Position numbers and translations under genes: made by a program. The notes under the pieces were generated by a model. It saw nothing but the letters and a program-made list of their open reading frames with translations. It was not told where the DNA came from and did not search any database. This document shows positions 1-31,030 of a stretch of DNA of 31,030 nt, piece by piece (position 1 is the stretch's first letter; each line of letters starts with the position of its first letter). Source of the stretch: a virus; the IMG/VR virus record IMGVR_UViG_3300046000_005770, positions 1-31,030 of that record; one strand, 5' to 3'.

Positions 1-468
1 AGAGTAATTTTAGCCACAAGTGTTGGCCCACAAAATGGTTTAGTTTTTTCAGTTGGTAGTTATACAATTCCAGGTAAAAATAAAAGGGTAAAAAACACAT
101 ATCTTAAGAAAGGTCCTGATGGGTTGGAACAATCTTTTTCAGCATTAATAACTGATAAAATTTACATGTTATCCACTGAGGCAAAATCCCCCAATTTTGA
201 GAATAAAAAACCAATTTCTTTTGAGAAGTTAAACAAATACGAAATTAAACAAGAAGAATATTTGGAATCGATTGAACCAAACACATTTTCACTTGTTAGA
301 GGTGAGGTATTATTACAGGTATTGTATAGTATGGCCAATCTTTTTGCTAGTCATATCCATCATATGGAAAAACCATTATTACAAGATGACCCCAATTATA
401 TCGATTTACAGACTAAAATTTCAAATTTAGAAGGTGACATGTTGAATAGTTCAATTAAGATTAATTAA
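1..468 (+). CDS. Partial hypothetical phage protein (5' end outside window)
   Basis: The reading frame is open from base 1, so the TTG at 124 is not a credible start; the gene begins upstream of the window. The visible 155 codons end in TAA at 466-468. The product is hydrophilic, with no signal peptide or membrane segment. Its middle is lysine and glutamate rich, and its last third contains a helical stretch with an unusual S-H-I-H-H cluster. I do not recognise a family. The next gene, 23 bases downstream on the same strand, looks like a virion beta protein, so a tail or baseplate-associated role is possible, but this is inference from position only. Confidence 0.6.
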   Translation, partial: RVILATSVGPQNGLVFSVGSYTIPGKNKRVKNTYLKKGPDGLEQSFSALITDKIYMLSTEAKSPNFENKKPISFEKLNKYEIKQEEYLESIEPNTFSLVRGEVLLQVLYSMANLFASHIHHMEKPLLQDDPNYIDLQTKISNLEGDMLNSSIKIN

Positions 469-473
469 TTGGA

Positions 474-481
474 TATTTATA
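474..481 (+). promoter_or_regulatory. TATTTATA box upstream of the 492 gene
   Basis: An exact TATTTATA lies 10 bases before the ATG at 492. The same 8-mer precedes many genes in this window, always reading in the direction of transcription, so it is a candidate phage promoter element. In AT-rich DNA a single copy could be chance. Confidence 0.4.
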
Positions 482-491
482 AATAAAAAAG

Positions 492-1862
492 ATGTCATAT
501 TTCCGTTCATATTTTGAAAAAAACAATACTATTGTAAAGGATTCTCAGACAAATACGTCTAAAAACCCTAATACCGACATATTTTTCGGTTCTGGTTTTT
601 CTAAATATATCTTTAAAGTTGATTTTTCTGATTTAAAAACTAAAACAGATAATGATGATTTGGTTCTAAATTTAAATACAACTAAACATTACCTTAAAAT
701 GACAAACACCATTTTTGGTGATGAAGCATTAATTGGTCAAAATGGTTATAGTGGTAGATTAAGAGCAACTTCATTTGATTTAATTGTTTTTAAAATACCT
801 GAATTTTGGGATGAGGGATATGGTTTTGATTATGACCAAGTTTATGATTTTAATGAAGATAACAATACATTTGACCAACGACCTTCTAACTGGTATAATA
901 GAACTACATTAAGTGCTTGGACGATAAACGGTATTTATAACGCATCTCCAACCATCGTTACTACCGCACATTTTGATAATGGTAATGAAAACTTAGATGT
1001 TGACATTACAAACTATGTTAATGGTGTTTTAACGGGTGCCACAGACCATGGTTTAGGTGTGGCCTTTAGTGTACCATATCAATTAGTTCCTCAACCAGTT
1101 GACCAATCTGTCTCATTTTTCACAAAATACACACAAACCTTTTTTGAACCATATGTTGAATCAGTGTTTGAAGATAGAATAGATGATGATAGATTTGATT
1201 TTATTGAAGATTTACAACAAAATCTATATTTGTATGTCACAAAAAATGGAAATTATATAAATTTAGATTCAGTTCCTACTGTTGATATTTTAAACTCAAC
1301 TAATACACCAATTAGTGGATTAACAGGAATTACATCAACATTAGTAAGAAAAGGTGTTTATAAAGTTACTTTTGGAATATCTGGTATTAATTGTGATGGT
1401 AAAAAATTCTTTAGTGATGTTTGGAAAAACATATTCATTGAAGGTGTCCAATTTGATAATACCGTACAAAAATTCATACCAAAACCACTTTCTTCAGGAT
1501 TTTCTATTGGGGTAAATCAAACTGATTTAGAACGTTATTCAATACAATATTTTGGAGTTAATCAAAACGAAAAAATAAAAAGAGGTGAAGAAAGAAAAAT
1601 TGTAATAACATTTAGATCAATTAACACCCCAAAAAGTGTATTATTAGACGAGGTACATTATCGAATTTATATAAACGAAGGACTTGTTCAGGTTAACGTT
1701 CATGATTGGACTAAAGTTGATAAAACAAACGAAAATTCATTTGTTTTAAACACATCATACCTTATTCCTCGTGAATATACTTTAGAGATAAAAGGTAAAA
1801 CATTCTCAGAGGAAATTTTTTATAAGGATAAAATAAAATTTGAGATTGTGTCTGAAAAGTAA
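492..1862 (+). CDS. Putative virion structural protein (beta-rich)
   Basis: A 456-residue protein without signal peptide or membrane segments, rich in Asn, Asp, Phe, Tyr and Thr and alternating in a way typical of beta-sandwich tail or baseplate proteins. Around residues 150-200 it has an arrangement like DNRLRE-type adhesive modules: a W-x-I-N-G-I-Y segment, then D-V-D-I-T-N-Y-V-N-G-V-L and a G-L-G-V-A-F-S strand. The C-terminal ~110 residues look like an immunoglobulin-like domain (an E-R-K-I-V-I-T-F strand and a final E-Y-T-L-E-I-K-G strand). A TATTTATA box lies just upstream, and it is followed by small virion-type proteins on the same strand. A tail, neck or baseplate component is the best guess; the precise part cannot be assigned. 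Confidence 0.6.
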   Translation: MSYFRSYFEKNNTIVKDSQTNTSKNPNTDIFFGSGFSKYIFKVDFSDLKTKTDNDDLVLNLNTTKHYLKMTNTIFGDEALIGQNGYSGRLRATSFDLIVFKIPEFWDEGYGFDYDQVYDFNEDNNTFDQRPSNWYNRTTLSAWTINGIYNASPTIVTTAHFDNGNENLDVDITNYVNGVLTGATDHGLGVAFSVPYQLVPQPVDQSVSFFTKYTQTFFEPYVESVFEDRIDDDRFDFIEDLQQNLYLYVTKNGNYINLDSVPTVDILNSTNTPISGLTGITSTLVRKGVYKVTFGISGINCDGKKFFSDVWKNIFIEGVQFDNTVQKFIPKPLSSGFSIGVNQTDLERYSIQYFGVNQNEKIKRGEERKIVITFRSINTPKSVLLDEVHYRIYINEGLVQVNVHDWTKVDKTNENSFVLNTSYLIPREYTLEIKGKTFSEEIFYKDKIKFEIVSEK

Positions 1863-1864
1863 AC

Positions 1865-1872
1865 TATTTATA
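1865..1872 (+). promoter_or_regulatory. TATTTATA box before the 1876 gene
   Basis: TATTTATA is followed by TAT and then ATG at 1876, the same spacing seen upstream of the terminase gene. This leaves no room for a Shine-Dalgarno sequence. Confidence 0.4.
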
Positions 1873-1875
1873 TAT

Positions 1876-2523
1876 ATGAAAAAAATCATTCTAACCGAGT
1901 CCCAACTCAAAAAGATAATACAAATGGAATCAGAAAATCACATTTCACAAGATGGAACATATATGGTTTTAAGTAACCTAATTCAAATGAAAAATGATAT
2001 TGAAAAGATATTAAACTTTAAACATATGCCAGATTTCCCTAAATTAGTAACAGGGGAACACGCTTGGGCTGGTGACCATATCACAACATCTAAAGACGAC
2101 ATTGAAGAAGTTGCAAATTTTATGGAAGGTTACTTTGAACAAAAAAACCTATCTGAATCAAAAAAAGATTTATCTGAAAAATGTTGGGATGGGTACAAAC
2201 GAATTGGTAGTAAGAAAAAAAATGGAAAAACGGTACCAAATTGTGTACCAGTCAATGAAGCGAGTAGTCCTGCACAACAAGCGGCAATTGCTATTAATAT
2301 GAAGAAAAAAGGTGTTGAACCTAAAAATCTATCAGAAAAGGAAATGTATGAGGCGATGGAAATAGACGAAAGTAAAAACTGTCCAACAGACCCCGCAAAA
2401 TGGGCAGCATCTAAGGCTAAAGCTAAATCTAAATTTGACGTATACCCTTCTGCCTACGCAAATGGCTTCGCAGCTAAAGATTATAAGGCTAAAGGTGGTG
2501 GATGGAAAAAATGTAAAAAATAA
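1876..2523 (+). CDS. Basic tagged virion-associated candidate with YPSAYANG motif
   Basis: The frame is open from an ATG at 1840, but the likely start is 1876: it gives the N-terminus MKKIILTESQLKKIIQ, an amphipathic tag of a type I recall at the start of many unrelated proteins of such phages. The 215-residue product continues with a C-W-D-G-Y-K-R-I-G segment and a K-T-V-P-N-C-V-P-V-N-E-A segment (about residues 98-124). It ends in a very basic module with F-D-V-Y-P-S-A-Y-A-N-G and G-G-G-W-K-K. The YPSAYANG-type module is known as a domain of unknown function in phages and giant viruses (from memory, possibly DUF5872). V-N-E-A fits the prohead protease site seen in the capsid protein. It may be an internal head protein releasing basic peptides; this is inference. 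Confidence 0.6.
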   Translation: MKKIILTESQLKKIIQMESENHISQDGTYMVLSNLIQMKNDIEKILNFKHMPDFPKLVTGEHAWAGDHITTSKDDIEEVANFMEGYFEQKNLSESKKDLSEKCWDGYKRIGSKKKNGKTVPNCVPVNEASSPAQQAAIAINMKKKGVEPKNLSEKEMYEAMEIDESKNCPTDPAKWAASKAKAKSKFDVYPSAYANGFAAKDYKAKGGGWKKCKK

Positions 2524-2524
2524 T

Positions 2525-3274
2525 ATGAAATTCATAGTATCTAAAGAAGATAAAGAATATATAGAAGAATGTTTAAAATCAGGTGAGGTCTTACAAGAAG
2601 ACCTTAGAAGATGGTTTAAAGAAAAGTGGGTTGACGTAAGTAAAAAGGTTGACGGAAAACACCCACCATGTGGTAGAAAAGACGCCGACGGAAAGTCCTA
2701 TCCAAAATGTAGACCATCTAAAAAAGTATCTAAAGAAACCCCAAAAGTTGCGTCCTCTTATAGTAAGGAAGATAAAAAATCGATGACGTCTCAAAAAAGA
2801 CGAGCGGAAAAGAAAGACCCTAAAGTTGGTAAGGGTAATAAACCTACAATGACAAAATTTGATGAGTCAATGGAAAAAAAATTAATTATACAAATTAGTG
2901 AAGAACAATTTGAAAGATTGTTTGAATTTAATGAAGAAACACCAGTTTTAATATATGAAGATGAGTTTGGTTCAATAGAAAAGACAAACTTAGAATCTAC
3001 CAATCTGTTAAACGAGGCTGAATACCAAGGTCGTAAAGTACAACTTGGTAAAATTATGCAAGGTGATATTAAAAAGTTTAAAGTTTACGTTAAGAATGGT
3101 CAAGGTAAAGTTGTTAAAGTAAACTTTGGTTTTGGTGGTAAATCCGCTAAAGGTAAAAGAATGGTAATTAAAAAGAATAATCCTGCAAGACGTAAATCGT
3201 TTAGAGCACGTATGAATTGTGATAATCCAGGTCCAAGATGGAAACCACGTTATTGGGCTTGTCGTACCTGGTAA
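2525..3274 (+). CDS. Basic modular virion-associated candidate with LNE-A cleavage-like site
   Basis: The start is placed at ATG 2525, one base after the preceding stop; the open frame extends further upstream but overlaps that gene. The 249-residue product has three parts. The N-terminal ~25 residues are acidic and helical. Next comes a basic segment with H-P-P-C-G-R-K-D-A-D-G and Y-P-K-C-R-P-S-K. A short acidic stretch follows, with I-I-Q-I-S-E-E-Q-F-E-R-L, a tag-like element. After L-L-N-E-A the C-terminal ~85 residues are strongly basic (K-K-F-K-V-Y-V-K-N, then R-R-K-S-F-R-A-R and W-A-C-R-T-W). Cleavage after L-N-E by the prohead protease would free a basic DNA-binding-like peptide, as for T4 internal proteins. 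I recall this C-terminal module from other phages, without assigned function. Confidence 0.6.
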   Translation: MKFIVSKEDKEYIEECLKSGEVLQEDLRRWFKEKWVDVSKKVDGKHPPCGRKDADGKSYPKCRPSKKVSKETPKVASSYSKEDKKSMTSQKRRAEKKDPKVGKGNKPTMTKFDESMEKKLIIQISEEQFERLFEFNEETPVLIYEDEFGSIEKTNLESTNLLNEAEYQGRKVQLGKIMQGDIKKFKVYVKNGQGKVVKVNFGFGGKSAKGKRMVIKKNNPARRKSFRARMNCDNPGPRWKPRYWACRTW

Positions 3275-3283
3275 AAATTTAAT

Positions 3284-4057
3284 ATGAACTTACAAGAGAA
3301 TATACAAAGGATTAGACAAATGATGATTTCTGAGGAGATGGTACAATCTGATGCTTGGAAGTCAATTAAGAAAACGTTGGGTGTTCTTGAAAATAAGAAA
3401 AAAGTTTTACTATTAAGTTGTTCTAATAGACATAATTGGGACAAGAATGATATTGATATACCAAAATCAAAAATGATTGCAATGTATCTTAATGAAGAAT
3501 TAGGTAAAAAATCAACATTAATAGATGTATCAGAACTAAATATAGTTCCTTGTGAAGGTAATGTATCAAGGAAAGACGGTAACAGTTGTGGTTTATTAAA
3601 AGCAAAACTTAAGGATAAAGACAAAAATCCGACCGGTCATCACAGATGTTGGGCTAGTATTAACAATCCCAAAGATGAACTTTGGAAAATAAGTAAGGAG
3701 TTGTTTGAATCTGACGCTGTGATATTTCTCAGTTCCGTTAGATGGGGACAAACAAATATGTTTTATCAAAATCTAATCGAACGTCTAACTTGGATAGAAA
3801 ATAGACACACAGCGTTAGGTGAATCTAATTTAGTTAAAGATATTGAAACTGGATTTATTTGTACGGGACAAAACTTTAATGGTGTAAATGTTAATGATTT
3901 ACAAAAGAAAGTTCATGAATTTTATGGTTTTAAAATAAATGATGATTTGTATTGGAATTGGCAATATACTAAAGATGTAAATGATGAATCATTAAAATCA
4001 TATAAAAATTCACATATAAAATTTATAAAGGATACTAAAATACCTGATACTCAATAA
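3284..4057 (+). CDS. Flavodoxin-fold NAD(P)H:FMN reductase-like protein with N-terminal virion tag
   Basis: A 257-residue protein. Residues ~38-50 (K-K-V-L-L-L-S-C-S-N-R) fit the first strand and phosphate-binding loop of NADPH-dependent FMN reductases. A later S-S-V-R-W-G-Q-T-N-M-F-Y-Q-N-L-I-E-R segment fits the flavin-binding loop and following helix ('P-x-Y-x-x-x-x-x-x-L-K' region of the family). Ahead of the fold sits MNLQENIQRIRQMMISEE, an amphipathic tag not part of reductases. It resembles tags on other proteins here and ends in I-S-E-E, close to the protease consensus. The gene follows the two basic tagged proteins by 9 bases, so it is probably co-transcribed with them. It overlaps the dCMP deaminase gene by 7 bases tail-to-tail. 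Flavin binding is inferred, and the enzyme's substrate is unknown. Confidence 0.6.
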   Translation: MNLQENIQRIRQMMISEEMVQSDAWKSIKKTLGVLENKKKVLLLSCSNRHNWDKNDIDIPKSKMIAMYLNEELGKKSTLIDVSELNIVPCEGNVSRKDGNSCGLLKAKLKDKDKNPTGHHRCWASINNPKDELWKISKELFESDAVIFLSSVRWGQTNMFYQNLIERLTWIENRHTALGESNLVKDIETGFICTGQNFNGVNVNDLQKKVHEFYGFKINDDLYWNWQYTKDVNDESLKSYKNSHIKFIKDTKIPDTQ

Positions 4058-4491
4058 TAAATAATATTAACCCCACACTCACTTAAAAGTTGTTTAGCCT
4101 TACTTTGGGACTCATCCCACTTTTCTTTATTTTTAGTGGTACAGACTTCTTTACAATACACCGTCTTTATACCCGAATTAACAATTCCTCTGGCACAATC
4201 CATACAAGGTAGTCCCGATGTTAAATAAATTGTTGAGTTTTTAAGGGACACCCCTTCTAATGCGGCATTATATATTGCATTACGTTCTGCATGTTCCATC
4301 CAGAAGTATTTCTCAGGTCTCTCTTGACGTTCTTCTAATGAATCGTCCAAACCCCTTGGAAACGAATTATAACCCGTAGAAAGGACGTTATTACCCTCAC
4401 CGACTACGACGGCACCTATCTGTGTAGATTGGTCCTTAGATTTGAGTTTTACCACCTCAGCAATCTGTAAAAAATACTCTACCCAATTCAT
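4051..4491 (-). CDS. Deoxycytidylate (dCMP) deaminase
   Basis: Zinc-dependent deaminase converting dCMP to dUMP, which feeds thymidylate synthesis for phage DNA. From the ATG at 4491 the protein has 146 residues. It shows the H-A-E zinc and catalytic motif at residues 67-69 and P-C-M-D-C at 95-99, in the spacing of the cytidine/deoxycytidylate deaminase family. Length is typical for the core enzyme, somewhat shorter than the 193-residue T4 enzyme. An ATG at 4521 is possible, but 4491 gives a TAATG overlap with the upstream SAP-like gene, which points to translational coupling. It reads towards the reductase gene on the other strand and overlaps it by 7 bases. Confidence 0.9.
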   Translation of the reverse strand: MNWVEYFLQIAEVVKLKSKDQSTQIGAVVVGEGNNVLSTGYNSFPRGLDDSLEERQERPEKYFWMEHAERNAIYNAALEGVSLKNSTIYLTSGLPCMDCARGIVNSGIKTVYCKEVCTTKNKEKWDESQSKAKQLLSECGVNIIYY

Positions 4492-4805
4492 TATATTAAT
4501 CTTTGTTTTGACCAAAACCACACTCTATTATCTGAATACCTATATAATGATTTTGCGTCTTTTTTTTCCACTAATTTACCAATCTGTACTAAGTCCGAAT
4601 GATTTTTTATATCTATTCCCACATTAAAACCACTTTCCGATTTTTCATATGTGGTATTAACCATTGGTGTTTGATATTTCCCCTCATCGTCTAGTTTCAA
4701 TGTTCTAATCATTTCAGTTTTATTCAACTTACAATCAATACCTCTTGATTGGATTAATTTCTCTAAGACGTCTAATCTTAATTTATTGTAATCTACTTCG
4801 GACAT
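4491..4805 (-). CDS. Small SAP-domain-like protein
   Basis: A 104-residue protein. Residues ~7-40 (L-R-L-D-V-L-E-K-L-I, G-I-D-C-K-L-N-K-T-E-M-I-R-T-L) match the helix-extended loop-helix of SAP domains, which bind DNA or RNA. The remainder has no recognised fold and ends in a W-F-W-S-K-Q segment. It is the first gene of a two-gene unit with the dCMP deaminase (TAATG junction). A Bacteroidota-type promoter ends only 4 bases before the ATG, so the transcript may be leaderless. A nucleic-acid-binding role is inferred from the domain; no specific function is known. Confidence 0.65.
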   Translation of the reverse strand: MSEVDYNKLRLDVLEKLIQSRGIDCKLNKTEMIRTLKLDDEGKYQTPMVNTTYEKSESGFNVGIDIKNHSDLVQIGKLVEKKDAKSLYRYSDNRVWFWSKQRLI

Positions 4806-4809
4806 AAAG

Positions 4810-4841
4810 CAAATATACGTAATATTCTGGAATATACCAAA
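4810..4841 (-). promoter_or_regulatory. Bacteroidota-type promoter for the SAP/dCMP deaminase unit
   Basis: On the minus strand TTTG (4841-4838) is followed by exactly 20 bases and then TATATTTG (4817-4810), matching the TTTG-N19-21-TAnnTTTG consensus of the primary sigma factor in Bacteroidota. The coding start at 4805 lies 4 bases beyond, so transcription would start at or next to the ATG. Confidence 0.7.
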
Positions 4842-4845
4842 AAAT

Positions 4846-4877
4846 AAAAAACCCCCACATTTCTGAGGGGGTTTTTT
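4846..4877 (-). terminator. Intrinsic terminator after the major capsid gene
   Basis: Inverted repeat AAAAAACCCCC / GGGGGTTTTTT with a 10-base loop, 19 bases past the capsid gene stop. It is symmetric, but a long T-tract continues on the minus-strand reading, which suits the capsid transcript. Confidence 0.85.
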
Positions 4878-4896
4878 AATATGATAAATCCTAAGA

Positions 4897-6648
4897 TTAT
4901 CTTAAACTATCCATGTCAAATGTTTGGATACCACTTACATTGATTACACCGAAGTAACGGTTGTTCACCATTTTCTTTGCGTAACGTGTCATGATTCCTT
5001 TGATAGGAGTCATTGTAAATGGATTGTACATTGTTGGAGTTAATTGTAATGGCACGTATGGTGCGTATACATATCCTGCGTCCAATAATGATTTTCCTTT
5101 ATGACCAATCAAGATTTTTCCAGCTGGGAAGTAAGGGTCACGATACACTTGGTAACGACCTGCTACTGAACCGATTTTCTCGATACCCATGTTGTATTGA
5201 TCTTGCTCAGGTTCTGCGTTTGATACGTGGAAATATTCCAAATCATCAAATACTGCAGAAACTTCAGAAGAAACAACAACCCAGTTAGCACCACCTCTTA
5301 AAGTAGTCTTATGGATTTGAGCTGAAATTTGGTTGATTTTTGTAACCAAAGTTTGGTTCCAATCTTTTTGAGTGTAACCTTGTAGAGTTGCTCCACCAGT
5401 TCCACCGTATTTCCAACCATTGTAATCCCATTTAGCGGTCCAAGCAGCACCTTTACGTAAGTCACGTAAGATTTCACGGTCAACCTCAGCAGCGATTTGC
5501 TCAGATAACAATGCAGTCAATTCTGCCTCAGCATCGATGTTGTGGAATGCACTAACGTCTTGAGCCAATTCAGGAGACCAGCTAGCTCTTAATTTTCTTT
5601 CAGTCACAGAAACTGTTACTGACTCTAAATCAAAAGATACTTCACCGATTTCATCTTCAAACTCTAAAGTTGCATATTGACGGTAAGTGGCTGTGAAGTC
5701 AGTACCATCTAATGTAGAACCTGTGATTATTGCTCCAGCAAAACCAGAAGTTGCTGAATATGATTGTAAATCAACACTTAAGTAAATTGTACCATCTTCA
5801 TCACAAATGTCTCTAAATAAGTTACCGTTAGTACCTGAAGACTTTTGTCCGTAAGATACGATACCTTTACCATATTTTTGAGTTACAACGTTGAACGGTA
5901 AGTAAGTTGAACCACTTAACGATTGTGAACGAGGTGCAGTTACTGTTAATGAAGCTAAGAACTCTTCTGTATCCATTTCGTTACCGTCTGGACCAGCTAA
6001 TTTACCTTGACCTAATTTAGAAAATCCTGTTAACTTTAAGATAACTGAATCGTATGTTTGAGTTGCTCCTGTAGCGATAGTTACTGGAGAACTTTCAACA
6101 CCATTTGAGAAAGTTACAATAGATGTACCTGTTAAAGAAGCTACTGTGAAAGAACCCTTTGAGTAATCAAAAAGACCTTGGTCTGCAGCATCACTGTTTT
6201 CGTAGAAACGATCGTAAAGAGGTTTCGCAGTTGCAGGATAACCAGCAGTTGCAGAAGGAGCTGAAGCAGCATCAGGATAACCGTATGGTTTATAATGTGC
6301 GGTATCATTTCTTTCTTGAATTTTTGGTACGAAATAGAATAATTTACCGATTGGTAAGTTCATAGCTTGTACAGACACGATGTCGTTAGCTAATAATTTT
6401 GAGAATACACGACGAATGATAGGGAAAACTACAGTCTCGAAAGAACCAGACGCATCTGCAATTGCAGCTTCGTTGATTAAATAAGACGCTTGGTTTTCAT
6501 ATAATTGTGCGATGTTATCTTTTTGGTGACCGTTAAGACCTTCTAAGAATCCTAAGTCATCCCATTTTTTGATGGTATCTTCTTTGATAACTCTAAGGTG
6601 TTTTAACCCGATGTTACCTACCATACCTGAATCTAATAATGCTCCCAT
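4897..6648 (-). CDS. 23: Major capsid protein (T4 gp23-like)
   Basis: A 583-residue protein that forms the hexamers of the phage head. The N-terminal region to residue ~60 is the removable delta peptide. L-I-N-E (57-60) followed by A-A-I-A-D fits the T4 prohead protease site and lies where T4 gp23 is cut (after residue 65). The following segment (S-F-E-T-V-V-F-P-I-I-R-R-V-F) is characteristic of gp23-like capsid proteins. The conserved C-terminal half includes an A-E-V-D-R-E-I-L-R-D-L-R helix and an I-G-H-K-G-K-S stretch. It is about 60 residues longer than T4 gp23, with the extra sequence mid-protein (Gly/Ser/Thr-rich, ~150-320), possibly a surface insertion. It follows the scaffold gene by 27 bases and ends at a strong terminator. 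No promoter was seen in the short gap, so it is probably transcribed with the scaffold gene. Confidence 0.95.
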   Translation of the reverse strand: MGALLDSGMVGNIGLKHLRVIKEDTIKKWDDLGFLEGLNGHQKDNIAQLYENQASYLINEAAIADASGSFETVVFPIIRRVFSKLLANDIVSVQAMNLPIGKLFYFVPKIQERNDTAHYKPYGYPDAASAPSATAGYPATAKPLYDRFYENSDAADQGLFDYSKGSFTVASLTGTSIVTFSNGVESSPVTIATGATQTYDSVILKLTGFSKLGQGKLAGPDGNEMDTEEFLASLTVTAPRSQSLSGSTYLPFNVVTQKYGKGIVSYGQKSSGTNGNLFRDICDEDGTIYLSVDLQSYSATSGFAGAIITGSTLDGTDFTATYRQYATLEFEDEIGEVSFDLESVTVSVTERKLRASWSPELAQDVSAFHNIDAEAELTALLSEQIAAEVDREILRDLRKGAAWTAKWDYNGWKYGGTGGATLQGYTQKDWNQTLVTKINQISAQIHKTTLRGGANWVVVSSEVSAVFDDLEYFHVSNAEPEQDQYNMGIEKIGSVAGRYQVYRDPYFPAGKILIGHKGKSLLDAGYVYAPYVPLQLTPTMYNPFTMTPIKGIMTRYAKKMVNNRYFGVINVSGIQTFDMDSLR

Positions 6649-6675
6649 GTTTTGAGTATTTTGTTTTTTAATTTA

Positions 6676-7896
6676 TTATTTTATTTTTCCCATCAAATCT
6701 TTCATTCTTCTGAATTGTGGATTTTCGTAAGCTTTCGCTTCCGCCAATACTTCAGTTGATGTAGATGATGATGGAGTGTTAGAGATTTTTTCAACCACTG
6801 ACTCGGTAACTGTTGTTTTTACACCAAGTTCAGTTTTAATTGTATTATATAAGCCCTTAGACTCATTTAATGAAGAAACTGAATCAAATCTCTTAAGAAT
6901 ATTCATTTTCTCTTGTTTTGTTGTAGAATGTTCAGTGAATAAACGTGTAGCGTAAGCTAAGTTTGCATTAAACACGGCAACTTCGTTAAGTTTGTCTTTG
7001 AAAAGAACTAAAGCCTTCTTGTATTCACCGTTTTGCTTTTTCAATGTTTCAATCTCTTCATTTAAAGATTTAACATTTTCATTCATTTCATGACGACCCG
7101 CCTTGTATTTTTTACCTTGACGTGGTCCTTCACCTCTAACATCGTTTCCTTGAGTTCTTGCCGCTTCAGTAGCTTCAACTTCTTTTACATCACCTTCTTC
7201 AGAAGTTTCATCTTCCTCAGAAAACTCGATTTCGTAAATTGGTTCTTCATCCATATCAGATTCTGCTCCCATTTCTGGTTCCATTTCTGGTTCCATTTCT
7301 GGTTCCATTTCTGGTTCCATTTCCGGTACAGCACCCATTGAATCGTCACCATCACCATCAAGTTTGATAATGTATTCGTTTTCTCCGTCACCAAATTCAA
7401 CGTTATTACCATCTTTCTTAACTACAATACCATCTTCTGGTTTCATAGCTTTGAAAACTTTAAGTACCTCATCATCTGAAGCACCTGTCATGTCCATAAC
7501 ATCTTCGTCATCGATACCTTCTCCTGCCGCAGGTAATTCAAGTTCAGGCTCATCAATTGATGAATCGTCACCCATTGCGTCAGAATCTAAATCATCGATT
7601 CCTTTACTTGGTTCGTTATCGAGGTCAGTATCATTTTCAGCGTCATCAGCTTCTGCATCATCTGCAGTTGCGTCATCGTCTGACATATCGTCGTCCTCTT
7701 CATCAGGTTTAGGTTCGTCCTCAGGTTGTTCGTCCATTGGATCCATCTTTTCCTCTTCTTCTAATGATTCTTTAAGCAAGTCGCTTAGTTCTTGTTTCAT
7801 GGTTGAAGCAAGTATACCTTTTGCATTTTGCTTAACAGCTTCTTCAAGATTTTGCACTTGAAGTAACGCTTGTTCTAAAATTGATTTCTCAGTCAT
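6676..7896 (-). CDS. 22: Prohead core scaffold protein (T4 gp22-like)
   Basis: A 406-residue protein expected to form the internal scaffold on which the head assembles and then to be degraded by the prohead protease. The N-terminal ~50 residues are helical. The central region (~50-260) is extremely acidic (long D/E runs) and includes five P-E-M-E units encoded by a 12-base tandem repeat. The C-terminal ~130 residues form a coiled coil (S-L-N-E-E-I-E-T-L-K-K-Q-N-G-E-Y) followed by an A-T-R-L-F-T-E-H segment that I associate with prohead core proteins. It lies between the protease and capsid genes, as in T4. It is longer than T4 gp22 because of the acidic region. Sequence similarity to gp22 itself is low, so the call rests mainly on order and composition. 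Confidence 0.85.
   Translation of the reverse strand: MTEKSILEQALLQVQNLEEAVKQNAKGILASTMKQELSDLLKESLEEEEKMDPMDEQPEDEPKPDEEDDDMSDDDATADDAEADDAENDTDLDNEPSKGIDDLDSDAMGDDSSIDEPELELPAAGEGIDDEDVMDMTGASDDEVLKVFKAMKPEDGIVVKKDGNNVEFGDGENEYIIKLDGDGDDSMGAVPEMEPEMEPEMEPEMEPEMGAESDMDEEPIYEIEFSEEDETSEEGDVKEVEATEAARTQGNDVRGEGPRQGKKYKAGRHEMNENVKSLNEEIETLKKQNGEYKKALVLFKDKLNEVAVFNANLAYATRLFTEHSTTKQEKMNILKRFDSVSSLNESKGLYNTIKTELGVKTTVTESVVEKISNTPSSSTSTEVLAEAKAYENPQFRRMKDLMGKIK
7269..7328. repeat. 12-base tandem repeat inside the scaffold gene
   Basis: Unit CCATTTCTGGTT repeated about five times, the last copy slightly diverged. It encodes P-E-M-E units in the acidic part of the scaffold protein. Its in-frame unit length means copy-number changes would keep the protein intact. 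Confidence 0.9.
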
Positions 7897-7920
7897 TTTG
7901 AAATTTTGTTTTTATTATCT

Positions 7921-7928
7921 TATAAATA
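7921..7928 (-). promoter_or_regulatory. TATTTATA box upstream of the scaffold gene
   Basis: TATTTATA on the minus strand, 24 bases before the scaffold ATG. Candidate late promoter for the scaffold and capsid genes. Confidence 0.45.
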
Positions 7929-7982
7929 GTGTAGTTTTATGAAAAATTCTATTTTTTAATATAACTGCACCTATAAAATTGA

Positions 7983-8666
7983 TTATTTAGATAAAAAAGT
8001 ATCTAATTTACCCATCAATCTTTTCATTTTATCGTCAACTATTGGTTTTTCTTCTATTGATTCTTGATATTGATCTCTTTCAGATGGATCTGAAAATATG
8101 TAAGCTCCAGGTGTTGACGGTGATGACACCAAATCAAAACACACCAATTCAAAATCTTCTTGGACTATATTATCCCCTTTAACATTTTTAAGTGACCCCA
8201 CCCCTCTAGATGAAATACCTAAAACTGCACCATTCATTATTAACATGGCCGCTTGGTCTCCTTTAGTGGAGACAATACCCATTTTCTTCCATCCTGGTGA
8301 TGTGAATAATTTAATTTTTCCCATTAACATTCTACCATCCCACCAAGTTTCAACAATAGAGTGTGATACTCTATCTAAATCGATAAGTGAGGATGAAGGG
8401 TGATTTAACTCATTTAGAGCTCCACCTTTTTTAATAAGAGTTTGATATTTTTCGTTTTCTCTTTTGAGAATTGCTTCGGGATAGATTCTCCCGTTTTTGT
8501 TTGGGGTATCGTATTTTTGCAAAACAGCATAAAGAACAAGGTCTTGTGAAAAGTCCATGTTCTTCATTTCTGAAATTATTTTTTTATTATCTTCAGGAGA
8601 TACGTGACCGGCGTCATACTCAATTAAAATTCCTCTACCGGTTTCTTTTGGTCCTAATACCTTCAT
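7983..8666 (-). CDS. 21: Prohead maturation protease (T4 gp21-like)
   Basis: A 227-residue serine protease of the herpesvirus-assemblin-like fold that cleaves head proteins during maturation. Visible features are N-G-R-I-Y-P near residue 59, where prohead proteases have their first conserved block, E-L-N-H-P with the probable catalytic His89, and G-I-S-S-R-G-V-G-S with the probable nucleophile Ser152/153. A D-L-V-S-S-P-S-T-P-G block follows. Length agrees with T4 gp21 (212 residues). It stands upstream of the scaffold and capsid genes, the T4 order. A TATTTATA box lies 16 bases before the start. Confidence 0.92.
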   Translation of the reverse strand: MKVLGPKETGRGILIEYDAGHVSPEDNKKIISEMKNMDFSQDLVLYAVLQKYDTPNKNGRIYPEAILKRENEKYQTLIKKGGALNELNHPSSSLIDLDRVSHSIVETWWDGRMLMGKIKLFTSPGWKKMGIVSTKGDQAAMLIMNGAVLGISSRGVGSLKNVKGDNIVQEDFELVCFDLVSSPSTPGAYIFSDPSERDQYQESIEEKPIVDDKMKRLMGKLDTFLSK

Positions 8667-8682
8667 TTATAGTTTTTATAAC

Positions 8683-8690
8683 TATAAATA
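8683..8690 (-). promoter_or_regulatory. TATTTATA box upstream of the protease gene
   Basis: GTATTTATA on the minus strand, 16 bases before the protease ATG. It has the leading G shared with the terminase and portal copies. Confidence 0.5.
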
Positions 8691-8704
8691 CATCAATATC
8701 TTAC

Positions 8705-9130
8705 TTATTTCTTATTTACGTTGAAATTGAATAATTTTTTATCAGATAAACCATTATCTATGATATTTTCTAACAATTCTTTAATGGTCTTTTTAATCTC
8801 TTTAGATTTAACATCGAATTGAGTGTCAACGTATAATGTGATTTCTAAATTCATAAAAGACCTCTTTTCAAGTTTTATACCTTTAGTTCTAATGTCTAAA
8901 TCAACTATTGATTGTTGTTTAAAATTTGGACACTTGAGATTGTATACTATTTCTTTTATTTTTCTTCTTGTTTTATTAATTGTATTATTAAAGTCGTCAG
9001 TTTCATTTTCTGGTTGTGTCCACGAATTTAATTTTAAATAAATGGTTTTAAGATTTTTAAAATCTACGGTACCATAACCGATTTTCACGTCGTTGTACGC
9101 CCCTAGTGGGATGTATTTTCCAATTTTCAT
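8705..9130 (-). CDS. Hypothetical protein in the head-gene block
   Basis: A 141-residue, lysine-rich, mixed alpha/beta protein without signal peptide, membrane segment or recognised motif. A central N-L-E-I-T-L-Y-V-D-T strand is followed by a lysine-rich helix (K-K-T-I-K-E-L-L-E-N-I-I). It lies between the core-like gene and the protease gene, where T4 has small head genes 67 and 68, but composition does not show homology to them. It is oriented with the head genes; the divergent bS21 gene begins 104 bases away on the other strand. Confidence 0.65.
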   Translation of the reverse strand: MKIGKYIPLGAYNDVKIGYGTVDFKNLKTIYLKLNSWTQPENETDDFNNTINKTRRKIKEIVYNLKCPNFKQQSIVDLDIRTKGIKLEKRSFMNLEITLYVDTQFDVKSKEIKKTIKELLENIIDNGLSDKKLFNFNVNKK

Positions 9131-9208
9131 TAAGGTTTTTCATTATATATTATTTATGGTGTTAATAAATTATAAAGAAAATATCTTACAATTCCAAAAA
9201 TATTTTCA

Positions 9209-9216
9209 TATATTTG
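9209..9216 (+). promoter_or_regulatory. Bacteroidota -7 box for the bS21 gene
   Basis: TATATTTG fits the TAnnTTTG consensus and lies 18 bases before the bS21 ATG. No good TTTG is found 19-21 bases upstream, so the promoter is only half supported. Confidence 0.5.
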
Positions 9217-9234
9217 TGATATACTTATATTAAT

Positions 9235-9426
9235 ATGATAATAATTGACGTAACAAAAGAAAAAAGCCTCGAAAGTGCTTTAAGAACTTACAAACAAAAA
9301 GTTCAAAAAATTAAACAAGTTCAAAAATTAAGAGCAAGACAGGAGTTTGTTAAACCTTCAGTGAATAAAAGAAAAGAGGTTTTGAAGGCGATATATGTCC
9401 AACAAAAGAAAAATGGTCTTAGTTAA
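9235..9426 (+). CDS. rpsU: Ribosomal protein bS21 homologue
   Basis: A 63-residue basic protein matching bS21 of the small ribosomal subunit along its full length. It has the N-terminal beta segment M-I-I-I-D-V, the A-L-R-T-Y-K-Q-K helix, then L-R-A-R-Q-E-F-V-K-P-S-V-N-K-R-K-E and a C-terminal K-A-I-Y-V-Q-Q-K-K. The R-x-x-F-x-K-P-S-x-x-R motif is typical, and the short C-terminus resembles the Bacteroidota form. Tyr54 is present at the position I recall as contacting the 16S rRNA 3' tail in Flavobacterium ribosomes. The gene is the only plus-strand gene within the head block, with its own -7 box and a terminator formed by its last codons. It could replace host bS21 on ribosomes and favour phage messages; that role is inference. 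Confidence 0.9.
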   Translation: MIIIDVTKEKSLESALRTYKQKVQKIKQVQKLRARQEFVKPSVNKRKEVLKAIYVQQKKNGLS

Positions 9427-9437
9427 GACCATTTTTT
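9410..9437. terminator. Bidirectional terminator spanning two gene ends
   Basis: A 12-base inverted repeat (AAAATGGTCTTA / TAAGACCATTTT) with A- and T-tracts on its two sides. It contains the stop codons of both bS21 (+) and the facing gene (-), which overlap by 8 bases, so the hairpin is coding on both strands. Confidence 0.85.
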
Positions 9438-10165
9438 AATTCAGTTAATCTGTAATAATTAATTTTGGAGGTTTCCTTTTTTAGTACCTCATCTTTTACT
9501 TTAGATAATTTGGTTACCATTTCAGAATCTTTAGATTCATTTATAATATTACCAATTTGATTTAAAATTGATTCTTTTAATTCAGACGTTTTGTTTTCTA
9601 AATCTTCACTTGATAAATCAAGTATTGTTTTTAATTCAACTTTTTGTTCTTCAGAAAGTGTGTTAGTATAAAGTACATTAAAATTGTTTGCTAAAACAGC
9701 GTGTAATAAATTTTCGTTTGCGACAAATTTAGTCTCTTGAGACTCGTTAATTTCTTTTTTAGTTGTTAAATGTTCTACTAATTTCTTTTTTGCAATAACC
9801 TTTTTTTCAATATTTGATAATGAATCTTTTTCGGATAATATATCTAAAGACTCATATAATTCATTTGTTTCAATTTCAATATTACCCAATTTATCATGTA
9901 GAGATTCACAAAATACATTTAAATCATTCCAATTACCCATTGGTTGACCAAAATATGTATTTAATCCCTCAACATATAATTTTGCAATCTCTTTATCCTC
10001 GAAATATTTATTCTCAATTTCTTCATAAAACAAATACATTTCTTTAAATGCTTTGTTTTCTTTAATTGTGTTTAACATATCTTTAACTTCATTCTTATTT
10101 TGTTTAGAATAAGATTCAGTTATTTTAGTTAACATTTTTGATTTTATCGTTCCGAATTTGTTCAT
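9419..10165 (-). CDS. Helical prohead core-like protein
   Basis: A 248-residue protein that is almost entirely charged helix (Lys, Glu, Asn, Leu), with no signal or membrane segments. It starts 2 bases after the portal stop and so is co-transcribed with it. In T4 the genes after the portal encode prohead core proteins gp67 and gp68, and this position and composition suggest an analogous scaffold or internal protein. Motifs such as I-N-E-S (twice, near residues 138 and 209) and L-S-E-E resemble prohead protease sites, consistent with a core protein degraded during maturation. No direct homology could be recognised; the call is positional. Confidence 0.6.
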   Translation of the reverse strand: MNKFGTIKSKMLTKITESYSKQNKNEVKDMLNTIKENKAFKEMYLFYEEIENKYFEDKEIAKLYVEGLNTYFGQPMGNWNDLNVFCESLHDKLGNIEIETNELYESLDILSEKDSLSNIEKKVIAKKKLVEHLTTKKEINESQETKFVANENLLHAVLANNFNVLYTNTLSEEQKVELKTILDLSSEDLENKTSELKESILNQIGNIINESKDSEMVTKLSKVKDEVLKKETSKINYYRLTELKNGLN

Positions 10166-10167
10166 TT

Positions 10168-11985
10168 TTAATCGTTTAAAATATCGTTCAATTTAGTTTC
10201 TATTTCATAAATATTCTGTTGTGCTCTTTTCATATCAAATAAAGAGTTGAAATCTTCTTTTTCTTCACCTAGCATACCTAATATTTTTGATTTCTTTGAT
10301 TTAGTAGATTCACTTAGTGGTGCGTCTCCTCCAGCCGCTGGTGGTTCTGGCGTTGATGGCATTCCTCCACCTAACATATCACCACCACCCGGTGCTTCAC
10401 CACCTGCAGCATCCATCGCCTTTTCTCTATCTTCTTCCGAAATACCATACTTTGCATCCACATCATCAAACACACCTGAACGTTTAATTACATTCTGTGT
10501 ATTGTTTAATTCAAATCCCATTGCTCTTTCAAGACGTTGTTGTTGTAAATCTAAAACAACTTCATTATCACTAAATCCAAGAATATTTTTCTTAGCCCAT
10601 GTGTGAGATACAGGTAATATACCAATTTGTGATTGGTCTGATGTTGCATCTTTATAAAGTGTTATCTTCTCTTTCCACATTTCAATTTTTAATAAATCGG
10701 ATTGAGATGATGGATTAGTTAATGAAAGTGTAAAATTATTTAATTCATCCTCCATACCTAAAAGATATAGATGGATTAAAGCAACTTTATTTAATTCTTG
10801 TATTAATGATTTTTGTATTTTATTAATTGTTCTTGCAAAACGTATATCCATTAATGCAAGATTTTTTCCGTCACCAACAACTTCTTCAAAACCTAAAAAT
10901 GCTTTAGGAATACGAAGTGCTGCCAACATTTTCTTTTGAATATATTCAATGTCGGCAATTTCACCTAAATTTTGTGCCCCTGGTAATGTTTCAATCGGCA
11001 TAGTTTGACCTGGATCACGAACAGGTACAAAATAATCTTGGTCTACAGCCATTTGATTATATCTCATATCAACTTGACCATTACGAGGGTCAGACACTGG
11101 TTGACGTTTAAATTTATTTGCAACTTTTTGTACATATGGTTCGATATCTTTATCGTCCATGTTACCCACAAATATTTTAAATACACGTCTTTCAGGTGCT
11201 CTAGATGTTCTGTAAATTAACATTGCATCTTCAGCAAGTAAAAGTTGTTTCCAAATTCTTCTAATCTTATCTAACATTGAAGTACCATATGGTAACTTTC
11301 TATCGTCACCTAACAATCTAAAATGTGCAACTTCCCAAGCTTGAAATTCTAAATCTTTATTTTTCCATTGAAATCTTAATTCTCTTGATGGTACTTTACT
11401 ATCTGTATTAATTGCTTTCTTAGTTGACGCACCTTCAATTCTTTCAATTTCAATATTTGGTAATTGTTGTACACCAATAATACCTTTTTCTGGATCAATT
11501 TTTAAATAAACAAAATCATCACCATATTTCGCCATACCTCTAGCCCACATTTGTAGGTTTGTGTTAATGTCCAATTTGTTTTGAAATAAATCCTCAAGTA
11601 TTGTTTTAATTCTATCTGATTCCGAGTATATTGTTAATATTTCACCCTTTTCTGACATAGTGGTAGATTCCTCAGCGTATATGTCTAATGCTGCGGATAC
11701 CTCAGGAGTAAATTCCATTGATTCATAATCATAATACGCAGCCATTCTTGTTGGTTCATAGTAAACCGATTGGTTGTATAATGATTGGTCCAATTTTGAC
11801 CATTTGTCTGCAATATATTGACTCTGTTGAGCCTGTAACATTGCTTTCTCGTAGTCTTCTCTACTATCTGTTTTTAATAATTCGTCTTTGTTAAAATTAA
11901 AAGATGGTGTTTGTTGAGCCTGTTGACCAGGGAAACCAAACATTCTAGTTAACTTCTGAAATACGGTGGAGTTTTGATTTGCCAT
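10168..11985 (-). CDS. 20: Portal vertex protein (T4 gp20-like)
   Basis: A 605-residue protein expected to form the dodecameric channel at the head vertex through which DNA is packaged. The N-terminal third includes Y-E-P-T-R-M-A-A-Y-Y-D-Y-E-S-M and A-L-D-I-Y-A-E-E-S, a signature of gp20-like portals. The middle has L-L-A-E-D-A-M-L-I-Y-R-T-S-R-A-P-E-R-R-V-F, also strongly typical. P-K-A-F-L-G-F-E and the D-I-R-F-A-R-T-I stretch follow. It is longer than T4 gp20 (524) owing to a Gly/Pro/Ala-rich tail (about residues 530-560) and a final helix. It sits directly downstream of the terminase gene; the sheath and tube genes found there in T4 are absent. Confidence 0.95.
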   Translation of the reverse strand: MANQNSTVFQKLTRMFGFPGQQAQQTPSFNFNKDELLKTDSREDYEKAMLQAQQSQYIADKWSKLDQSLYNQSVYYEPTRMAAYYDYESMEFTPEVSAALDIYAEESTTMSEKGEILTIYSESDRIKTILEDLFQNKLDINTNLQMWARGMAKYGDDFVYLKIDPEKGIIGVQQLPNIEIERIEGASTKKAINTDSKVPSRELRFQWKNKDLEFQAWEVAHFRLLGDDRKLPYGTSMLDKIRRIWKQLLLAEDAMLIYRTSRAPERRVFKIFVGNMDDKDIEPYVQKVANKFKRQPVSDPRNGQVDMRYNQMAVDQDYFVPVRDPGQTMPIETLPGAQNLGEIADIEYIQKKMLAALRIPKAFLGFEEVVGDGKNLALMDIRFARTINKIQKSLIQELNKVALIHLYLLGMEDELNNFTLSLTNPSSQSDLLKIEMWKEKITLYKDATSDQSQIGILPVSHTWAKKNILGFSDNEVVLDLQQQRLERAMGFELNNTQNVIKRSGVFDDVDAKYGISEEDREKAMDAAGGEAPGGGDMLGGGMPSTPEPPAAGGDAPLSESTKSKKSKILGMLGEEKEDFNSLFDMKRAQQNIYEIETKLNDILND

Positions 11986-11989
11986 TCTA

Positions 11990-11997
11990 TATAAATA
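11990..11997 (-). promoter_or_regulatory. TATTTATA box at the portal gene start
   Basis: GTATTTATA on the minus strand, separated from the portal ATG by only 4 bases. If it is a promoter, the transcript start would fall inside or at the gene start; otherwise it may act in translation. Confidence 0.45.
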
Positions 11998-12039
11998 CTT
12001 TTCTTTATAATATAAACTATAATTTTGATAATAGGAAGA

Positions 12040-13815
12040 TTATTTAGATTTCCCAAATAACCACATATGTTCTCTATAAACGTCTTTAGGTATGTTTGTT
12101 GGATTATCTTTATGGTAAATATTGTTAGTATCCATACCCATTGCACCTATTTGGTCAAAAGATGAACCATATGAGTAATGTGTTTTAGAGGGTTCATAAG
12201 TTCTTTCGGATAATGCCCATGATTCAATTACCGCCTTATTTTTAGAATCGTTCCTTTGTAATTGATTGAAACACATATCACCAGCATAAAGAGCCATCGA
12301 CATACTCATAATTGAGTCGTCATGAGCCCCCTTCATGTGGTCAGGTCTTCCATTCATATAAACAAAAGTGTTTAATTCATTTAATAGTCGACTTGACCTA
12401 ACTAAAAATCCTTTTCTAAGTTGTTCTTCAAATGCTGCAACAATTTGAGTTCTTTTATTGTTAAAATTTATACCAGGAATTTTATCTAAAGCCTTTCTAT
12501 TATATTCCCAAATATTCTGAGTGTTAATCCCATCAATGAAAAGGTTTTTGTAATTCATTTCTTGTAACTTTCTTGATGTTGCAACACCCATACCACCAGT
12601 AATATCAATCACAATAAAACAATCGTATAATATACCCCATTTGTATGCAATATTAGCCAAATCATCTGGTGGTATTTTTCCTATGTATTCAACAACTTGT
12701 TCTCTATCGTCAAAATCAACAATATTAATTGAAGAAAAATCCTCACTATCTCCTCTACTAACATCGACACCCATAATATACCTATGACCTTCAACCGGCT
12801 CTTTCCACTGCCAAAACGTTCCTTGCATATACTTTTCTTTAGGAACTCGTATCATATTCTTAGCGATATTCTCTTGAATATCACCAGGAATAACTCCATC
12901 TCCTGAACCTAAGAAGTCACATTCCAATTCCTGTGCAATCTTACGTCTATCATATTTAAATTTCTTAGACATAGATTCAAACCAAGATGAAAATGGTTTA
13001 TATCCTTGTTCCACCAGTTCTTGGTATTTTTCAATATCAAAGTCATGTAAAACAACTTCATTGTCGTCATATTGTTCTCTATTTAACATGTAATGACATA
13101 TGTCAGAACATTTTACCCAAGATAAGTCTTTAGTGTAACGTGGGTCTTTAAACCACCTTAAATCGGTTATATGGAAATCATTGATTCCACGTAACGCTTG
13201 GTCGTAAACACCGTAATAGATGGGGTCATAACCATTTGGTGTGGAGATAAGAATAATCTTACCACCCGTTGATAGGGACGCCATAGATGCCGCCCAAAAA
13301 TCATCACCCGCTTCAATGTATGCTGCCTCATCAAATACAAGTATCGTTGGTGTATAACCACGTAACGCATCCGCAGATGTTGCTACCGCCTTAACCTCAC
13401 AACCATTGTTTAATCTAAATCTACTTTCTGAGTTTTTATCGGGTGAAAACCCAACATTAATCCATTCAGGCCATTGTTCAATAAAGTGTCTAACCTTATT
13501 AGCCATCTCCACTGCGGTGTCTCTTTTGTTTGCAATAAGAAGAACTCTTTCAGGTTCACTTTCTTTTGCTGTTTGTAATTTTTTTGAAATCCAAGCTGCG
13601 GTTACTGTTGTTACACCTGCCTGTCTATATTTTCTAGTGATGTTTTCATTATAATTTTCATAATCCTGAATTAATTGAATTTGGTCAGGAAATAACTCTA
13701 ATGGAACATATTTTTTTTGAGTATTATCATAAGTCTGCAGATATGTTTTTAACGCATATGGGGCATCTTTAATAATCTTTGCATATTCTTTTAATTGTTC
13801 TAATTTGGAATTCAT
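12040..13815 (-). CDS. 17: Terminase large subunit (T4 gp17-like)
   Basis: The 591-residue DNA-packaging motor: an ATPase that pumps DNA into the prohead and a nuclease that cuts it. The ATPase domain has a Walker A-like Y-R-Q-A-G-V-T-T (63-70), Walker B I-L-V-F-D-E (158-163) and the coupling segment I-L-I-S-T-P-N-G (~189-196). The nuclease domain has G-V-D-V-S-R-G with Asp352, V-I-D-I-T-G-G with Asp405 and H-D-D-S-I-M-S with Asp500/501, the expected acidic triad. The Walker A lacks the usual G-K-T/S ending (G-V-T-T), a deviation seen in some T4-like terminases. It starts behind a terminator and TATTTATA box, and is followed by the portal gene. No small terminase gene was identified. Confidence 0.95.
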   Translation of the reverse strand: MNSKLEQLKEYAKIIKDAPYALKTYLQTYDNTQKKYVPLELFPDQIQLIQDYENYNENITRKYRQAGVTTVTAAWISKKLQTAKESEPERVLLIANKRDTAVEMANKVRHFIEQWPEWINVGFSPDKNSESRFRLNNGCEVKAVATSADALRGYTPTILVFDEAAYIEAGDDFWAASMASLSTGGKIILISTPNGYDPIYYGVYDQALRGINDFHITDLRWFKDPRYTKDLSWVKCSDICHYMLNREQYDDNEVVLHDFDIEKYQELVEQGYKPFSSWFESMSKKFKYDRRKIAQELECDFLGSGDGVIPGDIQENIAKNMIRVPKEKYMQGTFWQWKEPVEGHRYIMGVDVSRGDSEDFSSINIVDFDDREQVVEYIGKIPPDDLANIAYKWGILYDCFIVIDITGGMGVATSRKLQEMNYKNLFIDGINTQNIWEYNRKALDKIPGINFNNKRTQIVAAFEEQLRKGFLVRSSRLLNELNTFVYMNGRPDHMKGAHDDSIMSMSMALYAGDMCFNQLQRNDSKNKAVIESWALSERTYEPSKTHYSYGSSFDQIGAMGMDTNNIYHKDNPTNIPKDVYREHMWLFGKSK

Positions 13816-13818
13816 ATA

Positions 13819-13826
13819 TATAAATA
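13819..13826 (-). promoter_or_regulatory. TATTTATA box at the terminase gene start
   Basis: GTATTTATA on the minus strand directly after the T-tract of a terminator, with 3 bases before the terminase ATG. Confidence 0.5.
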
Positions 13827-13827
13827 C

Positions 13828-13853
13828 AAAAAAAGGGAGGTTAAACCTCCCTT
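13828..13853 (-). terminator. Intrinsic terminator between the 13857 gene and terminase
   Basis: AAGGGAGGTT / AACCTCCCTT hairpin followed on the minus strand by seven T, 4 bases past the stop of the upstream gene. Confidence 0.88.
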
Positions 13854-13856
13854 GTA

Positions 13857-15398
13857 TTATCTTTTAGGTCTGTCTAATCCTAATTCTTTATAAATGTCAT
13901 CATCATCTTCATCGTCGTCGTCGTCATTGGATAACGAAATACCCGGAATAGTCATTATCCAATCTTTCAAATTATTATCAGGAGTTTCATCAGATAAATT
14001 CTCTAATTCAACGTCAAATTGATTCATCGCATCTTCATATTCTTCGTCATTTAAATCTTTTACAATACTATCAATTACTTTTTGAATTAATTGAGCTCCC
14101 CTTTGTGAACCTGAAATTACCTCTCTTAAAAATACTAAAAATTGTTTAGCTGGTAATTTAAATATTTCCTCTAATAAGAAATTCTTAATACTTTTTGAAT
14201 CCTCTTCACTATATTTGTCAGGTATTTGAGACCTCAATCTATTCCAAATTGCTGGACCTAATCTTAAATCCCAAACTTCTTTTTGTAAAATATCTTCAGT
14301 TTCGTCAATTTTATTCCAAGTTTCTTGATCATCAGGTATACCAGCACCTGCGATTACTTCAAATATACCTTTAGTAAGTTCATGTACTAATACTACAAAA
14401 TTTATACCTTCAGCAATAATTTTTACTTTATTATCTTCTTCACCTCCCTCATCTTCACCTCCCTCATCTTCACCATCCATGCCAGGTTGTTCTTCATCAC
14501 CACCTTCCGATTCTGGACTTTGAAATATAACTTGAACTCTACCAGCAACACTACTACTAAGATTTTTAATTGCATCATTACTCATTTGCCAATAAAAACT
14601 ATCATTTATTGACATCATCAATCCGTAACATCTAATAAGTTCTTCTCCATTAGCGTTACCCACTATTTGTTTAATTAAAGTAGAAACACGAGTAAAATCC
14701 AATTCACCTTCACCTGTTTTTATTGATCCAGTGTGTAACCAATGACCCTCTTTTGATGCACCTTGTATTAACGCGTTTGTTAATCGTCTTTTAGCTTTTT
14801 CTAAATTTAAATCTTGTAATGCTTTAGCTAATAATGTCTCATCATGTATAAAGTCATTATCTTCTGGTTGTTGTGGTTGTGATTCATCACCATCTTCATT
14901 GTCATCTGAATCAACATCAACTTCAGGTTCATTTACTTCTGGACCTCTTTGTTGTTGCATCCCTTCAGTAGAACTAATTCCCCCTGTGATGGTGGCGGTT
15001 ATGTTAAGTTTACCTTCAGGTACTGAATACTCTTTCAAAACAATTTGAATTGCAAGTTGTTCTAATTCTCTTTTATATTGAGATTCAATCGTTGTCGTCT
15101 TCCTCAATGCATCCAACATAATACCGGATAAAGATGCATCTTGTATGTTACCACTAAAATTTGAAAATTCTCTTACTTTAGCAACCACATCTCTATATCT
15201 CTCCGACGCTAATAATTCTTGAAAATTTTGATTTGGATTTCCCGTTTTTGGAAAAGGTACCTTTTTAAGTGGGGTATCACCTGTTGCTAATTTTTGTTGT
15301 ATAGATTGATCTGGTCTATCTTCACCATCAAATGTCATTGCCATTTCGTTCAAATTTTCTTTGATTAAAGATAACAATTTTTTCTTAGATAATTTCAT
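13857..15398 (-). CDS. Large acidic protein with N-terminal virion tag
   Basis: A 513-residue protein with an N-terminus (MKLSKKKLLSLIKENLNEMA) that is a basic amphipathic helix ending in L-N-E-M, resembling a capsid-targeting tag with a prohead protease site. The body is mostly helical, interrupted by acidic low-complexity linkers near residues 155-185 and 300-325 (the latter with repeated E-D-E-G-G) and ending in a run of Asp near 495-505. The globular parts do not match a family I know. It is the last gene of the unit from 17815 and sits next to the terminase gene. An internal or ejected virion protein is a reasonable hypothesis; nothing shows catalytic function. Confidence 0.6.
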   Translation of the reverse strand: MKLSKKKLLSLIKENLNEMAMTFDGEDRPDQSIQQKLATGDTPLKKVPFPKTGNPNQNFQELLASERYRDVVAKVREFSNFSGNIQDASLSGIMLDALRKTTTIESQYKRELEQLAIQIVLKEYSVPEGKLNITATITGGISSTEGMQQQRGPEVNEPEVDVDSDDNEDGDESQPQQPEDNDFIHDETLLAKALQDLNLEKAKRRLTNALIQGASKEGHWLHTGSIKTGEGELDFTRVSTLIKQIVGNANGEELIRCYGLMMSINDSFYWQMSNDAIKNLSSSVAGRVQVIFQSPESEGGDEEQPGMDGEDEGGEDEGGEEDNKVKIIAEGINFVVLVHELTKGIFEVIAGAGIPDDQETWNKIDETEDILQKEVWDLRLGPAIWNRLRSQIPDKYSEEDSKSIKNFLLEEIFKLPAKQFLVFLREVISGSQRGAQLIQKVIDSIVKDLNDEEYEDAMNQFDVELENLSDETPDNNLKDWIMTIPGISLSNDDDDDEDDDDIYKELGLDRPKR

Positions 15399-15409
15399 AA
15401 TTTTATAAA

Positions 15410-16363
15410 TTATTTTTTTTCCTGTAACGCCTTAGGTCTTGGACTTGGTTTTGGACCTGGATTAAATGGGTCTCTTTTTGGTCTAGCCGGTTTAGTTCCG
15501 GGAACAACTTTTGGTTTACTCGGAGCAACTGCTGGTGCTGAAGATGTAATAGCATCATAAGTCATAAATTCAGGAATACCATTGTGTCCTTTTTTTACAT
15601 TAGCACCGTGTTGTGGTTCCATAACCTCAGATTCGGTAAGTTTACTTTTAATAAGTTCCATAATTTCATTTTTTGATGTAAAACTATGAAAATTATTTTC
15701 AGCTAACGCCTCAACCCATTCTTTAACATCTTCCTCTTTCTTTTTGTGACCGTTAAAATTTGGTGAAGGTTGTTTCCCTACTACGAATCCTTTTTTCTTT
15801 TTTTCTTTTGGTTCATTACCTTCTTTATCTTCTTTATCTTTTTTCCAAATATTATAAAATTTAGTAAGTTCACTTTCAACCTCATGGTCTTCAGGATCTC
15901 TACCTAAATCTTTTTTTAATTTTTCTTTTGTTGCTCCTATCACAATACCATGTATTGATTCGTCCACTTCTCCCTCTTCAGTTTCACCTTCTTCTTTTTT
16001 CTTAGGTGTAGTTTTCTTTTTAGGTGTTGTAGATTTACTGCCAAACAAATTTGAACCACTTGATTTTGAACCTTTTACAGTTAATCCCATATCCACTTCA
16101 TTAACGTCTTTCTTTTGACCATCAATTTTTCCGTTGTGGTTCTTATCTAATTTCTTTTGTCCACCTTTCAATTCTTCTTTAACCTCAACCTCAGTATTTG
16201 GGTCTTTAGCTAACGCCTGTAATTTTGGGTCTGTTTTTAATTTATCGGCATCAACGACAATTCTTTCATGTAAATCAGAAAGTTGTTTATCATTGAAATT
16301 AACCAATGTTTTTTGAGAAAACCCTTCTTTAACTAGTTGTCCAACAATTACGTCTCTTTTCAT
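15410..16363 (-). CDS. Tagged, lysine/proline-rich protein with EF-hand-like loop
   Basis: A 317-residue hydrophilic protein. The N-terminal ~40 residues (V-K-E-G-F-S-Q-K-T-L-V-N-F-N-D-K-Q-L-S) are a helical element of a kind I recall in several phage virion-associated proteins. A D-K-N-H-N-G-K-I-D-G loop near residue 74 matches an EF-hand calcium loop, although no paired helix is evident. The rest is low-complexity (Lys/Glu/Pro/Thr), with a proline and lysine-rich tail. It starts by an ATGA overlap with the upstream gene, implying translational coupling, and precedes the acidic tagged protein by 11 bases. It is probably a disordered virion or scaffold-associated protein; function unknown. 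Confidence 0.55.
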   Translation of the reverse strand: MKRDVIVGQLVKEGFSQKTLVNFNDKQLSDLHERIVVDADKLKTDPKLQALAKDPNTEVEVKEELKGGQKKLDKNHNGKIDGQKKDVNEVDMGLTVKGSKSSGSNLFGSKSTTPKKKTTPKKKEEGETEEGEVDESIHGIVIGATKEKLKKDLGRDPEDHEVESELTKFYNIWKKDKEDKEGNEPKEKKKKGFVVGKQPSPNFNGHKKKEEDVKEWVEALAENNFHSFTSKNEIMELIKSKLTESEVMEPQHGANVKKGHNGIPEFMTYDAITSSAPAVAPSKPKVVPGTKPARPKRDPFNPGPKPSPRPKALQEKK

Positions 16364-16761
16364 ATATTATTTATTTTAATGTTTTCGTTTAATAGAATAT
16401 AACCTCTTTGTTTTAATTTTTTTGTAACATTTTCTAAAGATTCCGCAAATTTAAATGATAATCTTTCATTTTCTGAATCAAAATCAAATTTTTCCCAAGC
16501 TAACGATATAACACCATCTACAGCATCAATAACTCCGAAATAATCGGAGTTTTGAATAAGTTCTAATTGTAAATCTGTGTTCTTTAATAACCCAACTACA
16601 TCAACATATTCGATGTCAGGAGATTTAGATTGTTGGTTAGCCGAAGCAGGAATGATAAACCACTCCCCCATATCAATCTCAGTACTTTCACTAAAAACAA
16701 ATTCATACTGTTTTTGACCTTTGTAATCTGAACCAATCTCATTGACATATATTAGATGCAT
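16360..16761 (-). CDS. Hypothetical small phage protein
   Basis: A 133-residue acidic protein with beta-rich N-terminus (M-H-L-I-Y-V-N-E-I-G and a Q-Y-E-F-V-F-S strand) and a helical C-terminus. No signal peptide or membrane segment. It is tightly packed: its ATG lies 1 base after the upstream stop, and its TGA overlaps the next ATG. The position among head-block genes suggests a virion or assembly role, but I do not recognise it. Confidence 0.65.
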   Translation of the reverse strand: MHLIYVNEIGSDYKGQKQYEFVFSESTEIDMGEWFIIPASANQQSKSPDIEYVDVVGLLKNTDLQLELIQNSDYFGVIDAVDGVISLAWEKFDFDSENERLSFKFAESLENVTKKLKQRGYILLNENIKINNI

Positions 16762-16762
16762 T

Positions 16763-17815
16763 TTAGTTGAAATATTTACTTAAAGTTTCACCGATACTTC
16801 TATGAATTTCATTTTTAATTTCATCCAAATCTATCTCCTTTTCAACATCAGTTTGTTTTTTATCATTTCCCATCTCTAAATCGGCACTTTTTGATAAATC
16901 GTCACCACCATCAACAAAATCATCTAAAGATATTTCCATTTGTTCTCCCGGTGCTGGGTTATTAATAAACTCATCTAATGCTGACATTGTGTTCTCTCCC
17001 AAATCTTCATCTGATGTTGGTTCTGCAGCAGCTTCAGGTGATGGTTCCATTGCTGGTTCTTCTGAACCCATTTCCCCACCTTCTTCCTCCTCACGTTCAA
17101 ATTTCTTTGCGATGTCTTCAATATCATCATCGTCTAATTTGTCTAAATCAACCGCAGATATAATCATATTTAAAATATACTTTATATCATCACTTTCCAT
17201 TCTATCATGTAAATCTCTCAATTCTTGACCTAACTTTCCTGCAAATTTTTGAGCTTCAGCCATATAGTCTGAACGTTTAGAAGATTCACCACCTTCTAAT
17301 CCAGTCATATCCACACCATCAGCTGGAGGAAATTCACTAGATGGTGCTGCCGATGCGTCAGGTGCAGGTTCCATACTTGGAGCAGGTTCCATACTTGGAG
17401 CAGGTTCCATACTTGGAGCAGGTGCTGCGTTCATTGCTGGTTCAGCCATTGGAGCTTCTTCTTGTGGTTTGTTTTGTTTTAAAACATACTTTGTTGCTTC
17501 CTGTATATTTTCCTGTCCGTTTAAAAGATTTAATCTTTTATATGCGTCAGCATACGAATTAAATCTATTTTTGTTTTTCATAAACATACCACCAATGTAA
17601 TCCAATGATGATTCGTTCAAACCTCTTTTTACGTAGTAACCGTCTTTTTCTTTGACAATACCAAATATTCCACCTGTTTTTGATTCTTTAACCAGTTCAG
17701 GTTTAGTAGATGAATTTGATTTTTTATTTTCGTTGAAATACGTTAACTCAAGAATTCTTTTTAATTTGTCTTCTGTGTTAAGTTTTTCACTGCCTAGGGG
17801 TTTTATCTCTGCCAT
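16763..17815 (-). CDS. Acidic scaffold-like or virion-associated protein with PAPSME repeats
   Basis: A 350-residue protein. Residues 1-115 are basic to neutral and include G-G-I-F-G-I-V-K-E-K-D-G-Y-Y-V-K and G-L-N-E-S-S-L-D-Y-I-G-G-M, a module that I recall from other phage virion-associated proteins; L-N-E-S resembles a protease site. Residues ~115-165 are Pro/Ala/Met-rich with three exact copies of a 6-residue unit. The remainder is a highly acidic helical region ending in a short amphipathic helix. Composition resembles the gp22-type scaffold also encoded here. It is the first gene of a four-gene unit that ends at the terminator near 13840. Role unproven. Confidence 0.6.
   Translation of the reverse strand: MAEIKPLGSEKLNTEDKLKRILELTYFNENKKSNSSTKPELVKESKTGGIFGIVKEKDGYYVKRGLNESSLDYIGGMFMKNKNRFNSYADAYKRLNLLNGQENIQEATKYVLKQNKPQEEAPMAEPAMNAAPAPSMEPAPSMEPAPSMEPAPDASAAPSSEFPPADGVDMTGLEGGESSKRSDYMAEAQKFAGKLGQELRDLHDRMESDDIKYILNMIISAVDLDKLDDDDIEDIAKKFEREEEEGGEMGSEEPAMEPSPEAAAEPTSDEDLGENTMSALDEFINNPAPGEQMEISLDDFVDGGDDLSKSADLEMGNDKKQTDVEKEIDLDEIKNEIHRSIGETLSKYFN
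17364..17417. repeat. Three perfect 18-base tandem repeats
   Basis: Unit GCAGGTTCCATACTTGGA in three perfect copies, encoding repeated P-A-P-S-M-E inside the acidic protein. A slippage product in a linker. Confidence 0.9.
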
Positions 17816-17849
17816 TTTTTTTGATTGTTAGATATACTTATTCTTATCC

Positions 17850-17857
17850 TATAAATA
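17850..17857 (-). promoter_or_regulatory. TATTTATA box upstream of the 16763-17815 gene
   Basis: GTATTTATA on the minus strand, 34 bases before the ATG, in the 70-base gap after the nucleotidyltransferase gene. Confidence 0.5.
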
Positions 17858-17885
17858 CATACATATAGGGAAAAAATAAGGTTCT

Positions 17886-18644
17886 TTATTGTGTCACCGA
17901 CAATTTCTTGTCTGTAAGTTTAGTTTTAAGGTCTAAAAGTTTATGAATGTATCCATTTCTTCTTAATAATTTGAAAGTTAAGTTCTCATAAGAATACTCT
18001 CCTCCTTCATCTAATCCACTCTGTCTGAATGATTTTAACTTTTTTCTCATGTTTTCAATTTCATCAATAGTATCAACACCTTTTTTACTCTTATCAATAA
18101 TTAGGTCGATTTTCTTCATGTAATCCTCAGCTTTTTGTAAAATCATTTTATCGTCAATCTTAGGATTGTCTTTTTTTGGTGAAACAATCCACTTATTGTT
18201 TAAAATTGAATATACACCGGAAGATATATGTTCTTCATTAACATCTTGAACATATAATTCGACGTCAAATCCTTTAATAATGATGTTGTGTTTTTCGTTC
18301 CACACATTTTTCTTGGCGTCAAAGAATTCTTTTAAAATATCTGAATTATATTTCGATTCTTTAAAATCAATAATGATATGTAAATCTACGTCTGAATAAT
18401 TTGACCAGTTATAATTTGATAATGATCCTGTTAATACGATGTCGTGTATGAAAAATTCGACACCTAAGGTTGATATGAAATCCTCAGAAATTTTAATTAA
18501 CGCCTTTCTGATGTCGTCACGCATAGTGAATTTACCCTTTGATTCCTCAAAAATATTGTCAGATAATGAATCCTTAGTCTTAAATGACTTTACGATTTTC
18601 TCATCCCCAACCTTATCCTCAATTAATTCTTCAAATAAACTCAT
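17886..18644 (-). CDS. Predicted nucleotidyltransferase
   Basis: A 252-residue protein with the signature of the DNA polymerase beta-like nucleotidyltransferase fold: G-S at residues 73-74, then D85-x-D87 (S-D-V-D-L-H), and a third acidic position in G-F-D-V-E-L (Asp127/Glu129). Such enzymes transfer a nucleotide to RNA, protein or a small molecule. The C-terminal ~100 residues form a helical domain. No binding partner typical of a toxin-antitoxin pair is adjacent. Its start overlaps the end of the KTSC gene by ATGA, so the two are coupled. Substrate cannot be told from sequence. Confidence 0.8.
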   Translation of the reverse strand: MSLFEELIEDKVGDEKIVKSFKTKDSLSDNIFEESKGKFTMRDDIRKALIKISEDFISTLGVEFFIHDIVLTGSLSNYNWSNYSDVDLHIIIDFKESKYNSDILKEFFDAKKNVWNEKHNIIIKGFDVELYVQDVNEEHISSGVYSILNNKWIVSPKKDNPKIDDKMILQKAEDYMKKIDLIIDKSKKGVDTIDEIENMRKKLKSFRQSGLDEGGEYSYENLTFKLLRRNGYIHKLLDLKTKLTDKKLSVTQ

Positions 18645-18886
18645 CCTATTTTTTTATACTTATGTCCTTTAGCGATATTTTCGTTAAAGTGTTTTCCTTG
18701 TGATTCAGCAAGTCTAAACTTAGTGAATTTTGTCCAAGGAACTTTATTGTATTCATAAATAGTTCCATTATTAAAAGTGACAGTTAAGTCCTCGCTCTCT
18801 GTGTTATAAGATGCCTCTTTTAAATTTGATGAGTTGATGATAACGTGTATCATCTTACCCTCGATTCTTTCTGATGTTATTCCCAT
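18641..18886 (-). CDS. KTSC-domain protein (copy 1)
   Basis: An 81-residue protein matching the short KTSC domain: an S-S-N-L-K-E-A-S-Y strand, a T-F-N-N-G-T-I-Y-E-Y strand, V-P at the turn, and a final A-E-S-Q-G-K-H-F-N-E-N-I. The frame opens at an ATG at 18913, but alignment with the neighbouring paralogue (starts M-G-I-T-S-E-R versus M-S-I-K-K-E-K) places the start at 18886. KTSC domains are found alone or next to RNA- or lysyl-tRNA-synthetase-related proteins; function is uncertain. It is coupled to the nucleotidyltransferase gene (ATGA). Confidence 0.8.
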   Translation of the reverse strand: MGITSERIEGKMIHVIINSSNLKEASYNTESEDLTVTFNNGTIYEYNKVPWTKFTKFRLAESQGKHFNENIAKGHKYKKIG

Positions 18887-18911
18887 ATCATTAATATATG
18901 TAATAAATATC

Positions 18912-18940
18912 AAAAAGAAAACCCCGATTTCTCGGGGTTT
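18912..18940 (-). terminator. Intrinsic terminator between the two KTSC genes
   Basis: AAACCCCGA / TCGGGGTTT hairpin with a 4-base loop. On the minus strand it is followed by TTCTTTTTG and then ATATTTATT, a near copy of the TATTTATA box. Confidence 0.82.
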
Positions 18941-18944
18941 CGTT

Positions 18945-19190
18945 TTAATCTAATTTTTTAAATTTAAACTCTTTAGAGATGAACTTGTTAAAGTACGTCC
19001 CTTGAGACTTTGCCAGTCTAAATTTAGTAAACAATAACATTGGGATTTTACGGTATTCGTAAGAAGCCCCCGAATTGAATGTAATTGTTAATCTTTCTGA
19101 TAATGAGTCATAAGATGCTGACTTAAGACTTGAAGATTTGATTGTTACATCAATCATTTCCCCACTGATTTTTTCTTTTTTTATTGACAT
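18945..19190 (-). CDS. KTSC-domain protein (copy 2)
   Basis: An 81-residue paralogue of the neighbouring KTSC protein, the same length and about half identical (shared S-S-x-L-K-x-A-S-Y, T-F-N-x-G, F-T-K-F-R-L-A and S-Q-G-x-x-F-N). It forms its own short transcript closed by a terminator 5 bases past the stop. The 127-base gap upstream is divergent with the clp gene; no clear promoter was seen for this gene. The pair is a tandem duplication. Confidence 0.8.
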   Translation of the reverse strand: MSIKKEKISGEMIDVTIKSSSLKSASYDSLSERLTITFNSGASYEYRKIPMLLFTKFRLAKSQGTYFNKFISKEFKFKKLD

Positions 19191-19264
19191 GATTTTATAG
19201 TTTTATATTAACAATAATACAAAAAATAATCGATAAAAAAAAATTTTTGACATTTTGTCTATTA

Positions 19265-19296
19265 TTTGGTTTTTTGTATAGAATGTGTTATGTTTG
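19265..19296 (+). promoter_or_regulatory. Bacteroidota-type promoter for the clp gene
   Basis: TTTG (19265-19268), a spacer of exactly 20 bases, then TATGTTTG (19289-19296). The ATG follows 21 bases later, giving a leader of roughly 15 bases. Best consensus match in the window. Confidence 0.78.
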
Positions 19297-19317
19297 TATA
19301 CATAAAACTTATTAAAT

Positions 19318-21339
19318 ATGGCAGTAGATTTTTTTGAAGATGGACCAACAGTTAACCCTAAGAAAGTAAGGAAAGGTTCGAATACCCCGATTTTGGATAA
19401 TTTTTCTCGAGATTTAATAAAACTTGCAGAAGAAGGTAAGATTGACCCTGTTGTTGGTAGGGACAAGGAAGTGAAAAGAATTGCTCAAATTCTTTCTCGT
19501 AAAAAGAAAAACAACGCCGTTATTGTGGGTGATCCTGGTGTGGGTAAATCTGCATTAGTTGAAAAACTAGCATTAATGATTCTTAAAGGTGATTGTCCAA
19601 CAAATTTATTGGATAAACGAATTATGTCTTTAGATTTAACGTCATTAGTTGCTGGAACTAAATATCGTGGACAGTTTGAGGAAAGGATAAAAGCAATTAT
19701 TAATGAATTACAAGAAGCCCCAAATGTTATCATATTCATTGATGAATTACATACTATGGTTGGTGCGGGTAATGCGAGTGGTGCAATGGACGCCGCAAAT
19801 ATTCTTAAACCAGCATTGGCTCGTGGAGAATTACAATGTATTGGTGCGACGACCTTTGATGAATTTAAAAAACACATTGAAAAAGACGGGGCATTAGTTC
19901 GTCGTTTTCAAAAAGTTATTTTAAAAGAACCCACATCATTAGAAACGATTGAGATTTTAAAAAATCTAAAAAATTCATATCAAGAATTTCATAAAGTAAC
20001 GTATGAAGATGGAGTGATTGAAACTATCGTTAAACTTGCAGGTCGTTATATCACTGATAGACAATTTCCTGATAAAGCGATTGATGTTTTAGATGAACTT
20101 GGTTCTGAAAAAAGGATTTCAACTAGAATTCCTGAATCCATTGAAAAATTAAAGAAACAGGCGGACGAAATTAAAGAAAGAAAAATCCAAGTAGTGAAAT
20201 CTCAAAATTATGAGCAAGCAGCCAAATTAAGAGATGATGAACGAAAAATAATGGATAAACTTGAAGACGAAAAAATAAAATGGTCTGAAAAACAAAAAGA
20301 TAATAAAATACCCGTATCAGTTGATGACGTTTATGTGATTATTTCCGAAATGACTGGAGTACCAATTTCAAAATTAGATTCTAAAGAAACTCAAAAGTTA
20401 TTAAATTTTGAAACATTACTTGGGGAAAAAGTAATTGGTCAAGAAGAGGCTGTAATGACAATATCTAAATCAATACGAAGAAATCGTGTTGGAATAAAAG
20501 ACGCTAATAAACCAATAGGTTCGTTTATTTTCTTAGGTTCCACCGGTGTTGGTAAAACATATTTGGCGAAGACATTAGCTGAATTTTTATTTGGTGACCC
20601 TGAAAAAATTATTCGTATTGATATGAGCGAATATATGGATAGACATAACGTTTCAAAATTAATCGGTTCTCCTCCAGGTTTCGTTGGTTATGATGAAGGG
20701 GGTCAATTAACTGAGAAAGTTAAAAATAACCCATTCTCTGTCATTTTATTTGATGAAATTGAGAAGGCTCATAAGGATGTTTTCAATTTACTATTACAAA
20801 TTTTAGATGAAGGACATTTAACAGATTCATTTGGTAGAAAAGTTAATTTTACGAATTGTTTAATTATCATGACATCAAACATCGGAGCCAAAAAAGTTTC
20901 AGAGTTTGGTGGTGGAGTTGGGTTCTCAACATCATCTTCTGAAGTTCAAAAATATGAAGTTAGAAAGACAATGATTCAAAAGGCATTAAAACAACAATTT
21001 AATCCTGAATTTTTAAATCGTATTGACGATGTTGTTCTATTCAATTCATTAAATGATGAAACCTTAAAGAAAATTATCAATATTGAAATTGGTAAATTGA
21101 ATAATCGTTTAAAAGATAAAAACTACAAGGTAACTTTTGACAAATCAGTAACCTTAAGAGTATTTGAATTAAATTCACAAGAAGAATATGGTGCGAGACC
21201 TATTAAAAGAATTATCCAAAATCTTTGTGAAGATTTTTTAAGTGAAGAAATATTGAAAGGTAACATTGTTGAAAATGAACAAATCACTTTAAAATCCAAA
21301 GATCAAAAATTAATAATCACGAAAAAGATTGATAAATAG
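19318..21339 (+). CDS. ClpC-like AAA+ unfoldase lacking the N-domain
   Basis: A 673-residue Hsp100 protein with two AAA+ modules that unfolds proteins by ATP hydrolysis and may feed them to a ClpP peptidase. Module 1 has Walker A G-D-P-G-V-G-K-S (71-78) and Walker B I-F-I-D-E (139-143). A short middle domain contains a UVR-like Y-E-Q-A-A-K-L-R-D-D-E (298-308), as in ClpC, and not the long coiled coil of ClpB. Module 2 has G-S-T-G-V-G-K-T (407-414) and I-L-F-D-E (476-480). A V-G-F tripeptide (534-536) sits where ClpP-binding loops occur. The usual ~140-residue Clp N-domain is missing: only ~25 residues precede the first module. It has a host-type promoter, suggesting early or continuous expression. 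Substrates unknown. Confidence 0.92.
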   Translation: MAVDFFEDGPTVNPKKVRKGSNTPILDNFSRDLIKLAEEGKIDPVVGRDKEVKRIAQILSRKKKNNAVIVGDPGVGKSALVEKLALMILKGDCPTNLLDKRIMSLDLTSLVAGTKYRGQFEERIKAIINELQEAPNVIIFIDELHTMVGAGNASGAMDAANILKPALARGELQCIGATTFDEFKKHIEKDGALVRRFQKVILKEPTSLETIEILKNLKNSYQEFHKVTYEDGVIETIVKLAGRYITDRQFPDKAIDVLDELGSEKRISTRIPESIEKLKKQADEIKERKIQVVKSQNYEQAAKLRDDERKIMDKLEDEKIKWSEKQKDNKIPVSVDDVYVIISEMTGVPISKLDSKETQKLLNFETLLGEKVIGQEEAVMTISKSIRRNRVGIKDANKPIGSFIFLGSTGVGKTYLAKTLAEFLFGDPEKIIRIDMSEYMDRHNVSKLIGSPPGFVGYDEGGQLTEKVKNNPFSVILFDEIEKAHKDVFNLLLQILDEGHLTDSFGRKVNFTNCLIIMTSNIGAKKVSEFGGGVGFSTSSSEVQKYEVRKTMIQKALKQQFNPEFLNRIDDVVLFNSLNDETLKKIINIEIGKLNNRLKDKNYKVTFDKSVTLRVFELNSQEEYGARPIKRIIQNLCEDFLSEEILKGNIVENEQITLKSKDQKLIITKKIDK

Positions 21340-21375
21340 TTTGTTTTTTTGTAAAAACATATATATTTATATTCT

Positions 21376-21476
21376 TGAAGGTTCTCTTTGTCGATTACCT
21401 TTTCGTTTTTTTAATAAGTAAGTGGGGTTGAACCCACCCAAAGACCTTAAACCCCGACATCTCGTTGGGGTTTTTT
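21376..21476 (+). ncRNA. Candidate small structured RNA
   Basis: The stretch after clp is not coding. A possible promoter (TTTG at 21340, 18 bases, TATATTTA at 21362) would start a transcript near 21376. This could fold with AAGGT (21378-82) plus CTTT (21386-89) pairing AAAGACCTT (21440-48) around a GTGGG/CCCAC hairpin (21422-37), and it ends at a strong terminator. AAGGT can instead pair with ACCTT at 21397-401, so two exclusive folds exist. No known family was recognised. Part of it may simply be the clp 3' UTR. Confidence 0.4.
21449..21476 (+). terminator. Intrinsic terminator after clp / candidate RNA
   Basis: AAACCCCGAC / GTTGGGGTTT stem (10 pairs, one G-T), loop ATCTC, followed by TTTTTT on the plus strand. 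Confidence 0.88.
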
Positions 21477-21484
21477 ATTGAAAT

Positions 21485-21515
21485 TTTGTTTTGTGATTTA
21501 AAAATCGTATATTTA
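21485..21515 (+). promoter_or_regulatory. Probable promoter of the small lipoprotein gene
   Basis: TTTG (21485-88), 19 bases, TATATTTA (21508-15). The last base departs from TAnnTTTG. The ATG is 6 bases further, so the message would be nearly leaderless. Confidence 0.5.
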
Positions 21516-21521
21516 CTATAT

Positions 21522-21704
21522 ATGAAAAAAGTAACATTTATTTTGGCTCTTGGTGTAGCACTTACACTATCAGCTTGTGGTTCAGAGTCAACCGCAACTC
21601 AAACAACTGACTCAACTTCGGTTCAAGCCGATACAACTTCTACTTCACTTCCCGAAACAGGAAATGCTGGGGAAATTCCAGCAGACAGCGCAGTTGTAAA
21701 ATAA
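21522..21704 (+). CDS. Small lipoprotein
   Basis: The start is placed at ATG 21522, where a clear lipoprotein signal begins (K-K at positions 2-3, a hydrophobic core, L-S-A-C with the lipidated Cys19). The frame is open further upstream, but that part overlaps the terminator and promoter. The mature part is ~42 residues of Ser/Thr/Ala/Glu, probably disordered, so it is a lipid-anchored flexible peptide. It precedes the RNA-repair genes by 54 bases but has a poor functional match with them. Small lipoproteins of phages can block receptor or superinfecting phage; no direct evidence here. Confidence 0.75.
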   Translation: MKKVTFILALGVALTLSACGSESTATQTTDSTSVQADTTSTSLPETGNAGEIPADSAVVK

Positions 21705-21758
21705 GAAATTGGGGGTTGGGTTATTCCTTCCCCTATTTTTTAATTCTAAATCTCTCCT

Positions 21759-22187
21759 ATGGATAATGTAAATGAAATAAATGGTGATTTAATACTTTTA
21801 AGAGGAATTCCTGGTTCAGGAAAATCAACAATAGCAAATATTATATTATTACAACCAAATAATAATCCGCAAGAAGTTTTATCTGCGGATGATTTTTTTG
21901 TTAACGATGATGGTGATTATATTTTTGATGGCACCAAAATAAAAGAAGCACATAACTATTGTCAATTTAGATGTTCAGAAAGAATGAGACAGGGAATTGC
22001 TCGTATAGTTGTTGCAAATACTTTTACCCAAGAATGGGAAATGAAAACTTATTTTGAAATGGCTGAAAGGTATAATTACCGAGTACATTGTGTGGTTGTT
22101 GAAAACAGACATGGTAATGAAAATATTCACGGAGTACCCGAAAATAAACTCCAACAAATGAAGGATAGGTTTGAAATAAAGTTATAG
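21759..22187 (+). CDS. P-loop polynucleotide kinase-like protein (RNA-repair operon)
   Basis: A 142-residue P-loop kinase. Walker A is G-I-P-G-S-G-K-S-T (16-24). An S-A-D-D-F-F block (42-47), a V-V-A-N-T-F segment and a terminal H-G-V-P (124-127) with a downstream M-K-D-R match the small AAA_33 / N4BP2L-like kinases related to T4 polynucleotide kinase. It would phosphorylate 5'-OH RNA ends before sealing. It lacks the phosphatase domain of T4 Pnk; the cREC protein of the same operon may supply end processing. It is the first gene of four: the next starts immediately after its stop. Confidence 0.85.
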   Translation: MDNVNEINGDLILLRGIPGSGKSTIANIILLQPNNNPQEVLSADDFFVNDDGDYIFDGTKIKEAHNYCQFRCSERMRQGIARIVVANTFTQEWEMKTYFEMAERYNYRVHCVVVENRHGNENIHGVPENKLQQMKDRFEIKL

Positions 22188-22433
22188 ATGAGTCAATTTA
22201 TTGAATCTTATTTTAAAACAACATTACCAAAACAACGAAATATGAAATTTCATTCAAGTTTATTTAAAAATCAATGGGCTGTATACCCATTACCCTTTGT
22301 ATATTTTTATTTTGAAACATGTGAACCAGAATCACATAGAACATTATTAGATAATAAATTATGTGGTATATACTTGTCATTTAATTGGTTGAAATGGACT
22401 TACAATATTGGATTTTATAAACCCATCAAGTAA
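22188..22433 (+). CDS. Small unknown protein of the RNA-repair operon
   Basis: An 81-residue protein rich in aromatic residues (Phe, Tyr, Trp), with an F-V-Y-F-Y-F-E strand and a C-S-F-N-W-L-K-like amphipathic segment near its end (Y-L-S-F-N-W-L-K-W-T-Y). No signal peptide. It fits exactly between the kinase and the ligase: its ATG follows the kinase stop with no gap, and its TAA overlaps the ligase ATG (TAATG). Such tight conservation suggests a partner of the repair enzymes. Function not recognised. Confidence 0.65.
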   Translation: MSQFIESYFKTTLPKQRNMKFHSSLFKNQWAVYPLPFVYFYFETCEPESHRTLLDNKLCGIYLSFNWLKWTYNIGFYKPIK

Positions 22434-23470
22434 TGTTAGAAACATTAGAAAGATACCACAAAGATGGTTTGTTACATAAACAAACCCATCCAACCCTTGA
22501 TTTAACTATTTGGAATTATAGTCCAAAAGTTCAGTACGAAAGATTATGGGATGAGATTACTTTGCAATGTCGTGGATTGGTTACAAATTCAAAAGGTGAT
22601 ATTGTTGCTCGACCATTTAAGAAATTTTTCAACTACGAAGAACATAAACCAGAAGATATTCCAAATGAAGATTATGTCGTATATGAAAAGATGGATGGTT
22701 CATTAGGTATTCTTTTTAATTATGAAAATGAGTGGATAATGGCAACACGCGGATCATTCACATCACCACAGGCAATTAAGGGTAAAGAAATTCTTGATAG
22801 ACACGACATCAGTGCATGGAGAAAAGACAATACATATTTGTTTGAAATTATTTATCCTGAAAATAGAATTGTTGTTGATTATAAAGGTGAAGAAAAATTA
22901 GTTGTTATTGGTGGTTTTCATACAGAAACAGGTGAAGAAATACCTGATAGTAGTTTGTTTTGGACGCAGGATTCGGGATTTGAAGTTGTAATGACATATA
23001 AGACTTGGGGAGAAGGATATGATTTACTTAAAGAAGAAATTAGTAAAGACAGAGAGGGATATGTAATTAAATTTAAGAATGGTTTTCGTATGAAAATCAA
23101 AGGAGAAGAATATGTTAGACTTCACAAAATTTTAACTAACATATCTAATCGTGATATATGGGAATATTTGAAAGACAATAAACCGTTCGATGAATTACTT
23201 GAAAGAGTTCCAGACGAATTTAACGGTTGGGTTAAAGAAACTATTAGGGATTTTACTATTAGATTTGATAATATTAATAAGGACTATATTGAGATTTATG
23301 AGAATTTAAAATCACGAAATTTAGATAGAAAAGAGTTTGCGATTAGAGCAAAAGAATATAGACACTCTAACATTTTATTTAACATGTTAGACGGAAAAGA
23401 ACATAAAAAAAATATTTGGAAAATTATATATCCAAATTATTCAAAGCCATTTAAAAATGATGAAAATTAA
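22433..23470 (+). CDS. RNA ligase, T4 Rnl1-like
   Basis: A 345-residue ATP-dependent ligase that seals broken RNA, such as tRNA cut in the anticodon. The nucleotidyltransferase motifs are in order. C-R-G-L-V (46-50) and F-K-K-F-F-N-Y-E-E (62-70) precede motif I K86-M-D-G-S, where Lys86 would be adenylylated. Then come F-E-I-I-Y-P-E-N-R-I-V (137-147, motif III region), E-G-Y-V-I-K-F (208-214, motif IV) and K-I-K (221-223, motif V). A helical C-terminal domain follows, as in Rnl1. It is shorter than T4 Rnl1 (374). TAATG coupling to the upstream gene and a 14-base overlap with the cREC gene show co-translation. Confidence 0.93.
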   Translation: MLETLERYHKDGLLHKQTHPTLDLTIWNYSPKVQYERLWDEITLQCRGLVTNSKGDIVARPFKKFFNYEEHKPEDIPNEDYVVYEKMDGSLGILFNYENEWIMATRGSFTSPQAIKGKEILDRHDISAWRKDNTYLFEIIYPENRIVVDYKGEEKLVVIGGFHTETGEEIPDSSLFWTQDSGFEVVMTYKTWGEGYDLLKEEISKDREGYVIKFKNGFRMKIKGEEYVRLHKILTNISNRDIWEYLKDNKPFDELLERVPDEFNGWVKETIRDFTIRFDNINKDYIEIYENLKSRNLDRKEFAIRAKEYRHSNILFNMLDGKEHKKNIWKIIYPNYSKPFKNDEN

Positions 23471-23948
23471 TAATAAATTGAGATTGTATTTGGATGACGT
23501 TCGTACGCCTTTGGATAATGATTGGATAATTGTTCGTAATTACGATGAATTTGTTGCAAAAATTAAATTACATGGATTAGAAAATTTTGATGTTATATCA
23601 CTTGATCACGATTTAGGTGATGGTGCTATGATTGAATATTATACAAATGTTAAAAATAATTATGAATTAAATTATAATAACATTGATGAAAAAACCGGTA
23701 TGGATTGTTGTAGATATTTGGTAAGTGAAAGTATGAATACTAAAATACCCTTACCTCAAATTTATGTCCATTCAGCCAATCCTATTGGTAGTGCAAACAT
23801 GATGGGTTATATAAATAACTACTTTATGAACTGTAGGACACCTCAGACCTGTATTAGGGTTAAAATTGAACACACTATAGACGAAAAACTTCATTTGTCA
23901 CCAGAAGCAAGAGCGGCTAAATGGGACAGAACAAAGGGGGAAAAATAA
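23457..23948 (+). CDS. cREC-like receiver-fold protein (cyclic-phosphate processing)
   Basis: A 163-residue protein with L-D-D-V-R (12-16), L-D-H-D-L-G (49-54) and V-H-S-A-N-P (104-109) followed by G-S-A-N-M. These mark the cREC variant of the receiver fold, which is not a response regulator and has been predicted to process cyclic 2',3'-phosphate RNA ends in repair operons (recalled from comparative genomics, so not proven here). It overlaps the ligase end by 14 bases. A second Met at 23460 is an alternative start. In the operon it would prepare the 3' end while the kinase prepares the 5' end for ligation. The C-terminal 30 residues are basic and probably flexible. Confidence 0.8.
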   Translation: MMKINNKLRLYLDDVRTPLDNDWIIVRNYDEFVAKIKLHGLENFDVISLDHDLGDGAMIEYYTNVKNNYELNYNNIDEKTGMDCCRYLVSESMNTKIPLPQIYVHSANPIGSANMMGYINNYFMNCRTPQTCIRVKIEHTIDEKLHLSPEARAAKWDRTKGEK

Positions 23949-24017
23949 TTTTTTTTAATTAAAATATTATTTGTAATTTTATGTTCTAACATTTACTAAC
24001 TAACTAAACTAAACTTA

Positions 24018-24347
24018 ATGGGAACTAGAAAATCTGCACCGTTCATCTCTTTACAAATTAATGGAAAATATAAAGATTTTACCGATTTTTATGATGAAAA
24101 TAAAGACGTTATATATGAAAATATTTTAAATATATTTAAAGAATTTAAGAATACAAGAAAAAAATCATTAGTCCTTTTTGTGTCTGCAAAAATTATGAAC
24201 GTAGATTGGGAAACTGAATTCATATTTCATAAAGAAGAATCTATAGTATTAAAAAGAGATTTAATCCCTTATTTTGAAATGATTGAAGATTATGAAAAAT
24301 GTTGTGAAATAAAAAATCTTTATCAAGAGTTGACAAATAAAAATTAA
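24018..24347 (+). CDS. Hypothetical small protein downstream of the repair operon
   Basis: A 109-residue, lysine-rich cytosolic protein of alternating helices and strands, with no membrane segment and no motif I recognise. It is separated from the cREC gene by 69 bases of AT-rich sequence containing a TAACTAACTAAACTAAACT stretch, so it may or may not be in the same transcript. Two terminator hairpins follow it. Linkage to RNA repair is possible but unsupported. Confidence 0.6.
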   Translation: MGTRKSAPFISLQINGKYKDFTDFYDENKDVIYENILNIFKEFKNTRKKSLVLFVSAKIMNVDWETEFIFHKEESIVLKRDLIPYFEMIEDYEKCCEIKNLYQELTNKN

Positions 24348-24364
24348 TTTTTTATATTTTATTA

Positions 24365-24393
24365 ATGTATTTGGAGAGATACATCTATTTTTT
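24365..24393 (+). terminator. Weak hairpin with T-tract
   Basis: ATGTAT / ATACAT with loop TTGGAGAG, then CTATTTTTT. Short and AT-rich, so it is a weak terminator candidate backed by the stronger one just downstream. Confidence 0.35.
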
Positions 24394-24399
24394 GTCATG

Positions 24400-24431
24400 T
24401 CCTCGGAGTTTTTACTTCGAGGATTTTTTTT
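24400..24431 (+). terminator. Intrinsic terminator for the plus-strand genes
   Basis: TCCTCGGAG / CTTCGAGGA stem of 9 pairs, loop TTTTTA, followed by eight T, which run into the stop codon of the facing gene. Confidence 0.85.
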
Positions 24432-26010
24432 AAAGCATCATTCTTGAGCCAATTAAGAAATTACTTAAAAATGGAGAACCTGGATTAGTATTCCCACTCA
24501 TTTTGTAATTAAAACTAAACCCAAATCTTTTTGTTATTTTATAATCAAAAGCCGCCCCCAATAAAAATCCCATATGTCTATTCACGTTTGTTTCACCATT
24601 TGAACTATTCCATGATATGGGTGAGAACATTGTAAACACTTGTGGAGAAACCGTTAATTTTTTTGAATATTGATAAGGTTTAGTCCAAAATACAATTGCC
24701 GAACTGGCCATATTATAATCAAATCCACCACTATCATTTTTAAGAAATAAATTAATAATACCTACGTTATAACCATATGTACCTTTTTTTGGTGTAGGTT
24801 TAATCCAAGTGTAACCTAACAAATTCATGTAATTCCCACCTAAATATGCAAATGCGGTTCCGTATGAATGTATTGCATCTAACTGTCCATCTTTTGTTAA
24901 TCCCATTTTAGTAATTCCACCCGTCATTACAATAGAACTTAAATTACTATTCACAACCAATCCTGTACTATAACTTACATCACCCGCCAAAGATGATTTA
25001 CTAAGTCCCATTGAAATTGAGGCTAAATAAGTTCCGTCTGGTTGTTCTGCACCGGTTATATCTGACGCAAGTAACGTTGGATTTGTTACTTCTTGTTTTT
25101 TCTTTTTTTCTTCTTCTTTTTTCTTTTCTTCCTCTTTCTTTTTTTCTTCCTCCTTTTTAGTTTCCTCTTTCTTTTCTTCTTCTTTTTTAGCTTCTTCCTT
25201 TTTCTCCTCAGTCTTTTTTTCTTCTGATTTCTTTTCTTCTGTTTTTGTTTCCTCTTTCTTTTCTTCTGTCTTAGCTTCAGTTTTCTTTTCTTCGGTTTTT
25301 TGTTCAGCTGGTTTATCTGATTTAGTTTCCGCTGGTTTACTTTCTGCTGGTTTTGCTTCAGTTGATGATGAACTACTTGATGAAGAAGAAGATGAACCAC
25401 CACTTGCGGGAGGTGGTGATGAACTACTTGATGCCGGTGGAGGTGCTGCCGTTGGTGGAGGTGCAGTAACTACCGGAGCGGGTGGTGGAGGTGCAATGTT
25501 TATTGGTGGAGGTGTTGCAGCATTTGCAGCTGCAGAACTTGCGGCGGCACTTGCCGATGAACTTGCTGCCGATGATGCTGAATTACTTGCGGCTGACGAT
25601 GCACTTGCAGCTGCAGCATCTGCCGCCGCCTTTGCTGCAGCATCTGATGCGGCCTTTGCCGCAGCATCCGCAGCCGCTTTTGCCGCAGCATCCGCGGCGG
25701 CTCTAGCTGCGGCATCTGCTGCCGCCCTTGCTGCGGCTTCTTGTGCTAATCTGATATTATCGTTTTGTGGACAAGGTGTTGCAAATATACTATTCACCCA
25801 TGTTTGAAAAGTACCACTACTAATGTCGGCTAATGTTACAATTTTAGATTTACCCCTAATAACAGCAACAGTTTGATTTTGTCCGAATGGAATTACAACA
25901 ACATAGACTTTATTATCACACGGGTCTATGTACGTTTGTGTTATTGTACTTTGTCCAAAAGACTTACTACAAAAAAATAATATTAGGAGAGATATTATTA
26001 TTTTTTTCAT
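24430..26010 (-). CDS. Outer-membrane beta-barrel with long low-complexity linker
   Basis: A 526-residue exported protein. The signal peptide is residues 1-19 (K-K-I-I-I-S-L-L-I-L-F-F, cleaved near F-G-Q). A small domain to ~85 is followed by three low-complexity blocks: an Ala/Asp-rich run with repeated A-A-A-D units, a Pro/Ser-rich block, and a long Lys/Glu/Thr-rich block. The C-terminal ~210 residues alternate hydrophobic and polar residues and end in a strand, as in outer-membrane barrels. The K-I-T-K-R-F-G-F and S-P-Q-V-F segments resemble those in the barrel at 30166-31030. Last gene of the feoA-like unit (TAATG overlap). It may alter the host surface or span the periplasm; function unknown. 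Confidence 0.65.
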   Translation of the reverse strand: MKKIIISLLILFFCSKSFGQSTITQTYIDPCDNKVYVVVIPFGQNQTVAVIRGKSKIVTLADISSGTFQTWVNSIFATPCPQNDNIRLAQEAAARAAADAAARAAADAAAKAAADAAAKAASDAAAKAAADAAAASASSAASNSASSAASSSASAAASSAAANAATPPPINIAPPPPAPVVTAPPPTAAPPPASSSSSPPPASGGSSSSSSSSSSSTEAKPAESKPAETKSDKPAEQKTEEKKTEAKTEEKKEETKTEEKKSEEKKTEEKKEEAKKEEEKKEETKKEEEKKKEEEKKKEEEKKKKQEVTNPTLLASDITGAEQPDGTYLASISMGLSKSSLAGDVSYSTGLVVNSNLSSIVMTGGITKMGLTKDGQLDAIHSYGTAFAYLGGNYMNLLGYTWIKPTPKKGTYGYNVGIINLFLKNDSGGFDYNMASSAIVFWTKPYQYSKKLTVSPQVFTMFSPISWNSSNGETNVNRHMGFLLGAAFDYKITKRFGFSFNYKMSGNTNPGSPFLSNFLIGSRMML

Positions 26011-26852
26011 TACTTATTATTCAATCCTATTCCTATTTGTGTGTACCCCCTTATTGGATCGTTATCTAATTTTAAAGTAAAGAATTTGAAATCTTTTATT
26101 ATTCCAATTTTAAATGTTGTAAATGTTGAATTTGATTTTGGAAATGATATACCACCTAAGTCATCTTTACCTTGCCATCTAATAACTTCACTACCAAACC
26201 CTATCATACCATGTATTCCTATATTATTAATTCTTTTACCAGCACCAATATAAAAAGTTGATTCTTTTTTCCAATCTTCTTTACTAAGTGAAAAATCAAC
26301 ATTGTTAATTTGTCCATACGGAAAGTATTGGTTTTGGTCTTTTGCATAAGTCATTACATAATCCATAATAAAATATCCTTTCTTACCACCAACCATTCCC
26401 CAATAAGTTGCTTGTTTATTATTAGTATACCCAAATCCAAATGCGGTATGAACTCGTTCTTTTCTAATAGTATCTCTCTTTCCATTTTCGTATACATGAA
26501 TTACACTTCTTTGTCTCCATCCATAATCATCATACCAAGTATAAGGATAAGGTTGATACCATCCCCAATTACCCCAATAGTAACCAAACTGATTAACTCG
26601 ACCCCAATTTTGAATACCTCCCCTACCACGTGGTGGTAATGGTTGTGATTGTTGTGGTGGGTTGTTTCTCCAACTACTCACATTTTGTTGTTGTGGTACA
26701 GATGGTTGAACTCTTGTTTGAGTTGATTGTGATGTTTGTGATGGAACGCTTCCACCAGTTTGCCTCCAAGTTGATACTTGAGCATTCAACATTATTGTGC
26801 AGAATAATATTAATATTAATATTAAACCTGTAACTAATAAAACCTTTTTCAT
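26010..26852 (-). CDS. Exported protein, probable small beta-barrel
   Basis: A 280-residue protein with a signal peptide (a long leucine/isoleucine core, cleavage near L-N-A-Q at about 25). A Gln/Ser/Pro-rich linker and a Trp/Tyr-rich stretch (W-G-N-W-G-W-Y-Q-P-Y-P-Y) follow to residue ~100. The C-terminal half alternates like a small outer-membrane barrel and ends near I-G-I-G-L-N-N-K. It starts by ATGA overlap with the PspC-like gene and ends by TAATG overlap with the barrel gene. No family was recognised. A membrane-associated role is inferred. Confidence 0.6.
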   Translation of the reverse strand: MKKVLLVTGLILILILFCTIMLNAQVSTWRQTGGSVPSQTSQSTQTRVQPSVPQQQNVSSWRNNPPQQSQPLPPRGRGGIQNWGRVNQFGYYWGNWGWYQPYPYTWYDDYGWRQRSVIHVYENGKRDTIRKERVHTAFGFGYTNNKQATYWGMVGGKKGYFIMDYVMTYAKDQNQYFPYGQINNVDFSLSKEDWKKESTFYIGAGKRINNIGIHGMIGFGSEVIRWQGKDDLGGISFPKSNSTFTTFKIGIIKDFKFFTLKLDNDPIRGYTQIGIGLNNK

Positions 26853-27028
26853 ACTGTTTCAGTTAAAATTGTGGTTAGTAAATAACCGGTTATTATTGGG
26901 AATGGTGAAAATATTAAAAAAAAGAACAACAACCTCCAAACCAATGGATCAACATTAGTACGGTGACTTAAACCACTACATACACCAAAAAAAACTTTGT
27001 CGTCGTGAATTCTTATAAATTTTTTCAT
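26849..27028 (-). CDS. PspC-domain small membrane protein
   Basis: A 59-residue protein. It begins M-K-K-F-I-R-I-H-D-D-K-V and continues with the G-V-C-S-G-L-S-H-R-T-N-V-D-P element and one hydrophobic segment (W-R-L-L-F-F-F-L-I-F), matching a PspC domain (phage-shock-protein C family). Such proteins sit in the inner membrane and respond to envelope stress. It overlaps the FeoA-like gene by ATGA at its start and the next gene by ATGA at its end, which supports it as a real coding sequence despite its length. Confidence 0.75.
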   Translation of the reverse strand: MKKFIRIHDDKVFFGVCSGLSHRTNVDPLVWRLLFFFLIFSPFPIITGYLLTTILTETV

Positions 27029-27261
27029 AATATATCTTTTAAAATAACTCTATCTAATTCTTCAGGTCTTAACGCTAAAGTTGATTCTACGTGGCCACTA
27101 CCGGATAAAACATTAACCAAATATAATCCTAACTTTTTTTCACTTATTTCAATTTGTTGTCCACATATAAACCCCATCTCCATCATTTTTAATCTTAAAC
27201 AAGGGACACAGTTTTCACAATCAACTTTTTGTGGTACATCAATTACTTCACACACTCTCAT
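27025..27261 (-). CDS. FeoA-like domain protein
   Basis: A 78-residue protein with the SH3-like FeoA pattern: R-L-K-M-M-E-M-G-F-x-x-G-Q-Q-I-E-I, a following G-L-Y-L-V-N-V strand, and A-L-R-P-E-E-L-D-R-V-I. FeoA normally assists the FeoB ferrous iron transporter, but no feoB is visible and the domain is also used as a stand-alone module. An N-terminal C-x-x-C (C-E-N-C) is added, possibly a metal or redox site. First gene of a four-gene coupled unit with PspC and two exported proteins, so its role may concern the envelope and not iron. A TATTTATA box precedes the start by 3 bases. Confidence 0.75.
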   Translation of the reverse strand: MRVCEVIDVPQKVDCENCVPCLRLKMMEMGFICGQQIEISEKKLGLYLVNVLSGSGHVESTLALRPEELDRVILKDIL

Positions 27262-27264
27262 ACT

Positions 27265-27272
27265 TATAAATA
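27265..27272 (-). promoter_or_regulatory. TATTTATA box before the FeoA-like gene
   Basis: TATTTATA on the minus strand directly downstream of a terminator T-tract, 3 bases before the ATG. Confidence 0.5.
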
Positions 27273-27273
27273 T

Positions 27274-27303
27274 AAAAAAAGGGGTTATTACACCCCTTAT
27301 TTT
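27274..27303 (-). terminator. Intrinsic terminator after the CsgG-like gene
   Basis: AAGGGGT / ACCCCTT hairpin with loop TATTAC and T-tracts on both sides, so it could act on either strand. It closes the CsgG-like transcript. Confidence 0.82.
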
Positions 27304-27325
27304 TTATTAAATCTTTAAAATATAG

Positions 27326-28048
27326 TTATTTTGCAAATATTCCCTTTTTAATCATTCTATCAAGAATGTTAGCACAGGCAATATCTAACGCCTTTTTAGT
27401 TGCAATACTAATTGTTGATTGGTTGAATTTAATTGGGTCAATAGATGCATCAGATAAAAGAGTTAATTCTCTTTTTGTTGTTGCTTCACCTAAACCTGAC
27501 CCACCAAATAAGACACCTGTCTCCGCATCTGTAAACCTAACCTGAAGACCTATACGAGTTACCATATTGTCTTGTATACCATTTTTAAGGTTGATGGTTT
27601 CATCTTCTGACACTGAGTAGTCATAACACTCAATCGTCACAAAATACTTTGCCAAATTGATTTTACCACGACCATCTAATTTATTCTCAGAAATACCTGC
27701 CGCAGATGCTTGAAATTGTTTTACCATCCTATTCTTAATTTCTGTCTTGTCTTCAGTAAATTTAAATCTGTTTAAGTTTTCAAGGTATTCCATAGATATA
27801 TTTGCAACACCTAAACCAACACGTTTTTCTTTTAGTTCAGGATACATTTCATACATCTCGTCAGAAATTCCTGCCTTTAATATTTGAATTGGAATTTGAG
27901 GACCATCGTAATCCATGTACGCACTTATATCTCTTTTTTTTTCAAAGTCCGCCTTGTAGTCCTCTGTCTTAGTTTTACCTATTGTTTGTCCGTCAACGAC
28001 AACAGCGCTTAGTAAAAAAACGCTTAATAATATTAATAATTTTTTCAT
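27326..28048 (-). CDS. CsgG-like exported protein
   Basis: A 240-residue protein with a signal peptide (K-K-L-L-I-L-L-S-V-F-L-L, cleavage near D-G-Q) and no lipobox. The body resembles the CsgG fold: R-V-G-L-G-V-A-N, an L-N-R-F-K-F-T-E-D segment, then I-G-L-Q-V-R-F-T-D-A-E-T-G-V-L-F and a terminal helix A-T-K-K-A-L-D-I-A-C-A-N-I. CsgG forms the curli outer-membrane pore; Bacteroidota have many CsgG-related proteins of unknown use. No curlin or accessory genes are visible. Monocistronic: TATTTATA box upstream, terminator downstream. Identity to CsgG proper is low, so this is a fold-level call. Confidence 0.6.
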   Translation of the reverse strand: MKKLLILLSVFLLSAVVVDGQTIGKTKTEDYKADFEKKRDISAYMDYDGPQIPIQILKAGISDEMYEMYPELKEKRVGLGVANISMEYLENLNRFKFTEDKTEIKNRMVKQFQASAAGISENKLDGRGKINLAKYFVTIECYDYSVSEDETINLKNGIQDNMVTRIGLQVRFTDAETGVLFGGSGLGEATTKRELTLLSDASIDPIKFNQSTISIATKKALDIACANILDRMIKKGIFAK

Positions 28049-28062
28049 ACATCTTATTTTAA

Positions 28063-28070
28063 TATAAATA
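28063..28070 (-). promoter_or_regulatory. TATTTATA box before the CsgG-like gene
   Basis: GTATTTATA on the minus strand, directly after a terminator T-tract and 14 bases before the ATG. Confidence 0.5.
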
Positions 28071-28073
28071 CAT

Positions 28074-28100
28074 AAAAAAAGGGAGTTTTTAACTCCCTTT
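28074..28100 (-). terminator. Intrinsic terminator ending the membrane-protein unit
   Basis: AAAGGGAGTT / AACTCCCTTT hairpin followed by seven T on the minus strand, 3 bases past the holin-like gene. Confidence 0.86.
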
Positions 28101-28103
28101 ATA

Positions 28104-28352
28104 TTAACCTTCCGTTTCTTCTTTCTTTTTATGAGAGAATTTATCCATTGTATCCGCGCCCATTCCGATTCCTGTAATAATCATCACAGCATTCACCAAT
28201 TCAGGTGATGGTGCAAATTCGGCGTGAGAGAACGAATTTAAGATCATAGTTACACATAGGAACATTGCTCCCACAAATGCGATAACTGGTTTTACTGAAA
28301 TTGAACCTCTTTCGTCTTTGAAGAGTTCAATAGCCCATTCTTTAAATTTCAT
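28104..28352 (-). CDS. Holin-like two-span membrane protein
   Basis: An 82-residue protein with a short charged N-terminus, a hydrophobic segment at ~20-42 (V-I-A-F-V-G-A-M-F-L-C-V), a polar loop and a second segment at ~52-68, and a charged lysine/glutamate tail. Size, two spans and a charged C-terminus fit a class II holin, which would open the inner membrane at lysis. No endolysin is visible in the window, so the call rests on topology. Last gene of the membrane-protein unit. Confidence 0.5.
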   Translation of the reverse strand: MKFKEWAIELFKDERGSISVKPVIAFVGAMFLCVTMILNSFSHAEFAPSPELVNAVMIITGIGMGADTMDKFSHKKKEETEG

Positions 28353-28381
28353 AGTTTTTTATTTTTTGTCTTTTGTTTATT

Positions 28382-28975
28382 TTATCCTTCCGTGTGCATT
28401 TCTGCATTTTCATCTTTTATTTTACCACATTTCAAACACTCCTCGATACCGTCACCATCTAAATCTCCCCATACGTGCTCACATTGTCTATGTGCAAAGT
28501 ACATATCAATTTTACCATCACCATCAAAATCAATACCGTCCATTATGCCATCCCCATCTTCATCTACTTCAACACCTGTACGGGGTTGTGGTTTGGGTAC
28601 TTCAACTTCTTCACTTGTTGGTAAAACCAATGGTGCGGTCGACATAGGTACAATTGGGTTGTTTGGTAAATCGGCAGTGTTACTTAATGAGGTACCATCT
28701 TCTTCATCCATTTTTTGGACTAACATCTTATCCTTATCGGTATCACTAAACCAATAGTCAATGATTTTACCATAAGAACCGATGAAAGCTCCCAATAATA
28801 ATAAAAGAAGTTCTTTCCATTCTCCGGCAATTTCATTTTTATTAATAATGGCAACAAACATACCACCAATTATTAACATAAACCCACCTAACACCAATGC
28901 TGTGATATACCATCTTCTGGCCATCATGTTACTTAATAAATCTTTAAAACCACTTGGTGATTGTTGTTTACTCAT
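28382..28975 (-). CDS. Two-span membrane protein with calcium-loop repeats
   Basis: A 197-residue protein with membrane segments at ~22-45 and ~54-70 (a run of leucines, then G-A-F-I-G-S-Y-G-K), of a type seen in holin-like proteins of Bacteroidota phages. A proline-rich linker follows. The tail has three acidic loops of the D-x-D-G-D-G form (138-149, 149-157, 171-179), resembling thrombospondin-type calcium repeats, and a C-E-H-V-W ... C-L-K-C-G metal site (Cys165, Cys180, Cys183). Lysis or membrane-anchoring are both possible. It starts 6 bases after a 37-residue membrane protein. Confidence 0.6.
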   Translation of the reverse strand: MSKQQSPSGFKDLLSNMMARRWYITALVLGGFMLIIGGMFVAIINKNEIAGEWKELLLLLLGAFIGSYGKIIDYWFSDTDKDKMLVQKMDEEDGTSLSNTADLPNNPIVPMSTAPLVLPTSEEVEVPKPQPRTGVEVDEDGDGIMDGIDFDGDGKIDMYFAHRQCEHVWGDLDGDGIEECLKCGKIKDENAEMHTEG

Positions 28976-28981
28976 TTTTTT

Positions 28982-29095
28982 TTAATTTAATTTTTCATTT
29001 AACTTAATTGCTGTGTACATAACGCCACATACAATTCCGACTGTTATCAATAATCCTGATATTAAATAAAATAGTTGGTTTATCATAGAAAGCAT
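28982..29095 (-). CDS. Very small single-span membrane protein
   Basis: A 37-residue open frame (MLSMINQLFYLISGLL at its start, then I-T-V-G-I-V-C-G-V-M-Y) with one hydrophobic segment and a short basic/acidic tail. Its ATG lies 2 bases after the stop of the upstream membrane protein, and its stop lies 6 bases before the next gene, so it fits the unit. It may be a lysis or spanin-like helper; no family recognised. Confidence 0.5.
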   Translation of the reverse strand: MLSMINQLFYLISGLLITVGIVCGVMYTAIKLNEKLN

Positions 29096-29097
29096 AA

Positions 29098-29415
29098 TTA
29101 CCATTTAGGTGCCTCTTCTTTAAACTCATCACCTTCTTTTTTCTTAGGTTTTGCAACTGGTTGGGTTGTTTTACCATCACCACCTTTATTGATGATTACA
29201 GTTTTATTACCACCAGCAGCTTGTTGTTGAGTTTGATTAGTTGTAATGTTAATTACTGGTGCGGCTTGTACTGGTGCGGGTTCGGCTTTGTCACCACCAC
29301 CTAACAATGTTGTTAACCATACGCCGCCAGCGGTTACTACTGTTCCTGCAATTCCAATTATTGTCTTTTTAAGACTTGACCATGTTCCTTCTTGTTCTTG
29401 TGTTTCTTCTGCCAT
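29098..29415 (-). CDS. Single-span membrane protein with Ala/Gln-rich tail
   Basis: A 105-residue protein: an acidic N-terminus, one hydrophobic segment at ~15-40 (T-I-I-G-I-A-G-T-V-V-T-A-G-G-V-W), then a low-complexity tail (Ala, Pro, Gln, Lys) including N-I-T-T-N-Q-T-Q-Q-Q and a final K-E-E-A-P-K-W. It lies in the unit of lipoproteins and holin-like proteins. It may be a small anchor or part of the lysis complex. No family recognised. Confidence 0.6.
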   Translation of the reverse strand: MAEETQEQEGTWSSLKKTIIGIAGTVVTAGGVWLTTLLGGGDKAEPAPVQAAPVINITTNQTQQQAAGGNKTVIINKGGDGKTTQPVAKPKKKEGDEFKEEAPKW

Positions 29416-29433
29416 TTTATTTGTGTTTAATTT

Positions 29434-29808
29434 TTAGTTTATTTTATTAAAATCTGTTATTCCTAACATATTATTTTTTGAATCAAAAAAACCAATTCTA
29501 TATGCTGAATTTGGTAATGATGACGTATATACTTTAAGTATATTATCTCCAACAATTACGTTAACGGTCTCTTTTGAAACAACTCTATTTGAGATGTCAA
29601 ATATCTTAATTGTTACAGATCCCACAATTTCACTTTTAACATTCATTGCAACCTCTGAAGTGACAAATGGTGATTGTAATTTAATACCTAAAGAACTAGA
29701 TATTTTCAAATCTTCGGGTGCTTGTTGAATAGTTGGAAGAAAATCCTGTTCTTTTCTACAACCTGTAAGAATCATTAAACTTAATACCACTATAAATAGC
29801 TTTTTCAT
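29434..29808 (-). CDS. Lipoprotein with T9SS-sorting-domain-like sandwich
   Basis: A 124-residue protein with a lipoprotein signal peptide (L-M-I-L-T-G-C, lipidated Cys17). The residues after Cys (R-K-E-Q-D-F) are acidic/basic as in Bacteroidota surface-export signals, but the match is loose. The C-terminal half (V-T-I-K-I-F-D-I-S-N-R-V-V-S, then L-P-N-S-A-Y-R-I-G-F-F-D) has the pattern of a type IX secretion C-terminal sorting domain sandwich. It lies with a similar lipoprotein and a barrel. Role unknown. Confidence 0.65.
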   Translation of the reverse strand: MKKLFIVVLSLMILTGCRKEQDFLPTIQQAPEDLKISSSLGIKLQSPFVTSEVAMNVKSEIVGSVTIKIFDISNRVVSKETVNVIVGDNILKVYTSSLPNSAYRIGFFDSKNNMLGITDFNKIN

Positions 29809-29824
29809 TTGACTTGGGTTTCTT

Positions 29825-30166
29825 TTATTTATTTATTATTATTGTTTTACCTAATTGATTCTTATTATTGTCTTCCAACACTAATAGTAAATATCCCTTA
29901 AGTAGGGAATTGGTGTAAATTTTTTTCACATTTTCACCCGATTTACCATTAAATTTTTCTCTACTAACCACTTGCCCACTTTCTTTATCAATTAAAGTTA
30001 AAGTATGTATACCATCGGATGGCAGTTTAAAATATATATCCTGTCCATTTGTTACTTCACTTTCCTTTACATCAAATACATAGGTAATTTGTGGTATTGG
30101 AACAGGCAGGTCTGGTTTAACACATCCCACCAATAAAATTACAAATATGAGTAATGTCTTTTTCAT
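29825..30166 (-). CDS. Lipoprotein, related design to the neighbouring one
   Basis: A 113-residue lipoprotein (L-L-V-G-C, lipidated Cys15) followed by a Pro-rich segment and a beta-sandwich resembling its neighbour: H-T-L-T-L-I-D-K-E-S-G-Q-V-V-S, then K-I-Y-T-N-S-L-L-K-G-Y-L-L-L-V-L. It starts by a TAATG overlap with the barrel gene and ends 16 bases before the other lipoprotein. The two are probable diverged duplicates. Function not known. Confidence 0.65.
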   Translation of the reverse strand: MKKTLLIFVILLVGCVKPDLPVPIPQITYVFDVKESEVTNGQDIYFKLPSDGIHTLTLIDKESGQVVSREKFNGKSGENVKKIYTNSLLKGYLLLVLEDNNKNQLGKTIIINK

Positions 30167-31030
30167 TAAAATTGAAAGTTTGTTCCTATCATAAACATTA
30201 TTGGGTTACTCTTTTTATAACCAACTGATTCACTTAATTTATCAAAAGTTGTGTTATATCTAATATTAGTATTTAATACAAATCTTTTAGTTACCTTCCA
30301 ATCGATAGATGTACCATAATATAAGTCCAAATTGAAATCATCAAAATACGATAAATCCGATGTAGTACCATCTTTAAATACTTTATATACATCACTCATT
30401 GCAAATATTTGTGGTGATATGTTTACTCTCTTTGTTTTCAATGTATATGTGTACATCACCATACCTCTATAACTTATTTCACTTGATGCCGGTATCATTG
30501 GGTATATTAAATCTTTAAAATCACCATTTTCATCTACCGTATATTTTCCTTCCCATTGACCTTCATATGTTCCCCAAAAAGATTTTGATGCAATTAAACT
30601 ATATCCAAATGTTCCAAACTTTTTAGTTCTGAATACATCGATGAATGATAGTGTAATATCTTTTTGAAAATCAAAATCGGTTGAATAAAATGATTGTAAT
30701 GTGGTTGTTCTCTTTTCGGTATTTTTACTAAGACCATATCCCACACCATAATAGTTCCATATAGGATTTATTGATGCTGCGAATGTGTGACCCCATTGCC
30801 CATTCATAGATGATTTATTGTAACCCAAATTAAGAGTAGTGGATACTTGCTTTCCGATTATACCAACTGATAAGTTTGAGGATGAAAGCACATCTTTTGA
30901 AAAATTAACATAGGATTGTAATACACCCACATCGTTCCAATCATCACTTTCACCAAATAATTCCTTTGGTGATAATTGTAATGTATCGGGTTTTACAATT
31001 TGGGCTTTTGTAACAAATGTAATCGAAATT
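30166..31030 (-). CDS. Outer-membrane beta-barrel protein, partial (start beyond window)
   Basis: The frame stays open through base 31030. The GTG at 30930 is internal, because upstream codons continue in frame and look like the end of a signal peptide (I-T-F-V-T-K-A-Q) followed by a mature start. The visible 287 codons contain repeated amphipathic beta strands and end with P-I-M-F-M-I-G-T-N-F-Q-F, a typical barrel closing strand with terminal Phe. D-W-K-V-T-K-R-F and S-P-Q-I-F match segments of the 24430-26010 barrel, suggesting common descent. It heads the unit that also encodes two lipoproteins and holin-like proteins. Function unknown. Confidence 0.7.
   Translation of the reverse strand, partial: ISITFVTKAQIVKPDTLQLSPKELFGESDDWNDVGVLQSYVNFSKDVLSSSNLSVGIIGKQVSTTLNLGYNKSSMNGQWGHTFAASINPIWNYYGVGYGLSKNTEKRTTTLQSFYSTDFDFQKDITLSFIDVFRTKKFGTFGYSLIASKSFWGTYEGQWEGKYTVDENGDFKDLIYPMIPASSEISYRGMVMYTYTLKTKRVNISPQIFAMSDVYKVFKDGTTSDLSYFDDFNLDLYYGTSIDWKVTKRFVLNTNIRYNTTFDKLSESVGYKKSNPIMFMIGTNFQF

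Follow-up and report, generated by a model that had tools for sequence, protein, structure and literature searches.

Why should a virus carry a gene for a ribosomal protein on the strand opposite to its head genes, and could the product change which messages the ribosomes of its host initiate? The question arises from a window (the whole stretch of DNA analysed, 31,030 bases of an IMG/VR virus record) that matches, at 99.99% identity, a segment of the 129,722-bp contig G004. The genes around the locus are the following.

4897..6648, minus strand: major capsid protein (T4 gp23-like)
7983..8666, minus strand: prohead protease (S77, T4 gp21-like), with TATTTATA 16 nt before its ATG
8705..9130, minus strand: divergent neighbour of 141 aa with no function assigned, found in 75 of 81 loci
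9235..9426, plus strand: bS21 (rpsU) coding sequence, 63 aa, with Tyr54 and the tail KNGLS; Pfam, PHROG and PDB matches
9419..10165, minus strand: convergent neighbour of 248 aa after the portal gene, with an all-helical model (pLDDT 77) and the C-terminus NYYRLTELKNGLN
10168..11985, minus strand: portal (T4 gp20-like), with GTATTTATA 4 nt before its ATG
12040..13815, minus strand: TerL (T4 gp17-like), with GTATTTATA 3 nt before its ATG, after a terminator-like hairpin

A phage bS21 within a T4-like head cassette

The original prediction named the product of 9235-9426 as bS21 amid head genes of the opposite strand, and both parts were borne out. PF01165 matched the reading frame over residues 4-55 (E 6e-10), scoring 39.1 bits where the cut-off is 27, and PHROG 21469 ('ribosomal protein S21', E 4e-6) and the bS21 chains of PDB entries 9i5v (9e-12) and 7jil (3.9e-11) agreed; 7JIL is the Flavobacterium johnsoniae ribosome (PMC9723584). 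Capsid protein, protease, portal and TerL all lie on the minus strand. The predicted structure consists of two helices, 6-36 and 41-59 (pLDDT 81, pTM 0.38), and a Foldseek comparison of this model with the PDB gave no match, a result that says little when the chain is so short. Scanning IMG/VR with the protein brought up 175 relatives; the 80 best of these and the window together make up 81 loci with 35 distinct full bS21 proteins; from a second scan with an alignment as query the best 80 of 480 were kept and a few contigs used. Among 40 distinct sequences of 63 codons the median pairwise dN/dS was ~0.11 (671 usable pairs, dS 0-2), and, as judged from these codon changes, the bS21 of these phages is under purifying selection. 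A chance reading frame is rejected by the Pfam match, the 175 relatives, this dN/dS and the conserved neighbours, and the product is, on comparison of sequences, a genuine and functional-looking bS21.

The virus is probably a large T4-like phage of Bacteroidetes, a member of the group published by Chen et al. 2022 (PMC9723584; this and the other papers are cited from the available parts of their texts). Those authors described 47 phage genomes with Bacteroidetes as predicted hosts, in which bS21 lies on the reverse strand amid these same head genes, is transcribed together with them and carries an aromatic residue 54 in all bS21 analysed, and they proposed that the viral protein is taken into ribosomes to the advantage of phage mRNAs. 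The window has in common with these freshwater-lake myophages the reverse-strand bS21 between two hypothetical genes amid TerL, portal, protease and major capsid protein, the aromatic residue 54, the T4-like character and the GC range (~31-32% here, 31.0-33.7% there). Their genomes measure ~293-331 kb with 5-25 tRNAs (PMC9723584); four tRNAs were found on G004 and four on a relative of 335,630 bp, G001, either contig being possibly a partial genome. Hence the finding of bS21 and its reading as a bias on ribosomes are a rediscovery of Chen et al. 2022. What is new here, beyond the Chen phages, is the Shine-Dalgarno (SD) contrast between phage and host rpsU, a promoter-like motif abutting start codons and a coding palindrome that joins two gene ends; the main text of that paper (PMC9723584) contains none of the words terminator, promoter, autoregul- and convergent.

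Other phages resemble the window in part. The top-listed TerL match, at 27% identity, was Flavobacterium phage vB_FspM_immuto, which has the same T4-like TerL-gp20-protease-MCP cassette but differs in that no bS21 is annotated within it and its post-portal gene is not demonstrably related; it was not among the five bS21 matches in the phages collection. Among the ribosomal proteins that phages carry, bS21 is reported to be the commonest (PMC9976891). Pelagibacter phage HTVC008M, also a large myophage with bS21, whose protein was shown to enter Escherichia coli ribosomes (PMC6375957), differs by its alphaproteobacterial host and bS21 lineage.

Residue 54, which the original prediction had singled out as a key contact, is Tyr in the window and in all 81 phage loci (best 80 of 175 relatives plus window), as it is in 129 of 130 host loci (108 distinct bS21 proteins); its role and its stacking on A1534 are both stated in the literature (PMC9976891, PMC9723584). 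Compared with the F. johnsoniae protein (7jil), phage bS21 belongs to the same family, keeps Tyr54 and has a similar C-terminal half, but its N-terminal helix has diverged and its tail reads KNGL[SND] where host types end, for example, in LRDQEEI. The differences are confined to one part of the chain. At nine positions (8, 9, 10, 14, 17, 18, 21, 23 and 28) phage residues do not overlap at all with those of the 130 host loci, while at positions 29-60 none is phage-specific. In many genomes bS21 is present in several copies, and 18 of the 20 additional ones sought could be retrieved; adding them leaves five phage-specific positions (8, 10, 14, 17 and 18), positions 9, 21, 23 and 28 being matched in 1, 4, 4 and 7 of the 18. 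Chen et al. 2022 had placed the divergence of phage bS21 in the N-terminal helix (PMC9723584), and this count of positions in aligned proteins sharpens their statement.

When phage and Bacteroidota bS21 were put into one tree (165 rows), the phage proteins formed a single clade (100/100) whose stem measures 1.13 changes per column. The clade was placed among non-Flavobacteriaceae Bacteroidota, but the fork concerned reaches 85/98 and only 38 of 161 inner branches are well supported. An additional host copy as the source of phage bS21 is not supported by this tree, yet such an origin is conceivable, as some of the additional copies carry phage residues at 9, 21, 23 and 28. Residue 54 in the 18 additional copies is Tyr in 14, His in three and Phe in one, and several Flavobacteriaceae genomes hold an extra divergent bS21 without a strong SD (L304, L305, L308, L309, L312, L315, L317-L320).

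One palindrome within two convergent coding ends

The gene that faces bS21 is present at 81 of 81 loci (best 80 of 175 plus window), three of them cut by contig ends; the six loci that appear to lack the divergent neighbour are contigs ending too close to rpsU. Two features lie where the convergent genes meet.

9419..9426, no strand: 8-nt overlap of the convergent gene ends, containing both stop codons
9409..9436, no strand: palindromic hairpin with a 12-bp stem, a 4-nt loop and T-runs on both sides; candidate bidirectional terminator

The window hairpin folds at -14.2 kcal/mol on the plus strand (z -5.7) and at -12.6 on the minus strand (z -3.5), which supports the predicted shared terminator as a candidate; a consensus terminator scan listed 9409-9436 for the minus-strand direction only. 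Since the terminator candidate is contained in the coding ends of both genes, the two proteins finish alike, with NGL and 0-2 further residues, at all 81 loci; the overlap is 8 nt at some of these loci and 4 nt at others. Counted over the nine pairs that the NGL codons form, the stem has no mismatch in 63 of the 81 loci and a single one in the other 18. The NGL codons vary at third positions only, so DNA pairing alone is an insufficient cause of their conservation in the 81 loci, and one of the two proteins is likely to be constrained at the protein level; the neighbour is the better candidate, since a conserved NYYRLTEL precedes its tail. Covariation lends the stem modest support: in eight chosen rows with the 8-nt overlap (six distinct), both partners had changed in two of the 12 pairs, pairing held in 98.6% of cells, and the covariation score was reached by 3 of 500 shuffles, the number of doubly changed pairs by 167 of 500.

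Chen et al. considered the conserved bS21 C-terminus as possibly important for ribosome substitution (PMC9723584). Because the same palindrome encodes the identical end of the neighbour, the conservation of the tail has another explanation and a ribosome-substitution feature is not needed to account for it. Stems of at least 10 pairs in both coding ends occur in 2 of 32 convergent gene pairs of G001 and 1 of 15 of G004, bS21 included, with a weaker 8-pair stem in one more G004 overlap. The second pair of G001, at 85555-85600, also has an 8-nt overlap inside a hairpin, the tails there being KKPIN and KNPSN.

As to what the convergent protein is, no Pfam or PHROG family matched the window protein above cut-off (best Pfam E 0.4), and its relatives gave scattered weak family matches in single members, the best 1.6e-4 in one of 27. 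A structure search returned three uncharacterised phage proteins at E < 0.001. Comparison of profiles gave a probability of 1.3% for kinship with the protein that immuto has at this position. The bS21_CN gene of Chen et al. (PMC9723584) may be this convergent neighbour. The protein often shows LxE (e.g. LTE) before its conserved tail, with LKQ or LVQ in some relatives. The T4 prohead protease consensus resembles LxE.

Leaders without Shine-Dalgarno sequences and a motif abutting start codons

In F. johnsoniae the strong-SD rpsU mRNA is favoured by ribosomes that have no bS21, a bS21 deprived of its C-terminus or the Y54A variant, and rpsU is autoregulated as a consequence of that preference; extended-SD autoregulation of rpsU is found in many, not all, Bacteroidia, in which most host messages have no SD (McNutt 2023, PMC9976891). 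We scored leaders by their pairing with a Flavobacterium 16S tail, taken from the three of five genomes where the pattern was found; this one tail was applied to all hosts. Phage rpsU leaders never reached -8 kcal/mol (0 of 80, the window leader included): their median was -2.1 and their minimum -7.4 kcal/mol in the 80 of 81 loci with enough leader (28 distinct 22-nt leaders), and AGGA, GGAG and GAGG were absent from the last 25 nt of these 80 leaders. Host genes differ sharply, 45 of 50 Flavobacteriaceae loci attaining -13 kcal/mol or better with a median of -18.4, in a non-random set of the 30 best HMM matches plus 20 chosen ones out of 97 positive among 100 genomes. The best genome hits outside this sample (80, one without leader, with titles mostly of Cytophagales and Bacteroidales) reach -13 kcal/mol in 55 of 79 usable cases and do not in 24; one gene is common to both host sets (L157 = L278). 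The extended SD for rpsU autoregulation, which many Bacteroidia have, F. johnsoniae among them, is thus absent from the rpsU leader of the window and from all 80 phage leaders scored.

The lack extends to the whole phage, as the original prediction had held. None of the 35 called leaders of the window reaches -8 kcal/mol and their median equals that of shuffled leaders. The 127 genes of G004 have a median of -1.1 against -1.05 when shuffled, with three at -8 or better against one, and the 344 genes of G001 a median of -1.25 against -1.0, with five against four; both gene sets are greedy ORF calls whose starts are approximate. Two points temper the contrast: since nearly all phage genes are without SD, phage rpsU may simply conform to the rest of the genome instead of having evolved an escape, and since 11 of the 18 additional host copies have no strong SD, bS21 genes of this kind are not unique to phages.

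Two elements precede the bS21 start codon.

9209..9216, plus strand: host-type -7 box TAnnTTTG, here TATATTTG, ending 18 nt before the ATG
9222..9229, plus strand: TACTTATA, a variant of the phage-wide motif TATTTATA, ending 5 nt before the bS21 ATG

The host-type -7 box proposed for bS21 is indeed present, but it is not the best conserved element of the leader: TAnnTTTG occurs in 63 of 79 full-length phage bS21 leaders, at 17-19 nt from the ATG where present, against 76 of 79 for TA[TCA]TTAT at 2-6 nt. As sole bS21 promoter the box is weakened by the 16 leaders without it, and all seven distinct leaders of that kind keep TA[TC]TTAT. Since TATATTTG lies upstream in the sense direction only (3 of 127 genes in G004 and 9 of 344 in G001, antisense 0 and 0), bS21 may also have a second promoter of the host type; the box is probably not the main late promoter.

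In G004 and G001 alike the commonest upstream 8-mer is TATTTATA, with sense against antisense counts of 22 and 8 in the former and 56 and 11 in the latter. Within 80 nt upstream it was found in 22 of 126 G004 genes (simulated mean 2.6, maximum 8) and 57 of 344 G001 genes (7.7, maximum 15), and at 3-7 nt before the ATG in 6 of 126 and 29 of 344 (means 0.15 and 0.47, maxima 2 and 3), the simulation consisting of 200 first-order Markov resamples of pooled leaders. In the window its distance to the ATG is 3 nt for TerL, 4 for portal, 16 for protease and 24 for a 406-aa gene before that of the capsid protein, and a hairpin that looks terminator-like by eye precedes it both at TerL and at the gene 27326-28048. 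A sense-strand promoter of the T4 late type, which we take to be TATAAATA, is rejected, its reverse complement being commoner upstream (22 of 127 genes in G004 and 56 of 344 in G001, where TATAAATA itself has 8 and 11). Transcription from T4 late promoters starts ~6 nt downstream. If the same spacing applied to TATTTATA, the bS21, TerL and portal mRNAs may be leaderless or nearly so. A literature search for TATTTATA together with phage and promoter found no report.

A proposed replacement of host bS21 and its alternatives

What was observed at this locus is the identity of the protein, its Tyr54 and conservation, the missing SD, a promoter-like motif and a terminator-like hairpin; from there we infer incorporation, replacement, escape from feedback and message preference. 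The reading we prefer, to which we give an even chance, is that phage bS21 replaces the host protein late in infection, keeps ribosomes blind to SD sequences, escapes the feedback and holds host rpsU low. Made late, the phage protein would displace host bS21 on 30S subunits, where its retained C-terminal half, Tyr54 included, would keep the 3' tail of the 16S rRNA within the pocket of the platform. The phage rpsU mRNA, with no SD and probably a very short leader, would be translated by such replete ribosomes outside the host feedback, while host rpsU, best translated with an exposed anti-SD, would be kept low as phage bS21 fills the ribosomes. Phage rpsU should therefore escape, and could exploit, host bS21 feedback, and its SD-less gene suggests how the virus could outcompete host bS21; in the available text of McNutt 2023 phages are discussed speculatively and phage rpsU leaders are not treated (PMC9976891).

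To keep Tyr54 is not enough to give phage mRNAs an advantage over ordinary host ones, because most Bacteroidia messages have no SD (PMC9976891); rpsU is the host message expected to respond to occlusion of the anti-SD, since its strong SD causes it to be translated better by ribosomes without bS21. Any further preference for phage mRNA would more likely come from the altered N-terminal helix, because the consistent differences from host proteins sit there. A sharper version, in which an SD-less and possibly leaderless late mRNA, beyond the reach of the host feedback, lets bS21 fill the 30S subunits, hide the anti-SD and thereby lock down host rpsU, with the N-terminal helix tuned to very short-leader late mRNAs, we consider rather unlikely.

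Replacement, if it occludes the anti-SD, gives the general idea of ribosome take-over a specific and testable form: filled ribosomes would translate host rpsU poorly and phage rpsU normally. Reporters bearing the SD-less phage and the strong-SD host leader should give opposite outcomes according to whether the anti-SD is hidden or not. In Flavobacterium, which is open to genetic work, such a read-out would be clean, host rpsU being nearly the sole message with a strong SD.

Another reading, possible though somewhat doubtful, is that the phage only supplies extra bS21, which keeps 30S subunits complete as host expression collapses, acts like the host protein and selects no messages. The host-like C-terminal half with Tyr54, the purifying selection and the fact that most host mRNAs (PMC9976891) and phage mRNAs alike have no SD are all consistent with it, but the nine positions in 8-28 unshared with the 130 host loci (five after the 18 additional copies) and the clade stem of 1.13 changes per column represent more divergence than pure supply would need.

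Phage bS21 might instead act as a selective shut-off, impairing most host initiation while permitting late phage mRNAs with no or very short leaders, which we hold to be unlikely. The excess of TATTTATA at 3-7 nt before the ATG (6 of 126 and 29 of 344 genes, means 0.15 and 0.47) points in this direction, and so do two results from E. coli. Pelagiphage bS21 was found in E. coli ribosomes, which in vitro made GFP at ~5% of control (Mizuno 2019, PMC6375957) and were thus nearly inactive on that mRNA, so that poisoning is possible; and 61S particles that lack several proteins including bS21 translate leaderless mRNA (PMC4929434). Leaderlessness is, however, deduced from motif spacing, and the 61S particles have no bS21 at all and lack several other proteins besides. 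A non-ribosomal role, as a small basic protein acting in the head or as RNA-binding partner of the convergent neighbour, is very improbable despite the fixed place in the head cassette, the strict pairing of the two genes at 81 of 81 loci and two points made by Chen et al., a neighbour of similar phylogeny and the possible packaging of bS21 (PMC9723584), for it would require no retention of Tyr54 and the other residues that hold the 16S tail, and the palindrome accounts for the shared tail.

Some further genes of these phages may be recorded here. A ClpA/ClpB-like AAA+ ATPase is encoded at 19318-21339 (plus strand) of the window; McNutt 2023 speculates that phage factors, e.g. a protease, aid bS21 exchange (PMC9976891). 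At 22433-23948 (plus strand) a T4-type RNA ligase adjoins a protein with a cyclic-phosphate-processing receiver domain; the two could act as a pair in RNA repair. GOLLD RNA (RF02032) occurs in five of ten bS21-phage contigs, G004 and G001 among them (L225:16832-17238(-) and L265:8548-8949(-), 299 and 290 bits), and a literature search found no report of GOLLD with bS21. The same five contigs carry a phage tmRNA (RF00023) over cut-off, in G004 and G001 at L225:13937-14333(-) and L265:6274-6679(-) (81 and 91 bits), ~1.9-2.5 kb from GOLLD and with ARAGORN-predicted tags ATSNVAVA and ATSTVAVA.
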